From positions 1,474,784 to 1,538,783 of the forward strand of contig JAKVOU010000001.1 of NCBI GenBank assembly GCA_022482625.1: 64,000 nucleotides of DNA, given 5' to 3'. Both the position numbers and the translations under genes were made by a program. Positions within the stretch are counted from its first letter, which is position 1. Every line of letters begins with the position of its first letter. The DNA is from Spirochaetia bacterium. GTDB lineage: Bacteria > Spirochaetota > Spirochaetia > Sphaerochaetales > Sphaerochaetaceae. Below the pieces are notes generated by a model. It saw nothing but the letters and a program-made list of their open reading frames with translations. It was not told where the DNA came from and made no database searches. Shown piece by piece: positions 1 through 64,000 of this stretch.

Positions 1-505
1 AGGCAAGGGCAACGACACTCTTTACAGAAGCATAGGATTTGTTACTCTGACTGCTGAACAACAGCAACCGATAAGGCTTGTTTCCTACAGAAAACGTATG
101 AGAATAAAGATTTCTCTCTCCATTTGAGACCACTCCGTTATCATGGAAAAGAGATACAGCTTTGAGCAACTGCATATCTTCAGGTTTTTTTTCTCCGTAA
201 CTGAAATATTCCAAAGACCCTTCATAGATAACCAACGTCATCGAACTACGGTCAAGGATACGGCTCAACCGTGCAATTTTGCTTTTCATGTCCGCAGCAG
301 AGCTGGAAAGCTCCTCTTCGACTAAGGTTGAAATGCCCTGGCTTGCAGAAAAAAAATCTTCACTATCCTCAAAACCAACTCCAGTACTGCGAGTAATCGT
401 AAACCAGATACCAGCAACACAGAGACCAGCAATAAGAAAGGTAATGAGTACTGGTACGAGTATCATGTAAAGATTGGAAAGAGCCAATCGTTTCTCTATA
501 GTCAT
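1..505 (-). CDS. Membrane sensor-like protein, N-terminal part (cut by window edge)
   Basis: The reading frame is open from an ATG at 505-503 to the window edge (168 codons). Residues about 8-34 form one strongly hydrophobic membrane segment after a short basic N-terminus (MTIEKR). The following part looks extracytoplasmic, as in the sensory domain of two-component histidine kinases or methyl-accepting proteins. No kinase or HAMP motif lies inside the window, so the class is inference. A GGAG lies 11 bases upstream of the chosen ATG; an ATG two bases further upstream in another frame stops at once. An extended -10 box and a palindrome lie just upstream. Confidence 0.55.
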   Translation of the reverse strand, partial: MTIEKRLALSNLYMILVPVLITFLIAGLCVAGIWFTITRSTGVGFEDSEDFFSASQGISTLVEEELSSSAADMKSKIARLSRILDRSSMTLVIYEGSLEYFSYGEKKPEDMQLLKAVSLFHDNGVVSNGERNLYSHTFSVGNKPYRLLLFSSQSNKSYASVKSVVALA

Positions 506-544
506 TGCATACTTCACTCCTGTCTACAAAAAATGAACGATCCT

Positions 545-587
545 AGTATAGCATGCAAATCAACGCAGATGTTTAACTCCCGTTAAA
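545..587 (-). promoter_or_regulatory. Extended -10 promoter with palindromic operator candidate
   Basis: On the minus strand TGcTATACT (-10 at 550-545) lies upstream of the sensor-like gene. About 21 bases further upstream, where a -35 box would sit, is the palindrome TTTAACTCCCGTTAAA (572-587). The arrangement suggests a regulated promoter. The regulator is unknown. Confidence 0.4.
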
Positions 588-654
588 TTGCCACATAGAC
601 AGATCGTTCCTTTCCTATTTCGTTTTGTCAGGATTGATTTTTACCAAAATTGTT

Positions 655-1578
655 TCAGAACAGCACCCTCAAGGCATTGCCATAGAACAACTTGTCCAAG
701 ACAGACATACTCAGATCAGTATGCTCATGCAGATAAGTATAGAAATCAGGCATCCCTGAAATATCCTTCGGTTCATAGGAACCGTCGATACCGTCATAGT
801 CTGGACCTATTGCCAGGATATCCTCTCCACCGACTTGGTACAGATGAAGTATATGTTTGGCCAATCCCTGATATGTCGCCTTGGGTTCAGGTCCTTCTTC
901 AACAAACGGAGGGAAGAAATTGATTCCTACGACTCCTCCGGTATCTGCTATACCCTTTATCTGTTCGTCAGTAAGGTTCCTCTGATGATTGCATAAACTA
1001 CGGCAATTGGAATGTGAAGCAATGACTGGACGCTTTGCCCTTTCCAGCAGATCTGCAATCCCCTTGTCATTGAGATGACTGACATCAATGAGCACCTTGC
1101 AGGCTTCCAATGCCTCGGCAATCTCAAATCCCTTGTCCTTCAAGCCCATGGACATGACATTCCGATCCGTACTGGTAGGATAAGCCAAATCATTTTCAAA
1201 GTTCCAGGTAAGTGTTGAAATCCTTACGCCCCAGTCATAGAATTTTTTTACATTTGCCACATCACCTTTGTAAACAGCACCTTCTTCAATGGAAAGGATT
1301 GCACTCGTCTGCTTGCTTTCATAGCCAGCTCTGTCCGAAATAAGTGAAATAAGATCCTTGTTCTCATCGAATTCCCGCTTCTGGATCCCATGAAGCTTTT
1401 CAAGGTAGGAAAAAGCATCCGGATGTTTGTCCAGCGGGACAAAAAAGGCAAATGTAGTAAGGCTCTTGAATCCACTTAGTTTTTCAAGTGAGAGATCAAA
1501 ATCATTAGACCTAAGGTTTCCACCTTCCTGCTCAATTTTAAAAATCGTATCCGAATGTAAAGTAACCAGTTGTTTCAT
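655..1578 (-). CDS. Membrane dipeptidase (peptidase family M19)
   Basis: Zinc-dependent dipeptidase of the renal dipeptidase / M19 family, which hydrolyses dipeptides including D-amino-acid forms. Visible motifs are the N-terminal metal-binding LHSDT, a glutamate in EEGAVYKG, the histidine in DVSHLN, and the block ASHSNCR followed by RNLTDEQI and GGVVGINFFP, typical of the family. At 307 aa it is close to the usual 310-350. There is no signal peptide, so it should be cytoplasmic. GAGGAG lies 14 bases before the ATG, further than normal. The physiological substrate cannot be told from sequence. Confidence 0.9.
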   Translation of the reverse strand: MKQLVTLHSDTIFKIEQEGGNLRSNDFDLSLEKLSGFKSLTTFAFFVPLDKHPDAFSYLEKLHGIQKREFDENKDLISLISDRAGYESKQTSAILSIEEGAVYKGDVANVKKFYDWGVRISTLTWNFENDLAYPTSTDRNVMSMGLKDKGFEIAEALEACKVLIDVSHLNDKGIADLLERAKRPVIASHSNCRSLCNHQRNLTDEQIKGIADTGGVVGINFFPPFVEEGPEPKATYQGLAKHILHLYQVGGEDILAIGPDYDGIDGSYEPKDISGMPDFYTYLHEHTDLSMSVLDKLFYGNALRVLF

Positions 1579-1627
1579 AAAGTCGAATTCTACTCCTCAT
1601 ATATTAGCTTTACGACAGGGCAGGACA

Positions 1628-2092
1628 TCAACGTCTGCGCCTTGCCGGCCTAGGATCCTTGCCCTCAAGCCCCTGCAAATCATAAATTTCATTTACCAGT
1701 CCCTGGAGAGTCAATTCACGGCGTTCCTTAGTCGCTAGTTCACACTCCCAGACAATGAATACACGATAGCCCATTTGCTGCAGTTTCTGTCGTACCTGCA
1801 AGTCTCTTCTGCGATTCCTTTCAATTTTCTTTTGCCAGAACTCCGTATTGGTTTTCGGCAAAACAAACTTCGGGCAACCTTCATGCCCGTGCCAGAAGCA
1901 ACCATTGAAAAAAATAACTGTCCTATAGCGTGGCAGGACAATATCAGGACTCCCAGGCAAAGAACGGTCATTCTTCCTATAACGGAAACCATGGGCAAAC
2001 AGATATTTTCTCAGGAGTACTTCACCTTTGGTATCCTTACCTCGGATGCGGCCCATCATCCATGACCGCCATGCACTCCCATTCCTATCCAT
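1628..2092 (-). CDS. vsr: Very short patch repair (Vsr) endonuclease
   Basis: Nicks DNA 5' of T in T:G mismatches that arise by deamination of 5-methylcytosine. Family blocks are in order: MGRIRGKDTKGE, GFRYRKNDRSLPGSPDIVLP (with the catalytic Asp), IFFNGCFWHGHEGC (zinc and catalytic histidines), PKTNTEFW, and VWECEL. At 154 aa it has the normal family length. The ATG lies two bases after the hexokinase stop, with its ribosome site inside that gene, so the two are probably co-transcribed. vsr normally neighbours a cytosine-5 methylase gene; none is seen here. Confidence 0.93.
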   Translation of the reverse strand: MDRNGSAWRSWMMGRIRGKDTKGEVLLRKYLFAHGFRYRKNDRSLPGSPDIVLPRYRTVIFFNGCFWHGHEGCPKFVLPKTNTEFWQKKIERNRRRDLQVRQKLQQMGYRVFIVWECELATKERRELTLQGLVNEIYDLQGLEGKDPRPARRRR

Positions 2093-2094
2093 GG

Positions 2095-3399
2095 TCAGTC
2101 CCTGAGCCCCAAGGCCGCAATAGCAGCTCCGATGGTAGGTGAATTATCAATATGGACAAAAGTCACGTATCGGTGGTGTACCTTCGTAAGGAACTGCTCA
2201 AGATAATATTCGGTATACTTTTCCAAATAGGCAGTCTTGTAGTAGGTAGTACCGTCTGCATTGATACAGACAGGATGCAGAGGGTCCATTCCTATATCTG
2301 TCTTGAGAACAGCACTGGCAAGGTTCGCCGCCGTTTGTTTACCGGCCCGTTCAATAATTGATTCAAGTATATGCCAAAGGGCAATTGCATCCTTTTCATT
2401 TCCCTCTACACAACGAACAAGCTTATAGTCATGGTTGAACGGCATCTCCAGATAATGGCTCATCTGTGTGGTATCTACATCACCTTCAGCCTCAAAGCGT
2501 TTACCGAAGGCTTCAGACAACACCTTGCATTCGACAGCCTTGCGCAAGACAAGGGAACTCATTGCTCCCAGATAGGCACCGCTGATCATTTTTTCAAAAT
2601 GGTAGGCATCCGGCTCCTTGGTTCCCGCTACGAACAATTCATCTATCTTTCCTCCGGGACTGTCAAAATTTCCGGATTCCACATTGATGACCTGACGGCC
2701 GGAGGGCAGACCGCTGACCTTGGTAATCTCTTTATTGTCTTCTACATAGGCAGTATTCGTACCCGTTCCAAGGATAAAACCGACATATCCTCCATAATGG
2801 CTTCTGGAGCCCTCGGCCATGCCAGCAAGGAGCGTCGTAACTGTATCATTGACTACAGCCAGCCTCTTGTTCTGCACCGCATGGCCTCTTCTTCCCAACT
2901 CTTCCAGCAAGCGCCGACCAATCCTTGTTCCGATAACCTGAGGAGCTTTTATTTCTTTTGAGAACTTTACAGGAATACCGTCATGGTCTGCTGTAATGGT
3001 AGCAGCGTAACTGAAACAGAAACCTATATAGTCTGATTTGTCGATGATAGGTTCAACCTGATTGGCAAAGATGGAAAAGAATTCATCAGCTGTTACTTCC
3101 CGGTCACTGCCAGGCATGGTAGTTTTTCTGAAATCAGTAATCTGAGGTTCAAAATGCTCATCGAAAGTTACCAGGCATGTCCTGAGATTGGTACCCCCGG
3201 CATCAATGACAATGACCTGTTCACCAGGCACAATCTTGATTGATTCACTGACATAGGTAGGTATCATATCAAGGGAACTTTCCTTCCCCTGCAATCCTTT
3301 TTTCATTTCGTCAAGAAAGCTGTCACAAAGCACCTGCATATCAACTTTCTCAGGCAAGATGCCCCATGTATTCAGAAAATCATATGTCTTTTTGTCCAT
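2095..3399 (-). CDS. hxk: Hexokinase (eukaryote-like family)
   Basis: Phosphorylates hexoses with ATP at the entry of glycolysis. Seen in the sequence: the phosphate-1 motif DAGGTNLRTCLV (about residue 66), a sugar-binding region with GFCFSYAA and KAPQVIGTR, the catalytic aspartate block VVNDTVTTLLAG, and the phosphate-2 motif GFILGTGTNTAY. The 434-aa length and motif spacing fit the eukaryote-type hexokinase family found in Treponema, not the short ROK or Glk glucokinases. A clear promoter lies upstream, with a palindrome between it and the start codon. vsr follows directly. Confidence 0.92.
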   Translation of the reverse strand: MDKKTYDFLNTWGILPEKVDMQVLCDSFLDEMKKGLQGKESSLDMIPTYVSESIKIVPGEQVIVIDAGGTNLRTCLVTFDEHFEPQITDFRKTTMPGSDREVTADEFFSIFANQVEPIIDKSDYIGFCFSYAATITADHDGIPVKFSKEIKAPQVIGTRIGRRLLEELGRRGHAVQNKRLAVVNDTVTTLLAGMAEGSRSHYGGYVGFILGTGTNTAYVEDNKEITKVSGLPSGRQVINVESGNFDSPGGKIDELFVAGTKEPDAYHFEKMISGAYLGAMSSLVLRKAVECKVLSEAFGKRFEAEGDVDTTQMSHYLEMPFNHDYKLVRCVEGNEKDAIALWHILESIIERAGKQTAANLASAVLKTDIGMDPLHPVCINADGTTYYKTAYLEKYTEYYLEQFLTKVHHRYVTFVHIDNSPTIGAAIAALGLRD

Positions 3400-3436
3400 A
3401 ACCTCATCCTTTCTCCTGATTCCCCGTATAACGGAT

Positions 3437-3451
3437 ATGATTTAAAATCAT
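3437..3451. promoter_or_regulatory. Perfect 15-base palindrome in the hxk leader (operator candidate)
   Basis: ATGATTTAAAATCAT is a perfect inverted repeat around a central A. It lies directly downstream of the hxk -10 box, where a bound repressor would block transcription. No cognate regulator is identifiable in the window. Confidence 0.4.
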
Positions 3452-3456
3452 TGTCG

Positions 3457-3485
3457 AGTATAGTAAAAAAAAAACTTGTTTTCAA
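3457..3485 (-). promoter_or_regulatory. hxk promoter
   Basis: On the minus strand TTGAAA (3485-3480) and TATACT (3462-3457) are separated by exactly 17 bases, which include a run of ten T. The transcript would start about 50 bases before the hexokinase ATG. Confidence 0.7.
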
Positions 3486-3508
3486 TTGAACGAAGGAAGC
3501 CCCATCCG

Positions 3509-4138
3509 TCAAGTTTCCATTTTCTTTCCGTTTACTGAAAATTCCACAGGGGTAATGTCCAAGTTTCCATCTGCATCACCAGCAAGTATGAAGACTCCTT
3601 CCACATGGACTTGTACAGTTACCCGGATACCGGAGACAGTCATATCCATTGCAAGTGCCGCTTTTGGATATGTACCTGTCAGTACGCCGCTCATCATCTT
3701 CCCATATGTCATCCCTGTCTGGTACTTGATGGCACAGGTGCCATCGAGTATGGCTTCTCCTTCTTTCCAATCGTGTACGGTCAGCCTTTTCCTTATGATT
3801 GGAGCCAATGGATCTGAAGCACGGGAAAGCAATAGCTGCAAGGAATTTCCATTCTCCGAAGTATCACTGGCTTCGGGAAAATAAGCAAGAAAAGATGAAA
3901 GATCTGCATGATCAAAAATAACGGCAGAAGGTAATCCTGTAGAGGCATCCGATTCCATGCCTATGGTTGGGATTTCCCTGTCCTTTGTCGAAATGAAATT
4001 CCCACAAGCAACAAATGCAGCATCTTTGATAGCTCCCATGGCTACAAGTACATCATCCGATGTCGGATCAGAAGCAGATAATGCCATCGGCAGACTTAGC
4101 AAACCTATCGCTATAAAGGTCAATATCCTTCTGTTCAT
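3509..4138 (-). CDS. Secreted protein of unknown function
   Basis: The N-terminus is a typical signal peptide: MNRR, a hydrophobic core (ILTFIAIGLLSLPMA) and a probable signal peptidase I site after LSA (about residue 22). There is no lipobox cysteine. The rest (about 185 aa) has the composition of a soluble periplasmic domain and no motif I recognise. The ATG is preceded by GGGAG at a good distance. It is transcribed divergently from sbcB. Function is not assigned. Confidence 0.7.
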   Translation of the reverse strand: MNRRILTFIAIGLLSLPMALSASDPTSDDVLVAMGAIKDAAFVACGNFISTKDREIPTIGMESDASTGLPSAVIFDHADLSSFLAYFPEASDTSENGNSLQLLLSRASDPLAPIIRKRLTVHDWKEGEAILDGTCAIKYQTGMTYGKMMSGVLTGTYPKAALAMDMTVSGIRVTVQVHVEGVFILAGDADGNLDITPVEFSVNGKKMET

Positions 4139-4198
4139 GGCAACTCCCTTCCGGTATCTTACAGGTCACCCCAGCGGGTAACAAAACAACCGGGATTA

Positions 4199-4207
4199 TG
4201 CTATACT
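4199..4207 (+). promoter_or_regulatory. Extended -10 promoter of sbcB, leaderless arrangement
   Basis: TGcTATACT (extended -10, hexamer 4202-4207) is followed by only seven bases before the sbcB ATG at 4215. Transcription should start at or next to the A of the ATG. No Shine-Dalgarno sequence is present. The -35 position (TAACAA) is weak, as is usual with extended -10 promoters. Confidence 0.65.
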
Positions 4208-4214
4208 TTCCTCT

Positions 4215-5651
4215 ATGAACAAGGAACACAATCGGCAAAGTTCAATCTTATGGTACGACTTGGAGACCTTCGGCCTCAAGTCCCACTATGACAGAATAGC
4301 ACAGTTTGCAGCAATAAGGACAGACTTGGACCTCAACGTCATAGGCACACCGATTGTCTGGTACTGCAGACTCAGCGAAGATTACCTGCCAAGTGCCGAA
4401 GCCTGCATGGTCACAGGTATAACTCCGCAGGAAGCCAATGCGAAGGGAATGAATGAAAGTCAGTTCATCAGCAGGATCAGGGATGAATTCATGGTACCGA
4501 ATACGACGGTAACCGGTTTCAACTCAATTAATTTTGATGATGAGTTCATCCGCAATGCCCTTTATCGCAATCTTTTCGACCCTTATGAGAGGGAATATGC
4601 AAATGGTTGCTCAAGATGGGATATCATCAATCTTGTCAGAGCGGCATATGACTTGAGACCGGAAGGAATCAGCTGGCCGCCAAAGACTCCGCTTGGCAGG
4701 CCGTCGTTCAAGCTTACAGAGCTTACGAAAGCCAACGGCATAGACCAGACTGGAGCCCACGATGCACTGGTCGATGTAAGGGCTACGGTTGAAGTTGCAA
4801 GACTGATCAAGCAGAAACAGCCGAAACTTTATAATTGGAGCTACCGGTTACGAGAAAAAAAGGTCATCAAGGACCTGCTTGCTCCAGACCCATTGCAAAG
4901 GAAACCCTTGCTATATACCAGCACGCATTTTCAAGAAGAAGGCAAGGAGTCCTGTACCCGGCTTATATTCCCTATTACAGCATCCTCCAGCAACAAGAAC
5001 AATATCTATTGCTTTGATCTGAGCAAAGATATCTCAGCACTTGAGGAAGCAAAGGGAGAAGAGATCTTCAATGTGGACGGACTGATCAAGGTAGGCTTGA
5101 ACCGTTGTGAATTTGTCAGTCCCTATGCCCATATACTTACGCCGGACATGGAAACAAAACTGCAGATCGATCGCGGCAACTGCATACGCAAGGCAAGGAA
5201 ACTGTATACAAATCCTGCAATCTACCAGAAGCTGCGATATAATGAAAAAAATGAATTCGAAGTCAACAGTGACGTAGATTACCAGATCTACTGTGGTTTT
5301 TTCAGGGATCGAGACCAGCAGAAATTTGCCATGGTCAGGAATGCAGCACCGCAGGATAAAATGGAAATGCTAAAACTTGGTTTCGATGACAAACGTGCCC
5401 CTCAGTTGATCTGGAGGTATATCTGTCGTAACTGGCCGGAAACATTGACAGGAAACGACAAGGACAAATGGAAGATGTTCTGTCTTGAAAGGCTCTCAAC
5501 CCCACCCAACGATATTATACCTGATCTGGAAGACTATGGCGAATTGGAAAAAATGCTGAAAGAAGGTACGATTGAAGAAGACAAGAGGCCTGTTGTCCAA
5601 CAGCTGATTGCCTACAGAGATGAATTGCTGGAGAGGTTAAGGGAGAAATGA
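4215..5651 (+). CDS. sbcB: Exodeoxyribonuclease I
   Basis: 3'-5' exonuclease on single-stranded DNA, acting in recombination and mismatch repair. It has the DEDD exonuclease motif I (WYDLETFG, Asp/Glu near residues 15-17), then blocks very close to E. coli ExoI: RIAQFAAIRTD, GITPQEANAKG, GFNSINFDDEF, LRPEGISWP, LTKANGIDQTGAHDALVDV. The SH3-like and C-terminal helical parts follow. At 478 aa it is full length. Seven bases separate a -10 box from the ATG, so the mRNA is probably leaderless. It overlaps the next gene by four bases. Confidence 0.95.
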   Translation: MNKEHNRQSSILWYDLETFGLKSHYDRIAQFAAIRTDLDLNVIGTPIVWYCRLSEDYLPSAEACMVTGITPQEANAKGMNESQFISRIRDEFMVPNTTVTGFNSINFDDEFIRNALYRNLFDPYEREYANGCSRWDIINLVRAAYDLRPEGISWPPKTPLGRPSFKLTELTKANGIDQTGAHDALVDVRATVEVARLIKQKQPKLYNWSYRLREKKVIKDLLAPDPLQRKPLLYTSTHFQEEGKESCTRLIFPITASSSNKNNIYCFDLSKDISALEEAKGEEIFNVDGLIKVGLNRCEFVSPYAHILTPDMETKLQIDRGNCIRKARKLYTNPAIYQKLRYNEKNEFEVNSDVDYQIYCGFFRDRDQQKFAMVRNAAPQDKMEMLKLGFDDKRAPQLIWRYICRNWPETLTGNDKDKWKMFCLERLSTPPNDIIPDLEDYGELEKMLKEGTIEEDKRPVVQQLIAYRDELLERLREK

Positions 5652-6226
5652 ACATGGACAATCTGCCGCCAATAGGGAAAAACATCCAGAAGTTGAGAGC
5701 CAGCCGCCATTTGACATTGAACATCCTCAGTGAAAGATCCGGTGTCTCAAAGGCAATGCTCAGCCAAATTGAAAGCGATAAAGTCAATCCGACAGTAGCG
5801 ACCGTCTGCAAGATTGCCAGAGGACTCAACGTCGACTTGCAGGACCTGCTGAATGATGACCTTACACCGAAGAGAGATTTTATCATGAATCCGACAATGA
5901 ACTCGGGACACATGATAGAAATGGAAGAAAACGGAGTCAGAATCAGGATTCTGTCCCCATTGAACATGGTGGAAGACCTGGAAATGTATCTGATACATTT
6001 CCAGCCACATACAGTCCTTTCAAGTGATCCCCATTTTCCCGGGACACAGGAATTCCTAACGGTAATGAAAGGTACCGTTGAAGTCACTGCAGGGAATAAC
6101 CATTGTACGATGAAGAAAGATGATTTCCTCATGTACCATTGTGATATAGAACATACTATTATTTGCAACAGCAATCAGGGTGCACTGGTGCATATGGTAG
6201 TCCGCTATAACAGAAACAAAGAATAA
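5648..6226 (+). CDS. XRE-family regulator with C-terminal cupin domain
   Basis: N-terminal helix-turn-helix of the Cro/C1 type (residues about 9-63: IGKNIQKLRASRHLTLNILS, then SGVSKAMLSQIESDKVNPTV), followed by a cupin_2 barrel (about 110-185, with HFPGTQEFLTVMKGTVEV and the late HCDIEHTI). This architecture is common in repressors and activators of small-molecule metabolism such as amines, amino acids or sugars. The ligand is unknown. Its start overlaps the sbcB stop (ATGA), so translation is probably coupled. Confidence 0.9.
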   Translation: MNMDNLPPIGKNIQKLRASRHLTLNILSERSGVSKAMLSQIESDKVNPTVATVCKIARGLNVDLQDLLNDDLTPKRDFIMNPTMNSGHMIEMEENGVRIRILSPLNMVEDLEMYLIHFQPHTVLSSDPHFPGTQEFLTVMKGTVEVTAGNNHCTMKKDDFLMYHCDIEHTIICNSNQGALVHMVVRYNRNKE

Positions 6227-6295
6227 ACAATCTGTTCAAACCCGAATGAATTCAATATACTACAGAAATTACAGGAATCGGAGACAAAGATACCC

Positions 6296-7369
6296 ATGGC
6301 AGAATTGATAGATAAATTATCTGAATATACCCAGCAGCTTGCAGATCTGGATGCCAGATTGGCAGAGCCTGCTACGCTCAAGGACATGAAGCAATACAAA
6401 AAACTTATGGTTGAAAGATCCCATCTGGCACCAATTGTGGAAGAAATAACAAATATGTCCAATCTGTCTTCCCAAATCACAGAAACCGAAGAGATGCTGG
6501 AGGATGAGACAGATCCAGAGTTACTGAATATGGCAAAGGAAGAACTTGCTCAGCTGAAGGATGATTATATAAACAGCGAGAAGCATTGCAAGATGCTTCT
6601 TGTTCCTCCTGACCCCCTTGAAGGCAAGAATATAATCATGGAAATCAGAGCAGGAACAGGGGGCGACGAAGCTGCCCTTTTTGCTGCTGATTTGTTTCGC
6701 ATGTATTATCACTATGCAGAGACAAAGAGTTGGAAAATCGAAATAATGAATTCCAATGCAACCGAACTAGGTGGTTATAAGGAAATCGTCTTTTCCATCA
6801 GCGGCAAGGATGTATATGGTTCCCTTCGCTGGGAAAGCGGAGTACACAGGGTCCAAAGAGTTCCGGAAACTGAAAACGGAGGTCGTATACATACTTCGGC
6901 AGTTACCGTGGCAGTTCTACCTGAAGCAGAGGAAACGGACATTGAAATCAAACAGGAAGATTTGAAAATTGATGTCATGAGGGCTGGTGGACCTGGAGGA
7001 CAATGTGTCAATACGACAGACAGTGCTGTCAGGATAACGCATATCCCTACCGGCATCGTGGTCATCCAACAGGATGAGAAAAGCCAACTCAAGAACAAAA
7101 ACAAGGCAATGAGAGTGCTTCGCTCACGCCTGTACGATATGGAAGAAGCCAGAAAACAAAAAGAAAGATCGGCAGAAAGGAAAAACCAAGTGGGAAGCGG
7201 AGACCGAAGCGAACGTATCCGTACCTACAACTTTCCTCAGAACCGTTTTACTGACCATAGGATCAACCTGACATTGTATAAGCTTGATTACATCATGCAG
7301 GGAAATCTGGATGAACCGATCGAAGCTCTGAAAATTGCAGCCGGCGAAGCTGCAATGAAGGATATCTGA
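6296..7369 (+). CDS. prfA: Peptide chain release factor 1
   Basis: Releases finished peptides at UAA and UAG codons. The class-I release factor GGQ motif is present ([17 protein letters not shown]), as is the codon-reading PxT motif as PET in [15 protein letters not shown]. This marks RF1, because RF2 has SPF. The 357-aa length is standard. The gene starts a dense block: prmC follows one base after the stop, and rsh overlaps prmC. GGAG lies 12 bases before the ATG. A TATACT lies about 40 bases upstream, with only a poor -35. Confidence 0.96.
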
Positions 7370-7370
7370 T

Positions 7371-8228
7371 ATGGATCAGCAGGATGTAAATGTAAGAGGG
7401 CAACTTGTGTCGGCTACCCGCATGCTGGCATCCTGCAGTGATACTCCTGATCTTGATGCCCGTCTGCTTATGATGAAAGCTACGGGCTGGGATATGGTAC
7501 AGCTTCTCGTCAATGACAGAGAAGTGCTTGCGGCACCTGCAAAGGAAACCTTCAGGGATCTTCTGAAAAAGAGGCTTGCCTCTGTTCCCGTAGCTTATCT
7601 ACTTGGTGAAAAAGAATTCTACGGAAGGATGTTCAAGGTTTCTCCTGCAACCTTGATTCCCCGGCCTGATACTGAGACCTTGGTTGAAACTTCAATCGGA
7701 TTCATCAAGAATGAACATCTTGAACGGGGTTTGGATGTGTGTACGGGTACCGGCTGTGTAGGCATTTCCTTGGAAATGGAAACCGGAATCCCGTTTACGC
7801 TTTCAGATATCAGTACAGAAGCCCTTCAGATTGCCAAGGAAAACCATCAAAGACTCATAGGTAATGATATTGATCACATACTAAAGACAGATTTGCTGGA
7901 GGGGTTGCCCACATATGACATCATAGTCTCCAATCCACCATATCTTACCAAGCTCTGGTGTAAGGAAGCGAATCAAGAAGTGCAACATGAACCGATATCA
8001 GCGTTGTTCGGCATGGGAAACGATGGACTGGATATAATCCGGCGCCTGATAGCACAGGCTCCGTCCCATCTGTCTTCAGGAGGCCGTCTGATGTTGGAAT
8101 GTGACTATAGGCAGGTTTCTCTTGTTGCTGCCATGCTGGAAAAGGCAGGATTTACCGCTGTTGGCATCTGGAAAGATCTAAGTGGCAAGGACAGAGTCGT
8201 CGGAGGCAGGTTATGTACGAACAATTAA
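7371..8228 (+). CDS. prmC: Release factor glutamine methyltransferase
   Basis: N5-methylates the glutamine of the GGQ motif in release factors, using S-adenosylmethionine. It has an N-terminal helical domain (to about residue 80), the SAM-binding glycine motif LDVCTGTGCVGISLEME, and the diagnostic catalytic motif IIVSNPPYL. At 285 aa it is normal. It directly follows prfA, the gene of its substrate, which is the usual arrangement. Its 3' end overlaps the start of rsh by 16 bases. Confidence 0.95.
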   Translation: MDQQDVNVRGQLVSATRMLASCSDTPDLDARLLMMKATGWDMVQLLVNDREVLAAPAKETFRDLLKKRLASVPVAYLLGEKEFYGRMFKVSPATLIPRPDTETLVETSIGFIKNEHLERGLDVCTGTGCVGISLEMETGIPFTLSDISTEALQIAKENHQRLIGNDIDHILKTDLLEGLPTYDIIVSNPPYLTKLWCKEANQEVQHEPISALFGMGNDGLDIIRRLIAQAPSHLSSGGRLMLECDYRQVSLVAAMLEKAGFTAVGIWKDLSGKDRVVGGRLCTNN

Positions 8229-10231
8229 TCGAAAGATTTTTGCTCAGAGCAAAGAGATACTCACCAGAAGCCCAAGAAAAGATACGCCAAGCCGTCCTAT
8301 ATTCTGCTCAGGAACATGAAGGCCAGAAACGCAAGAGCGGTGAACCATATATCATCCATCCTATTGCAGTAGCAGAAATCCTTATACAGCTTAATATGGA
8401 CGCAGATACCGTCTGCGCAGGATTGCTTCATGATACGCTGGAAGACACAAGTGCAACCTATGACGTGCTGGAAGAGAAATTCGGTAAGACAGTTGCAGAT
8501 CTCGTTGACAGTGTAACCAAGATAGAAATACTGAAGACAGACAGCAAATCTGTCCAGGAAGCTGAAACCATCAGGAAAATGTTCATTGCAATGAGCAAGG
8601 ATGCAAGGGTAATCATCATCAAGCTGGCAGACAAACTGCACAACATGCGGACCGTCGAACATCTTTCTCCACAACGTGCAAAGGAATTCAGCAGGGAGAC
8701 ACTTGACATCTATGCTCCATTGGCCGACCGCCTTGGTATCTCATGGGTAAAGGATGAGCTTGAAGACCTGTCTTTGAAAACGATCAGCCCTGATACGTAC
8801 ACATATATCCAAGACTACATGCTCAGCAAAAAAAGCGAGCAGACTGCCTATCTGAAGCGAATTGAAAAATCAATAATGACCGCTTGTGCCGAAGAACATC
8901 TGGGAAATGTACTTATCTCCAGCAGGGCCAAACATGCCTATTCCGTCTACATGAAAATGAAGAAAAGGAAAAAGGATATTGAAGAAATCTATGACCTGCT
9001 GGGTGTCAGGATTCTCTGTGACAGTACTCCTGAATGTTATCAGATATTAGGTATCGTCCACAGGCTCTGGCCTCCGATAGAAGGTCGCTTCAAAGACTAT
9101 ATCGCCATGCCTAAGGCAAACAATTACCAGAGTCTGCATACAACGGTCATGGCTTTGGATGGTAAATTGCTGGAAATCCAAATCAGGACAAAAGCCATGC
9201 ACCAGATAGCAGAATATGGTATCGCTTCCCATTGGAAATATAAAGTCGATAGCGGAAGTCAGCCTCAGCTAGGCAAAGGCCTGGATGAAAAACAATTCGG
9301 CAAATTGCTTCAACAAATGGAAAACTGGTCTGATGAAATTTCCCATAACCCGACATTTATGGATGACCTCAAGACTGAATTGCTCAAGGATACCATTTTT
9401 GTCTTCACCCCACAGGGACATCTGATCGAACTGCCATACAATGCAACGGCTTTGGATTTCGCATACAAGATTCATACGGAAGTCGGAAACCATACGGCAG
9501 GAGCAAAAGCAAACGGTTCCATAATTTCTCTAGGAGAAAGGCTGAAATCCACGCAGGTCATTGAAATACTTACAAGCCCGAATGCACATCCCCATCTTTC
9601 GTGGCTCCGCTATGCGCAGACTTCAAGTGCAAAGAAAAAAATCAAGGCATGGCTGAACAAGAATGATGCTTCAATCCTTATTGAAAAGGATATAATCGCA
9701 AAATCCCTTCCCAGCATGGATGTCCAGAACAGTTCTGCAAAACCTACGTTCGACAAAAATGAGATAATCAGAACCGTTGAAGATCAAAGCAAGATGACTT
9801 TGAAAGTCGGCGATGAGACAAACATGCTGATCCATCTTGCCCAATGCTGCCATCCGCAGCATGGAGATGCAATCGTAGGGTATGTAAGCAGGGGCAGAGG
9901 CATCATCGTCCACAAGAAGAACTGTCCAAACCTTAGGAATATGAAGGAAATAGCTGAGAGGACAGTAGAAGTTGAGTGGGATACGGCAACTGCAAAGGCC
10001 CATAGGAAATATAGGGTAACCAGTAAGGTTACCTATGATTTGTTTTCTGAAATTGAAGGTGCAATCAAGAAATACCAGGGACATCTGATCGAAGGACGTC
10101 TTTTTGACAGTGATGACGGCAAGCTTGTAGGAACTTTTACCATTGAAGTCGACCATGTCTCTGATTTCAGGTACATAACAAAAGCCCTCAAGCAACTTCC
10201 CTCAATCAACACAGTAAGTGCCATCAGCTAA
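8213..10231 (+). CDS. rsh: RelA/SpoT-type (p)ppGpp synthetase/hydrolase
   Basis: Makes and degrades the stringent-response alarmone. Domains in order: HD hydrolase (about 20-180, GEPYIIHPIAVAEIL and LLHDTLEDT), synthetase (about 240-350, with YSVYMKMKKRKKDIEEIYDL and NYQSLHTTVM), TGS (about 385-445, IFVFTPQGHLIELP), and a C-terminal zinc-finger/ACT region (ending near 672, with QCCHPQHGDAIVGYVSRGRG). Both enzymatic halves keep their key motifs, so it is probably bifunctional. GGAGG six bases before the ATG lies inside prmC. Confidence 0.94.
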   Translation: MYEQLIERFLLRAKRYSPEAQEKIRQAVLYSAQEHEGQKRKSGEPYIIHPIAVAEILIQLNMDADTVCAGLLHDTLEDTSATYDVLEEKFGKTVADLVDSVTKIEILKTDSKSVQEAETIRKMFIAMSKDARVIIIKLADKLHNMRTVEHLSPQRAKEFSRETLDIYAPLADRLGISWVKDELEDLSLKTISPDTYTYIQDYMLSKKSEQTAYLKRIEKSIMTACAEEHLGNVLISSRAKHAYSVYMKMKKRKKDIEEIYDLLGVRILCDSTPECYQILGIVHRLWPPIEGRFKDYIAMPKANNYQSLHTTVMALDGKLLEIQIRTKAMHQIAEYGIASHWKYKVDSGSQPQLGKGLDEKQFGKLLQQMENWSDEISHNPTFMDDLKTELLKDTIFVFTPQGHLIELPYNATALDFAYKIHTEVGNHTAGAKANGSIISLGERLKSTQVIEILTSPNAHPHLSWLRYAQTSSAKKKIKAWLNKNDASILIEKDIIAKSLPSMDVQNSSAKPTFDKNEIIRTVEDQSKMTLKVGDETNMLIHLAQCCHPQHGDAIVGYVSRGRGIIVHKKNCPNLRNMKEIAERTVEVEWDTATAKAHRKYRVTSKVTYDLFSEIEGAIKKYQGHLIEGRLFDSDDGKLVGTFTIEVDHVSDFRYITKALKQLPSINTVSAIS

Positions 10232-10302
10232 AGGACTCCGATGTATTTTATTTTTCGTAACTTCACCCCCATATCCTTTGTTTACTTCGTTAGGACAAGA
10301 AA

Positions 10303-10749
10303 ATGGTAGATAAGAATAGGTTGCTGACATGGCTATGTATTGTTGCAACACTTTTGCTCGCGGTTTCCTGCAGTACTGCTGCTGCAGTTGATCAGAAAGC
10401 AGAAGTTCCCCCTGTCGTATGTACAGGTCAAATTACTTCAATTGACAAATATGGGAACGTAACCTTGAATATCCCTACCAAGGCCATGCTTGACCAAGGC
10501 GTCTCATTCGGTGATACGCTCGAGGTCCGGTTTGACAATGGATTTCAGTTTGATGCACTTCTGCTACCCGAGTATTCAGTAAAAGATGGTGCATACATGG
10601 TCCTAGGTGGCGCAGGATCATTCCCGCTCTACCTTTCCATCAACCACGGTGACCTTGCCGACAAAGCTTCGGTCAGAATCGGCAACAGTGTCAGCATGAC
10701 ACTATTGCCAACAGCCATCACAAGGAAAACAGCAAATCAAACGACCTGA
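10303..10749 (+). CDS. Small lipoprotein, possibly with a SAM-hydroxide-adenosyltransferase C-terminal-like fold
   Basis: Signal peptide with lipobox (LLLAVSC, cysteine near residue 23), so it is probably a lipoprotein. The mature part of about 125 aa contains TGQITSIDKYGNVTLNI and later LYLSINHGDLADKASVRIGN. These resemble the beta-barrel C-terminal domain of the DUF62/SAM hydroxide adenosyltransferase family (pattern IDxFGNxxxNI, then an INxGxAA-like segment). The likeness is from memory and weak. The catalytic N-terminal domain of that family is absent, so no enzymatic role is proposed. Confidence 0.6.
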   Translation: MVDKNRLLTWLCIVATLLLAVSCSTAAAVDQKAEVPPVVCTGQITSIDKYGNVTLNIPTKAMLDQGVSFGDTLEVRFDNGFQFDALLLPEYSVKDGAYMVLGGAGSFPLYLSINHGDLADKASVRIGNSVSMTLLPTAITRKTANQTT

Positions 10750-10755
10750 TACCGT

Positions 10756-12393
10756 TTATTCCTCAATGACTCGAATTATTTCAGGGAGGAGTTGCTTCTT
10801 CCTGGAAAGAACACCAGGAAGGCTGTAGGTCTTGTCTTCTACCTTCTCATATGCCAGTTTATATTCGACGGTATCCAGACCTGTCGTCAGCAATATGCTG
10901 TTTTCCTTGATTACGTTGGTAATAAGGAAAAGAGCCCAGTCAAGGCCATTTGACTTTTTGACTTCTTCAAGTACAGCAAGATACTTCTGCCGATATTCCT
11001 CAAGGTCCCGAAGCGTCGTTACTTCACATTGCCCGATGCCAAGCCTCAGGCCTCCTTCCTTGTACATCTTGAAGTCCCCGTCGATGACCGCCCTAGGTTC
11101 TCTTTGGCTTAAAGTCAAGGAACTGGAGAACATCTGCTGACCGAAGGCAACAAGGTCATCGACTTCTCCGGCCTTGCACAGCACATCAGCAATTCTTTTA
11201 TCCTCTTCTGTCGTAGTCGGACTCTTCAGGATCACTGTATCACTGACCAACCCTGAAAGCAGTATCCTGGCGCTTTGCTTGTCAATGCACACACCATGCC
11301 GCTCATAAAGCTGGGTGACCAAGGTACAGGTCGATCCCAACGGAGAACAGTAGATGGAAATCGGATTTTTCATCTTAGGAGCCCCGAAACGGTGGTGGTC
11401 TATGATACCCACGACCTCGGCTTCCTCAATGCCATTGACAGCCTGTTCAATCTCATTATGATCGACCAATATGACCTTCGTCCGCGGCTTTTCAAGGAAA
11501 CACCGTCTGGTAACGAAGCCTTTCCATTCAGTGCCTTCAAATATGGGAAGACCACGTAATGTACTGCTTGTAAGAGCCGACTTTGCCTCATCAAACAACG
11601 CATTGATATCGACCGGAGCCGGACTGTTTTCAAGCAGTTCGCCTACGGGAATGCAAAGTCTGAGCAACCGTAAGGTCTCAGAAGTATCGGCATCACTGAC
11701 AAATACAGCTCCTTTGAAAGCTGAGAAATCCACCAGCCGCGATATGCTGTCACTCATCTTTGTCAGAATGATCATAGGCACCTGCCGGACAATTGCCTCA
11801 AGGATAGGCTCGATACGGTCTCCTACGACAAAAATCGGCAGCAGGTCATCGCTGATGGTATCGAAATATTCCTTGAACCGGGCAAAGCTCATGGCACCGA
11901 CGACAATCTGTGCCTTGATGGTTCCGGCGGTTCCTTTCTTGATGAAATGTCCCTTGAGCACCTTCGGCAGATTGTCTATGTCAATGTGATAAAAAGGCCG
12001 GGAAACGCTCACTTCCCGAAGGAAGTACCGGTTGATCTCATCAATGCTGAGCAATCCGGCAAAAACACCGTCTTTCAGGACAGGAATCACTGAAATACTA
12101 TACTTCTCAAAGATTGATATCAATTCATGAAGAGGTTGCTGGTAATCAATTGTAATGGAAGAATTTGCCATCACTTTAGAAACTCTGCAACGGACATCCT
12201 TGATGAATGCAGGAGCAGGCACGCCTACCCTTTCAAACACATCCTTCGTAGCATCATTGAGATTACCACATCTGACAGGCTGGTATACATGTTGCTTGTC
12301 AAGTACATTCTGCAATTTGGCATAGGCCCATGCACTGCATACGCTGTCCATGTCAGGATTCCTATGTCCGCAGACATATATGATATTATCCAA
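10756..12393 (-). CDS. ppaC: Manganese-dependent inorganic pyrophosphatase with CBS and DRTGG domains (family II)
   Basis: Hydrolyses pyrophosphate and is regulated by adenine nucleotides through its CBS pair. DHH-type metal motifs are HRNPDMDS at the N-terminus, VDHNEIEQ, and the central IIDHHRFG. A CBS region (about 70-125 and again 250-300) and a DRTGG-like segment are inserted between the first two blocks, as in long clostridial CBS-PPases (about 545 aa). The C-terminal DHHA2 domain contains RKKQLLPEI. The start codon is TTG, six bases after AAGGAGA. Confidence 0.9.
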   Translation of the reverse strand: MDNIIYVCGHRNPDMDSVCSAWAYAKLQNVLDKQHVYQPVRCGNLNDATKDVFERVGVPAPAFIKDVRCRVSKVMANSSITIDYQQPLHELISIFEKYSISVIPVLKDGVFAGLLSIDEINRYFLREVSVSRPFYHIDIDNLPKVLKGHFIKKGTAGTIKAQIVVGAMSFARFKEYFDTISDDLLPIFVVGDRIEPILEAIVRQVPMIILTKMSDSISRLVDFSAFKGAVFVSDADTSETLRLLRLCIPVGELLENSPAPVDINALFDEAKSALTSSTLRGLPIFEGTEWKGFVTRRCFLEKPRTKVILVDHNEIEQAVNGIEEAEVVGIIDHHRFGAPKMKNPISIYCSPLGSTCTLVTQLYERHGVCIDKQSARILLSGLVSDTVILKSPTTTEEDKRIADVLCKAGEVDDLVAFGQQMFSSSLTLSQREPRAVIDGDFKMYKEGGLRLGIGQCEVTTLRDLEEYRQKYLAVLEEVKKSNGLDWALFLITNVIKENSILLTTGLDTVEYKLAYEKVEDKTYSLPGVLSRKKQLLPEIIRVIEE

Positions 12394-12545
12394 CGTTCTC
12401 TCCTTTTCTTGTGTGTATTACCTTATAGCATAGAAGTGTTGCTTGCAATAAAAAAAGATGCTGCAGGAAAAGATCCATTATCAACTTTTCATATCTCAGA
12501 CAAATCAGTATGCTGGAACCATAACGCAAGAAAAGGAGTTTTTCA

Positions 12546-12986
12546 ATGAATATTGTTATTGCAAATGATCATGGGGCAGTTGACCTGGCTGCCAGAATCG
12601 TTGACCATCTTGTCAAGAAAGGACATACGGTAAACTACCTCGGTGTAAAAACCACTGATTCAGTGGACTATCCTGACATGGCAGAACAAGCCTGCAAGGT
12701 CTTCAACGACGGAGGATATGACTTTGGTATTGTCTGCTGCGGAACAGGTATAGGGATTTCCATCAGTGCCAATAAGATCAAGGGCATCCGTTGTGCACTG
12801 CCACAGAATTGCTATGCTGCAGAAAAAGCCAAGCAGCACAATAATGCCAATTTCCTTGCCTTCGGCGGCAGGATAGACTATCAGGAAGATCCTTTGGATA
12901 TGATTGATGCATTCATGGCTGCAAGTTTTGAGGGGGGACGTCACCTACGCAGAGTCAACAAGATCATGGCACTTGAAGGAAAATAA
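12546..12986 (+). CDS. rpiB: Ribose-5-phosphate isomerase B
   Basis: Interconverts ribose 5-phosphate and ribulose 5-phosphate in the pentose phosphate pathway. Typical RpiB/LacAB features: NDHGAVDLA near the N-terminus, DYPDMAEQ, and the phosphate and catalytic loop VCCGTGIGISISANKIKGIR with the active-site cysteine. The later block NNANFLAFGGR is also typical. The 146-aa length is standard. AAGGAG lies well placed before the ATG. A strong terminator follows. Confidence 0.95.
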   Translation: MNIVIANDHGAVDLAARIVDHLVKKGHTVNYLGVKTTDSVDYPDMAEQACKVFNDGGYDFGIVCCGTGIGISISANKIKGIRCALPQNCYAAEKAKQHNNANFLAFGGRIDYQEDPLDMIDAFMAASFEGGRHLRRVNKIMALEGK

Positions 12987-13008
12987 GCAATTGCCATGAC
13001 AATACGAC

Positions 13009-13048
13009 AAGCAATTCCTGGGAAAAGCCAGAAGTTGCTTTTTTTTTG
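13009..13048 (+). terminator. Intrinsic terminator of rpiB
   Basis: AAGCAA ... CTGG / CCAG ... TTGCTT forms a two-part stem directly followed by a run of about nine T. Confidence 0.8.
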
Positions 13049-13186
13049 CAGCCAGACAATCAGAACAGAAAGTTGCTGCAATTGTTCATCTGAAAAACAG
13101 AAACACTGGCTATATCGGTAGTTGCGTTGAGTATTATGGCAACGTATACTGGAAATATCTCTACCGTTTCCAAGGAGGAAAGAACC

Positions 13187-14671
13187 ATGCTGGCTGACTA
13201 CAAAATCAAGGAATCAGAATTCAGTGAAGAAGAATTGAAGGCCCTGGGAGAAAAAGTTGCAGTGCTTCAGCAGAAAGTAAAGGAACAGCAGTTGCCTGTG
13301 ATGATTCTGTTCGATGGTTGGGGAGCAAGCGGCAAGGGTGTGGCTATAAGTGACCTCATCAACAACCTTGACCCACGAGGGTTCAAGGTATTTACAAACA
13401 GAAAACCGACTGCAGAAGAAATGCGTTATCCCGTGATGAGGAAATTTTGGCTTCAGGCTCCTCCAAAGGGAAAAATGGCAATATTTGACCGTAGCTGGTA
13501 CAGGGAAGTATCAAACGCAATCTTTGAAAGGGAAGATGCAAAGAAGCATATAGAAGAGCGTTTCGAAGAAATCCTTGATTTTGAAAACCAAATGATTGCA
13601 GATGGCTATCTCATCATCAAGATATTCCTTGACATCAGTGCAAAAAAGCAGAAAGACAGATTCAAGAAACTGGAAGCTGAAGAATCTACAGCCTGGAGAA
13701 TCACCGAAGAAGATTGGAAACAAAACAACCACTATGAGACATACAGCAAGATATTTTCCCAGATGATTGAAAAAACTGACATGCCGAGAGCTGAATGGTA
13801 TGTCATCGAAGCAGGGAAAAGAAAACAAGTACGCTATGAAGTCCTGAAACTTGTAGCCGGCAAACTAGAAGCTGCCCTTGCGGAAAAAGAAAAGGGAATT
13901 GATATCGCTGCCATCACGCCTCCCTTGCTTAAACCGACCAGGCCGGCACCGATACAAAAGCTCAAGGATATCGATCCGAACAAGAAGCTTGACAAGGATT
14001 ACAAGAAAGAACTCAATGAACTTTCTCAGCAGCTGTTTCTTCTCCATAATGAACTTTACCAGAAAAAAATCCCAATGGTCATCGGTTTTGAGGGCTGGGA
14101 TGCTGCAGGAAAAGGTGGTGCCATCAGACGTCTGACCCATGCACTTGATCCAAGAGGATATGAGGTAATTCCCATCGCTTCTCCTACACCGACGGAAAAG
14201 AGCCATCAGCACCTATGGAGATTCTATGAACATCTGCCAAAGAACGGCCATATTACCGTATTTGACCGTACATGGTATGGAAGAGTCCTCGTTGAACGAA
14301 TCGAAGGATTCTGCAGCCAGGCAGAATGGGAAAGAGCCTATGAAGAAATCAACAGGTTTGAAAAGCTCTTGACAGACAGTGACACTATCGTTGTCAAATT
14401 CTGGCTTCAGATTGATAAGGATGAACAGCTGAGACGCTTCAATGTGCGACAGAACACACCGGAGAAGCAGTATAAGATTACAGATGAAGACTGGCGCAAT
14501 AGAAAGAAATGGGATATCTATGAAAAATGTGTCAACCAGATGCTGCAGAAGACCAATACGAAACAGGCACCATGGGTCATCGTCGAAGCGAACAACAAAC
14601 AATATGCCAGGATCAAAGTATTGAAGACCGTCATATCCCATATCAAGCAACGGCTCAAAGAAAAGGACTAG
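13187..14671 (+). CDS. Two-domain polyphosphate kinase 2 (polyphosphate:AMP phosphotransferase type)
   Basis: Transfers phosphate between polyphosphate and nucleotides. Two PPK2 domains lie in tandem, each with a Walker A-like loop (FDGWGASGKG, then FEGWDAAGKGGAIRRLTH) and a Walker B/lid block (FDRSWYREV; FDRTWYGRVLVERIEGF). This is the architecture of class II PPK2 (PAP), which phosphorylates AMP to ADP. The start is ATG at 13187 because AAGGAGG lies seven bases upstream; the frame continues 20 codons further up without a ribosome site. The C-terminal domain keeps more of the canonical residues (DAAGKGG) than the N-terminal one. Confidence 0.92.
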   Translation: MLADYKIKESEFSEEELKALGEKVAVLQQKVKEQQLPVMILFDGWGASGKGVAISDLINNLDPRGFKVFTNRKPTAEEMRYPVMRKFWLQAPPKGKMAIFDRSWYREVSNAIFEREDAKKHIEERFEEILDFENQMIADGYLIIKIFLDISAKKQKDRFKKLEAEESTAWRITEEDWKQNNHYETYSKIFSQMIEKTDMPRAEWYVIEAGKRKQVRYEVLKLVAGKLEAALAEKEKGIDIAAITPPLLKPTRPAPIQKLKDIDPNKKLDKDYKKELNELSQQLFLLHNELYQKKIPMVIGFEGWDAAGKGGAIRRLTHALDPRGYEVIPIASPTPTEKSHQHLWRFYEHLPKNGHITVFDRTWYGRVLVERIEGFCSQAEWERAYEEINRFEKLLTDSDTIVVKFWLQIDKDEQLRRFNVRQNTPEKQYKITDEDWRNRKKWDIYEKCVNQMLQKTNTKQAPWVIVEANNKQYARIKVLKTVISHIKQRLKEKD

Positions 14672-14690
14672 GAATCCTATCATGCATGAT

Positions 14691-14719
14691 TTGACATAGC
14701 CGTATGGTACTGTTATCAT
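14691..14719 (+). promoter_or_regulatory. Promoter of the YbaK-family gene (near-leaderless)
   Basis: A perfect TTGACA (14691-14696), a 17-base spacer and an extended -10 TGtTATCAT (hexamer 14714-14719). Transcription should begin near 14726-14727, only about four bases before the ATG at 14731. This rules out the upstream ATG at 14704, which lies inside the promoter spacer. Confidence 0.8.
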
Positions 14720-14730
14720 TCCAGCCAACT

Positions 14731-15216
14731 ATGTCAAAGGAAAAAGCACTGCAGACTCTCCAAGCCTTTGGTTTGGCAGGAAAAAGTATATTTTTTGCAA
14801 CTTCCACTGCTACTGTCCAGTTGGCAGCCGAAGCGTTATCGGTTACTCCAGGACAAATAGCTAAGACAATGGCCTTCTATGGGGATAAAGAAGGAAAATC
14901 ATTACTCATACTCTTGGCAGGAGACATCAATGTCAACAGCGGGAAGTTCAAACGCAGGTTCGGCTTCAAGCCGAAAATGGTAAAATCAGAAGACCTTGAA
15001 TCTTATACAGGACACATGGCAGGCGGAGTCTGTCCTTTTGGTAATCCGGAAGGTACAAAGGTCTATCTTGATATATCCCTGAAAAAATATACGATGGTAT
15101 ATCCCGCCGTCGGCACAGACAACTCAGCCATTCCGCTGTCTCTGGATGAATTGGGAAAAGCCAGCGGAAGTCTTGGTTGGGTTGATATAGGGAAAGAACC
15201 TACTGCGGTTTTGTAA
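14731..15216 (+). CDS. YbaK/EbsC family aminoacyl-tRNA deacylase
   Basis: Probably clears mischarged tRNA, as YbaK does for Cys-tRNA(Pro). Family features are the catalytic lysine in QIAKTMAFYG, the substrate loop GHMAGGVCPFGNPEG, and the late strand YPAVGTDNSAIPL. From the ATG at 14731 it has 161 aa, the usual size. The same frame extends upstream to 14704, but that codon lies in the promoter. There is no Shine-Dalgarno. The gene converges on the HAD-deaminase gene and overlaps its 3' end by 17 bases. Confidence 0.9.
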   Translation: MSKEKALQTLQAFGLAGKSIFFATSTATVQLAAEALSVTPGQIAKTMAFYGDKEGKSLLILLAGDINVNSGKFKRRFGFKPKMVKSEDLESYTGHMAGGVCPFGNPEGTKVYLDISLKKYTMVYPAVGTDNSAIPLSLDELGKASGSLGWVDIGKEPTAVL

Positions 15217-16357
15217 GCACAAACGGGTGTGGCAGCAAATCCCTGAAATCATAGACTTCATGGGCTCCCTTGCCTGTCTCGACAAAAGTAGTGTCACATA
15301 GATGTATTTTGGTATCATGCCGGCAGAATTCACAGAGCATCTGCAGACAGATTGCACACGGAGGTGCCGGCGGATTATCTTGGCTGACAACTACCAAATG
15401 CGAGATTCCAGATGCACCTTCCTCACTTATCATCTTCATAAGTGCACCTCTTTCCGCACAGATTGTTGCTCCGTAACTACCGTTCTCAACATTGCAGCCA
15501 CCGTATATCCTGTTCGTCTTGCTACTTATGATAGCAGCCCCTACTTTAAAATGTGAGTATGCAGCATATGCATTGTCCCTAGTGGTATAGGCCACTTTGA
15601 TTGCTGCCCCAACAAGTTTGTCGGAACCGCCAAGGACTTCGTTTGCCACTGCGCCGAATACCTTTTTTTCTCCACCCTTGCTCCTCAGTTCCACCAATGC
15701 ATCATTGAAACTCTCAAGGTCGGTAAAAGGAGGGAATCCGGTGTAATCATCCAGAATGAAATCAGCACCGGCCCCAGACAAGTCAATGGACTTGAACGAA
15801 CTGGTAATAGCCATGACGGTGGCTCCGGCACGTTTGCCAGCTTCTACCCCTTTGGTGCTGTCCTCGATGACCAGACATTCTTCGAGAGGGAACCCCAAGC
15901 CCAAGCCGGCAAGCTGATAGATATCAGGAGCAGGTTTTGTACGCTTGACCTTGTCTCCGGTTACAATAAAGTCAAAATCATCCTCTGTATATCCCAAGGT
16001 AGCTAGATTCATCTGCAGTTTTATCCGGGGAGCACTTGTTGCCACTGCAAATTTCAAACCCGCACCACGGGCAGCAGTTATAAACTGCTTGACACCCCCT
16101 ATGGGATTGGCCCTTGAAGCTACTTCACAATAAAACTCATACAACCTTTTCTTGACTGCAGCAAAGTCAACATCCTTGCCGCATAGGCCGGCGATACCAT
16201 TGATAAACAGGCGGTCACCTACCCCGATATACGTAGAATACACAGCAGGATCCATATCTATGCCAAATTCTTTGAATACTGACACAGCCACATCTTTCAT
16301 CAGGGGTTCACTGTCCACCAACACACCGTCAACATCAAATAAAATTGCCTTGATCAC
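15200..16357 (-). CDS. Fusion of a HAD phosphatase (beta-phosphoglucomutase-like) and cytidine deaminase
   Basis: Residues 1 to about 215 are a HAD-superfamily hydrolase: FDVDGVLVD with the nucleophile Asp8 and acid Asp10, the motif II region VATSAP, and motif III/IV K-RTKPAPDIY and VIEDSTKGVEAG. Residues about 250-385 are a homotetrameric-type cytidine deaminase, with SHFKVGAAI, NVENGSYGATICAERGAL (zinc ligand and catalytic Glu) and PPCAICLQML (PCxxC zinc ligands). A short linker joins the two and the frame is unbroken. The start is GTG, six bases after AAAGGAG. A nucleotide-salvage role (deaminate and dephosphorylate) is inference. Confidence 0.88.
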   Translation of the reverse strand: MIKAILFDVDGVLVDSEPLMKDVAVSVFKEFGIDMDPAVYSTYIGVGDRLFINGIAGLCGKDVDFAAVKKRLYEFYCEVASRANPIGGVKQFITAARGAGLKFAVATSAPRIKLQMNLATLGYTEDDFDFIVTGDKVKRTKPAPDIYQLAGLGLGFPLEECLVIEDSTKGVEAGKRAGATVMAITSSFKSIDLSGAGADFILDDYTGFPPFTDLESFNDALVELRSKGGEKKVFGAVANEVLGGSDKLVGAAIKVAYTTRDNAYAAYSHFKVGAAIISSKTNRIYGGCNVENGSYGATICAERGALMKMISEEGASGISHLVVVSQDNPPAPPCAICLQMLCEFCRHDTKIHLCDTTFVETGKGAHEVYDFRDLLPHPFVLTKPQ

Positions 16358-16374
16358 CTATCACTCCTTTCGCG

Positions 16375-16410
16375 GAAAAAATACCCAATGCAACTTAAGT
16401 TGCATCGGGT
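16375..16410 (-). terminator. Intrinsic terminator downstream of the hydantoinase-like gene
   Basis: The stem ACCC(a)ATGCAAC / GTTGCAT(c)GGGT with a TTAA loop contains an 18-base perfect palindrome. On the minus strand it is followed by ATTTTTT. It separates this gene from the HAD-deaminase gene. Confidence 0.8.
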
Positions 16411-16441
16411 TCAATCTTTTATCGCAGGCAAACACTGTCAG

Positions 16442-17845
16442 TCAATTCCAGCGCTTGCCCTTTTCCATCAGGGCCTTTTGCCTGATGAACCGACCATCAC
16501 CAGGAAGTCCAAGATACATACCCTCACTCATGACAAGTCGCCCACGCAGATATGTCGTCTTGACTCTACCAGTGACATTTGTTCCCTCATATGCAGTATA
16601 GCCTGCAGCAGAATGAACCGTCTTACTATTCAATTGCCAACTTTCATCCGGATCAAACAATACGATATCCGCATCCGTCCCTACTCGAAGGCTCCCCTTC
16701 GTCGGCCAGAGACCAAAAGCCTTGGCAGGTCCAGTAGAAAGCAAATTGACAATCTGCGATAGACCGAATGCACCATGGTCAAAGGCAAATGTATGAATCA
16801 GCGGCAACATTTCTTCTGTACCCGGGATACCAGGGAAAATCGTCCTGCAGTCATGGCTTTCCAACTTTTGTGCCCTTGTAAAGGAACAATGATCCGTTGC
16901 TACGACCTGAATCTCTCCATTGATCAAGGCTTCCTGCAGCGCAAGATTATCCTCCTTGTCCCTAAGCGGAGGTGTCATTACATACAACGGGCCATCTTTC
17001 CCTTCCAGTTTGCTTCTATCAAGGAAAAGGTAATGCGGTGTCGTCTCTACAATCATATCCAAGCCCTGGGAGCGAAGGGACCTTACCATTTCCAGGCCTT
17101 TCTTTGACGAAAGATGCACGACATAGAGACTCATGCCGACATCCAGGGCAATCTCTCCCACCGTCTTGATTCCAGCAGCTTCGACTTCACTGGGCCTCAG
17201 GTCCGCATGGGCACTGGGAGCATAACCTCCCTTCCAGTCCTTGCCGATGCTTTCAATGAGAGCATCATCCTCACAGTGGACCGTAACCATCATGCCAAGT
17301 TTCTTGCAATCTTCAAACAGCTTGTGCAGTTCTTCCGGATTATCAATCAGATAGCCGACATTCTTATAAGTCGTGAAAATCTTGATAGTCCTTACGCCCA
17401 TTTTCTTGAGATCAGCCAACTCATTCTCAATGCCCGGCCGATAGGAATAGACACCCTGATGCAGGGAAAAGTCTATTGCCATTTCCTTTCTCATAGCAGA
17501 AATACGTGATTTGCAACAGGCAGAAAGATTTCCCTGCTTGTCATCATCTGCAAAATCCACGACAGTCGTGACTCCCCCGAACGCCGCAAGCTTGCTACCT
17601 TCACGAAATGAATCGGCAGTAACCGTTCCGCGGCTGACCAGATGATAATGGGTATGGGCATCGATCAGGCCAGGCAATATACAAAGACCATCGGCATGGA
17701 CAATCTCAGTGCCTTGAGGAAGAGAGGTTTCATCTATTTTGTTTGCAATATGCACGATCTTGGAACCTTCCACCAAGATATCTGCATGTCGGGTCCACTC
17801 AGTGTCAACAAGCAGACCGCCTTGAATCAATAAAGTACTACTCAT
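16442..17845 (-). CDS. Dihydropyrimidinase / hydantoinase-like cyclic amidohydrolase
   Basis: Opens cyclic amide rings such as dihydropyrimidines, hydantoins or allantoin. Amidohydrolase features: the metal site LIDAHTHYH (about 56-64), the segment with the carboxylated metal-bridging lysine (TIKIFTTYKN), HCEDDA, VVHLSS, and the late ATDHCSF. At 467 aa it has the family length. HYDH-type sequence favours dihydropyrimidinase or hydantoinase, but allantoinase cannot be excluded. A -10 box ends six bases before the ATG with no ribosome site, so it is probably leaderless. The HAD-cytidine deaminase downstream suggests pyrimidine catabolism. Confidence 0.88.
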   Translation of the reverse strand: MSSTLLIQGGLLVDTEWTRHADILVEGSKIVHIANKIDETSLPQGTEIVHADGLCILPGLIDAHTHYHLVSRGTVTADSFREGSKLAAFGGVTTVVDFADDDKQGNLSACCKSRISAMRKEMAIDFSLHQGVYSYRPGIENELADLKKMGVRTIKIFTTYKNVGYLIDNPEELHKLFEDCKKLGMMVTVHCEDDALIESIGKDWKGGYAPSAHADLRPSEVEAAGIKTVGEIALDVGMSLYVVHLSSKKGLEMVRSLRSQGLDMIVETTPHYLFLDRSKLEGKDGPLYVMTPPLRDKEDNLALQEALINGEIQVVATDHCSFTRAQKLESHDCRTIFPGIPGTEEMLPLIHTFAFDHGAFGLSQIVNLLSTGPAKAFGLWPTKGSLRVGTDADIVLFDPDESWQLNSKTVHSAAGYTAYEGTNVTGRVKTTYLRGRLVMSEGMYLGLPGDGRFIRQKALMEKGKRWN

Positions 17846-17851
17846 AGGTAT

Positions 17852-17857
17852 ATCATA
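17852..17857 (-). promoter_or_regulatory. -10 box of the hydantoinase-like gene, leaderless arrangement
   Basis: TATGAT on the minus strand, then six bases (atacct), then the ATG at 17845. The base positions 17 upstream read TTTCCA, a partial -35. No ribosome binding site can fit, so initiation at the ATG is likely. Confidence 0.5.
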
Positions 17858-17905
17858 CAGCGAATCAGCATAATTGGAAAGACAAATTGCATCTGCAGAA
17901 TAGAA

Positions 17906-17935
17906 AACGGCTATTGCACACAGACAATAGCCGTT
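17906..17935 (-). terminator. Intrinsic terminator of glyA
   Basis: A perfect 11-bp stem AACGGCTATTG / CAATAGCCGTT with an 8-base loop. On the minus strand it is followed by TTTTC. Confidence 0.75.
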
Positions 17936-17960
17936 GCTTTACATCAGAAAAACCATTAGC

Positions 17961-19493
17961 TCAGTTATTTTCCGTCAAAGGAAAGTGTTTCTCGAGAAAA
18001 GCAAGATCAAGGGAAGGATACAGAAGGAATCTTCCAAGCAGATCAAGGATATTATTCTTTGCCTCTTCGATTATCTGCTTATCACAGGTAGCCCGCGACT
18101 TTGAAATCTGTCCGGCTCTTTTTCCTTTTGTAATGGTTGCAGGTTTGCTATGGGAGAGCACGGAAGCAATCACATCCGCAATTTCTTTCATCTCAGGTGC
18201 TCCCATGCCAAGCGTAGTGACTGCAGGAGTTCCGATCCGAAGGCCACTGGTATACCAAGGACCATTGGGATCAAAAGGAAGGGCATTGCGATTGAGTGTC
18301 ACCCCGCAGAGCCTCAGGATCTGTTCAGCCTGCCTACCATTCAATCCGAACTTACGCACATCAAGAAGCATGAGATGGTTGTCTGTGCCATCGGTAAGAA
18401 TGGGAATACCATCATCAATGCAAGCCTGTGCCAGCGATTTCGCATTCTCTACAATTTTTTGGGCATATGTACGGAAAGCAGGAGAAAGAGCCTCAGTCAA
18501 TGCTATGCACTTGGCAGCCATGACATGCGGCAAGGGACCACCGATGACAAGAGGACATCCTTTGTCCACGGATTCTGCGAATTCCTGCTTGCACAGTACC
18601 ATGCCACCACGAGGTCCACGAAGCGTCTTATGTGTCGTCGTTGTGACGACATCAGCCCAAGCAACCGGTTCAAAATCACCTGTAAACACCTTTCCTGCCA
18701 CAAGACCGGCAAAATGGGCCATATCAACCATAAATACAGCTCCGACACTATGGGCAATTTCACTCAATTTCCTGAAATTTACCTTCCTCGGATAAGCAGA
18801 ATAACCTGCCAAAAGAATAAGCGGTTTTATTTCCTTGGCCATCTGTTCAATTTCATCATAATCCAACAGATTCGTTTCCTTGTTTACCTTATAGCTGTAA
18901 GCATCAAACATCTGTGCTGAAACATTCTGGCGATAACCATGGGTAAGGTGACCTCCGCTGTAATAATCCATTCCAAGCAGCCTTTGGTTTCCACAGGCCT
19001 TACGGACACTGTCCCATTGTTCCCGGGTCATTTCAGAAGGATTACTTATGCCGATTTCTTCAAATTTCGGCATCTGTACCTTATGGTTCAGGATTGCCCA
19101 ATAGGCACACAGATTGGCATCGGCACCACTATGGGGCTGTACATAGGCATGGTCAGCACCGAAAAGCTCACAGGCAGCACGACAGGCCTCTGCTTCAATA
19201 GCGTCTACGTTGTCACATCCTGCATAGAAACGGTGGTAAGGATAGCCCTCGCTGTATTTGTCAGTCAGCAGGTTACCCATGGCAAGCTGTACAGGCAATG
19301 AAGAAAAATTCTCGCTTGCAATCAGCTTCAGGTAAGTCCTCTGATCCGCCAGTTCATGTACAATCCTTCCCGCTACCAAAGGGGAAACTTCACTTATCTT
19401 TTCCAAGGAAGCAACGTAAGCTACCATGCCTGCATCGAGCTTCTTGCCTTCCTTTTCAGATAGATATTCCGTCAAAATCCTGTTGTCTGCCAT
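17961..19493 (-). CDS. glyA: Serine hydroxymethyltransferase
   Basis: PLP enzyme that interconverts serine plus tetrahydrofolate with glycine plus methylene-THF. Seen: ENFSSLPVQLAMGNLLTDKY, the glycine-rich and cofactor region around QPHSGADANL, and the PLP-lysine motif VVTTTTHKTLRGPRGG. At 510 aa it is longer than the usual 415-420 because of N-terminal and internal extensions, as in treponemal GlyA. GGAGG lies six bases before the ATG. A hairpin stands directly before the ribosome site. Threonine aldolase elsewhere in the window is a second glycine route. Confidence 0.95.
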   Translation of the reverse strand: MADNRILTEYLSEKEGKKLDAGMVAYVASLEKISEVSPLVAGRIVHELADQRTYLKLIASENFSSLPVQLAMGNLLTDKYSEGYPYHRFYAGCDNVDAIEAEACRAACELFGADHAYVQPHSGADANLCAYWAILNHKVQMPKFEEIGISNPSEMTREQWDSVRKACGNQRLLGMDYYSGGHLTHGYRQNVSAQMFDAYSYKVNKETNLLDYDEIEQMAKEIKPLILLAGYSAYPRKVNFRKLSEIAHSVGAVFMVDMAHFAGLVAGKVFTGDFEPVAWADVVTTTTHKTLRGPRGGMVLCKQEFAESVDKGCPLVIGGPLPHVMAAKCIALTEALSPAFRTYAQKIVENAKSLAQACIDDGIPILTDGTDNHLMLLDVRKFGLNGRQAEQILRLCGVTLNRNALPFDPNGPWYTSGLRIGTPAVTTLGMGAPEMKEIADVIASVLSHSKPATITKGKRAGQISKSRATCDKQIIEEAKNNILDLLGRFLLYPSLDLAFLEKHFPLTENN

Positions 19494-19510
19494 TCTTTTC
19501 CTCCTGCTGG

Positions 19511-19535
19511 TTTTCCTTTGTCGTACAAAGGAAAA
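19511..19535 (-). other. Hairpin in the glyA 5' leader
   Basis: TTTTCCTTTGT-CGT-ACAAAGGAAAA is a perfect 11-bp stem that ends about 12 bases before the glyA ribosome site. It may influence translation or mRNA stability. No glycine or THF riboswitch consensus was found around it. Confidence 0.45.
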
Positions 19536-19699
19536 CTACTCCCTCTCAAACGGACGTCGTGTGTATTTTCATGACAAACTACAGTATTGTCAATGCAAGC
19601 GGGAAAGCAATGTCCCAAAGTATTCAAGCAGTGCAACAAAAAACAGCAGACCTCTCATCTTCAAACTTCATATTGCCTGGTTTGCAACAGCAAAAAGTG

Positions 19700-19727
19700 A
19701 ACAAATTTGCTTTATATCAAATTTGTT
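19700..19727. promoter_or_regulatory. Operator candidate upstream of the NSS transporter gene
   Basis: A perfect inverted repeat AACAAATTTG-N8-CAAATTTGTT ends one base before the -35 box. Size and symmetry suit a dimeric regulator. The regulator is unknown. Confidence 0.5.
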
Positions 19728-19728
19728 C

Positions 19729-19757
19729 TTGCCAATCAGTTAGTTTCACCCTATCAT
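19729..19757 (+). promoter_or_regulatory. Promoter of the NSS transporter gene
   Basis: TTGCCA (19729-19734), a 17-base spacer, TATCAT (19752-19757). It lies about 30 bases before the AAAAGGA ribosome site of the transporter. Confidence 0.65.
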
Positions 19758-19790
19758 GCCTGATGAATAAATAAATTGAAAAGGATCATC

Positions 19791-21167
19791 ATGAGCAATC
19801 AGAGAGAAACATTAGGCAGCAGGCTAGGATTTATCCTGCTGTCGGCAGGTTGTGCTATCGGCTTGGGAAATGTCTGGAGATTTCCCTACATAGTTGGAAA
19901 ATATGGCGGAGCTACATTTGTAGTCATTTATCTGGCCTTCCTGCTCTTGCTGGGAACTCCGATCATGGTAATGGAATTTGCAATAGGAAGGGCTAGCAAG
20001 CAGAATATCGGCATAGCACTGAGAACGCTGGAACCAAAAGGAACAAAATGGCATCTGTACGGACCGATTGCAATCATCGGAAATTATTTTCTCATGATGT
20101 TCTATACTACCATAACAGGCTGGCTTTTTGCCTATGTCTACCATACTGCAGCCGGACATCTGTCAAATCTCTCAGCCAATCAGACAGGTGCATATTTTAC
20201 GGCCATCACAGCTTCTCCCGGCCCACAGATCTTTTGGATGAGCATAGCCGTCATACTTGGCTTTACCATAGTTTCATTGGGACTTCAGCGGGGAGTTGAA
20301 AAAATTACAAAATTAATGATGAGTGCTCTGATCGTACTGATGGCCCTGCTTGCCATCAATTCATGCCTGCTGAAAGGTGGCGCAGAAGGACTCAGATTCT
20401 ATCTCAGACCAACACTCGCTCCTCTGCGCAACAATGGCTTCGGTACGGTAATCTTTGCTGCTATGGGTCAGGCTTTCTTCACTTTGAGCCTTGGTATCGG
20501 TTCAATGGAAATATTCGGTTCGTACATAGGAAAGGACCATACACTTACAGGGGAAAGCCTAAGGGTCATCGCCTTGGATACATTGGTTGCAATTGTCAGC
20601 GGGTTGATTATCTTTCCCGCATGCTCGGCCTTTGGCATCAACCCAGGCTCAGGACCCTCTCTCCTGTTTGTCACATTGCCGAATGTATTCAACCAAATGA
20701 ACGGTGGCAGGTTCTGGGGAACTTTGTTTTTCATTTTCATGAGCTTTGCAGCACTTTCCACGTTGATTGCCGTCTTCGAGAATATAATCAGCTATTGGAT
20801 CGATGTCAGAAAAGCAAGCAGAAAAAAAGCCTGTTTTTTCAATGCATTGGCTTTGATAAGTCTCTCTCTCCCCTGCGTATTCGGCTTCAACATCTGGTCA
20901 GGATTCAAGCCGTTCGGCCCTGGCACCAACATACTCGACCTTGAGGATTTCTTTGTTTCGACGACATTGCTGCCTTTGGGATCATTGATCTTCCTTCTTT
21001 TCTGCTGCAGCGGAAAATTCGGATGGGGATTCAATAAATTCGTTACGGAAGCAGACGAAGGAAAAGGCATAAAATTTCCCAAGGGCACAAGATTCTACCT
21101 CACCTATTTTCTGCCGATAATTATCCTGGTCATTTTCCTACAGGGTTATTTCACCACATTTGCATGA
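19791..21167 (+). CDS. Sodium-dependent amino acid transporter (NSS/SNF family)
   Basis: A secondary transporter of the neurotransmitter:sodium symporter family, moving amino acids or amines with Na+. The hallmark first helix reads [20 protein letters not shown] (unwound sodium and substrate site), and about 11-12 hydrophobic segments follow over 458 aa. Bacterial members are of this length. The ATG at 19791 is chosen because AAAAGGA lies five bases upstream; the frame could begin five codons earlier at a TTG. It has its own promoter and a candidate operator. Confidence 0.92.
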
Positions 21168-21233
21168 AGGTAGCCTTCTGCCAAGAAAGCTTCAACCGTG
21201 GCAGTACAAGGACAAGGGGCAAGGCAATCCCAA

Positions 21234-21262
21234 TTGACACTACTCTTGCTCCGGCCTATACT
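21234..21262 (+). promoter_or_regulatory. infA promoter
   Basis: TTGACA (21234-21239), a 17-base spacer, TATACT (21257-21262). This is close to consensus, about 37 bases before the GTG start of infA. Confidence 0.8.
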
Positions 21263-21298
21263 TCTGAAAGCGAAAACATTATTCGGATGGAGGGCTAT

Positions 21299-21517
21299 GT
21301 GGCCAAAGAAGAAGCAATAGAAGTAGAAGGGCTAGTACGTGAAGCACTTCCCAACACCATGTTCCGCGTTGAATTGCAGAACAATCACGTTATCCTTGCA
21401 CATCTGTCAGGCAAGATGCGCAAACATTACATCAGAATCGTACCGGGCGACACTGTCCGTGTTGCACTCTCCCCTTACGACTTGACAAAAGGTCGTATCA
21501 TCTACAGGGAGCATTGA
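21299..21517 (+). CDS. infA: Translation initiation factor IF-1
   Basis: Small OB-fold protein that occupies the ribosomal A site during initiation. The sequence [10 protein letters not shown], then [20 protein letters not shown] and PYDLTKGRI is nearly family consensus. The GTG at 21299 gives exactly 72 aa, the family length, and GGAGGG stands four bases upstream. The frame is open further upstream, but this start best fits ribosome site, promoter and family. Confidence 0.95.
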
Positions 21518-21541
21518 ACTGCCTGCTATAGAAGTACCTTC

Positions 21542-21570
21542 GGCATAGCTCTTTCGGCTATGCCTTATTT
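21542..21570 (+). terminator. Intrinsic terminator of infA
   Basis: GGCATAGC / GCTATGCC with a 7-base loop, followed by TTATTTT. The T-run extends into the end of the convergent Smr gene. Confidence 0.75.
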
Positions 21571-22818
21571 TGCCTTAAGGATTACCCAAATGGCTCCACT
21601 GCCACCATAGCGTTCTTTTGGTGTATAGGCTTCTCTTACCAAGCCGCTCAACCTTATTTCTGAAAGGACAATTTCCCTAAGTACGCTTTTACCTGTATCA
21701 TTATGCAGGCCTTTACCTGTGATGATGCTGATTTTCCTAAGCCCTGAAGCTTTGCTGCGGGCAAGGAATTCATGCGTCTTCAGACCTGCGATATCAGCAG
21801 TTTCCCCATGGAGGTCAAGCTCTGCCTGAGGCATAAGCATACGTAGCTCTCGAATTGAAGACTCTTTTTCAATTTTTCCATCACTTATCTGTTCAGCCTT
21901 TTCCTGACAGGCATCTTCATGTTTGTCCTTTGTCCATAGTCTGTAGATATCGCTGAAATCCTGACCTACAGAAACATTTTTGTCCTCCTGCTGATGTTTC
22001 TTTCCCTGATAGTCACTGAGTATCTGTCCGAATGGTTTGCTTGGTGTATATACCTGGCTTTTTACTTTTTTCTTTTCTGACAATTCAGGTAAAACTGTTT
22101 TATCATCCGGCTTACGCACGGAAATCCGAGCACCACCGGCACTCCAAGTCACAGTCTCTCCCTCTGTAGTCAAAAGAGGTTCCTCTTTTTTCCCTTGGGG
22201 AACAGCAATATGAGCAGCTTTTTCATTTTTCATGGGAGCGCTCACATAACCTTCCTTTCGAGGTGTTCCATCTGTTTCATCATAAGTCTGTACAGCTGCT
22301 TTTCCCTCTCCTTCAAATTCAGAGAGAATCTCACCGAAATTCTTGGTAGGAACATAGGTACTGGCTTTTTGCTTGGCCTTACCTTGTCTTTCAGCAGATA
22401 CAGCTGATACGGTTCCCGGTTGGGGAACCTTTCCTGTTTTTTCCCATGCAGAGAGAATTGATCCAAAATCCTGCGTACCGACAACTTCAGATGACTTGAC
22501 CTTGGCATCCTTCCCTCTCGAACGATGACGAATATTTTTCAATTCCCGGCCATTTTCCCAACTGTCAAATATATCTGCAAATGTAATATCAGAAGCAAAT
22601 GTTTCTACGACCTGCTCCGATTTTTTCTTCTGCTGAGGCTTGACATCATGTACTTCTGTTTTTTTCTTCTGCTTATTCTGAAAGCTATTTTGAGTTTTAT
22701 CCAATGCTGAAAAAGGACGAAATGTATCAGTATCGTCCGTCAAGATGGAAAGGCGGCCGTTTCCAGCCGTCTTACCTATACTTGCATCAGCCCGTTTGTT
22801 TTTCTGTTTCTTTGACAT
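21565..22818 (-). CDS. Smr-domain protein with five repeats of a short FxxIxxxW-like motif
   Basis: The C-terminus (about 325-417) is an Smr (MutS2-related) domain: ELDLHGETADIAG, the loop ITGKGLHND, and GGSGAIWVILK. Such domains bind or nick nucleic acids. The remaining 320 residues are charged and lysine-rich, probably disordered. They carry five copies of one linear motif at about 80-87 (FADIFDSW), 118-125 (FGSILSAW), 161-168 (FGEILSEF), 263-270 (FGQILSDY) and 288-295 (FSDIYRLW). Repeated short motifs in disordered chains often bind one partner. The start overlaps the CBS-ACT stop (TGATG). Confidence 0.85.
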   Translation of the reverse strand: MSKKQKNKRADASIGKTAGNGRLSILTDDTDTFRPFSALDKTQNSFQNKQKKKTEVHDVKPQQKKKSEQVVETFASDITFADIFDSWENGRELKNIRHRSRGKDAKVKSSEVVGTQDFGSILSAWEKTGKVPQPGTVSAVSAERQGKAKQKASTYVPTKNFGEILSEFEGEGKAAVQTYDETDGTPRKEGYVSAPMKNEKAAHIAVPQGKKEEPLLTTEGETVTWSAGGARISVRKPDDKTVLPELSEKKKVKSQVYTPSKPFGQILSDYQGKKHQQEDKNVSVGQDFSDIYRLWTKDKHEDACQEKAEQISDGKIEKESSIRELRMLMPQAELDLHGETADIAGLKTHEFLARSKASGLRKISIITGKGLHNDTGKSVLREIVLSEIRLSGLVREAYTPKERYGGSGAIWVILKAK

Positions 22819-23462
22819 CAGACCTCCTGGGCATCAAGAATCTCAGATACCAATGGCTCAATGATCTGAAGTACCTTTGCCTCACTTGCCCCTTGGACCT
22901 TGAGCGTACAGATAGCATTGGAAGGATCAGTACCCATAAAAGTCCCCAAGGTAATGATGTTGATGTTTTCCTTTGCCAAAGCTGCAGAAATACGTGCAAT
23001 GGTTCCGATCTTATCTTCGACAAGAAATGATATCCTGATTCCATAATGACGGGCACCGAACAATTCAAGCAATATCTTGAACATATCACTCTTTGTAATG
23101 ATACCGATAAGTTTTCCATTTTCTATGACAGGCAGACAGGAAAGATCCTGGTCTACCATCATCTTGGCAGCTTCTTCGACAGTAACATCCTTGGTAATGG
23201 TTACCACATCCTTAGTCATCAGCTTTCCTACGGTCAACCGGCTGAGCAAGTATGCCATTTCATGAATAGACAAGGAACTGGCAGGAGAAGGGGTAGCATA
23301 CAGGATATCTTTTTCAGAAATAATGCCTATCAGGTGTTTTTCCTCGTCCAAGACAGGAAGCCTATGTACCTTTTCATGTTTCATAAGAGCTGAAGCATCG
23401 GCAATGGACATATCAGGAGTTGCTGTTACGGGATTGCGGGTCATTCTACGTTCTATGATCAT
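22818..23462 (-). CDS. CBS-pair plus ACT domain protein (AcuB-like)
   Basis: Two CBS domains (about 1-60, MTRNPVTATPDMSIADAS ... LIGIISEKD; and 75-130, VGKLMTKDVVTITKDVTVEE ... LIGIITKSD) are followed by an ACT domain (about 140-205, ISFLVEDKIGTIARISAAL). Members sense adenine nucleotides and small effectors; the target is not predictable. The ATG at 23462 is taken because GAGG lies seven bases upstream. An in-frame GTG two codons earlier is too near that site. It is translationally coupled to the Smr gene. Confidence 0.85.
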   Translation of the reverse strand: MIIERRMTRNPVTATPDMSIADASALMKHEKVHRLPVLDEEKHLIGIISEKDILYATPSPASSLSIHEMAYLLSRLTVGKLMTKDVVTITKDVTVEEAAKMMVDQDLSCLPVIENGKLIGIITKSDMFKILLELFGARHYGIRISFLVEDKIGTIARISAALAKENINIITLGTFMGTDPSNAICTLKVQGASEAKVLQIIEPLVSEILDAQEV

Positions 23463-23652
23463 AAGCACACCTCTTCATTTTTCGTCTAGCTATGCCAATG
23501 ATAACATTAATTCGGAAAAAACAAAACAGATTTTGCAACAATCAGCAATGTTGCCAGCCAAATCACAGGAAATATCTACATTGCAAGGCTGATACACAGG
23601 CCCAGCAGCCCTCCTAGCACAGATATGAACCAATTTCCTTCATCTGTTTCAT

Positions 23653-24174
23653 TTATAGCTCTCCGATTACTTCCTTGATATCAGGAAGGCCAGTCCATTG
23701 TACAAAGGAAAGCACAGCTGAAGATTGCCTTTCCTCCTCCATCACGTGCTGGGCTACGGAAGCTTCCTGTATGCTTGTTACTGCAGTTTCCCTGACGTTG
23801 TCCAGTTCTTCTGATATCAACTGCACAGCAGGCATCCTACACCATTGTAAAAAAGAAATCGGGCCAGAAAAACCTTTCTGTAGGGAGGCATCATCACCTT
23901 TACCTTCCATACAAAGGTCAGTAGAAGTCAGCGAATCATCATTTTCGTCTGGAATAAAGGTACTGTCATCCCTTTCCTTTTCTTCGATTTCTTTTTTTTC
24001 AATTTCGACAGACTCTGTAGGTAAAACCGCTTTCTCTATCTTTTTTGGTTCTTCAGCTCTAGCCGGTTCTGTTGCCCTTTCCGATAAAGGTGGAAGTATT
24101 TCACAAAGAGGAATAGGCCTGGGTCTGTTCCCTTTCACCGACTTGCCATTGGATTGCAACTTCTCCATTTTCAC
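23653..24174 (-). CDS. Protein of unknown function with two SFxQW repeats
   Basis: Not recognised. The protein of about 170 aa is highly charged and low-complexity (many E, K, S). It has two copies of a C-terminal motif: ISFLQWCRMPAVQLI and, about 52 residues later, LSFVQWTGLPDIKEVI, the latter almost at the C-terminus. Each pairs a hydrophobic-QW core with a proline and an amphipathic tail, as in docking motifs. The start is uncertain (GTG at 24174, or ATG two codons later) because no ribosome site is clear. It overlaps the upstream gene by 74 bases in another frame, so coupled translation is likely. Confidence 0.6.
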   Translation of the reverse strand: MKMEKLQSNGKSVKGNRPRPIPLCEILPPLSERATEPARAEEPKKIEKAVLPTESVEIEKKEIEEKERDDSTFIPDENDDSLTSTDLCMEGKGDDASLQKGFSGPISFLQWCRMPAVQLISEELDNVRETAVTSIQEASVAQHVMEEERQSSAVLSFVQWTGLPDIKEVIGEL

Positions 24175-24433
24175 AAGAAGGCAAATCGCTCTTCAAGGAA
24201 AAACGCCGTTCTTCACCTGGCTGAAAGGCAAATATCCAGTACACAGCATATGGAACAGACTGTCCTTCCCTGATCACCATCCTTGCAATATCTACGATGT
24301 CACTGCTTTTGTTGGTCAATATGACAACCGGATTTACAGCAGGACTGTCAATGTCAATCGTAAAGGCAAGTTTCTTGCTGTCAGGCGTTTTTGAAACCGA
24401 TTCTGTATTTGAATGAAATGAAAAGTGAGACAT
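24101..24433 (-). CDS. Protein of unknown function (110 aa)
   Basis: Not recognised. The start is the ATG at 24433, seven bases after GGGAGGG. The frame is open 40 codons further upstream, but that part overlaps the preceding gene and lacks a ribosome site. The sequence alternates hydrophobic and polar residues (AFTIDIDS, VVILTNKSS, YAVYWIFAF, EVAIQW), suggesting a small all-beta, perhaps immunoglobulin-like, cytoplasmic domain. It lies 16 bases after the 333-aa gene and overlaps the next one, so the three probably form one transcript. Confidence 0.6.
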   Translation of the reverse strand: MSHFSFHSNTESVSKTPDSKKLAFTIDIDSPAVNPVVILTNKSSDIVDIARMVIREGQSVPYAVYWIFAFQPGEERRFSLKSDLPSCENGEVAIQWQVGEREQTQAYSSL

Positions 24434-24449
24434 GGTACAACCCTCCCAC

Positions 24450-25451
24450 TCAAAGCGGCAAACGCTGTTGGACATTGTACTGGACCAAGGCTTCATGCTG
24501 TTGGACAGTCCAATCAGTTCCAAAAATCTGCAACTGCATAGTCCCTGCAACATCTTTCATAAACGAAAAAGCTTTTTCCAACCCAGGTTTTTTTGAGAGC
24601 GCAGGAGGAAAGACAGCCCTATAGACAATCAGATTTTCCTCTTCTGCAGTCATGAATACCCCTATTGCGTTGTTTGCCGACGGGACAAACAAAGCCTCGG
24701 CATTCAGCCGTGCAACAGATGTCAGCACGTCTTTCGTACAAGGGAAAAACAGCCGACAGTCCAAGCTTTCGCCACCGGAAGCTTCTGGATTCAATTTCAT
24801 TTCCAAAAGAGAAGTATCATCTCCGAAAGGAAATTCTACCGAAAGCTTGTCTTTTTTCCAAGCGGCATGGACAACAGGAAAAACCGTACCCAGTTTCTTA
24901 GGCATTTTCCTAAGCAATCCCTGTTTCCACAGATAGGCTTGATAAATCGAATGAAGAAGAAAATTCCTATACACGACTTCTGTTCCAGGACACATCTGTA
25001 ACATCTGGGAATCATAAGCCGGTGCTGAAGCATGGCAATGTTCGATCAAGGTCTGTATACCTTCACCGCATCCGGCAATCTGAAGGGCTGCAGCATAGAC
25101 AACATGCATCAGTATCATGTCCTCCGGTACTTCGGATGCCACAAATCTCGTTGCTGCAAGGACTCTTTCCCTTCCACCGTAGACAAAACTGAAGAAAACG
25201 GCTTTTTTATTCAGGGTATCCAATACTGCCAAATTTTCCTTGGTGACTGAGAAACCAACGGCAAAATCAGTCTGCACATATATCTGCAGGAGTGCAGTAT
25301 CCGAATCAGCAGAGAATTCTTTCACCACAAGCTTCTGGGCAACACCGTTCACCAGCCAAAAGAAGCCATCTTCCAACGCTACAAAAGCCTCAGTACCTAC
25401 ACCAAAGAAGGAAGACATCTTCTCCCGTAACCGCGATATTGCTTCGTCCAT
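24450..25451 (-). CDS. Protein of unknown function (333 aa)
   Basis: Not recognised. There is no signal peptide or membrane segment, so it is probably cytoplasmic. Both halves have strands rich in F, V and A (AFVALEDGFFWLVNG, VAVLDTLNKKAVFFSFVYGG; LFVPSANNAIGVFMTAEEENLIVY), so it may consist of two related alpha/beta domains. The ATG at 25451 is chosen because AAGGAG stands six bases upstream; an in-frame ATG five codons earlier overlaps that site. It heads a run of three unknown genes, which lies between the liv operon and the CBS-ACT and Smr genes. Confidence 0.65.
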   Translation of the reverse strand: MDEAISRLREKMSSFFGVGTEAFVALEDGFFWLVNGVAQKLVVKEFSADSDTALLQIYVQTDFAVGFSVTKENLAVLDTLNKKAVFFSFVYGGRERVLAATRFVASEVPEDMILMHVVYAAALQIAGCGEGIQTLIEHCHASAPAYDSQMLQMCPGTEVVYRNFLLHSIYQAYLWKQGLLRKMPKKLGTVFPVVHAAWKKDKLSVEFPFGDDTSLLEMKLNPEASGGESLDCRLFFPCTKDVLTSVARLNAEALFVPSANNAIGVFMTAEEENLIVYRAVFPPALSKKPGLEKAFSFMKDVAGTMQLQIFGTDWTVQQHEALVQYNVQQRLPL

Positions 25452-25554
25452 ACCCGTCTCCTTCATTCTGACAAATGTTACATATCAGCTATATCATACC
25501 ACAAAATACTTTCTATGAAAAACATAAAGGCAATGGATCATCGAAAATCCAAAA

Positions 25555-25588
25555 GAAAAACAAAAACCCCTATCCGACAGGACAGGGG
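25555..25588 (-). terminator. Intrinsic terminator of the liv operon
   Basis: On the minus strand CCCCTGTCC-TGTC-GGATAGGGG (nine base pairs with one G-U) is followed by TTTTTGTTTTT. It lies about 30 bases after the livF stop. Confidence 0.85.
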
Positions 25589-25618
25589 AAATACATCCAG
25601 ATACGACAACAATAGTCA

Positions 25619-26353
25619 TCAGCCACCCAGATATGCCTGCTGGACCGTTTTGTTATCAAGCAGTTCCTGGGAAGGTCCTTCAAGGACTATCCTTCCGTTT
25701 TCCATGACATAACCGCTTGTTGACGCCTTGAGTGCAATCTTAGCATTCTGTTCGACCAAGAATATCGTGACCTTTTCTGTCTCGTTGATATACCTTATCT
25801 TTTCAAATATATCCTGGATGATAAGAGGAGCAAGTCCAAGTCCTGGTTCATCAAGCAGGAGCAACCGAGGAGAACTCATCATTGCCCTCGCTATTGCCAT
25901 CATCTGCTGTTCACCCCCGCTCAAGGACTGGGTCTTCTGTTTGCGACGTTCGCCAAGGATTGGGAAAAAGTCAAACATTTCTTCCTTTTTCTCACGTATC
26001 TGCTTGTCATCACGGATCAGGAAAGCTCCCATATCAAGGTTTTCCTCAACTGTCATTTCCGTAAATACCCGACGCCCTTCAGGAACCAAAGATATACCCT
26101 TGCCTGCAATAAGTTCAGTAGGCAAGCTGGTTTTCCTATGCTGGGAACAGATGACCTGTCCATCATAGGTTATAGTACCGTCCCCTAATGGTTCCAAGCC
26201 GACGATTGCTTTCAGCAATGTGGATTTACCTGCCCCATTGGCTCCTATAAGTGAAACTATATCACCTTTTGCAACATGCATGGAAACACTGGAGAGAGCT
26301 TTGATATTGCCATATGAGACACCGATACCTTCAATAGTCAAAAGATCACTCAT
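25619..26353 (-). CDS. livF: Branched-chain amino acid ABC transporter, ATP-binding protein LivF
   Basis: One of the two ATPases of the LIV transporter. Walker A GANGAGKSTL, Q-loop region VPEGRRVF (a LivF hallmark), signature LSGGEQQMMAIARAM, and Walker B LLLLDEPGLGLAP. From the ATG at 26353 it has 244 aa, and the start overlaps the livG stop (TGATG). GGAGG lies five bases upstream. The ORF could extend one codon to a GTG. It is the last gene of the operon. Confidence 0.95.
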   Translation of the reverse strand: MSDLLTIEGIGVSYGNIKALSSVSMHVAKGDIVSLIGANGAGKSTLLKAIVGLEPLGDGTITYDGQVICSQHRKTSLPTELIAGKGISLVPEGRRVFTEMTVEENLDMGAFLIRDDKQIREKKEEMFDFFPILGERRKQKTQSLSGGEQQMMAIARAMMSSPRLLLLDEPGLGLAPLIIQDIFEKIRYINETEKVTIFLVEQNAKIALKASTSGYVMENGRIVLEGPSQELLDNKTVQQAYLGG

Positions 26354-27129
26354 CACTCCTCCTTTCCCAGATAAGCCTCAATGACTTTCGGGTCATTCTT
26401 GATATCAACAGGAGTTCCCTGGGCTATTTTCTGTCCATAATTCAGCACGGTTATATTGTCACAGATATTCATGACCAATCGCATATCATGTTCAATCAAC
26501 ACGACGGTAATACCCATATCCCGAATTCTTCTGATAGTTTCCATCAGATGCTCAGTTTCCTGAGGATTCATACCCGCAGCAGGTTCATCCAAAAAGATAA
26601 TCTGGGGCTCACTGGCCATAGCCCTGGCAATTTCAAGTTCCCGTTGATGCCCATACGGCAGATTCTTAGCCAATTCGTCCGCTATTGTTTCCATGCCGAA
26701 GAACTTCAAATAACGCATTGCAGTCTCAACCATCTGGTCCTGCTCTTTTTCCAAACGGAAATAGCTTCTGAAAATATTCATAAGACGTCCGGTATGAGGG
26801 TCTGTTCCTGTTCTGAAATGCCTCCCGACCAAAACATTCTCCAAAACGGTCATGTCCTTGAACAATCGGATATTCTGGAATGTACGAGCTATACCAAGCC
26901 TGCAGATCTTATGTGCAGGCAGGCCGGTAATGTCTTTTCCGTTAAAAAAAACTGTTCCCGAAGTCGGTACATCCAATCCAGTCATATTATTGAAAAGTGT
27001 TGTCTTGCCAGCTCCGTTGGGTCCAATCAAACCGGTAATCAGTCCCTTGCGTGCAACAAAATCGACTTCATTGACCGCAACTACTCCTCCGAAAGCTTTG
27101 GTGAGACATTTGGTTTCAAGCAAATCCAT
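26353..27129 (-). CDS. livG: Branched-chain amino acid ABC transporter, ATP-binding protein LivG
   Basis: The partner ATPase. Walker A GPNGAGKTTLFN, the LivG-specific block ICRLGIARTFQNIRLF, signature PYGHQRELEIARAMA, Walker B IIFLDEPAAGMNP and the H-loop VLIEHDMRLVM. From the ATG at 27129 it has 258 aa; an in-frame TTG precedes it by one codon. GGAGG stands seven bases upstream inside livM, and the start overlaps the livM stop by one base. Confidence 0.95.
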   Translation of the reverse strand: MDLLETKCLTKAFGGVVAVNEVDFVARKGLITGLIGPNGAGKTTLFNNMTGLDVPTSGTVFFNGKDITGLPAHKICRLGIARTFQNIRLFKDMTVLENVLVGRHFRTGTDPHTGRLMNIFRSYFRLEKEQDQMVETAMRYLKFFGMETIADELAKNLPYGHQRELEIARAMASEPQIIFLDEPAAGMNPQETEHLMETIRRIRDMGITVVLIEHDMRLVMNICDNITVLNYGQKIAQGTPVDIKNDPKVIEAYLGKEE

Positions 27130-28046
27130 CAATCAGCCTCCTGTACAGAATCCTTGCGCACACTGCCGATCTTTGATACATCTCGGCCAAGCAGTCCTTG
27201 GGGACGCCATATCATCATGATCACCAGAATCAATCCAAACATAACCTGCTTGAACTGCGGTGGGATAACTGAAGACAGACCAGTAAGCTGCGGAAAATAA
27301 CTTATGAACTGGATGATAAAGGCACCTATGATGGAAGCCTTGAAATTTCCCATTCCTCCGAGAACCACCATGCACAAGACCATGATGGAAACCATGAACG
27401 TATAGGAACCAGGGGAAACCGACAAGGAAAAGGCTGCCTGCAGGCTTCCTGCGATTCCCGCTACGGAAGCACCTATTGCAAATGCCCACACAGAGTATTT
27501 CGTTACATTGATACCGGCAGACCTGGCTGCAATCTCATCTTCCTGGATAGCTTCAAGAGCACGTCCCATACGTGACCGGCCAAGCCGCTCAAAAAGAAAG
27601 TAAGCAACCGCAACCATGATGATAACCATGATAAGGAATGCTATCTTATGATAAGGATTGATAGTGAAACCGAAGATTTTCGGCATAGGAATCCGTTGGA
27701 TGCCCATGGGGCCTCCAGTCAACTTATCCCAGTTGTTCAATACGTTCCTGACTATTTCCCCAAATCCCAAAGTGGCAATTGCAAGGTAATCGCCTTTCAG
27801 CCTGAGTGTAGGCAATCCTATCAAAATACCAAAAACTGCCGCTAAAAGCGCAGCAGCAGGCAAGGTCGCCCAGAATGACCACCCAAGCTGGGTAGTAAGG
27901 ATAGCTGTCGTATAAGCACCGATGGCATAAAATCCAGCCTGGCAGAGACTGAGCATACCGCCATATCCGGTGATAAGGTTCTGCCCCATTGCCATAAGTG
28001 AATATATACCACTGTAAATGATAATCAACAGAAAGAAATTCAGCAT
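27129..28046 (-). CDS. livM: Branched-chain amino acid ABC transporter, permease LivM
   Basis: Inner-membrane permease with about eight to ten hydrophobic helices. The family block RLKGDYLAIATLGFGEIVRN and, later, ALEAIQEDEIAARSAGI (EAA-like loop) identify LivM. The start is the ATG at 28046, which overlaps the livH stop (TGATG). The frame is open for 80 codons upstream, but that part is livH read in another frame. It has 305 aa, within the family range. Confidence 0.94.
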   Translation of the reverse strand: MLNFFLLIIIYSGIYSLMAMGQNLITGYGGMLSLCQAGFYAIGAYTTAILTTQLGWSFWATLPAAALLAAVFGILIGLPTLRLKGDYLAIATLGFGEIVRNVLNNWDKLTGGPMGIQRIPMPKIFGFTINPYHKIAFLIMVIIMVAVAYFLFERLGRSRMGRALEAIQEDEIAARSAGINVTKYSVWAFAIGASVAGIAGSLQAAFSLSVSPGSYTFMVSIMVLCMVVLGGMGNFKASIIGAFIIQFISYFPQLTGLSSVIPPQFKQVMFGLILVIMMIWRPQGLLGRDVSKIGSVRKDSVQEAD

Positions 28047-28966
28047 CAGACTTTCTCCCTTGTAGCTTTGCCAAGCAAACCTTCCGGTTTGACCAGCAGT
28101 ACAATGATGAGGATTACAAAGGAAATGGTATCCTTCATAGCCTCCGGAATACCGAAGACAGCGACACCGAAGGTTTCCAGCACGCCCAGAAGAATACCAC
28201 CGAGCATTGCACCTCCGATATTTCCGATTCCTCCGACAACAGCAGCGACAAAGGCCTTGAGACCAAGCATCATGCCCATGGAGGGATAGCATTTGTAGTC
28301 AAGGGCTATCAGCATACCGCCACAGGCAGCCAATGCAGAACCAATGGCAAAGGTCATGCCGATGACTTTGTCGACATTGATACCCATCAGACGTGCGGTA
28401 TCCTGGTCAAGGCTTGTCGCTCGCATTGCCTTACCGCTCCGGCTGTTGTCTACAAAAAGTTTCAGACAGATCATCACAGTCAGGGACATGACAAGAATCA
28501 TGATCTGGTGGGGAGTAATGACTACCCCTTTGATGTTATACGGTGCATTGTTGAACGGATAATCCAACTTTCTGCTTTGGGTACCCCACAGCCAAGCAGC
28601 ACTGTTCGAAAGGATGAAGGAAACACCGATTGCAGAAAGCAAGGGAGCAAGCCGGGAAGCACGTCTCAAAGGTCGATAGGCGACCTTTTCCACAATCATG
28701 CCAAGAATCCCCGTTGCAACCATCGATACAATCATAGCAAGAAGAAAAGCTATGAAAGTCCATGCACCAAGCGGAGCATTTCCCCTAAGGAAAGTAAAAG
28801 TAAAAAGACCTATATAGGCCCCTACCATCATGATATCACCATGGGCGAAATTGATGAATTTCAGAATACCATACACCATAGTATACCCGAGGGCAATCAG
28901 GGCATAGATACCGCCCAAAGTCAGTCCATTCATCAAATGTTGGAAAAACTCAGACAAAGAAACCAC
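28046..28966 (-). CDS. livH: Branched-chain amino acid ABC transporter, permease LivH
   Basis: Inner-membrane permease with many helices. The N-terminus GLTLGGIYALIALGYTMVYGILKFINFAHGDIMM is the LivH hallmark. The loop AMRATSLDQDTARLMGINVDKVI carries the ATPase contact. The GTG at 28966 is chosen because AAGGAG lies seven bases upstream; the frame extends 7 codons to an ATG that lies before this ribosome site. This gives 306 aa. livJ lies 124 bases upstream, with a strong hairpin between. Confidence 0.92.
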   Translation of the reverse strand: MVSLSEFFQHLMNGLTLGGIYALIALGYTMVYGILKFINFAHGDIMMVGAYIGLFTFTFLRGNAPLGAWTFIAFLLAMIVSMVATGILGMIVEKVAYRPLRRASRLAPLLSAIGVSFILSNSAAWLWGTQSRKLDYPFNNAPYNIKGVVITPHQIMILVMSLTVMICLKLFVDNSRSGKAMRATSLDQDTARLMGINVDKVIGMTFAIGSALAACGGMLIALDYKCYPSMGMMLGLKAFVAAVVGGIGNIGGAMLGGILLGVLETFGVAVFGIPEAMKDTISFVILIIVLLVKPEGLLGKATREKV

Positions 28967-29050
28967 TATGGGACTCCTTATTATCATCCTGTATCAGGAA
29001 AAATGTCATTAGCCGTTTATACGGCACGGCTAAGCCTGAAGAAATGCATC

Positions 29051-29074
29051 GGGGACCGGCTTTAGCCGGCCCCC
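29051..29074 (-). terminator. Hairpin between livJ and livH (partial terminator or stabiliser)
   Basis: On the minus strand GGGGCCGGC-TAAA-GCCGGTCCCC forms about nine G-C-rich pairs with one bulge. No T-run follows, so complete termination is unlikely. Such hairpins between a binding-protein gene and its permease genes usually make the binding protein more abundant. Confidence 0.55.
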
Positions 29075-29090
29075 TACCGGAAAAGCCAAG

Positions 29091-30284
29091 TTATTCACTG
29101 ACTTTTACGAGCTTTCCGTCCTGTACTGAGTAAGCTCCCAAATATTCGGGAGTCGTACCATTGACCTTGTAGATACCTTGGTAGGCAACCAAATCACCGT
29201 TCGATGCAAAGTTGACGGTACCAGAAACACCAAGGAAATCCTTGGTAGCAGCAACACCATCGCGCAGGGCGATGCGTTTTTTTGCAAGCGAATCCTTAGC
29301 AAAAGAAGCATCAGCAACACAATCCTTAAGAGCTTCCATCATGATATTTGCCGCATCATAGGCATTGGTGGCAAATGAATCAGGCTTTACATTGTATTTT
29401 GCATTGTATTCTTCGACAAATTTGGTATAGGCATCGCTGGCCTCGACCTTTGCAGGTCCGACATAGATGACGCCATCAGTAAAGTTACCGGCAAGGTTAT
29501 ATATCTCAGGATTTGAGAAGCCGTCGCAGGAAAGGAAAGGAGCTGTGATGCCAAGCTGTGAGGCCTGTTCAAGGATCTGGGCCATTTCTACAGTATAGTC
29601 CGGAATATAGATGGCATCAGGATTCTTTGCCTTGATCTTCGTCAGCTGGGTCTTGAAATCCTTATCGCCCACCTGACAGGATTCAGCAGCAATGATTTCT
29701 CCACCAAGTTTTTCGAATGTGGCACTCATGCTTTTGTAAAGCCCCTGCGAGTAATCATTCTTGGCATACAGTACGGCCAGTTTCTTATATCCGAGATAAT
29801 CATGGAAATAGTAACCGGCAACTTCTCCCTGCAAGCCATCGGAAACTACCGTACGGAAGATATAGTCACCGATCTTGGTAATATCTGCATGCGTAGCACT
29901 GGGAGTAATAAGCACAATCTGTTCATTCTGGCAACGTTCACCGACTGCAAAAGTAGAACCAGTAAATACAGGTCCAAGCAAACCAAGTATCTTATCGGAA
30001 GAACTGAGTTTCTCAATTGCAGAAAGGGCTTTCTCATTATTTCCTTCACTGTCTTCAGCGATAATTTCAACCGGAACACCATTGATGCCACCGGCTGCAT
30101 TGAATTTTTCAGCAGCAAGCTGTACAGCGTTGTTGCACAGCACACCATAGTTTGCATAGTCACCGGTAAGAGGACCGATAAAACCTAATTTATAACTGGA
30201 AACCTGCTCACTGTTGCCATTGGCAAAAAGTGCCATGGCTGAAACAGCAGCAACCGCCATCAAGGATAAGATTTTTTTCATCAT
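29091..30284 (-). CDS. livJ: Branched-chain amino acid ABC transporter, substrate-binding protein
   Basis: Type I periplasmic binding protein of the Leu/Ile/Val family. N-terminal signal peptide (MMKKILSLMAVAAVSAMALFANG), then the family block YKLGFIGPLTGDYANYG, AVQLAAEKFNAAGGINGVPVEII, and the later VLYAKNDYSQGL and PDAIYIPDY. There is no lipobox, so it is a soluble periplasmic protein. At 397 aa it is normal. It is the first gene of the operon. The ribosome site is weak at the two adjacent ATG codons. Confidence 0.93.
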   Translation of the reverse strand: MMKKILSLMAVAAVSAMALFANGNSEQVSSYKLGFIGPLTGDYANYGVLCNNAVQLAAEKFNAAGGINGVPVEIIAEDSEGNNEKALSAIEKLSSSDKILGLLGPVFTGSTFAVGERCQNEQIVLITPSATHADITKIGDYIFRTVVSDGLQGEVAGYYFHDYLGYKKLAVLYAKNDYSQGLYKSMSATFEKLGGEIIAAESCQVGDKDFKTQLTKIKAKNPDAIYIPDYTVEMAQILEQASQLGITAPFLSCDGFSNPEIYNLAGNFTDGVIYVGPAKVEASDAYTKFVEEYNAKYNVKPDSFATNAYDAANIMMEALKDCVADASFAKDSLAKKRIALRDGVAATKDFLGVSGTVNFASNGDLVAYQGIYKVNGTTPEYLGAYSVQDGKLVKVSE

Positions 30285-30939
30285 TATTTCGGCAGAGAAA
30301 CTTATCTAAGACAAGCAGACTGCCTTCCTCCTGTGAAAGTAATCAGGGATTCTCCGAAACCCTAAAGATGCGATTCTACGAATCCGATACAACCCAAAAA
30401 AGGCTCCCACTGTATCATAAATCCGTGAAAAAACGTATGATAACAGAACAACTTCGGTTCAGTCTGTCTATTTATACAATATCTCGTATTAATATTCAAT
30501 TATTTTCCAATTTTTTTGAATGTATGGCAAAACAGTGATACACAATGCTTTAGTTACTAGTCATTTTTACCTTAATTTGTATCTTTTAAGGTAATTTTGG
30601 TTACTTGTTACATCAAAAATGTTACAGAATTTACTTTATAAGTATTGTTATCCAGAGAACAATTATCTGACAATATGTTTCAATTTGAATCAATATCGAA
30701 CAGAAAATCTTTTCCAAAACAATATCTAACACAAATATATAAAGAAAAAAATAATTTACATTGAAAAATAGCTCCGCTTACCCAAGGGTCTGATAAAATA
30801 TCTGAATCTATAGCTATGGTTTCCTGTTTCAGTAACCATGGAATTACAGATTAGCAACAGAATCCGACTGAGAAAAATATCGAAATTTTTCATTATTATA
30901 TAGGAAAGGCCCGCACCTTCCCGCAATTTGTAAAAAGAC
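30285..30939. other. AT-rich intergenic region of 655 bases
   Basis: No coding frame with a ribosome site was found. It contains a 9-bp inverted repeat at 30567-30594 and a short weak stem at 30903-30922 (GGAAAGG / CCTTCCC) that could end the LacI gene transcript. The livJ promoter must lie here, but no clear -35/-10 pair was seen. Confidence 0.6.
30567..30594. repeat. Inverted repeat in the livJ upstream region
   Basis: TTACCTTAA-N10-TTAAGGTAA is a perfect 9-bp inverted repeat about 280 bases before livJ. It may be a regulator site or a weak terminator; neither is proven. Confidence 0.4.
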
Positions 30940-31914
30940 TTAGGTTGTGGACCGTTTCACAAGCCAGACAGGCATGACGGTCTTGATCGGTACTGTTTCA
31001 CCCTGAATTTTTCCGATGAGGATTTCTACAGCCTGTCTACACATCTGGTCAATAGGCTGGTGGACAGTCGTCAAGGTAGGATAGGTCAGCTGTGCAATCT
31101 CCACGTCATCAAAACCAACCAATTTCAGTTGTTGGGGAACCTGTTTACCATACTTCAGACAGTATTGCAATACCTGGGCAGCAATTACATCGCTTGTTGC
31201 GAAGATACCGTCAAGTTCAGGATGTTCCCTGAACATCTGGGCAATCAAGTCATGGTATTCCAAGTCATTGAACTGTTCCTCTTCAGTCTGATATAGCAAA
31301 GGTTCAATACCTCTTTCCATACAGCTATCAATAAAAGCCCGGGTCCTGTCATCTGCAGGTAAATTCACATGCTTGCTTCCGCTGATAATTGCTACATGAA
31401 GGCATCCTTTTGAAAGGAGTTCCTCCGTAGCCATTTTCCCTCCTTGGTAATTGTCACAAAGTATTGCGGGAATCTTATCTGAAACAGCCCGTTCCAAAGT
31501 CACCACAGGAAGCGTACCCAGATGCTTGTCAATGCCACCGGTCCTTGTGCAAAGAATCATACCTGAAACTTTGTTGGATTTCAGCATTTCAATATATTCC
31601 TGTTCTTTATGCACATCATGGAGAGAATTACATACCATAAGCTTGTAATGCTGTGCAGAAGCATATTTTTCAAAGTAATTCAGGCAAGCAGAAAAAAACG
31701 GATGTAGCAAAGCTGGAACAATTACCCCGATGATATGGGTATTTTTCTGTACCAAAGCCCTTGCTATGGCATTAGGTTGGTAATCCAATTCCTTCATCAC
31801 CTGATAGACTTTCTGCCGGGTCTTGTCACTGATATATCCCCGGTTGTTCAACACTCGAGAAACAGTGGTAACGGTAATTCCTGCATGCTCCGCAACATCT
31901 TTGATTGTAGCCAA
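30940..31914 (-). CDS. LacI-family transcriptional regulator
   Basis: N-terminal LacI helix-turn-helix ATIKDVAEHAGITVTTVSRVLN, hinge region YQPNAIARALVQ, and a periplasmic-binding-protein-like ligand domain to residue 324. The start is TTG at 31914, nine bases after AAGGAG. This gives the classical MATIKDVA beginning; the frame extends ten codons further. The neighbouring sucrose phosphorylase gene carries a matching operator, so the regulator probably controls it and responds to a sugar. A second half-conserved operator stands in its own upstream region. Confidence 0.92.
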   Translation of the reverse strand: MATIKDVAEHAGITVTTVSRVLNNRGYISDKTRQKVYQVMKELDYQPNAIARALVQKNTHIIGVIVPALLHPFFSACLNYFEKYASAQHYKLMVCNSLHDVHKEQEYIEMLKSNKVSGMILCTRTGGIDKHLGTLPVVTLERAVSDKIPAILCDNYQGGKMATEELLSKGCLHVAIISGSKHVNLPADDRTRAFIDSCMERGIEPLLYQTEEEQFNDLEYHDLIAQMFREHPELDGIFATSDVIAAQVLQYCLKYGKQVPQQLKLVGFDDVEIAQLTYPTLTTVHQPIDQMCRQAVEILIGKIQGETVPIKTVMPVWLVKRSTT

Positions 31915-32321
31915 AACAGTCTGCTCCTTTTTATCAATTGCCAAAAGTGCTGATCTTCTTACAAAAAGGCATAATCATTTTTTAAAACACCATTCAAATC
32001 CATGATTTGGTACATATGCCCAATATAAAAGAAAGAAAAAAACTATAGGATTATCATTGACAGCAAAGTTGTTCCCCTTCTCTAAAAATATGGATCGTAT
32101 CCTGAACTTCTGCAAGTATCCTCTTGCTTTCAATCAAGAAAATTTCATGTAGCCATACATTTTCCGATTATCGGAAACAAAATCCTCCCTTCATTAATGC
32201 GACATTAAGCTTACCTAGCAAAAAGAAAAATGATAACAGAAAATATGTATAGCTTTTAATATCAAACGTTTAACATATTTTTCCCCAAAAACAAGGCATG
32301 TTTTCTTTTGTACATCTCACT
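31915..32321. other. Intergenic region upstream of the LacI gene
   Basis: AT-rich, with no gene. It holds the second AAACGTTT operator at 32265-32272. No convincing promoter boxes for the LacI gene were found. Confidence 0.55.
32265..32272. promoter_or_regulatory. Second LacI-type operator half-copy
   Basis: TcAAACGTTTaA: the 8-base core is identical to the operator at the sucrose phosphorylase promoter. It lies in the region before the LacI-family gene, about 350 bases from its start. Autoregulation is plausible. Confidence 0.5.
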
Positions 32322-33725
32322 CTAATATTCTATTTCATAGGTCAAATTCTTGAAATCAGCTGTCAATGAAATGCAATCATTGCCATTCTTCCACATCAAT
32401 TTCAATTGTGAGGGAGAAATAATCTCCTGAGAGAATTCCCCATCAAACGCAGGATGTTCATTCCTCAGTTCCATCAATGAAATCAATTTCTGTACTACAG
32501 GGCAATGTACTTGATCTGCAACTTCTTCATTGGAATAAGCATGCCTGTTAATGTTTCTTCCTTCTTTTGTCTCCTCCAAGAGACGTAGATCATTTTTTCC
32601 TGCAAGCATACCGACATAATACACTTGCGGAGTTCCTGGAGCAAAAAACTGGACAGCACGGGCAAGCAGATACGACTGGTCGTCATTACCAAGAGCAGAA
32701 TAATAGGTACAGTTGATCTGGTAGATATCCAAGTTGTTGTAAGCCTCAGTGTTATATACACGTTTTACATTTGCACCATAAGAAAAAAGATGGTTCTTCG
32801 TTGCTTCAATTTCCTCATCGGAAAGCAATCCATATACATCTACGACACCGATTCCATCATGGGTATCAAGCGTTGTGTACTGGTTCCTTGGGCAAATGGA
32901 AAACCAATGATACAAATTGGCAGCCTGACCAAAATAAATGGCATGCAGCAACAGCATCGGAAGTGCAAAATCATATACAGCATAGCCTTTCTGAGCTATT
33001 TTCAATTGCATGGAATAGTGTTCATGTACCTCTGGCATTATCGTAGCACCATATGGCAAAACTATCTGCCTGCACATCTCAAGCAATTGCCAGATTTCAG
33101 GCTCAATGAAAAAACAAGAAGTATCAGCTTTCTTGATTGCATAGGCAAAGGCATCAAGCCTCATTATCCTTACCCCATGGGAAGCCAGGCGTATCAGATT
33201 TTCCTTTAGGAATTCCTTACCTGTTTCAGTTTCCAAATTCAAATCTATCTGTTCATCGCTGAACGTACACCACACATTCCGGCTACTCCCATCCTGCAGT
33301 GTTACTTGCCGATATGGCGCTTTCGGTTTCCTCTTGTAAATCTTTGCAATCTGGGCAGAAGTAGGTGTTTTTCCCCAAATATGATCGAAATCAATGAACA
33401 GATCGTTATAAGGAGAGGCATCTCCTTTCTGGATAAAATCCATAAAATATCGGCTTTTTGCTGAAATATGATTGATCATGTAATCAGCCATAAGCAGATA
33501 GTCGGCAGATAATTCTTCAACATCCTTCCAGTCTCCGAATTGTGCATCGACTTCCGTATAGGTTGTCGGAGCAAACCCATGGTCACCGGAAGAAGGGAAA
33601 AAGGGAAGAATATGGACTCCCCCAACAGCCTTTCTGAAATATGTATTCAGATTCCTATGCAGGTCCTGGATATTATTCCCCAGTGAATCAGCATATGTTA
33701 TTAAAATAATCCTATTTTTATCCAT
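32322..33725 (-). CDS. gtfA: Sucrose phosphorylase (GH13, subfamily 18 type)
   Basis: Cleaves sucrose with phosphate to glucose 1-phosphate and fructose. GH13 motifs: the nucleophile block MRLDAFAYAIKKADTSCFF, the acid in MPEVHEHY, and the transition-state stabiliser in LDTHDGIGVVD. Other sucrose-phosphorylase blocks are VYDFALPMLLLHA, YSALGNDDQSYLLARAVQFF and TPQVYYVGMLAGKND. At 467 aa it is close to the usual 480-500, and a related glucosylglycerate or sucrose-6-phosphate phosphorylase cannot be excluded. No sugar transporter lies beside it. Confidence 0.88.
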   Translation of the reverse strand: MDKNRIILITYADSLGNNIQDLHRNLNTYFRKAVGGVHILPFFPSSGDHGFAPTTYTEVDAQFGDWKDVEELSADYLLMADYMINHISAKSRYFMDFIQKGDASPYNDLFIDFDHIWGKTPTSAQIAKIYKRKPKAPYRQVTLQDGSSRNVWCTFSDEQIDLNLETETGKEFLKENLIRLASHGVRIMRLDAFAYAIKKADTSCFFIEPEIWQLLEMCRQIVLPYGATIMPEVHEHYSMQLKIAQKGYAVYDFALPMLLLHAIYFGQAANLYHWFSICPRNQYTTLDTHDGIGVVDVYGLLSDEEIEATKNHLFSYGANVKRVYNTEAYNNLDIYQINCTYYSALGNDDQSYLLARAVQFFAPGTPQVYYVGMLAGKNDLRLLEETKEGRNINRHAYSNEEVADQVHCPVVQKLISLMELRNEHPAFDGEFSQEIISPSQLKLMWKNGNDCISLTADFKNLTYEIEY

Positions 33726-33748
33726 GCCTCAAGATTTCCTTCCGAACC

Positions 33749-33777
33749 AGTATATGTTCCATATTTCATTATGTCAA
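33749..33777 (-). promoter_or_regulatory. gtfA promoter
   Basis: On the minus strand TTGACA (33777-33772), a 17-base spacer and TATACT (33754-33749). The LacI operator overlaps the -35 box by three bases. Confidence 0.8.
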
Positions 33778-33784
33778 ACGTTTG
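33775..33784. promoter_or_regulatory. LacI-type operator at the gtfA promoter
   Basis: CAAACGTTTG is a perfect 10-base palindrome with the central CG typical of LacI-family sites, and it overlaps the -35 box of gtfA. Binding there would block RNA polymerase. Confidence 0.7.
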
Positions 33785-33902
33785 TTATAATTTACCTGTA
33801 GAAACAGTAGCTATAAGCCAATACAGGACAAACCATCAAATTCTAAAATATCCAAAATCATTTTTCAGTGAAAAAACTACATATATTTTTTACATTATCC
33901 AG

Positions 33903-33931
33903 TTGCATTGAATACCGGAGGATGCTATAAG
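33903..33931 (+). promoter_or_regulatory. mgtE promoter
   Basis: TTGCAT (33903-33908), a 17-base spacer, TATAAG (33926-33931). The expected start near 33938 gives a leader of about 170 bases. Confidence 0.65.
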
Positions 33932-33937
33932 GAGAGT

Positions 33938-34109
33938 GTCGCGTTCCCGCATGGGAATGTCTGATTACACACAAGGAGGCCCTCAATGGACAACCCTAAC
34001 GGTAGTAGAAGCCAGAATCAGGATCACCACTCGTGTGCAAGGATATGTACCGTCTGATGCAATGATTCGGCTTCACCTTTTCAAACCAACAAAATTTTGA
34101 GGTGTAGCC
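33938..34109 (+). ncRNA. Structured leader RNA of mgtE, candidate Mg2+-responsive element
   Basis: The leader begins with a hairpin region: outer GTGT / ACAC around the stem TTCCC-GCAT-GGGAA (33943-33971). It then has a strong ribosome site and a 23-codon ORF. A long stem follows: GAAGCC-ag-AATCA (34008-34020) pairs with TGATT-c-GGCTTC (34063-34074), and encloses smaller stems such as CAC-TC-GTG. The mgtE ribosome site follows at 34099. It does not match the M-box consensus as I remember it, and I cannot name a known class. Confidence 0.5.
33986..34057 (+). CDS. Upstream ORF (leader peptide candidate) of mgtE
   Basis: Begins with ATG six bases after a perfect AAGGAGG (33973-33979), a better ribosome site than that of mgtE itself. 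It encodes 23 residues starting MDNPNGSRSQNQ, rich in polar residues, with two cysteines and two adjacent histidines. The ORF ends with TGA inside the loop of the long stem in this leader, so ribosome position could change that stem. No similarity is known to me. Confidence 0.5.
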   Translation: MDNPNGSRSQNQDHHSCARICTV

Positions 34110-35465
34110 ATGCAAGATTACAAATTTGACAAAGAAGCTTTGCTCGGGCTTGTCAAAGCCGGAAAGTATGCAGAGCTAAGAGAAAAACTTACTCATCTGA
34201 ACGAAGTCGATGTCGCAGATTTCATGGAAGAACTCCAGACTCCGCAGGCAATGATTGTCTACGGCTTGCTTGAAAAGGAAGTCGCTGCAGACGTATTCGC
34301 AAATCTGCCAGTCAAGAGCCAACAGGCTTTGATTACGTCTTTGGATGACCATCAGCTTTCAGCTATCATAGGAGAACTGTCAGTCGATGATGCAGTAGAT
34401 ATGATCGATGAATTGCCTGCCAATATCGTAAGACGTATCCTACAACACGCATCACCGGAAACACGGATGCTCATCAACAGGTACCTACACTATCCTGAGG
34501 ATAGCGTAGGTTCAATCATGACCAGCGAGTTCGTCGACCTTAAGAAAGAGTTGACGGTGCAAGAAGCAATTGAACGAATCAGGGCAATAGGCAAAGACAA
34601 GGAAACCATTTACACGTGTTATGTTACGGACAGCAAGCATCGGCTGGAAGGAATTGCAACCATCAAGGACCTCCTTTTCTCTTCCAATGAAACACTTGTC
34701 GCAGATATCATGGAAAAGGATGTCATCAGCATCCATACTACCGATGACCAGGAACTTGCAGCCCAGCTGTTCAACAAATACAATTTTCTCAGCCTTCCCG
34801 TAGTCGATACTGAGAATAGGCTGGTCGGTATCGTCACCGTTGATGATGCAGTGGATGTCATGGAAGATGAAGCTACCGAAGATATGGAAAAGATGGCAGC
34901 CCTTGCTCCTTCTGAACGTCCATACCTCAGCACAGGAGTCATGGAACATGCCCGGCATAGAATCGTATGGTTGCTCGCACTTATGGTCAACGGCATGATC
35001 ACCGGTTCTATTCTCGGCCGGTTTGAAGATGCGTTCGTTGCATTGCCCATACTCGTAACATTTATCCCCATGCTTACAGACACCGGAGGCAATGCCGGCA
35101 GCCAATCCAGTACGCTGATCATCCGCGGACTGGCAACCCAAGAGCTGGAACCAAAAGATTGGTTGGCAATCGTATGGAAAGAACTGAGAGTAAGCATCGT
35201 CGTAGGACTGATTCTTTCTTCTGTAAATTTTCTACGGATTATTCTCACCTACAAATCAGTAAATATCTTGGTAGCTCTGACAGTTTCCTTTGCCATGGTC
35301 TGTACGGTGATGCTTGCAAAGCTCATAGGTTGCATGCTTCCTCTCATTGCACAGAAAATCCACACGGACCCGGCCATCATGGCTGCGCCACTTATTACGA
35401 CAATCGTCGATGCCATGAGCCTCATCATTTATTTTTCCATAGCAAAGACATTACTGCATATATAG
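34110..35465 (+). CDS. mgtE: Magnesium transporter MgtE
   Basis: Homodimeric Mg2+ channel of the inner membrane. Domains: N-terminal helical Mg2+ sensor (residues 1 to about 130), a CBS pair (about 135-255, GSIMTSEFVDLKKELTVQEA; IMEKDVISIHTTDDQELAA), a connecting helix, and about five transmembrane helices (about 280-450). These carry the pore block FIPMLTDTGGNAGSQSSTLIIRGLA. At 451 aa it is standard. The ATG follows GAGG by seven bases. A structured leader with an upstream ORF precedes it. Confidence 0.95.
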   Translation: MQDYKFDKEALLGLVKAGKYAELREKLTHLNEVDVADFMEELQTPQAMIVYGLLEKEVAADVFANLPVKSQQALITSLDDHQLSAIIGELSVDDAVDMIDELPANIVRRILQHASPETRMLINRYLHYPEDSVGSIMTSEFVDLKKELTVQEAIERIRAIGKDKETIYTCYVTDSKHRLEGIATIKDLLFSSNETLVADIMEKDVISIHTTDDQELAAQLFNKYNFLSLPVVDTENRLVGIVTVDDAVDVMEDEATEDMEKMAALAPSERPYLSTGVMEHARHRIVWLLALMVNGMITGSILGRFEDAFVALPILVTFIPMLTDTGGNAGSQSSTLIIRGLATQELEPKDWLAIVWKELRVSIVVGLILSSVNFLRIILTYKSVNILVALTVSFAMVCTVMLAKLIGCMLPLIAQKIHTDPAIMAAPLITTIVDAMSLIIYFSIAKTLLHI

Positions 35466-35576
35466 TGGACATTGGCAGAAGTATATGTAGCCCAAGTGTT
35501 ATTGCAACAACGATGACAAACAACAGGAACTTTTCCTAGTCGAACATATATACTCCTCTTGTCCTCAATGATATGA

Positions 35577-35605
35577 CTGGGAATTCCTTACAAAGGAATT
35601 CCCAG
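35577..35605. terminator. Perfect 13-bp hairpin between convergent mgtE and purine permease genes
   Basis: CTGGGAATTCCTT-ACA-AAGGAATTCCCAG. It lies between two convergent genes and may end both transcripts. There is no T-run on either side, so it is not a standard intrinsic terminator. Confidence 0.45.
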
Positions 35606-35632
35606 CCTCCTACGGCAAATGATGCCACTTAT

Positions 35633-36958
35633 TCAACCATAAATGAAATAGCAAACCAAAGGAATGCAAAGGACATACAATCCAGGATGTATTTCCCTGA
35701 ATTTACCAGTAGCCACTTTGATCAGCACATGGGCAAGAATACCTGATGCAATACCGACAGCAATATTTGCTGTATAAGCTCCGAAAATAATCATGATGAA
35801 AGGACCAAATGCATTGGAGAAATCAGAGAAATCAATCTGAGAGAATCCACTGATCATCAGGAATCCGACAAAGATAAGTGCAGGTCCCGTAGCAGCATCA
35901 GGAATAATAACGAACAGAGGAGCAGCAAAAATCGTGACAAGGAACAACAATCCGGTAACCAAGGCTGTCAATCCGGTACGGCCCCCAGCTTCGACTCCTG
36001 AAGAAGATTCAACATAAGTCGTAATCGTCGTACAGCCGGTCATAGCACCTACGCAGGTACCGATGGCATCGACAAGAAACGGTTTCTGAATATCAGGAAG
36101 ATCCCCGTTCTCATTCAGCATCCCTGCTTTTCCAGCAACACCAAGCACGGTTCCCAACGTCGAAAAGAAATCTCCGAAAAACGCTATGAAAACCCACACG
36201 GCTGTCCCTGCGGTAAAGAAATTCTTCCAATCAAAATTGAAACAGACATTACTCAGATCTGCAGCACTGGGAATTGCAAACGGATGTTCCGGCAAAACGG
36301 TAATGCCAAGTGGAATACCGGCAATAGTAACCACTAAAATTCCCAGAAGGATGGCACCCTTGACCTTATAGGCAGTCAGAATGGAAATGACGGCAAGGCC
36401 ACCTATGGCCAACAAGACCTTGGGGTCAGAAAAATTACCCATGGAAATACCATTGGTAAAATTGGCGATACCAGTATCCTTGAAACCCAAATAGGCAATA
36501 AAAAACCCGATGGATGCTGAAATTGCCACTTTGATATTCCTTGGTATCATCCGGACTATCAGGTCTCTGATACCAAATACAGTCAAAAGGACAAATATGA
36601 TACCTGAAACGAGCGTAATGGACATAATCGTCCCAAATGACATATCTCCGGACTGGAGCAAGGCTCCCAACAGAAAATTCGAGCCCATACCTGTAGAAAG
36701 TGCAAAGGGCAAATTGGCATACAATGCCATAAACAATGTAATAAGCCCGCTTATCAATGCACACATAATGAGAATTGCAGATTTACTGATGATAAATCCA
36801 TTGACATCGACAAGTGAACTTGCCGGGCCGAACCCTACGATGGCGCTTGGCTGTACTGCCAAAACATACGCCATAGTCATGAAAGTCGTCAGCCCAGCAA
36901 TGACCTCCGTCCTTACATCCGTGTTATGCTTCTTCAACTCAAAGAAATCCGTTTTCAT
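35633..36958 (-). CDS. NCS2-family purine permease (AzgA / PbuG type)
   Basis: Proton-coupled uptake of hypoxanthine, guanine or adenine. Typical blocks are TEVIAGLTTFMTMAYVLAVQP at the N-terminus, TGMGSNFLLGAL, and GCTTITTYVESSSGVEAGGRTGLTA. About 12-14 hydrophobic segments cover 441 aa. The ATG at 36958 is chosen because GGAGG lies six bases upstream. It lies just after adenine deaminase on the same strand, so adenine import and deamination are linked. Confidence 0.93.
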   Translation of the reverse strand: MKTDFFELKKHNTDVRTEVIAGLTTFMTMAYVLAVQPSAIVGFGPASSLVDVNGFIISKSAILIMCALISGLITLFMALYANLPFALSTGMGSNFLLGALLQSGDMSFGTIMSITLVSGIIFVLLTVFGIRDLIVRMIPRNIKVAISASIGFFIAYLGFKDTGIANFTNGISMGNFSDPKVLLAIGGLAVISILTAYKVKGAILLGILVVTIAGIPLGITVLPEHPFAIPSAADLSNVCFNFDWKNFFTAGTAVWVFIAFFGDFFSTLGTVLGVAGKAGMLNENGDLPDIQKPFLVDAIGTCVGAMTGCTTITTYVESSSGVEAGGRTGLTALVTGLLFLVTIFAAPLFVIIPDAATGPALIFVGFLMISGFSQIDFSDFSNAFGPFIMIIFGAYTANIAVGIASGILAHVLIKVATGKFREIHPGLYVLCIPLVCYFIYG

Positions 36959-36982
36959 ACCCATCCTCCGAAACTTAAAAAA

Positions 36983-38755
36983 TTAGCAAAACTGAGAAAT
37001 AATTCTCTGTGACAAACCATCCACAAGCCCTTTGTCAGTAATGACAGCACCAGGAACAGCAGCAAGCGAGATTATGGCAGCTGCAAGCAAGGAAAGTTTC
37101 TTGTTGCATATTGCATCAAGTGCTTGCTGTTCCTTTTCTATCAACAAAGCAATTTCCCTGCATGGTTTGAAAGACATCAAGCCTGCTACAGGCAAAGGTA
37201 AAAGAGCTATATTATGATTTGCATCGACGACACAAATGCCACCTCCACATTTTTCAAGTTCTTTTGCGGCGACATAGGCACATTCAGGATCCCGGTACAC
37301 AACAGTCAGATTATGGCAATCATGGGAAATCGTACTGGCAAACGCACCTTCCGTAATACCAAAATCCCGAAAAACAGCAATGGTTTTGCCACCGGTTCCA
37401 TACCGGTTTATGACAGAGACAAACTGGAAATCAGGATAATCAGAAATATTCACACATCTGTCTTTCAAAGGAAGGACTGTTTCCTCAAACTGACGTATGC
37501 CATTTCGTTCTCCCCTGGCTACTATCAGCAAAGAAACAAAATCATCATTGCATTTTTCCTCTGGCACCCTAAGAAGGAAATCCTGGGATGACTGTATCTG
37601 GGGAATATTGACAGTATTAGGAAAAGCCTGCCCCGTTGCCTGTACATCGGAACCTAGGTATACTCCATTCTTTGCAGCCAGCTTGCCAGAAACAAATACG
37701 GCAAACGGCATATTGCCATCCAATTGTCTTACCAACTGCATATCTGCTATATAACCAGGCGCAATTGCTCCCAAATCATTGAATTGGTATTCCCTTGCAG
37801 CATTGAGCGTAGCGAACTTGATTACTTCCTTTGGGTCCATCCCTGCCTGAATTGCTTTTCTGACTACCCTGTTGACATGTCCGCTTGTCAGCAAGTCCTT
37901 TGCATGGACATCATCAGTACAGATGGAAACAAAATCATTCCAACTGTCATGCTTCAGGCCCCCTATCAGATCCGTCAAGTCATCTACCAAAGAACTGGCT
38001 CTAAGATTCACATGCATGCCGTTACGAAGTTTCTCACTGACTTCTGCTGCACTCCGGCTTTCATGATCGCTTACAGGGCCGCCCTGTAAATATGCAGCCA
38101 ATTCCCGACCTGACACACCAGGTGCATGTCCCTGTAGGAATACGCCGCGCTTGATACCTTCATCTATAATGGCATGCATACGAGAACTGTCATTGCAGAC
38201 ACCTACGAAATCCATCAGTTCCGCAATTCCTATTATGCCATCCGTATCCAGTAATTCTGCAATTTCATCAGCACCAAAACAAGCACCGGAACTCTCCAAA
38301 TCAGGCACAGAAGGAACACAGGAAGGAGCCAGGATATATTGGCGAAGCAGAGATTTTTTTGCATTTTCCAACATGAATCTTACGCCTTCTTTACCCATGA
38401 CATTCCCGATTTCATGTGGATCTGTACAGACTGTAGTTGTTCCCCAGGGAACGATGGCCCTGCTTAAATTTTCAGGAATCATCATTGTGCTTTCCACATG
38501 CATGTGGGTATCGATGAATCCTGGGATAAGGTAACAACCTTCTCCATCAAAAAAGACATCAGAAGGCATGCCGTTTTTCACAGGAGTTTCCCTGACACAA
38601 ACGACAATCCCGTCCAATACATCAACTTCTGCAGGATAAATTTCTCCCGTAAACACATTGAAAAATTTAATATTACCGATTGTAAGATCACATTTTTCCT
38701 TTCCTAGCGCAGCTTTGATAAGTCGAGTTCGATTCTTTTTGTATATCTGTCTCAT
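36983..38755 (-). CDS. ade: Adenine deaminase
   Basis: Converts adenine to hypoxanthine and ammonia. Amidohydrolase-type motifs: LIPGFIDTHMHVESTMM, GTTTVCTDPHEIGN, the block GHAPGVSGRELAAYL, and FVSICTDDVHAKDLL, then EGAFASTISHDCHNL. From the ATG at 38755 it has 590 aa, the usual length; the frame extends 31 codons upstream through a terminator-like hairpin and is not translated there. AGGGA lies before the start. The purine permease gene follows after 24 bases. Confidence 0.95.
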   Translation of the reverse strand: MRQIYKKNRTRLIKAALGKEKCDLTIGNIKFFNVFTGEIYPAEVDVLDGIVVCVRETPVKNGMPSDVFFDGEGCYLIPGFIDTHMHVESTMMIPENLSRAIVPWGTTTVCTDPHEIGNVMGKEGVRFMLENAKKSLLRQYILAPSCVPSVPDLESSGACFGADEIAELLDTDGIIGIAELMDFVGVCNDSSRMHAIIDEGIKRGVFLQGHAPGVSGRELAAYLQGGPVSDHESRSAAEVSEKLRNGMHVNLRASSLVDDLTDLIGGLKHDSWNDFVSICTDDVHAKDLLTSGHVNRVVRKAIQAGMDPKEVIKFATLNAAREYQFNDLGAIAPGYIADMQLVRQLDGNMPFAVFVSGKLAAKNGVYLGSDVQATGQAFPNTVNIPQIQSSQDFLLRVPEEKCNDDFVSLLIVARGERNGIRQFEETVLPLKDRCVNISDYPDFQFVSVINRYGTGGKTIAVFRDFGITEGAFASTISHDCHNLTVVYRDPECAYVAAKELEKCGGGICVVDANHNIALLPLPVAGLMSFKPCREIALLIEKEQQALDAICNKKLSLLAAAIISLAAVPGAVITDKGLVDGLSQRIISQFC

Positions 38756-38774
38756 CTTTTTTCCCTTTTTCTGA

Positions 38775-38830
38775 AACAAAAAATTAAAAAGCACGAAAAT
38801 ATGTATATAAATACACATCTTCGTGCTTTT
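38775..38830 (-). terminator. Hairpin with T-run at the 5' end of the ade transcript (attenuator candidate)
   Basis: On the minus strand AAAAGCACGAA pairs with TTCGTGCTTTT, with an inner AT-rich stem, and TTAATTTTTT follows. It lies 20-75 bases before the ade ATG and would be the first thing transcribed from the promoter just upstream. The shape is that of an intrinsic terminator. Confidence 0.65.
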
Positions 38831-38837
38831 ATGTAAA

Positions 38838-38867
38838 AGTGTACCCAAAGATTTTCATTCATGTCAA
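38838..38867 (-). promoter_or_regulatory. ade promoter candidate
   Basis: On the minus strand a perfect TTGACA (38867-38862), an 18-base spacer and TACACT (38843-38838). The expected start near 38831 falls at the base of the terminator-like hairpin. Confidence 0.55.
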
Positions 38868-38921
38868 TGTTAAACAGATTTTCAACAAAAATAGACATCT
38901 TTAGACTATCTCATTGTTCAA

Positions 38922-39041
38922 AAATCATATAATTATCAAAATTAATAGCTAGCCTTACAACCTCTGTTTTGAGACCGACAACGAATTCCCTTCGAGAGCC
39001 ATATCTGTTAATAAAACTGACGAAATCATATAATGATCAAA
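38922..39041. repeat. Direct repeat of a palindromic 19-mer (38922-38940 and 39023-39041)
   Basis: aaatcatataattatcaaa and aaatcatataatgatcaaa differ at one base. Each holds the near-palindrome ATCAT-ATA-ATGAT. They stand between ade and the Crp-family gene and may bind a regulator of either. Confidence 0.45.
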
Positions 39042-39234
39042 CGCAAGGACGCTACGAAAGAAATCGGCAAGAAATATATGGTACTTGAGAGAGAGAGCAA
39101 AAGCAGGTGTCGACACGATACTGTTTGCCTGTACAGACCTCCCGGTAATTCCGGCAAACTACAGAACCATCAATATCATCGGCTCTTTAAAGGAATTGGC
39201 AAAGGCCCTTGTTGAAGAATTCCTGGAGCTTTAG
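39037..39234 (+). pseudogene. Remnant of an aspartate/glutamate racemase-like gene (C-terminal part)
   Basis: A 65-codon open frame, without a start, reads near its end AKAGVDTILFACTDLPVIPA and then INIIGSLKELAKALVEEFLEL. In Asp/Glu racemases the second catalytic cysteine lies in GVxLGCTELPL, with a C-terminal helix after it; the match is clear in this part only. The N-terminal two thirds are gone. A terminator with T-run follows. Codon frame and terminator are intact, so deletion was probably upstream. Confidence 0.5.
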
Positions 39235-39307
39235 GCCTGTTGAAAGAAAAACGGACACAAGTCATACTGGATAAAAGATAAATGGACGAATTGAACGATT
39301 CTACCAT

Positions 39308-39335
39308 AAGGGAAAATAAACTTCCCTTTCGTTTT
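39308..39335 (+). terminator. Intrinsic terminator after the racemase remnant
   Basis: AAGGGAA-aataaac-TTCCCTT followed by TCGTTTTT. Confidence 0.65.
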
Positions 39336-39417
39336 TGAACCTCTATGCCAGCCGCATTTCCTCCCTTCGGGACAAGGAAAAACTCAGACAGGAATATCGT
39401 AAGCAAAGGAGATTGCC

Positions 39418-40029
39418 ATGCAAGAAAAGCCAGTCAACCATAAAACGATGTTGGAAAGGATGCATGTCACCTTGAACGCTTTCAGCCCGATCCCTGATGA
39501 ACAATGGCGGAAACTTCTACCTAAGTTGCATTTTCTAAGTGTAACGAAAGATACTTATTTCATCCGAGCCGGAGATATACCAGATAAGCTGGCATTCATA
39601 GCAAAAGGTTTTTTCCGAGTATTTTATCTTTCTGAAACCGGATCTGAAACAAACCTGGTATTCCGCGATGAAGGTAAGCTCCTTTCTGCTTACAGTTCCT
39701 TTCTGACTCATACCAAAGCCAAGTATTTCTTCCAAGCCATGGAAACAAGTACACTGATTTACATCAGCCTTGATGATTACATCAACCTATCGACGGAACA
39801 TGTTTGCTGGATGGTTATTACAGCCAAATATTCTCAGTTGCTTTTTATTGAAAAGGAAAATAGAGAAACCGAGTTACTTTCAGAAGATGCTTTTACCAGA
39901 TATCTGCATTTTATGAAAAGGTCTCCTGACCTTGTGAATAGGATACCTCAGTTTCATCTTGCCTCCTATCTTGGAATCACACCAGAAACTCTAAGCAGAA
40001 TAAGGAAAAAAAGAAAGTCATTGATCTAA
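39418..40029 (+). CDS. Crp/Fnr-family transcriptional regulator
   Basis: Cyclic-nucleotide-binding-like domain (about 25-130: FLSVTKDTYFIRAGDIPDKLAFIAKGFFRVFY) with the typical jelly roll, then a dimer helix and a winged helix-turn-helix (HLASYLGITPETLSRIRKK). There are no cysteine clusters, so it is not an oxygen sensor of the Fnr type. The effector is unknown. AAGGAG stands before the ATG. The condensation-like gene follows after 63 bases on the same strand and is a likely target. Confidence 0.9.
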   Translation: MQEKPVNHKTMLERMHVTLNAFSPIPDEQWRKLLPKLHFLSVTKDTYFIRAGDIPDKLAFIAKGFFRVFYLSETGSETNLVFRDEGKLLSAYSSFLTHTKAKYFFQAMETSTLIYISLDDYINLSTEHVCWMVITAKYSQLLFIEKENRETELLSEDAFTRYLHFMKRSPDLVNRIPQFHLASYLGITPETLSRIRKKRKSLI

Positions 40030-40092
40030 GTCAATGATTTCTTCAAATAGAAAGGGCATACTCAGGAAAATTACGAACAGAGGTGTTTTCCC

Positions 40093-41352
40093 ATGAAATA
40101 TGCTGCAGAACTCTTTGACAAAGTCCAATACCTGTTTAAGGAAACGGGCTTCAACGACCATCAGTTACATTGTATATTACAGTTCTCAGGACATCTGGAT
40201 GAAAGGCTACTAAAACAGGCATTATACCTGCTCCTTCAAGCCTTTCCTATTCTTGCCTGTACCTATCAACAAAAAGGCTCCCGTACATATTGGCAGACCT
40301 GTGATGTTTCCTTATTGAAAAATCTTTTCAGAATTACAGAGGATCAAAACACTTTTGAATCATTTTCAGAATCAATGATAGATGAGACCATCGGTCCCCA
40401 GATACAAGCATGTCTATATCGGGAAAAAGGAAATGACAGTCTTTCCATCATCATGAACCACATGGTCTGCGACGGTGCAGACTTCAAACGCTCACTTTAT
40501 GTCCTTTCCTCATTCTACACGCAGTTTATTAAAAACCCAAACTTTATCCCCAATATACAACCTTTTGAAAATCGTAGCCTCAAACCAGTGACCTCAAAAT
40601 TACGATTGTCTACAAAAATCAAATCTCTTTTGTTCAACGGAAAAGAAAGCAACCAAAAAAGTGAGGTGACTTTTCCTCTAGCCACATCAGGACCAACAGC
40701 CCCTTTCATCCTAACCCATAAGTTATCTGAAAAAAGAACAAAAGCCTTGATAAATCTTGGCAAACGACACGGAGCGACCGTAAACGATGTCGTACTGACA
40801 GCCTATTACCGTGCTTTGTCAAAGCTGCTGCATAAAAACGGGAGCAAACTGTTCATCCCCATCATGATTGATATGCGAAGATATGCACCCCAGCTGAAAA
40901 ACCAATCCCTTTCCAATATCTCTTCTACGATCATCACCCATGCAACAATCGAAACAAACGAAACATTTGAAGAGACTTTGGAGAAAATCAATTCAGAACT
41001 GACGGCAATGAAAAAGAAATATATGGGAGTGAACGGTTTTGTCAAACTATCAGTAATTGACAAAATCTTTCCAAAGAAAATCAGCTATCAAATCATCAAA
41101 AGGAATTTGCACAATCCAAACATCTGTATGACAAACATCGGTATCTTAGATGATCGTCAACTGGTTTTCGGAAACACTCCATTGATAGATGCCTTTGAAT
41201 GCGGTTCCATAAAGTACCGCCCACATTTTCAAATTGCCCTGAGCAGCTTCAAAGGAACCATGACGTTCAGTTGCAACCTCTATGGAAATGAACAAGACAA
41301 ACAAATCATCAGACAATTTTTCTCCCTGCTTGATAGTGAACTGCCAGGATAA
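40093..41352 (+). CDS. Stand-alone condensation-domain-like acyltransferase
   Basis: A CoA-dependent acyltransferase fold related to NRPS condensation domains, PapA/WES and alcohol acetyltransferases. It has the active-site HxxxDG as HMVCDG (residues 123-128) within SIIMNHMVCDGADF. The late strand CMTNIGILDDRQLVFG matches the second half. The 419-aa length fits free-standing members. The acceptor (alcohol, amine or glycolipid) and donor cannot be told. No carrier-protein or synthetase genes lie beside it. It is probably linked to the Crp-type gene upstream. Confidence 0.82.
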   Translation: MKYAAELFDKVQYLFKETGFNDHQLHCILQFSGHLDERLLKQALYLLLQAFPILACTYQQKGSRTYWQTCDVSLLKNLFRITEDQNTFESFSESMIDETIGPQIQACLYREKGNDSLSIIMNHMVCDGADFKRSLYVLSSFYTQFIKNPNFIPNIQPFENRSLKPVTSKLRLSTKIKSLLFNGKESNQKSEVTFPLATSGPTAPFILTHKLSEKRTKALINLGKRHGATVNDVVLTAYYRALSKLLHKNGSKLFIPIMIDMRRYAPQLKNQSLSNISSTIITHATIETNETFEETLEKINSELTAMKKKYMGVNGFVKLSVIDKIFPKKISYQIIKRNLHNPNICMTNIGILDDRQLVFGNTPLIDAFECGSIKYRPHFQIALSSFKGTMTFSCNLYGNEQDKQIIRQFFSLLDSELPG

Positions 41353-41440
41353 TATGGAAAGCCGTATGCTAAAACGAAAGAAAATCAGCAGCAACATCCA
41401 ATGCATCTTCAATTTTAAAACCAAATTACCTAGAAAGGTA

Positions 41441-41474
41441 AAAGCCCCTGCAAATCAGAATGATTTGTACAGGG
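41441..41474 (-). terminator. Intrinsic terminator of the seven-repeat lipoprotein gene
   Basis: On the minus strand CCCTG(ta)CAAATCA / TGATTTGCAGGG, followed by GCTTTT. Confidence 0.65.
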
Positions 41475-41532
41475 ACCCCAGAAAATACCAGCAAAATCAA
41501 AGAAACCGTTTATATCTCTAATCCCAGAAAAA

Positions 41533-42594
41533 TTACTTTACGACGATTCCAGAAGCAATAGACTTTGCACCATCATCGCCAATGAGAACTTCCTTCCCAT
41601 TGAGCCAATAGTATGCTTGGTCAAAATCACTACTGATTTCCTTTCGGCCAGCTACATAGACATCATCGCCATCAAGGGCAATTGCCTGGGCAAATGAATC
41701 AGAGGAGTCAGTATCAAGAACATATTCTGTCCCATTAAGCCAGTAACATGCATGATAATTGGAATCAGCAGGTTGCTGAAAACCAGCAATGTAGACATTA
41801 TCACCACCAAGGACAATCGCTTTTGCTCCAGAACGATAAGAATCAGTGTCCAAAACTACTTCATTCCCATTGAGCCAGTAACAGGCCTGTTTCTTCTCAT
41901 CACTGTTTTCCAGTTCACCTACCACATATACATCACTGCCATCAAGGATGATTGATTCTGCATATGAATAAGAAGAACTATCATCAAGTGTAGACACCTT
42001 ACCGTTCTTCCAGTAGCAGGCATGGTAGACAGAACCTGTGTACTGATAACCAGCCACATAGATGTCACCATTGGCGGTAACAAAGATTGCATTGGCTGCA
42101 GAATCGTTGGAAGCATCGCCAAGAGCTGTCAAGGTTCCGTTTTTCCAATAGCAAGCTTGAAGAACAGTATCATCGGAACTATTGGTAATGTATTGGGAAC
42201 CTGCAATATACACATCCCCGTCATCCGTCACATCAATTGCTTCTGAATATGAAGATTTCTCAGAATCGCTGCCGATAACCGTCACAGTCCCGTTCTTCCA
42301 ATAACAGGCTTGTTTAACAGTGCCATTGGATTGGGAACCTGCTATATACATATCTCCACTATCCGTCACGTCTATTGCGTCTGCAGAAGAGGAAACATCA
42401 CTGAGCAACGTCTTCTCTCCGTTGGTCCACAGACAAGCCTTGAAACCACTGACAGATTGACTTCCGACTACATATACCGTTGCAGAATTTCCATTCATAT
42501 CAAGTGAACAACCCGTTACTGACAGCATGGCACACATCACAAGGACAATAGACAGTCCTATCCAGCCCTTCAGATTCCTTTCTTTCTTTTTCAT
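41533..42594 (-). CDS. Lipoprotein with seven repeats, probable seven-bladed beta-propeller
   Basis: Lipobox at about residue 29 (LSVTGC), preceded by a hydrophobic signal. The mature protein consists of repeats of about 43-46 residues. Each has a VYxxG strand (VYVVGS, MYIAGS, VYIAGS, IYVAGY, VYVVGE, VYIAGF, VYVAGR) and an A(C/Y)xW(x)NG strand (ACLWTNG, three ACYWKNG, two ACYWLNG, AYYWLNG). There are seven copies of each, with high similarity between repeats. This suggests a closed seven-bladed propeller anchored outside the cytoplasm. Ligand unknown. The cysteines are conserved and may form a ring. Confidence 0.8.
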   Translation of the reverse strand: MKKKERNLKGWIGLSIVLVMCAMLSVTGCSLDMNGNSATVYVVGSQSVSGFKACLWTNGEKTLLSDVSSSADAIDVTDSGDMYIAGSQSNGTVKQACYWKNGTVTVIGSDSEKSSYSEAIDVTDDGDVYIAGSQYITNSSDDTVLQACYWKNGTLTALGDASNDSAANAIFVTANGDIYVAGYQYTGSVYHACYWKNGKVSTLDDSSSYSYAESIILDGSDVYVVGELENSDEKKQACYWLNGNEVVLDTDSYRSGAKAIVLGGDNVYIAGFQQPADSNYHACYWLNGTEYVLDTDSSDSFAQAIALDGDDVYVAGRKEISSDFDQAYYWLNGKEVLIGDDGAKSIASGIVVK

Positions 42595-42627
42595 AGTTTT
42601 TTTCCTCAGATGTTATTTGTAAGCTTG

Positions 42628-42668
42628 TTGGACTTTTTTTAAGGGAAAAGGAGAAGGCAAAAGTCCAA
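42628..42668 (-). other. 10-bp inverted repeat in the leader of the propeller lipoprotein gene
   Basis: TTGGACTTTT (42628-42637) and AAAAGTCCAA (42659-42668) with a 21-base purine-rich loop. A weak promoter (TTGACC-18-TTTACT) lies just upstream on the minus strand. Confidence 0.45.
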
Positions 42669-43332
42669 TGTGTTGCAAGTAAATCGTAATTTTAGGTACT
42701 TGGTCAAGAAAAAAACAACAGTAATCAAAATATTTATATTATTCTTATACTTTTTTGATTATTTAGATAATTAAATATACATATCTATATAATATATATA
42801 TGCAACACACCTAACTTTCGAATTAAGGAACCAAACTAAGCATTGGTATATATGAGCATATAAACTCATATATCAAAGATTTTAGATAAAATACCAGTTA
42901 TATTTATTATATCAAATATATTAATAATACTTATTAAATATTTTTTTTATAAGCATAAAATAAGATTTCGTAAATAATATTCAGTAATATATCGTAAAGC
43001 AATCATACAAAAACTACAACTGAATTTAGGTTACAGCAACTTTTACTTCCAAGGGTTGTGTTCGTCAGCAATTACTTTCATTTTTGGTTGTAACAAAGGA
43101 TTTCAACTTGCTTCGTTGTAGACATCACAGGCAAATATCAAAGAAAGACAACCGACAGACAAGAACGTTTTCCCTACATTGCCCACGGGAATTTATGCGG
43201 CAAGAAAAACCTTTACAGTTTCAGTATAAGAGCAGTTGCATAAAGATATTATCCCTATAGCGCCTCATCTTTGGCTCTATGTAAAATTGTTTTTGTTTAT
43301 ACATAGGTATACTTTCCCACTTTTCAACCAGG
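42669..43332. other. AT-rich non-coding region of about 660 bases
   Basis: No gene was found. The part at about 42720-43000 is almost pure A and T with many short TATA-like runs, so boxes there are not meaningful. The tRNA-Arg promoter follows on the right. Confidence 0.6.
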
Positions 43333-43361
43333 TTGACACTTTCGTTGAAATGGGCTACAAA
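43333..43361 (+). promoter_or_regulatory. tRNA-Arg promoter
   Basis: TTGACA (43333-43338), a 17-base spacer, TACAAA (43356-43361). A 6-bp stem CCAACC / GGTTGG stands between it and the tRNA (43380-43396). Confidence 0.65.
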
Positions 43362-43422
43362 TACGGTCGTTGTATAACCAACCTAATAAGGTTGGCAAGC
43401 TGAAATAAGAATTTTTTTCCGG

Positions 43423-43496
43423 CTCTGTTAGCTCAGCTGGATAGAGCACTTCCCTCCTAAGGAAGGGGTCGGGCGTTCGAATCGCCCACGGGGCAA
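43423..43496 (+). tRNA. tRNA-Arg (anticodon CCT)
   Basis: The cloverleaf is complete: acceptor GCTCTGT / ACGGGGC with two G-U pairs, D-arm GCTC...GAGC, and anticodon stem CTTCC / GGAAG with loop CTCCTAA (anticodon CCT, reading AGG). T-arm GGGCG-TTCGAAT-CGCCC, discriminator A. CCA is not encoded. Confidence 0.95.
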
Positions 43497-43500
43497 CAGC

Positions 43501-43536
43501 CTATGTTTCTGAGGGTAATCAGGACATAGGTTTTTT
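43501..43536 (+). terminator. Intrinsic terminator of tRNA-Arg
   Basis: CTATGT ... CTGA / TCAG ... ACATAG followed by GTTTTTT. Confidence 0.8.
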
Positions 43537-43561
43537 ATTGCCCTTATAAAACCAAATCCTT

Positions 43562-44573
43562 TTATTTCATCATATCCATGCATTCTTTTTCAAATTCATC
43601 CCTAAGTCGGAGGTACTCTCTGGTAGGTTCCTGGCATGAAAGGGAAAATCCAAGTTGGGTACTCAATCTTGTCAAATACTGATATGAAAGGTTGTTCATT
43701 ACGTATATTTCCCTAGGAATACCATCCCTGCTGAATACCCGATGGATCAGGGAAATCATTTCAGACTGATGTGTACGGTAATCCCAGACACTCCGCAGGT
43801 CCAGAAGGCTATTATGTGAAACAGAACAAATTGAAACGATATTCACATGCCTCAAATCAATGCTATCTGCATGTATGTTCTGTACTATCGGAGCGCGATA
43901 GACTTTCTTCATAAAATAAATATCAAAAATCAAGACATCAGCAGTCTTATGCTCCCGAAGTTTTGAACCAGTAAATTCATCAAAAGGTTCCAGCACAGGA
44001 TACTGAGTCTCTTCATACTTGGGAAACCCAATAGCGGAAAACATTGCGGCATCCGCATCATAGCAAAGTATCTGCCTTGTAGGCTCAACACACATCTTGA
44101 ACAGATACTGACGGGGCAACATGCCCCCAAGAGCTTCTATTGCCTGCAAGGCAACATCAAGTAATTTTCTGGTCGGTTCGTTTCCTGTAGGTCCAAGCAA
44201 AATCTCCACCCCACCTCTCCGGTACATATGGAATTCAGGAACAACAGCACTCCAATTACCCTTGCAAGGCATCAGGTTGCCACGACAATAGGGAAATATG
44301 ACCTGCAGGGCATCCATGCCACATAACAGCTCCATCTGGCGACTCGATCCCTCAAAGGTTCCGGAAGTTTCTGTTTCTTGGAAACGACAATATTCGATAT
44401 AGCGATTTAAAGTATAATCTTCTTCAAGGAAAAAAGAGGGTTCGGTTATTGACTGAAAAGTATGTTTTTCTGCCTCCAAAGGCAAGGCACAGCAACTCCG
44501 CATTCGTGAAGTTTTCAAAATCAATCTTTCCATATAATTGCAAGGCAATGTCTTCTGCCCGTTCGCCTACCAT
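43562..44573 (-). CDS. Protein of unknown function, split by a single-base frameshift
   Basis: A good ATG (44573, six bases after GGAGG) opens a frame beginning MVGERAEDIALQLYGKIDFE. It runs to a stop near 44424. From about 44470 the next frame runs without interruption for about 290 codons to the stop at 43562; it has no ribosome site of its own. Removing one A from the AAAAA tract (44465-44469 on the plus strand as TTTTT) joins both parts, giving about 336 aa. This may be a phase-variable or damaged gene, a programmed slip or a sequencing error. The product has no recognised domain. Confidence 0.6.
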
Positions 44574-44704
44574 TGCTGGCCTCCGGATAAAATGATACTG
44601 CCGCAAAGAAAAAAAAAGCAAGTATCCCTACAGGTATCGACCAATCTATTCTGTCTTGCCCAAGCTTCAGAAGGTTGTTATCCTAAGACACAAAAGGAAC
44701 ACAG

Positions 44705-45739
44705 ATGTATAGTTTCATGAATGATTACAGTGAGGGAGCACATCCTGACATACTGAAAGCACTGGAAGCAACTGGCTTCACGCAAGAAGAAGGCTACGGC
44801 CTGGACAAGCATAGCCTCAGGGCAAAGGATCTGATAAGGGAGCTTGTCAAAGACAAGGATGCTGAAGTCATCTTCCTTACAGGAGGTACCCAGACAAACC
44901 TGCTTGCCATCAGCAGTGCACTCAGACCACATGAAGCTTGTATGGGTGCAACGACGGCCCATATAGCCACCCATGAAACTGGAGCAATCGAGGCTACAGG
45001 TCATAAAATCGTCACTGCCGAAACAACCGACGGGAAACTTTCACCGCCCCTTCTCCAACCTTTGCTTGATGCACACTATTTTGAGCATATGGTAAAGCCC
45101 AGACTTGTCTATATCTCAAATCCAACTGAACTGGGCACGATATATACAAAAAAAGAACTTATTGAACTCAGGACATTCTGTGATCAGAAAGGACTGATAC
45201 TCTACTGTGACGGAGCCAGGCTCGGCTGTGCGCTCGAAGCGGCAGGGAATGACCTTTCCTTGCAGGATATGTATATGCTTACCGATGCCTTTTCCATCGG
45301 TGGCACAAAAATCGGAGCTTTGTTAGGTGAAGCTTTGGTCATCAGAAAAAAAGAAATGCAGGAGGACATACGCTACCTTGCAAAGCAACGGGGAGCATTG
45401 CTTGCCAAGGGAGCAGTATTGGGCATACAGTTTGAACAACTCCTACAGGACGGTTTATACTTCAAGCTAGCCGGGCACAGCATTGACTGTGCCCAGAAAC
45501 TTGCAGAGGAAATGGGAAAAATGGGTATCCCGTTCCTCATTGATTCACCTACAAATCAGATATTCCCTATTCTCGAAGATACAGTAATTGCACAGCTGGA
45601 AAAAGACTATTCCTTTTACACATGGCAAAAAACAGACAGCAACCACAGTGCCGTCAGGCTGGTTACCTCATGGGCAACACCGATGAAAACAGTCCATAAC
45701 TTCATCCAGGCTTTAGGAGCATTATTGGAAAAGGACTAA
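44705..45739 (+). CDS. ltaE: Low-specificity L-threonine aldolase
   Basis: PLP enzyme that cleaves threonine to glycine and acetaldehyde. Motifs: NDYSEGAHPDILKAL near the N-terminus, FLTGGTQTNLLAI, the block CDGARLGCALEA, and the PLP lysine in FSIGGTKIGALLGEA. The late segment SNHSAVRLVTSW also fits. The 344-aa length is normal. GGAAC lies before the ATG. It converges on the PIN gene with four bases between stops. Confidence 0.9.
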   Translation: MYSFMNDYSEGAHPDILKALEATGFTQEEGYGLDKHSLRAKDLIRELVKDKDAEVIFLTGGTQTNLLAISSALRPHEACMGATTAHIATHETGAIEATGHKIVTAETTDGKLSPPLLQPLLDAHYFEHMVKPRLVYISNPTELGTIYTKKELIELRTFCDQKGLILYCDGARLGCALEAAGNDLSLQDMYMLTDAFSIGGTKIGALLGEALVIRKKEMQEDIRYLAKQRGALLAKGAVLGIQFEQLLQDGLYFKLAGHSIDCAQKLAEEMGKMGIPFLIDSPTNQIFPILEDTVIAQLEKDYSFYTWQKTDSNHSAVRLVTSWATPMKTVHNFIQALGALLEKD

Positions 45740-45743
45740 AATA

Positions 45744-46826
45744 CTACTGAGCAAGGAGGAAAGCCAAAAGTACCAGCAACGCGAAAGCAATACAAGCAGC
45801 AATCCTTCGTCTCTTCCTATAGGTTATTTTCTTACCGACGGTCATGGTATGACGCAACTTTTCTTTCTCTGCTTCAATCCGGTCAATTTCCTGTTGGCGA
45901 ACCCGGTTCCTTTCCGCCTCAATTTCCTGAGCTTTCTTAGCTTCCTCATGCTGTTGTTTTTTTAGTTCCATGTGAGTAAGTACACAACGGGAGCAAGGAA
46001 CATAGCCAGGATAATCACTCATTTCATCATAGTAGCTTTCCTGGCAGGACGGACAGATATAAAGCCGTTTGAGAGAGCCATCGTCCTCCAGTTTGCATAC
46101 TTCCAACCGTTTCTTGATAAAATCAAGATCCTCTCCGCTATGGGTCAAACGATACCACAGACTTCTATGAGGAATCTGAAAACCTCTTGAAAGTTCATCA
46201 TCCAAACGTACGACACGTTCGCTTAGTCCCCTGTCCTGGGTGATCAAAAGAATATTGAAATTTACCCCACGTTTCCTGAACAAAGAAATAAGATGATCAT
46301 CAGCAATGCCGATGCTTCCGGTATCCCGTATCCTTATGAAACCTTTGCGAGCCAGATTCTTGATCAGGCTCGGCAGGATCATAGCCCTTATCTGTACTTC
46401 CCGGTCCTTCTCGTTGTTATTCTTCAGGCCATGGAGTTCCTCCATTGTCTTTTCCAAGATGACCAGGCGCATGCGCCTGCGTCTCAGCATGGGCATTACA
46501 TTAGCCAGGAAATAGAAGAACCAATCTTTATGGATCAGAGGAGCCGTATCAACATAGATTTCATCAAAATCTTTCAGCTGCGCATCCAAAGTATCGGTAA
46601 AGGTACCGTCTTTTTTATACAGGTCAAATTTCAAAAGGCTGCAGCTCAGTATCTCACGGCAAAGGGGAAGATCCTCAAGAAGGATTCCCTCACCGACCTT
46701 GATACCTGCACCTTGAAGCAAGGTAGTTACCCGACTCTCACTGACAGAGAAATCGGAAGACAATTGTTTTACAAGTACATCACCACTTACTTTTGCTACC
46801 GGCTTTCTATGATGGAATACTGACAT
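45744..46826 (-). CDS. PIN-domain protein with zinc ribbon and C-terminal membrane anchor
   Basis: Residues about 85-215 are a PIN nuclease fold with its acidic residues in place (IYVDTAPLIHK, KTMEELHGL, GIADDHLI, LLITQDRGLS). A zinc ribbon follows (ICPSCQ ... PCSRC, about 258-285), then a lysine/glutamate-rich coiled coil (about 285-330), a basic stretch KKITYRKRRR and one terminal transmembrane segment (about 342-359). This predicts a tail-anchored ribonuclease facing the cytoplasm. It starts three bases after the topA stop, so both are probably one transcript. Confidence 0.8.
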   Translation of the reverse strand: MSVFHHRKPVAKVSGDVLVKQLSSDFSVSESRVTTLLQGAGIKVGEGILLEDLPLCREILSCSLLKFDLYKKDGTFTDTLDAQLKDFDEIYVDTAPLIHKDWFFYFLANVMPMLRRRRMRLVILEKTMEELHGLKNNNEKDREVQIRAMILPSLIKNLARKGFIRIRDTGSIGIADDHLISLFRKRGVNFNILLITQDRGLSERVVRLDDELSRGFQIPHRSLWYRLTHSGEDLDFIKKRLEVCKLEDDGSLKRLYICPSCQESYYDEMSDYPGYVPCSRCVLTHMELKKQQHEEAKKAQEIEAERNRVRQQEIDRIEAEKEKLRHTMTVGKKITYRKRRRIAACIAFALLVLLAFLLAQ

Positions 46827-46829
46827 AAG

Positions 46830-49382
46830 CTATTTACCACTCTTATGAATGATCTCAGCAATAGCTTTTTTATCCAATTCCATTGCTTTTTGCTCCGTTT
46901 TTTTGAAACCAGCAGGAAGGCTCACGTTTTTAGTGCCCCATTTCAGATAAAACCCATACCTTCCGTTATACAGACCGACATCCTGTCCGTCAACCTTTCC
47001 GAAGCTTTTCAATGCAACGGCCTTGGTCCTGACACCTTTTCCTTTTCCCTTTCCGGCAGTTGCCGAACCAGCAGCAAGCAAATGCAAACCTTCATCAAGG
47101 TCTATCGAGAAAAGCTGTGCATCATGGTCTCTCCGGTCCAGTCTGGCAGTCTTTTCACCATCGCTGATGTAAGGGCCATATTTACCTTTGTTTGCAATAA
47201 TCTGCCTGCCATCTTCCGTATTGCCGAGTATTCGGGGAAGACGAAGATAACGGGTAGCTGTTTCGATATCTGAAGCAGCTTCGCTTTCCTGCATCCATGT
47301 AGGGATACTTGCGCGTTTTGGTTTTTCTTTTCCTTTCATCTGACCAAGTTGCCAGTACGGTCCAAAACGGCCATTGCACAACAATACATCCTCTCCGTCA
47401 AGTTTTCCGATGACCTTCGGTTGATTTGACTGTTTGCCCTGCTTGATCAGATTCTTGACATCTTCATCGGTAATCGTGCCAGGCATCCAGTCCTTGGGCA
47501 AGTTAATATATTCCCTCTTGCCATCCTGCTCTTTTCCCAATACATACGGCCCATAAGGACCTATCATGATAGGATTTTCAGGACTGACTTGCGGCAAGCA
47601 GAGAGTCTTTGCAACTAGTTTATCATCTGCTTTCTTCTGATTTTCTATCCTTTTCTCCAATCCATCATTCCCAAAATAGAAATCAGTAAGAAGTGTCAGT
47701 TCATTTTCTTTTTCTTCTGCTATCTTGTCGAGATCGCCTTCCATCTTCCGAGTAAAGTCGTAGTCAACGTACTGGGGAAAACTGTTGTCAAGATATTGGC
47801 ATACAGCAAAACCGACAAAAGTCGGAACCAACGCGTGCCCATCTTTCTCCAGGTAATCCCGTTTCAGCAATGTATCGATGATGGTGGCATAGGTTGAGGG
47901 TCTCCCGATACCTAGCTTTTCAAGTTCCTGGACAAGTGAAGCCTCAGTGAATCGGCTGGGAGCCTTTGTTTCATGTGCATTCTTCAGTAAGTCAAGAAGC
48001 GTAAGCTGTTGCCCTTCCTCCAGGGCAGGGAGAAGTTTCTCCTTGTCTTCAAGGGCGGCCTCAGGGTCTTCCTTGCCTTCTACATAGGCCCTGAGGAATC
48101 CTGGAAACACGATCTGCGTACCACTGGCCGTAAAGGTTCCTTCACCTGCTTTTATTTTCACCGTTGTAATGTTTTTCTTGGCGTCTGCCATCTGGGTAGC
48201 CATTGTCCGGGACCAGACCAGACGGTATAGAGCCAGATCTTTCCCCTTGAGGCCACTATCCTGCGGATTGCAGAAATGTTCACCTGCCGGACGGATGGCT
48301 TCATGTGCTTCCTGGGCCTCGGCACTCTTGGCCTTGAACTGACGGGGTGAAGGAGAGAGATAGGCTTTTCCGTAAAGGGCTTCGACTCCTTCGCGTGCTC
48401 CGTTTATACCTTCCTGGCTCAAAGTCGGGCTATCAGTCCTCATGTACGTAATCAGCCCATTTTCATACAGCCTCTGCGCGACGCTCATTGTCTCCTTCGA
48501 ACTGAACCCAAGCTTCCTGATTGCTTCCTGCTGGAGCGTGCTGGTAATGAACGGAAATGCAGGATGTGAAATAGTAGGTTTCGATTCAATTCCTGAAACG
48601 ATGTAGGGCTCCTTTTTAAGTTCGGCAACCAGGATATCAACTTCTCTCTCATCCAACCTGAGCACCGATGGAGATTGCTTATATACACCTGTCGTCGAGT
48701 CGAAGTCCTTGCTCCCTGCAAGGTTCTTTCCCTTGTAGGCAGTAAGTCGGGCCTCAAATGTTCCCTTACCGCTGTCAAGATCTGCCTTGGCATCAAAATA
48801 TACACTTTTCTTGAAAAGAATCCTCTGTTTCTCACGTTCAACAGTCAGTTTCAGGCCAGGAGACTGTACCCTTCCTGCTGAAAGCTTACGGTTTGCAAGC
48901 TTGCTGCCGACAAGGGAAGAGACATCATAACCGAACAGACGGTCGATAATCCTCCGTGCTTCCTGGGCATGTACCATATTGATATCAAGCTCTCTGCCAC
49001 CTTCCAATGCCTTGAGAATGGCAGACTTTGTAATTTCATGAAATACCATCCGTCTGTAAGGGACTTTTGGTTTGAGTACCTGGAGCAGATGCCATGAAAT
49101 ACTTTCACCTTCCCTATCTTCATCAGTAGCAAGCAGTAGGTATTGTGCATCTGCAAGCTCATCCTTAAGTTTCCTGACAATATCCTTCTTGTCACTGGAC
49201 AATACATAATGAGGCTTGAAGCCATTATCTACGTCAACGGCATCGTTTGATGGATCAAGCTCCCTGATATGGCCATAACTGGCCACAACAGTACAGTTGC
49301 CCGGCAGGAATTTCTTTATGGTCTTGGCTTTTGTCGGTGATTCTACGATGATCAGCGTTTTCGGCCTTGGTTCATTTCCCAT
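46830..49382 (-). CDS. topA: DNA topoisomerase I
   Basis: Type IA topoisomerase that relaxes negative supercoils. TOPRIM at the N-terminus (IIVESPTKAKTIKKF ... LLLATDEDREGESISWHL), the core with the catalytic tyrosine block GLITYMRTDSP, and the LGIGRPSTYATIIDTL motif. The C-terminus (about 600-850) has repeated GPYGPY / FGPYWQLG / GKYGPYISDG segments instead of zinc fingers, as in many spirochaete and alphaproteobacterial TopA. At 850 aa it is full length. GGAGAAG lies just before the ATG. Confidence 0.95.
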   Translation of the reverse strand: MGNEPRPKTLIIVESPTKAKTIKKFLPGNCTVVASYGHIRELDPSNDAVDVDNGFKPHYVLSSDKKDIVRKLKDELADAQYLLLATDEDREGESISWHLLQVLKPKVPYRRMVFHEITKSAILKALEGGRELDINMVHAQEARRIIDRLFGYDVSSLVGSKLANRKLSAGRVQSPGLKLTVEREKQRILFKKSVYFDAKADLDSGKGTFEARLTAYKGKNLAGSKDFDSTTGVYKQSPSVLRLDEREVDILVAELKKEPYIVSGIESKPTISHPAFPFITSTLQQEAIRKLGFSSKETMSVAQRLYENGLITYMRTDSPTLSQEGINGAREGVEALYGKAYLSPSPRQFKAKSAEAQEAHEAIRPAGEHFCNPQDSGLKGKDLALYRLVWSRTMATQMADAKKNITTVKIKAGEGTFTASGTQIVFPGFLRAYVEGKEDPEAALEDKEKLLPALEEGQQLTLLDLLKNAHETKAPSRFTEASLVQELEKLGIGRPSTYATIIDTLLKRDYLEKDGHALVPTFVGFAVCQYLDNSFPQYVDYDFTRKMEGDLDKIAEEKENELTLLTDFYFGNDGLEKRIENQKKADDKLVAKTLCLPQVSPENPIMIGPYGPYVLGKEQDGKREYINLPKDWMPGTITDEDVKNLIKQGKQSNQPKVIGKLDGEDVLLCNGRFGPYWQLGQMKGKEKPKRASIPTWMQESEAASDIETATRYLRLPRILGNTEDGRQIIANKGKYGPYISDGEKTARLDRRDHDAQLFSIDLDEGLHLLAAGSATAGKGKGKGVRTKAVALKSFGKVDGQDVGLYNGRYGFYLKWGTKNVSLPAGFKKTEQKAMELDKKAIAEIIHKSGK

Positions 49383-49425
49383 AATCTTCTCCGTCGTATT
49401 CTTGTAAAGTATACATAGTCTACAT

Positions 49426-49454
49426 GTTATAAAAAGCAGTCAGGGTTTTGTCAA
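49426..49454 (-). promoter_or_regulatory. topA promoter
   Basis: On the minus strand TTGACA (49454-49449), a 17-base spacer and TATAAC (49431-49426), giving a leader of about 37 bases. Confidence 0.75.
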
Positions 49455-49566
49455 CGTATAAATATCTCTTTATAGGTACGAAATTGCAATAAATGAGATA
49501 GCAAACGGATAAATTTGCTCCAGAAAGGATACCTTTGCGTTTTTTGCTTGTTTTTTTTGAAAAAGG

Positions 49567-49586
49567 CAGGCAAAGGTCTTTGCCTG
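49567..49586. other. Hairpin in the topA / lipoprotein intergenic region
   Basis: CAGGCAAAG-gt-CTTTGCCTG is a perfect 9-bp stem. On the minus strand CCTTTTTC follows it, as in a terminator, although no gene ends there. Confidence 0.4.
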
Positions 49587-49653
49587 GTCCCTTGGCCCCT
49601 TGCACGGAGAAAGTAAAACCGGGTACATTCACTAAAAGAAAGGAGCACCGCAC

Positions 49654-50364
49654 GTGAAACATATAGGTATAGCTTGCTTGACAACTTTGGCAATCCTGAC
49701 ATTTTCTTCCTGTGTCGTGACAGAAAACCTGTCGATACAGCAAAATGGCAGCGGTTCATCTACGGCCGATATCGGCGTCCAGGATTTCTTCATTTCCGTT
49801 CTCAAGGACTTTTCCGACCTTTCGTCCCAGACCGACGCACATACGACTGTAATGGATGCTTCGATGCACAATCTTTCCTCAGCCCTGGAAAAAGGAAAAA
49901 CGACAAGCAACGTCAAATTTACGAAAACTGACAACAACAATTATGTAGGAAACTTTGATTTTGCGCAGCTCAATGCCTTGATCACCGATTTGGGCGGAGA
50001 CAAGGACCAGACATTGCTTACCCTTGACGGTACTACCTTGAAATTCTACCTGGACATCAACAACTATAACCAGCTGGTAAAAGTCATACCGTTCCTTTCC
50101 GACCCGAACTTCGAGACTTTCGGCCCTGCATACAACCAGGGCATGAGCGAAAAGGATTACCTTGATATGATTTCCTTCATGCTGGGTGATGAAGGACCTG
50201 ATGCTATCAGGAATTCAACCATTACCATAAACATCAAGGCCCCTGCACCGATTACTTTCTGCTCAGGAGGTACCAAAGTCGATGCAACTACCTTCCGATT
50301 CCAGTTCCCGCTTATCGATTTCCTCTTGCTCAACAAACCGATGCAATTTTCTCTGAGTTGGTAA
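49654..50364 (+). CDS. Lipoprotein of unknown function
   Basis: The signal peptide ends in a lipobox (ILTFSSC, about residue 20), so the mature protein is lipid-anchored. About 215 residues follow, with many S, T, D and N and alternating strands. No motif is recognised. The start is GTG at 49654, eight bases after AAAGGAG. Treponemes carry many such genes. Confidence 0.75.
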   Translation: MKHIGIACLTTLAILTFSSCVVTENLSIQQNGSGSSTADIGVQDFFISVLKDFSDLSSQTDAHTTVMDASMHNLSSALEKGKTTSNVKFTKTDNNNYVGNFDFAQLNALITDLGGDKDQTLLTLDGTTLKFYLDINNYNQLVKVIPFLSDPNFETFGPAYNQGMSEKDYLDMISFMLGDEGPDAIRNSTITINIKAPAPITFCSGGTKVDATTFRFQFPLIDFLLLNKPMQFSLSW

Positions 50365-50382
50365 GCAAGGTACAGAAGCAAG

Positions 50383-50420
50383 CAGGGACTGTGGCTCAAT
50401 TCACAGTCCCTGTTATTTTT
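50383..50420 (+). terminator. Terminator between the lipoprotein gene and ychF
   Basis: A perfect 11-bp stem CAGGGACTGTG / CACAGTCCCTG followed by TTATTTTT. Confidence 0.85.
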
Positions 50421-50437
50421 CTCAAAAACATCTTTAT

Positions 50438-51544
50438 TTATACATTGAAACGGAAATGCATGATGTCTCCATCCTGTACCAGATAATCCTTGCCTTCAAG
50501 CCGTAATTTACCGGCTTCTCTGACTTTCAGCTCACTTCCATAAGCAAAGAGGTCTTCGCAATTATATACTTCTGCCTTGATGAAACCCTTCTCAAAATCA
50601 GTATGGATGATCCCTGCAGTCTGCGGAGCCTTATAGCCAGCCTTGAAAGTCCATGCCCTGTCTTCGTCGCTGCCTGCGGTAAAGAAAGTCCGCATGCCAA
50701 GGATATGGTAAGCACTCCTGATAAGCTGATTGAGACCGGATTCCTCTAGCCCAAGGGCTTCCAAGAATTCCTTTCTGTCAGCTTCGCTGTCCATCTCCGC
50801 AATCTCTGCTTCAATCTTGCCGCAGATTACCACGACTTCAGAACCTTCTTTCTCAGCAATCTTTCTCACAGCCCGGACATAATCATTGTCTTCCAATACA
50901 TGGTCTTCATCGACATTGCATACATAGATGACAGGCTTCAAGGTAATAAGGTGCATGTCATAGACAGCTTCAAGTTCATCATCATCAAGCTGCAAGCTAC
51001 GGGCAAGTTTTCCCTCCCCGAGACATTCCTTCAACCGTTCAAGGATAGGCAACAGTTTTTCATTGGCTTTCTGTGCTTCCTTGTTGACTCTGGCCATCTT
51101 CGTAATTTTTGCATATCTCTTCTCAACAGTATCAAGATCAGCCAAAGCAAGTTCAATGTCAATCGTATCTATATCATCTGCAGGATCAATCTTGTTGTTG
51201 ACATGGATGATATCAGGGTCATCAAAGCATCTTACTACATGTGCAATGACGCCTACTTCCCTGATGGAAGCCAAGAATCTGTTACCCAAGCCTTCACCTT
51301 GTGAAGCACCCTTCACCAATCCTGCTATATCTACGAATTCAAAGGTCGCAGGAATCACTTTGGCAGTGGGAATGAGTGATACGATATGGTCAAGCCTGGG
51401 ATCCGGTACATTGACCATTCCGACATTGGGGTCAATCGTGCAGAAAGGATAATTGGCGGCTTCAGCCGGAGCACTCGTCAATGCAGAAAAAATCGTCGAT
51501 TTACCAACATTCGGTAGCCCGACGATGCCACAGTTCAAACCCAT
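50438..51544 (-). CDS. ychF: Ribosome-binding ATPase / GTPase YchF (OLA1 family)
   Basis: P-loop protein that binds ribosomes, prefers ATP, and is linked to stress responses. G1 GLPNVGKSTIFSALT, G3 VDIAGLVKGASQGEGLGNRFL (typical of the family), the coiled-coil insertion, and a C-terminal TGS domain (LKVREAGKLRLEGKDYLVQD). The 368-aa length is normal. GAGG lies six bases before the ATG. It is divergent from hflX, whose promoter lies in the gap. Confidence 0.95.
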   Translation of the reverse strand: MGLNCGIVGLPNVGKSTIFSALTSAPAEAANYPFCTIDPNVGMVNVPDPRLDHIVSLIPTAKVIPATFEFVDIAGLVKGASQGEGLGNRFLASIREVGVIAHVVRCFDDPDIIHVNNKIDPADDIDTIDIELALADLDTVEKRYAKITKMARVNKEAQKANEKLLPILERLKECLGEGKLARSLQLDDDELEAVYDMHLITLKPVIYVCNVDEDHVLEDNDYVRAVRKIAEKEGSEVVVICGKIEAEIAEMDSEADRKEFLEALGLEESGLNQLIRSAYHILGMRTFFTAGSDEDRAWTFKAGYKAPQTAGIIHTDFEKGFIKAEVYNCEDLFAYGSELKVREAGKLRLEGKDYLVQDGDIMHFRFNV

Positions 51545-51593
51545 GTTGTGCCTCTTTATACTTCAAGTTCATTCGGACGCACTATACCATAGA

Positions 51594-51622
51594 TTGACAT
51601 ATCTGAAAACCCGCAGTAGAGT
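51594..51622 (+). promoter_or_regulatory. hflX promoter, leaderless arrangement
   Basis: TTGACA (51594-51599), a 17-base spacer, TAGAGT (51617-51622), then seven bases and the ATG at 51630. The start of transcription should coincide with the start codon. Confidence 0.65.
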
Positions 51623-51629
51623 TTCGACG

Positions 51630-52949
51630 ATGAAAAAAGACAAGCAGGATTTCCCGACAGATTATCGCGGACCTGCACAGATGATTGAGGTTCAGGAAGA
51701 TGTACCTGCTGCATTTCTGGCAATCGTATTGAGAAAAGAGGAAACAGACCACCAGGCAGAACAAAGAGGACAGGAACTACTGTCCTTGGTAACGACAATG
51801 GGACTTAAAAGTGTCGGTTACATGTTCATTCCAATTCGATCAGCCAACAGTGCGACCCTTATAGGCAGCGGCAAGGTAACGGAATTGTTCGAAGAAGCTT
51901 CAAATACAGGTGCTGGGATCATCATCTTTGACTGTGATCTGAATCCACGGGTACAAAGGAACCTTGAACAGGCTACGGGACTTTGTGTAATCGACAGGCA
52001 GGAGGTCATCCTCCAGATTTTTGCAAACAGGGCACAGACAAAAGAAGCAAAGCTTCAGATTGAGCTGGCCAGGCTGGAATATTCCCTGCCACGTCTGACA
52101 CGGGCCTGGACGAACCTGTCCCGTCAGCATGGCGGTGTCAAAGGAACAAAAGGTGAAGGTGAAACCCAACTGGAACTTGACCGCAGGATAGTACAGGCAA
52201 AGATCAGCCAGATAAAAAAGGAATTGCAAAAAGTCAAGACACAGCGAAACAGCCAGAGAAAGCAACGTATGGAACATCAAGTACCGAACGTCGCTATCGT
52301 CGGCTATACCAACAGCGGAAAAAGCTCATTGCTCAGGAGACTGACAGGAGCTGACGTACTGGTTGAGTTCAAGCTGTTTGCCACCTTGGATACCACCAGC
52401 AAACAAGTAAACCTTCCTGATGGAAACAGAATCATCCTTACGGATACCGTCGGTTTTGTCAGCGACCTGCCGCATCAATTGGTAGAGTCTTTCAAATCCA
52501 CATTGGAAGAGGCAACCTATGCCGATGCTTTGCTGATTGTCTGTGACGCATCTCATCCTGACATGTTGGGATGTTACGAAACCACCAGACAGGTACTGGA
52601 AGAATTGGGTTGCAAAGACAAGCCGACCGTTACACTGATCAACAAGATGGATGCTGTAGAAGACACGTTTTCCATCAGCCGGCTTAAGTCAATGGTTCCG
52701 GATGCACTGGAAGTCAGTGTCAAGCAGGACAAGGACATGACAAAGGTCCTTGATGCATTGGAAGATGTCTGCTATGGAAACCTGCCTTTGGTAACCTACG
52801 TCATTCCTGCAGAAAAGCAGGATCTGATTGCCTATCTGCACCGTACGGCAAAGATAGAAGATATCATTTATGCAGACCGAACTGTCACGCTTTCCTGCAG
52901 GATCAAGCCATGTCATGAGGGCCCTGTCAAACAGTTCCATCAGCAATGA
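51630..52949 (+). CDS. hflX: Ribosome-splitting GTPase HflX
   Basis: Binds the 50S subunit and rescues stalled or heat-damaged ribosomes. N-terminal HflX domain (SANSATLIGSGKVTEL; QRNLEQATGLCVIDRQEVILQIF), a glycine-rich block (GVKGTKGEGETQLELDRR), then the GTPase motifs GYTNSGKSSLL, DTVGFVSDLPHQLVESF and NKMDAVE. From the ATG at 51630 it has 439 aa. The frame continues 59 codons upstream, but the promoter lies there. Confidence 0.95.
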   Translation: MKKDKQDFPTDYRGPAQMIEVQEDVPAAFLAIVLRKEETDHQAEQRGQELLSLVTTMGLKSVGYMFIPIRSANSATLIGSGKVTELFEEASNTGAGIIIFDCDLNPRVQRNLEQATGLCVIDRQEVILQIFANRAQTKEAKLQIELARLEYSLPRLTRAWTNLSRQHGGVKGTKGEGETQLELDRRIVQAKISQIKKELQKVKTQRNSQRKQRMEHQVPNVAIVGYTNSGKSSLLRRLTGADVLVEFKLFATLDTTSKQVNLPDGNRIILTDTVGFVSDLPHQLVESFKSTLEEATYADALLIVCDASHPDMLGCYETTRQVLEELGCKDKPTVTLINKMDAVEDTFSISRLKSMVPDALEVSVKQDKDMTKVLDALEDVCYGNLPLVTYVIPAEKQDLIAYLHRTAKIEDIIYADRTVTLSCRIKPCHEGPVKQFHQQ

Positions 52950-52954
52950 TGCAT

Positions 52955-52980
52955 AAAAAGGCAGCCCCTCAAAGGCTGCC
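52955..52980 (-). terminator. Intrinsic terminator of the outer-membrane-type gene
   Basis: On the minus strand GGCAGCC-tttgagg-GGCTGCC followed by TTTTTATG. Confidence 0.75.
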
Positions 52981-53007
52981 CTATCGCATATATTTCAGCA
53001 CAAACTA

Positions 53008-53529
53008 TCAGATAAATCTCCAGTATGCACCGAGGCAAGCGCCGACCACAACCTGACTTTTCATGCTCGAATCATTATTAAAGACTATCCGATAACCAGG
53101 GAACACACGGAAATAAAAATCAATGGGCATGTTGTCATTCAATCCCCACTCAAGACCAAGATTTGCCAGTGGTGTCAGGGCAAATGTATTGCCGTCAGAG
53201 GCAATGTTGGCAATGCCACCTACACCGCCGAATACATGAAGGTCATCCCTGTCATCAAGTTCAAATGCATAAAGTTCAGTCATGGAATAGGCAGAGATAT
53301 CAATCGTCTTATCGTTAAGGACATTGAATCCGACAGAACCTGCCATCGTCAACTTCTTGTTGACTACATATTTGGCAGAAATCCCTTCAGTCGTACCGAC
53401 TTCAAGTCCAAGATTGAAATCAGCATCGGTATAGGTATGTTCCTTGATAGTTGTCTTAAGTGACTTTGCACTCACAGGCGCAAGTACCAGCGCACAAAAA
53501 ACTGCAGCCAGCAATAATTTCTTTTTCAT
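53008..53529 (-). CDS. Small outer-membrane-type beta-barrel protein
   Basis: Signal peptide MKKKLLLAAVFCALVLAPVSAKS, then alternating strands (FNLGLEVGTTEGISAKYVV, LTMAGSVGFNVL, DLHVFGGVGGIANI, FALTPLANLGLEWG) ending in W-R-F-I, a terminal aromatic typical of barrel proteins. At 173 aa it would be an eight-stranded barrel, like DUF3996-type spirochaete proteins. The start is ATG 53529 after GGAGAG; the frame extends 37 codons upstream without a ribosome site. Confidence 0.78.
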   Translation of the reverse strand: MKKKLLLAAVFCALVLAPVSAKSLKTTIKEHTYTDADFNLGLEVGTTEGISAKYVVNKKLTMAGSVGFNVLNDKTIDISAYSMTELYAFELDDRDDLHVFGGVGGIANIASDGNTFALTPLANLGLEWGLNDNMPIDFYFRVFPGYRIVFNNDSSMKSQVVVGACLGAYWRFI

Positions 53530-53724
53530 TCGTCTCTCCTTGAGGTATCCCTCAGATAGTTGATCTGTGCCCATCATACCATGCATCATGTCTCTGTGGA
53601 AGTAAAAAACTATTTGTTTTTCAACAAATATACCACTCAACTATAGAATTTCTTTCTGTAAAGAATGGGCAATGCTATCCAGAGCATCCCTTATTCAGTA
53701 TGATGCAGTACGAGGAGCAATTTT

Positions 53725-54771
53725 ATGGACGATACTACCAAACTGACCCCGCCATTGTCACTTTTCGGGCTTTCTCCTGAGGACATGGTCAAGGCACTTG
53801 GTCTTGAAAAACCCTTTCAGGGCAAACAGATATTCAATTGGATAGTCAAAGGTACCTCTACTTTCGAAGAAATGACAAACCTCAGCAAGGCCGAACGGGA
53901 AAGGCTCTCGGCATTGATGCCCAGCACCTACTCTTCCCAAGTCATCGATACCCAAAAGGATGAAACAGGAGCAACGAAACTCGCCATCCGACTTTTTGAC
54001 GGCAAGGTAATCGAATGTGTCCTTCTCACGGATGAGGAAGGTCATCTTTCAGCCTGTCTATCAAGCCAAGTCGGCTGTGCCATGGGCTGTAAATTTTGTC
54101 GGACAGGTACCATGGGACTTTACAGGAACTTGGCAACAGAAGAAATCATCGAACAATTTGCACATTTGTCAAAGCTAGGAAATATCACGCATATCGTTTT
54201 CATGGGAATGGGTGAACCTATGGCAAACATGCATGCCGTACTGGCTGCAATCCGATATTTCCATAGGGAAGATACCTATAATCTGAGCTTGAGGAGAATT
54301 ACCATCAGTACCTGTGGCATAGTAAGCGGTATCAATGAACTGGCAGAACTGGGTTTCCCCATCAAACTTGCTGTTTCCCTGGTCAGTGCAGAAGATACCA
54401 CGCGCTCATCCATCATGCCGATCAATGACCGTTGGGGCCTTAAGCAACTCCGGCAGTCCTTGATTCATTTCCAAAACAAGGGAGGTAAGAAAATCACCCT
54501 TGAGTATTGCATGCTCTCCGGCGTCAACTGTGACGAAACCGCAGCAAAAGCATTGGCAGACTTTACAAACGGATTGCTGTGTGTCGTCAATCTCATTCCA
54601 TGGAATCCCGCCGCAGAACTTCCATGGAAAACACCATCCACGGAAGAAATCAACAAGTTCTGCCTATTCTTGAATGATTTCGGCGTCTACTATGTAAGAA
54701 GATACACAAAAGGTCGAAACATCAACGGAGCTTGTGGTCAATTGGCTACACATATAAAGGAAAACAGCTAA
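53725..54771 (+). CDS. rlmN: 23S rRNA (adenine2503-C2)-methyltransferase
   Basis: Radical SAM enzyme that methylates A2503 of 23S rRNA and A37 of some tRNAs. The radical SAM cysteines are CAMGCKFC (Cx3Cx2C); the reaction cysteine is in GRNINGACGQL. Family blocks KPFQGKQIFNWI, IVFMGMGEPMANM and RRITISTCGIV are present. At 348 aa it is normal. GAGGAG stands seven bases before the ATG. A terminator follows. Confidence 0.95.
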   Translation: MDDTTKLTPPLSLFGLSPEDMVKALGLEKPFQGKQIFNWIVKGTSTFEEMTNLSKAERERLSALMPSTYSSQVIDTQKDETGATKLAIRLFDGKVIECVLLTDEEGHLSACLSSQVGCAMGCKFCRTGTMGLYRNLATEEIIEQFAHLSKLGNITHIVFMGMGEPMANMHAVLAAIRYFHREDTYNLSLRRITISTCGIVSGINELAELGFPIKLAVSLVSAEDTTRSSIMPINDRWGLKQLRQSLIHFQNKGGKKITLEYCMLSGVNCDETAAKALADFTNGLLCVVNLIPWNPAAELPWKTPSTEEINKFCLFLNDFGVYYVRRYTKGRNINGACGQLATHIKENS

Positions 54772-54796
54772 ATATCTTTTCCTTCAGACATCAAAA

Positions 54797-54834
54797 AGGA
54801 ATCCAAGTGCAGATGACACTTGGATTTCCTTTTA
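54797..54834. terminator. Bidirectional terminator between rlmN and alaS
   Basis: GGAATCCAAGTG ... CACTTGGATTTCC with TTTT on the plus strand and TTTTT on the minus strand. Confidence 0.8.
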
Positions 54835-54863
54835 TAAACAGACCCTAATCAATAAGCAACAGC

Positions 54864-56660
54864 TTATTTTTCCAATACTGCCTTGATCCTGCGGACTCCG
54901 GCACTGGAAGATTGCTCCTTCAGTATCTTGAAATGTCCCATATCACCGGTATGGGTAACATGAGGGCCACCACAGACTTCCTTGGAGAAATCTCCGATGG
55001 AATAGACCGAAACCTGTTCGCCATATTTGCTGTCAAAGAATGCAATTGCCCCTTGGGCTTTTGCCTCATCAAGACTCATCGTCTCACACTTGACCGGCAA
55101 ATCACGCTTGATCTGTTCATTGACGATATCCTCGACCTGCTGGAGCTCTTCGGAAGTCATCTTCCTCGGATGAGTAAAATCGAAACGGAGACGATCAACG
55201 GTTATGTTGGAACCTTTCTGCCCGACATGAGTGCCAAGGACCTGCCGCAATGCCTGATGAAGCAGGTGAGTAGCCGTATGGAGGGCTGTCGTCTCAGCCT
55301 TATGGTCTGCAAGACCACCTTTGAACTGCTGCTCTGCTCCGCTCCGGCTCAGCTGCTGATGCTTTCCAAAAGCCTTCTCGAAACCTTCCAAATCAACAGT
55401 AAGTCCATTTTCCTTTGCCAACTCACTGGTGAGTTCAATTGGGAAACCATAGGTATCGTATAGCTTGAACGCCAACCGTCCGGGAATCATCTTGGCATTG
55501 CCCTTCAGAAGGTTCGGAAGCATCTTTTCGAATTCCCGCTCTCCCTTCGAAAGGGTCGTACTGAATTTTGCTTCTTCAGCTGAAAGTTCCGAATAGATAA
55601 AATCCGTATGCTGGGTCAGTTCGGGATATGGTTTCTTGTAAAGATCAATGACAATGGCAGCGAGCTTGTTCAAAAACTCTCCCTCAATGCCAAGTTTCTT
55701 GCCATGACGTACTGCACGCCTGATCAAACGGCGCAGGATATAGCCCTGTCCGACATTGGAAGGGCCGATTCCCTTCTGGTCACCAAGGATAAAGACACTG
55801 GTACGGATATGGTCTGCAAGGATACGGATTGACATATCGGTCTCTTCGCTTTCTCCATACTTGACTGAAGAAATCGATTCTATGCCTTTTATGATAGGCT
55901 GAAACACTTCAGTTTCATAGACATTCTTCTTACCCTGAAGAATGGCGATAGTCCTCTCGATGCCCATACCGGTATCGACGCACTTGCGGTCCATTTCAAC
56001 ATAACTGCCATCTGCAAGTTTCTTGAAGCCCATGAACACATCATTCCAGATTTCAAAGTACTTGCCGCAGGGACAACCGGGCTTACAGTCAGGACCGCAT
56101 TTCGGACGTCCGGTATCTATGAACATCTCACTGTCAGGACCACAGGGACCGGTTTCACCGGCAGGTCCCCACCAGTTGTCCGATCTTGGCATATAGAAGA
56201 TTCTTTCCTTCGGAATACCATGGGACATCCATGCTTCTGCAGCTTCGTCATCACGTGGGACTTCATCATCGCCTGCGAAGACGGTAACCGAAAGTCTGTT
56301 CACATCGATCCCAAGGACTTTCGTCAAAAATTCAAAACTGTATGCAATTGCTTCCTTCTTGAAATAAGCTCCCAAGGACCAGTTGCCTAGCATTTCAAAG
56401 AAAGTCAGGTGATGCGGATCACCTACTGAGTCTATATCGCCCGTTCTGATACATTTCTGATAATCACACAGCTTGTTGCCTGAAGGGTGTTCCTGTCCCA
56501 GTATGTAGGGTACCAAGGGATGCATACCTGCCGTGGTAAACAAGACAGTCGGGTCATTGTCCGGAATCAGCGAGCCCCCGCTGATCTGCTTGTGACCCTT
56601 AGACACAAAGAAATCAATAAAGTTCTGACGCAAGGCGTCTGCTGTTAAGTCTGTATTCAT
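54864..56660 (-). CDS. alaS: Alanyl-tRNA synthetase, short form
   Basis: Catalytic core motifs (FIDFFVSKGHKQISGGSLIP, VGDPHHLTFFEMLGNWSLG, CVDTGMGIERT), then the editing domain with zinc ligands (HTATHLLHQAL; CGGPHVTHTG). The C-terminal C-Ala/oligomerisation domain is missing: 598 aa against about 875 in E. coli. Treponema and Borrelia have the same short form as I remember, so this is probably not a truncation. The ATG at 56660 stands seven bases after a -10 box and there is no ribosome site. Confidence 0.94.
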   Translation of the reverse strand: MNTDLTADALRQNFIDFFVSKGHKQISGGSLIPDNDPTVLFTTAGMHPLVPYILGQEHPSGNKLCDYQKCIRTGDIDSVGDPHHLTFFEMLGNWSLGAYFKKEAIAYSFEFLTKVLGIDVNRLSVTVFAGDDEVPRDDEAAEAWMSHGIPKERIFYMPRSDNWWGPAGETGPCGPDSEMFIDTGRPKCGPDCKPGCPCGKYFEIWNDVFMGFKKLADGSYVEMDRKCVDTGMGIERTIAILQGKKNVYETEVFQPIIKGIESISSVKYGESEETDMSIRILADHIRTSVFILGDQKGIGPSNVGQGYILRRLIRRAVRHGKKLGIEGEFLNKLAAIVIDLYKKPYPELTQHTDFIYSELSAEEAKFSTTLSKGEREFEKMLPNLLKGNAKMIPGRLAFKLYDTYGFPIELTSELAKENGLTVDLEGFEKAFGKHQQLSRSGAEQQFKGGLADHKAETTALHTATHLLHQALRQVLGTHVGQKGSNITVDRLRFDFTHPRKMTSEELQQVEDIVNEQIKRDLPVKCETMSLDEAKAQGAIAFFDSKYGEQVSVYSIGDFSKEVCGGPHVTHTGDMGHFKILKEQSSSAGVRRIKAVLEK

Positions 56661-56667
56661 AACAAGG

Positions 56668-56696
56668 ATAGTACGCATTGCCTTATTTCCTGTCAA
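56668..56696 (-). promoter_or_regulatory. alaS promoter, leaderless arrangement
   Basis: On the minus strand TTGACA (56696-56691), a 17-base spacer, TACTAT (56673-56668), then seven bases before the alaS ATG. Confidence 0.65.
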
Positions 56697-56737
56697 GTTT
56701 ATCTCTGCAACAACAAAGCAAATGGAAGAAAAAAGAG

Positions 56738-57691
56738 CTACGTGTCATCAAAGAGGGAAAGCTGTACATCCCGTTCTGCAGCACTGCCTTTCTTTTTCCG
56801 GGTAATCTTTCTCCCGGATATCAACCGAGCCAGTTCCTGAGGTGTCTTTATGACCACGACACCGTCCTCCTTTGCATAGACTTTGGGCCATTGGAAATTC
56901 CCGTCATTGACCAAATGGATATACAGATATAGCTTTCTGCCATATCCAAGTGCAAACTTGGCTTGCCGTACCCCGTTTCCCGCTTCCCGGTCTTCGACGA
57001 TGACCGAGCCGACTGTCAGTGCACTCATCAAGCGGTTACGGAACAACAGATGCCATTTCTCTGTCGGTGCAGAGGGAGCAAAACGGGTAACGACAACGCC
57101 TCCTTCCTCTGCAATGAAACGCTGGATCTTCTCATGTTCAGGAGGATAGTATTGCCCGAGCGAGGTAGCGATGACAGCCAAGGTAGGAGCAAAATCCCTG
57201 ATGCATCTGGCCTGGGCATAGCCATCAATGCCAAGGGCAAGTCCACTGGCAACAAGGACGCCTTCTTTATTCAATGCATCGGCTGTTTTTTCTGCATATT
57301 CCTTGCCCCAAGGTGATGGTGCAAAGGTTCCCACTACCGCAAGGCTTGTCTGTGCAAGCAGTTCAGTCCTTCCTTGCACATACAGGAAGCGTGGGCAATA
57401 GGGAAAATCATTGACCTGTGATGGCCACAGGACATCATCCTTGTCCAGGACAATGGCATCCTGTGGCAATTTTTCAAAACAGGCACAGCAATGGTCATAT
57501 GCTTTCTGTACTTCAGGAATCTCAACATTGAGCACTTCAGAGATGAATGGAAATTCTTGTACAATAGGTTTTGACAAGTCACAATAACCAGCAAGGACAT
57601 CATAAGCATGTCCTGCAACATCTTCTTTTCTGCCACAGGCTTCCATCAGAATCTCATAGTTCAGAGCCTGTATTTTCCTTTCGTCTGCCAT
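56738..57691 (-). CDS. dprA: DNA-processing protein DprA
   Basis: Rossmann-fold loader of RecA onto incoming single-stranded DNA in transformation. Seen: LAVVGTFAPSPWGKEYAEKTADAL, the block VASGLALGIDGYAQARCI (family hallmark), AVIATSLGQYYPPEH, and RNRLMSALTVGSVIVED. At 317 aa it is slightly shorter than usual. AAGGTG stands before the ATG. Other competence genes are not in the window. Confidence 0.9.
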   Translation of the reverse strand: MADERKIQALNYEILMEACGRKEDVAGHAYDVLAGYCDLSKPIVQEFPFISEVLNVEIPEVQKAYDHCCACFEKLPQDAIVLDKDDVLWPSQVNDFPYCPRFLYVQGRTELLAQTSLAVVGTFAPSPWGKEYAEKTADALNKEGVLVASGLALGIDGYAQARCIRDFAPTLAVIATSLGQYYPPEHEKIQRFIAEEGGVVVTRFAPSAPTEKWHLLFRNRLMSALTVGSVIVEDREAGNGVRQAKFALGYGRKLYLYIHLVNDGNFQWPKVYAKEDGVVVIKTPQELARLISGRKITRKKKGSAAERDVQLSLFDDT

Positions 57692-57884
57692 ATGGACACC
57701 TTATCACAACAAAAAGGGCAAATCAACCGAACTATTACAAAGGAAGACACCAGCTGGAAATATATTATTTGCTTATATCAAAGAAAAATAAAGACATGTT
57801 TCACCAACAATCCAGGCTCCAGAGCCTACTATGTTTCTCTTCCTCAAAAGACCCAATGTTTTCTTACTTTTTCAAGAATCCATG

Positions 57885-57913
57885 TTGACACAACCTTTGA
57901 TACAGTGTATAAA
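57885..57913 (+). promoter_or_regulatory. tRNA-Phe promoter
   Basis: TTGACA (57885-57890), a 17-base spacer, TATAAA (57908-57913), just 13 bases before the tRNA. Confidence 0.8.
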
Positions 57914-57926
57914 CAACAACGTTGAT

Positions 57927-57999
57927 GCCGCTTTAGCTCAGTTGGTAGAGCAAAGGACTGAAAATCCTTGTGTCCTCGGTTCGATTCCGAGAGGCGGCA
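57927..57999 (+). tRNA. tRNA-Phe (anticodon GAA)
   Basis: Acceptor GCCGCTT / AGGCGGC, D-arm GCTC...GAGC, anticodon stem AAGGA / TCCTT with loop CTGAAAA (GAA), T-arm CTCGG-TTCGATT-CCGAG, discriminator A. CCA is not encoded. An integrase remnant follows, so its 3' end is a likely attachment site. Confidence 0.95.
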
Positions 58000-58117
58000 A
58001 AACTTTAAAAGATTATCTTCTTAATAAAAATCAAATTACAATAAAGAATCAGTTCCTGAGATACCATTTTGGATACCAGATATCCAGAAATTTTGCATTT
58101 TCTCGTTAATTTTATAC

Positions 58118-58729
58118 ATAGTAAAAGCAAAAAGCTTACAGATCCAAAAAAAAGGAAAAAACATCAGAGCGGCTTTCAAAGAAGAGTCAGGCAAGTGATA
58201 TTCCACCGGTACTGCTGATAGAACGGAGACAGTGCTCTGGGCTGAAGCACAGCTGAAAAATTACGGCCTCCCAACAACCAACGATTACGAACCTACTCTT
58301 GCAGAGTTTGCATCAGGATTCTTTACGCCTGAAGACCCTCATGGATTTAGAAAGCGCAATGAAAGGCGTCATCATGATTTCCCCGAAAGTTATTACAGCG
58401 GACTTCAGGCTCGGCTCGACAATTGGATATTGCCTAAACATGGACATTTTCTATTATCGGGACTCAACGATGTCATGATTGAAGACTTCATCCTTGACAT
58501 TCCCCGCTCAGATGATACAAAGAGCAAGATACTTGTCGCATACCGCTACGTACTGGACACCGCACGACGCGAAGATTATCTCAACGAGAATCCGGCGGAA
58601 CGGGTCAAAATGGTCACAGTAAGTGATGCAAAGGAAAGGCAGGTATTCACCTCGGAAGAACTCAGCAAGATGTCCGCTATTAACCTAGAGAGACTTCCTC
58701 CAACTTTCAGGAGATCAGGACATCTCTGA
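58118..58729 (+). pseudogene. Truncated tyrosine integrase (phage/island type)
   Basis: The protein is the N-terminal (DNA- and core-binding) part of a tyrosine recombinase: YSTGTADRTETVLWAEAQL, the SAM-like core-binding region to about ERVKMVTVSDAKERQ, then VFTSEELSKM. The catalytic domain with Arg/His/Tyr is absent. An in-frame TGA (58196-58198) interrupts GK-stop-YSTGT, where CGA (Arg) would fit. The codon at the expected start reads ATA. It stands behind tRNA-Phe, as integrases of tRNA-targeted islands do. Confidence 0.7.
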
Positions 58730-58785
58730 AAAATCTTCTTGACATTCACAGTTCTAAACCAGCAATTTTATCTGCGAAATTTCGT

Positions 58786-59835
58786 TTATACAGTACTATT
58801 TTCAGGAAGTTTCAGGTATTTTTCTTCTGAAGTAACAGTGATACTCCAGTTATCATATGCCAGTTGATAATCATTTTTTTCAAGAGGATGTTTAATCATA
58901 GTATTATAATCCCATCTGTTATGTTGACAGCATATATTCATATATGATTGACACAAAGTCCTTATACCCTTATAAACTTCCATCCAAGATTCAGTAGACC
59001 GAAAACAATTTGTCAGAATTTTAGATATATTCTCAGTCTTTTGTTGGAAATCCTCATCGTATGCATTCTTTCTAATAATTCTCCCTAAAAAAGAAATTAT
59101 ATAAAAAGGAGATATAAGCACTGATTGATCATGTATTATAATTTTCTTATTTTTATCTGCATAGTTAAATAATAAAGTTAGCAATATTAAATCATCATAT
59201 GAGATATGATCTTGCAATTTCACAACATAATCTTTAAATAAATCAGTTTTTTGCTTCAGCAAGTGACTCTTTTCTTGAATGGCAACAGCAGGATCATTAA
59301 AAAAAGCAATAAAAACTTGCAAAACTTTTTCCAAATCAAATCTAAGCGCGGCAAAGTCATGCTGAGCACAAGGATTCTCAGAAATGGTTTCTGGAAAAAG
59401 TTTTCTATATTCTTCAAAATTATGAAAATAGTTAAGTTTATCTTCCCTTCCCATAGACCGAAATTTTTCCTTATCACTCATCTTGACACAAAGAAACAAA
59501 CCTCTCTTTTTAAAACCTTCTTGCAGCTTACGAAAACTATCAAATTGGGAAACAGTAAAAGCTTTATCAGGAACAGCAGTTTGTCTATTAGTATATTTGA
59601 CCACATTTCTATAGAATATATCATTCTCTTCGTTATCTGACGATTGTGGAATAACTAAAACTTTAAGTAAAACATAACTACGATCAAAAACCGAACGCTG
59701 TGATGCCGGTACTTCGCTTACTGCGGATTTTATTGAATTAACGGTTTGACATCCATTTACAATCTTTGGCTGAGGAAGTGAAAGAATTTTTTTATTATTA
59801 TCAGTGTCGGTAGAAATTCGAGCACTACAATTAAC
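58786..59835 (-). pseudogene. AIPR-family gene, C-terminal part (cut by IS)
   Basis: Reads CSARISTD then LPQPKIVNGCQTVNSIKSAV, the hallmark of AIPR (abortive phage infection) proteins, and continues about 347 residues to a stop at 58786. The upstream part of the same gene lies at 61671-62528. The 10 codons before CSARIS belong to the IS end and are not part of the original gene. Joining both parts across the 6-bp duplication restores the frame (ITVN then CSARIS) with about 633 residues in total. Confidence 0.85.
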
Positions 59836-59865
59836 TAATAGTTTCCCAAATCTCAACACTATATA
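59836..59865 (+). repeat. Left terminal inverted repeat of the IS
   Basis: A 30-bp repeat that differs from the right one at one position (A/G at base 5). Confidence 0.88.
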
Positions 59866-60064
59866 ATCTGGCCTGAAATGTCCGAATAATACGCCTGTCT
59901 GTCCAACAAATCAGTTGCAAGCCCTTGATACCAACATCTTTCTGCTGCAGATGTGTTCCCATGGAGGTCCTTTTCTTTGGGAAAAAGCTCCAGCTATGCC
60001 TCCAGCCCGTTGAAATATAGTTTAGATTATGCAATAATATAAACTATATAAACGAGGTCTTACA

Positions 60065-61612
60065 ATGGCTGTACCGGAAGCTGTCAGAAAGGTCGAGAGA
60101 CCGAAGAATACAATCGTCGTCGCGAACAGGGGCAACGGGATATGCAAGTACTCCGTCATCCAGAGGATCGGATGCAGGAGGGTGGACGGGCGGAACATCC
60201 CCGTCAACGGGGCGACCGTCGGCCACATCATCGGCGGCAGATTCGTCCCCGAAAGGACGGCTGTCTCAGCAAGGGCGATAGACCTGAAGGACTTTGCCGA
60301 GATCGAGCTCATGGACCGGCTGTCATCCGGCCTGCTGGCGGAGCTGGATGCCGTCTTCAGTGCGGCAGACGCGAGGAGGATCTATGTGCTGGCGATGCTT
60401 CGCGTCGCCTATGGGGGCATGCCCTACTACAAGGCCTGCCTGAAGTACGAGCTGAGCTGGGTGAGCATCCTGTTCCCGTCCCTGCCCATGGGCAAGAACA
60501 GCATCTGCAGCTTCCTGCAGGACCTGGGCAAGTCCTGTGCCCTCATAGCCACCTTCATGAGGACAAGGGCCGGGCGGATAGCGGCGGAAGAGCACATAGC
60601 CATAGACGGCACGCTGAAGACCGACAGCAGCACAGTGAACTCACTTTCGCATTATTCACGGAAAGCCAGGACAAAAGGCACGAAGGACATATCCGTCCTG
60701 TTCGCCTACGACATAGACACCGACGAGCCGGTATGCTCGAAGGTCTTCCCCGGCAACATCGTGGACGGACGTGCCTATGAGGCATTCCTGCGGGAAACAG
60801 GCATACGGCAGGGCATCCTCATGGGTGACAAGGGGTTCCCGAAGGGCCAGGCCGAAGAAGTGTTCAGGGAAAATCCCGGCCTCAGCTGGCTGAACCCGAT
60901 AAAGAGGAGCGACAGGAGGATCGGGAACAACAGGATGTACGACTATGAGGGCGTGCTGGCAGACAGGGACCATGATGTCCTGTACAAGAAGGCAAAGGCC
61001 AGGGGCTGCTACCTTTATTCCTTCTATGACAGGAAGAGGGCGGCGAAGGAGGAAAGGGACTACTTTGCAAGGATAAAGGGCAGGGACGGCTACGACGCCC
61101 GGGCCATGGAGGAGAAAGGCAGGAAGTTCGGCACGGTGGTCTTCGAGTCTGACCTGGACGTCTGTCCTGGCCTTGTCTACAGGCTGTATGACCGGAGGTG
61201 GCTCATAGAGGAATGCTTCCGCTACTACAAGGTGGCGACGGAGTTCGACGACACCAAGGTCCATTCGGACTATTCGGTCATAGGGAGTGAATTCATCAAC
61301 TTCATCTCCTCGGTGATGACCATGAGGTTGGTCAGGGAGTTTGATGATACGGGACTGTCACGGAAGATGAGCTATTCGGAGATAATGGGCGAGCTCAAGT
61401 CCGCCAAGAAGGCCAGGATCACCGACGGCGGGGACTGGCTGTTCGTCCGTTTCACTGCCCACACGGAAGAAACCCTCAGGATATTGGGCATCCTACCCCG
61501 GGACGTTTCTCCGGAACCCAAGAAAAGAGGAAGGCCCAGGAAGCCCGTCGATCCAGACAGGCCGAAGAGACGTCCGGGGAGACCGAGGAAGAACCCGTTG
61601 CCAGTCCAATAG
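60065..61612 (+). CDS. Transposase (IS1634 / IS4-type DDE family)
   Basis: DDE transposase with catalytic residues in HIAIDGTLKTDSS (first D), GILMGDKGFPKGQ (second D) and LIEECFRYYKVATEFDDTK (E, the YREK-like block). At 515 aa it is normal for the family. The C-terminus bears two AT-hook motifs, KKRGRPRKPV and RRPGRPRKN. GAGG lies seven bases before the ATG. A stem TATAGTTTA / TAAACTATA (60016-60048) stands before the ribosome site and may limit expression. Confidence 0.92.
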   Translation: MAVPEAVRKVERPKNTIVVANRGNGICKYSVIQRIGCRRVDGRNIPVNGATVGHIIGGRFVPERTAVSARAIDLKDFAEIELMDRLSSGLLAELDAVFSAADARRIYVLAMLRVAYGGMPYYKACLKYELSWVSILFPSLPMGKNSICSFLQDLGKSCALIATFMRTRAGRIAAEEHIAIDGTLKTDSSTVNSLSHYSRKARTKGTKDISVLFAYDIDTDEPVCSKVFPGNIVDGRAYEAFLRETGIRQGILMGDKGFPKGQAEEVFRENPGLSWLNPIKRSDRRIGNNRMYDYEGVLADRDHDVLYKKAKARGCYLYSFYDRKRAAKEERDYFARIKGRDGYDARAMEEKGRKFGTVVFESDLDVCPGLVYRLYDRRWLIEECFRYYKVATEFDDTKVHSDYSVIGSEFINFISSVMTMRLVREFDDTGLSRKMSYSEIMGELKSAKKARITDGGDWLFVRFTAHTEETLRILGILPRDVSPEPKKRGRPRKPVDPDRPKRRPGRPRKNPLPVQ

Positions 61613-61640
61613 GCTATGACGGTTTCCCTGTCTGAGGCAC

Positions 61641-61670
61641 TATATAGTGTTGAGATTTGGGAAACCATTA
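61641..61670 (-). repeat. Right terminal inverted repeat of the IS
   Basis: Reverse complement of the left repeat with one mismatch; followed by ATTAAC. Confidence 0.88.
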
Positions 61671-62528
61671 ATTAACAGTAATTCCATTATTATAATAAAG
61701 AAAAAATTTTCTTCTTTTCTCATCTCTTAACGTTTTAATAATTTCACCATTAATCCCGCTTTCACCTAAATATTCTCTAATGTTCTTATCAAAGATTGGA
61801 TATTGTTTTGCTTCTGCCTCCTCTAATAATCTAAAAATCTCAAGTACAGGTGTAATAATATAATAGGCTTCATATGGTAAATCTAATTTATATTCTTCAT
61901 TTATTGCTGCATAGCCTTTTCCCATATAAGTTTTCAACTTAAAAGTAAATGCTTGGGACTCTGTATAACTACGTTCATAATATCCATCATATAATTTCTT
62001 CAAATCCAAAAACTCAGCTTTATAAGTACATCCCTCATCCACAAATCGATTTCTATTGAAAGAATCAAACATTTTCAATGTACTCTCAGGTAGTTTTTTT
62101 TCAGTTGTGCAACAAAAAAATAAATGTACAACCGCATCGCTATCATTTTTTATATCGGTAAATATTTTTTGCAATTCTTTCGAACGCGAATAAGTGCCAG
62201 TCTGTAACGCTTCTAGCGGACTATTCAAAAAATAACTTACATCTTCACGCGAAATTGAAGTATTTTCCCCATAGTACTTACTTTGAATAAGAAACAACTC
62301 TTTGTCTTCTTTAAAATAGCCAAAACAATCAACACCCTTATCGTTGTATTCCTCGATAAGATCTTTACATTCAGAAATATCCTTATGAAGTAAGTTTATC
62401 AATATCCAATAATTAAACGCATATGATGTCCTTGAAAGCTTCGAATCAATCTCACCATATTCTTCCTGAATATCATGAATATCAGTTCCAATTTGTTTAT
62501 TAAATAATCCTGGATTATAATCAATCAT
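61671..62528 (-). pseudogene. AIPR-family gene, N-terminal part (cut by IS)
   Basis: 285-286 residues. The first 110 contain a PD-(D/E)xK-like block (KGVDCFGYFKEDKELFLIQSKYY), usual at the N-terminus of AIPR proteins; the part ends with the AIPR motif FFLYYNNGITVN. The ATG follows AAGGGA. The frame then stops at a TAA formed at the duplication/IS junction. It lies 46 bases after the Sau3AI-like gene, as in restriction loci. Confidence 0.85.
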
Positions 62529-62574
62529 TTTAAATCCCTTCTAATTTTATATTCTAACAACTATTAATATTTGA

Positions 62575-63948
62575 TTAAATTATTTTTTCAATTATATACT
62601 CACGATTAAGCCAGAAACTTCTTTTGCATTCCATTCTTCCAGATGGAGTTTCCTGTTTATCATTACCTTTTCTTGCATGAGTTCGGACATGAGCAATCCG
62701 ATGTTCACTAATCTTAGGTAAGTTCCTAAAATCATCTTCGGCAATGCATCGCTTTGCATCTTCCCAGACTCCATGGACAATTTCGAGGTCTTTTTCTGGC
62801 ATATTCCAAAACTTCACTTCAGACAAATAATAGTCAGAAGCATCCTTAATCTTTCTGAAAATAACAAAGATAAATTTGCTGACCAGCTCTTGGTAAAAAT
62901 CGCTGTCTTCCCACTCCTCATTAACAATGTCAGTATACACGATGGGTCTAAAAGACATATGTTCTCTTATCTTTCCATCCCCTTCGACCCTGATAGTTTT
63001 GACTTGGATGTCTGCTGCATCAAATTCATAAAAGCTCTTGTCACCCTTTTTGTAACCAAGAATTGCCCGCGCAAGCAATGCATAACGGTTCTTTGCCGTC
63101 AAACTGATTTCCAATTCTTCTGCAATATCTTTGAAAGACCTGCCGATATAGGGAGCACACAAATTATTGATGTTCTGCTCAAAAGTGATATTCTTGTTTT
63201 TGACAAAATGAGGAATATTCAACGGAGCCTTTCGTTTTTTCTTCCGTACAGACAATATCTTATAGATATGGTTGATATAGGATTGCTTGAAACAAAGCGC
63301 CCTTCCTCGTGCTTTTACTGATGAATAGGGCTGTGACTGCATAGATGTTGCAGCAGTAGCACCCTTTGTGCAGGCACCTAAATATAATGTATCACCTTCA
63401 GAAATCTCTTCAGCCTTGCCGGCTTTCACTTTGTTGACAATAATCTGCCAATCTTCCCTGATTTGCTCCTCATCCTCTTTTAAACATTCCCACAAATCTA
63501 CCAAATCAACTTTAAGTAACTGTAGCTTTATTCCCCTTTCATAGAAATAAAAAACAAGCAATATGAAAGCATCCTTCATCTTAAAATGGGAAGTTTCAAA
63601 TGTTTCCTTGGCAATGTCAAAATATGTAAAATGATTGAGTACAAGGCGTTCTTTCACGCGTACCTGTCCATTCTTAAGGACTTTCAAGGGTGAAGCCTTC
63701 AACTCTAGGCCGACTTCTTTAAAATCTGGTCTGGATTCAGAATTGTTAGCCAAGCCGAAATACTGTTCCTCAAGAAATTGTCCAAATTGTCCTTTACCCT
63801 TGTATGATTTATAATCCGGGGCAAATTCACCTAAGGGACTGGAACCTTCATAAGTCCCGTATGTACCATTGGTTTCTTCTATGGTATGTCCTTCAAGTCT
63901 TCTTGCATAAGCAATGATAGAGTTTTTGCTTCTAGAATCATATTCCAT
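62575..63948 (-). CDS. Type II restriction endonuclease, Sau3AI / MutH family
   Basis: Probably cuts DNA at GATC. The N-terminal half carries the MutH/Sau3AI nuclease motif SRPDFKEVGLELKAS (D...ExK), followed by VKERLVLNHFTYFDIAKETFETS and the segment CTKGATAATSMQSQPYSSVKARGRAL. The C-terminal half is the second MutH-like domain with EHMSFRPIVYTDIVNEEWEDSDFY, ending in SFWLNREYI. Length (457 aa) and both domains match Sau3AI. The start is ATG 63948; an in-frame TTG lies four codons earlier. The methylase must lie outside the window if present. Confidence 0.9.
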   Translation of the reverse strand: MEYDSRSKNSIIAYARRLEGHTIEETNGTYGTYEGSSPLGEFAPDYKSYKGKGQFGQFLEEQYFGLANNSESRPDFKEVGLELKASPLKVLKNGQVRVKERLVLNHFTYFDIAKETFETSHFKMKDAFILLVFYFYERGIKLQLLKVDLVDLWECLKEDEEQIREDWQIIVNKVKAGKAEEISEGDTLYLGACTKGATAATSMQSQPYSSVKARGRALCFKQSYINHIYKILSVRKKKRKAPLNIPHFVKNKNITFEQNINNLCAPYIGRSFKDIAEELEISLTAKNRYALLARAILGYKKGDKSFYEFDAADIQVKTIRVEGDGKIREHMSFRPIVYTDIVNEEWEDSDFYQELVSKFIFVIFRKIKDASDYYLSEVKFWNMPEKDLEIVHGVWEDAKRCIAEDDFRNLPKISEHRIAHVRTHARKGNDKQETPSGRMECKRSFWLNREYIIEKII

Positions 63949-64000
63949 TTTTACGTCCAATAGGTTGATCGATTTCCAGGATTCTGATACACTTTATCCT

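Follow-up and report, generated by a model that had tools for sequence, protein, structure and literature searches.

The Mg2+ transporter gene mgtE in the window (the whole 64,000-nt stretch of spirochaete DNA analyzed here) is preceded by a leader that carries a short upstream open reading frame (uORF) and several complementary segments, which raises the question of whether translation of the uORF could decide if the mgtE ribosome-binding site (RBS) is accessible. An initial annotation of this DNA had proposed, in the style of Mg2+ transporter leader peptides, that a ribosome on the uORF switches a stem in the leader. The analysis supports this idea in outline, and one peptide signature was found to recur before mgtE and corA across Spirochaetia.

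Organization of the mgtE leader and its nearest homologues

The window leader contains, in order, a promoter, hairpin I, the AAGGAGG sequence, the uORF, and the mgtE RBS (Table 1). The initial hairpin, the AAGGAGG, and the 23-codon ORF that had been annotated are all present in the sequence where they had been placed, and Pfam bore out the identity of the downstream gene. A short ORF that is preceded by a Shine-Dalgarno (SD) sequence and lies upstream of a Mg2+ transporter gene, as in uORFs of the mgtL/mgtQ/corL type, is found in the window and also at corA of the same genome. Transcription of mgtE would be expected to start near 33938. Nearby, a strong sigma-70-like promoter on the minus strand (TTGACA-17-TATACT, 33749-33777) apparently serves the divergent alpha-amylase-family gene at 32322-33725.

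TABLE 1 Coordinates of the elements of the mgtE leader in the window
Feature	Position	Strand	Basis
Promoter: -35 TTGCAT (33903-33908), 17-nt spacer, -10 TATAAG (33926-33931)	33903-33931	+	Sequence; three homologous leaders
Hairpin I, GCGTTCCC-GCAT-GGGAATGT	33941-33960	+	Fold; changes on both pair sides among four leaders
Helix A 5' arm, CACACAAG; overlaps uORF SD, pairs with 34030-34037	33968-33975	+	Complementarity
uORF SD, AAGGAGG	33973-33979	+	Sequence; invariant in clade alignment
uORF, 23 codons, leader peptide MDNPNGSRSQNQDHHSCARICTV*; ATG 33986, TGA 34055-34057	33986-34057	+	Sequence
GGTAGTAGA (Gly-Ser-Arg), recurrent GGY-AGT motif within uORF	34001-34009	+	Sequence
Helix B 5' arm, GAAGCCAGAATCA (GAAGCC-A-GAATCA), uORF codons 8-12; pairs with 34063-34074	34008-34020	+	Shuffles; class-wide excess
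Helix A 3' arm, CTCGTGTG, inside uORF	34030-34037	+	Complementarity
Helix B 3' arm, TGATTCGGCTTC, directly past uORF stop	34063-34074	+	Fold; shuffles
Helix C 5' arm, GGCTTCACCT (anti-RBS); overlaps helix B arm, pairs with 34100-34109	34069-34078	+	Complementarity
Helix C 3' arm, AGGTGTAGCC, mgtE SD up to start codon	34100-34109	+	Sequence; complementarity
mgtE, Mg2+ transporter, ATG at 34110; MgtE_N, two CBS, and MgtE domains	34110-35465	+	Pfam

Homologous leaders were gathered through the MgtE protein and not through the leader DNA; a search with the whole leader DNA against 60 other genomes detected no relative, only one short stray match. The three nearest homologues, in genomes G122, G007, and G026, encode MgtE proteins 67 to 73% identical to that of the window. 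Their leaders all show TTGC-17-TATAA, a hairpin, ACACAAGGAGG or GCACAAGGAGG, and a uORF, and the uORF peptides are MKPSSRSSNLDYHLCGFPHI, MKPNDRSSNLDYHLCDSIRL, and MKPNDRSSNLDYHLCDSSRM; homologous leader peptides include MKPSSRSSNLDYHLC.., MKPNDRSSNLDYHLC.., MDDPDGSTDYHIRQY.., and MDSDPGSITIDYHLC.. (the last before corA). The annotated promoter was not among the predictions of a generic sigma-70 scan, and its TTGC and TATAA are kept with identical 17-nt spacing in the alignment of all three homologues. Promoter, hairpin, SD, and uORF are thus conserved in close relatives. Within the window's genus, a search at E 1e-60 gave no close MgtE in any other genome. Outside the family, the top named matches came from Lachnospiraceae; horizontal transfer or loss is possible.

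Compensatory changes were also found among the four leaders; covariation in the long stem is what the initial annotation had named as support. First, both sides had changed in 4 of the 8 pairs of hairpin I, and 93.5% of cells were paired. Second, helix A, in which the uORF SD pairs with the late uORF, is fully paired in each of the three homologues and shows one A-U to G-C change; compensatory changes on the four-leader alignment numbered one for helix A and one for helix B. Third, when hairpin I, helix A, and helix B were taken together, they had 89.7% of cells paired and a covariation score of 0.346 compared to 0.191 in shuffles, with 0 of 500 reaching the observed score, on an alignment that is small (four sequences, two nearly identical); slid registers of the same set scored far lower. 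Finally, helix C had no covariation support at the same register in the clade alignment. G122 keeps the GGCTT:AAGCC of helix C, and in G007 and G026 the mgtE SD is masked by another segment (CAATCC:GGATTG) and the B and C arms do not overlap. Conservation of helix C at one fixed register among these relatives was not supported, since G007 and G026 use other registers.

Alternative helices and proposed masking of the transporter RBS

The long stem of the initial annotation, which held the ORF stop in its loop, is helix B. It forms the principal helix in the minimum-energy structure of the window leader and stands out against dinucleotide shuffles (z -3.85, p 0.01), compared to p 0.055 for helix C. 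Helices A and C are alternatives beyond those that had been named. Helices B and C both use GGCTTC and hence compete, whereas helices A and B interleave. Mutually exclusive structures, one of which masks the downstream RBS, as in leaders of the mgtL/mgtQ/corL type, are therefore present in the window.

The same three pairings were examined in 28 non-redundant spirochaete mgtE leaders, where A joins the uORF SD to the late uORF, B joins the uORF to the post-stop segment, and C joins the post-stop segment to the mgtE SD. Duplex energies were lower than in dinucleotide shuffles, with Stouffer z values of -7.8, -7.6, and -4.2 for A, B, and C, respectively, and own partners were better than mismatched ones (p 5e-5, 5e-5, and 2.5e-4). 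When the window was ranked against the 28 partners, helix C came first, helix B second, and helix A 23rd; helix A is weak in the window, with one A-C mismatch. Chance, with a fortuitous short ORF and fortuitous stems between two genes, is an extremely improbable account of these observations: single-sequence folding of the window leader is moderately unusual only (-49.9 kcal/mol, z -1.98, with 5 of 200 shuffles equally stable), which would suit chance, but conservation in the homologues and the class-wide statistics refute it at the class level. Across the class, the elements recur, are conserved, and are complementary above chance.

How the helices might respond to a ribosome was simulated by equilibrium folding with a footprint placed at each uORF codon of the window leader. 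With the P site at codons 1 to 3, helix B predominated (about 0.91) and helix C was at most 0.03; at codons 4 to 16, helix C reached about 0.86; and at late codons (17 to 21) the fold went back to helix B. A ribosome that completes the uORF would accordingly be expected to hide the mgtE RBS, and one that pauses or drops off in the first codons would be expected to expose it. In ribosome-free folding, the window leader prefers B, and G122 and G007 prefer A plus C.

Premature transcription termination by Rho would be another way for the uORF to act, with its translation exposing a Rho site instead of controlling access to the RBS. Leaders of mgtL and corL in enterobacteria work in this way (PMC11282234, PMC11552253), and no intrinsic terminator was found in the window leader, so that a transcriptional mode would need Rho. 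However, the transporter SD repeatedly pairs with the post-stop segment, an arrangement expected for translational control, and Rho-dependent termination is considered unlikely here. Masking of the transporter RBS is the preferred reading. Some mgtE genes of the class (L019 and L017) have no evident SD, and the L019 start codon lies in a possible hairpin.

Leader peptides of mgtE and corA

An SD-preceded uORF with a recurring acidic or Asp-Pro motif plus Gly-Ser or Ser-Arg was found at 27 of the 40 mgtE loci examined in the window's family, for example, MESADPGPSRNAFLRKAF, MDKCGKSASISDDPLSRHS..., and MEAGSSRLFADPDPVPD...; examples from other families are MDDPDGSTDYHIRQY..., MSLREIVDTDSDPDGSRNN..., and MGDGSSSGSYPG.... 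Many mgtE loci have no uORF. Four Lachnospiraceae mgtE leaders (L034 to L037) share a conserved uORF, MERGSSDSHSQN.QPDAVYHPAY... (SDSHSQN..PD..YHPAY). The SD and start of this uORF, GGTGGTGACCGT, are able to pair with a segment late in the uORF that varies among the leaders (ACGGTCACTGCC, ACGGTCGTTGCC, TCGGTCGCTGCC, and ACGATCACTGCC), and the transporter SD tends to sit in a strong hairpin.

The pattern AGGAGG-start-GGYAGTAG, searched over 138 genomes of the family, gave many chance matches, and the matches included leaders whose gene encodes a CorA-type protein bearing the YGMN motif. A signature uORF, typically MS..DDGGS..PLP, precedes corA at 48 of the 48 family loci examined, a nonrandom sample made up of the 30 best matches and 18 hand-picked from the remaining ones. 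A good example is corA of the window's own genome (L225; G000:C1:1425400-1427300, minus strand, outside the window), which has the acidic/proline leader uORF MSLPDDSGKPLPASITISRTMSILSSSGEAL (MSLPDDSGKPLPAS...). In other families, the signature was found at 12 of 20 corA loci, such as MDSDPGSKRIYFS..., MSDPDGGSPRL..., and MDETPGSRRRLNFFHFI. One of the latter, MDSDPGSITIDYHLCRA..., contains the DYHLC that the window's sisters have in their leader peptides before mgtE, a link between the window peptide and the class. Helix A and RBS masking (helix C) were each supported in the corA leaders (p 5e-5 each). Helix B was unsupported there (p 0.81).

[DE]P occurs in 26 of 38 uORFs, compared to 9.1 after residue permutation (maximum, 19). 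An early acidic or Asp-Pro motif was shared by 81 of 89 distinct leader peptides of Mg transporters, compared to 10 of 48 other SD-preceded short ORFs at the same loci, a comparison with a small control set and a motif picked after the data were seen. The window peptide, MDNPN, has D2 and P4 and has N where relatives have D; with one acidic residue among the first twelve (D2), it falls below most of the class in acidity, and the closest sister peptides begin with MKP.

A codon constraint was also apparent. Among the 89 distinct leader uORFs, Ser after Gly is encoded by AGT in 58 of 66 cases, compared to 3 of 119 for Ser at residue 18 or later. This AGU codon, often within GGY-AGT-AGN as in the window, often creates a UAG in the -1 frame. 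A GGYAG:CUGCC hairpin is present in one corA group. Fixation of GGY-AGT by pairing inside the uORF was rejected, since own partners were no better than mismatched ones over all leaders (p 0.28).

These features also bear on whether the uORF might encode a stalling (arrest) peptide, or read charged tRNA, the state of the ribosome, or some signal other than Mg2+ acting through drop-off; a stall at codons 1 to 5 would set the same helix choice. A ribosome held at codons 1 to 3 favors helix B in the simulation, early acidic residues are scarce in the window clade, the constrained AGU codon suggests a decoding element, and the corA leader peptides contain PLP, a context related to EF-P-dependent pausing. 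On the other hand, MgtE and CorA are unrelated Mg2+ transporters whose leaders have the acidic/Asp-Pro signature in common, an indication that Mg2+ is the signal, and there is no run of codons for a single amino acid of the kind that would suggest tRNA sensing. Arrest or another signal is accordingly judged quite unlikely, and Mg2+-dependent drop-off is the reading followed below.

A candidate Mg2+-sensing switch and its relation to known leaders

It is likely, by analogy with Salmonella mgtQ-mgtB and mgtL, that the window leader is a translation attenuator for mgtE in which Mg2+-sensitive abortion of uORF translation would free the transporter RBS. The strong AAGGAGG would recruit ribosomes, and the leader peptide that they would synthesize has Asp and Pro near its N terminus (M-D-N-P-N-G-S). 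When Mg2+ is ample, the whole uORF would be translated, the 5' arm of helix B would be covered, and GGCTTCACCT could pair with the mgtE RBS (helix C, OFF). At low Mg2+, the ribosome would pause or drop off in the first codons through intrinsic destabilization by the Asp/Pro codons; helix B would then form with GGCTTC, leaving the mgtE RBS free (ON). Helix A may tune initiation at the uORF. Weighing against this reading are the weak helix A and the low acidity of the window peptide, the drifting register of helix C, the return to helix B at late codons, the ribosome-free folds that differ among sisters, the unsupported helix B of corA leaders, and the mgtE loci with no uORF. That the uORF is translated, that its translation is Mg2+ sensitive, and that the response runs in this direction is what we infer from these elements.

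The closest parallel is mgtQ-mgtB (PMC8092293), in which a short ORF follows AGGAGG, mgtQ carries Asp2, Pro4, and Glu5, with Asp2 and Glu5 required, and alternative stem-loops form; the mgtB RBS is masked in one stem-loop and is released once the acidic codons destabilize the ribosome. However, mgtQ has 8 codons and lies inside an operon upstream of mgtB in Enterobacterales, whereas the spirochaete uORF has 23 codons in the window, lies in the 5' leader of mgtE (and of corA) in Spirochaetia, and encodes D(x)DPGS/DDGGS peptides. The spirochaete helices A and B also interleave instead of sharing one arm. MgtL of mgtA is likewise an acidic/proline leader peptide before a Mg2+ transporter; mgtA is turned on when, at low Mg2+, ribosomes drop off at EPDP and leave the uORF incompletely translated, and changing Glu2 and Asp4 to Gln and Asn abolishes the effect (PMC11282234), a result that counts against the proposed trigger for the weakly acidic window peptide. 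The same logic is proposed for the window leader, but the target of MgtL is a Rho-dependent terminator and the evident target here is the mgtE RBS. CorL of E. coli and Salmonella (PMC11552253) is also a uORF before corA, and its translation is inverse to transporter expression; it has an enterobacterial structure with Rho and few acidic or Pro residues, in contrast to the strong DDGGS..PLP of spirochaete corA leaders. The likeness to these enterobacterial leader peptides would be one of mechanism, and no homology of the peptides is claimed.

A direct Mg2+- or ligand-sensing riboswitch with an incidental uORF is very unlikely. The leader is structured, precedes a Mg2+ transporter, and keeps hairpin I by compensatory change, but Rfam gave no match in the window leader or in 20 related loci, and the M-box (ykoK, RF00380), which the initial annotation had already thought absent, did not exceed the gathering score of its covariance model in the window or in any of the 138 family genomes (control positive in B. 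subtilis and Lactococcus). Moreover, the uORF peptide signature is conserved while RNA sequences and registers drift. The M-box and all other Rfam families were therefore rejected as the identity of the leader, even though the M-box is also a leader RNA of Mg2+ transporter genes, often before mgtE, and occurs with a uORF in Mycobacterium (PMC12810186). The mgtE motif of Narunsky et al. 2024 (PMC11109978) is a further structured RNA upstream of mgtE and places the SD within a stem; the accessible part of that source reports it from Thioalkalivibrio only, as a riboswitch candidate with no uORF described, and it is set apart by this description. The openly accessible literature searched on mgtE leader peptides and Mg2+ transporter uORFs covers the enterobacterial mgtL, mgtP, mgtQ, and corL, the M-box, and the Thioalkalivibrio mgtE motif, and the spirochaete mgtE and corA leaders are not described there.

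There is about an even chance that these leaders form a widespread class of switches in which a nascent peptide senses Mg2+, marked by a D(x)DPGS/DDGGS peptide, a constrained AGU codon, and an RBS-masking leader; such a class would control the two unrelated transporters MgtE and CorA throughout the class Spirochaetia, would probably reach Lachnospiraceae, and would replace the M-box there. Leader peptides that destabilize the ribosome have been described as Mg2+ sensors from enterobacteria; in the distant phylum of the spirochaetes, the same principle appears to act on mgtE and corA. The spirochaete leaders offer a natural sequence set for testing the causes of ribosome drop-off at low Mg2+. 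If this reading is true, nascent-peptide Mg2+ sensing would be a general bacterial strategy, and a missing regulatory step in spirochaete magnesium homeostasis would be supplied.
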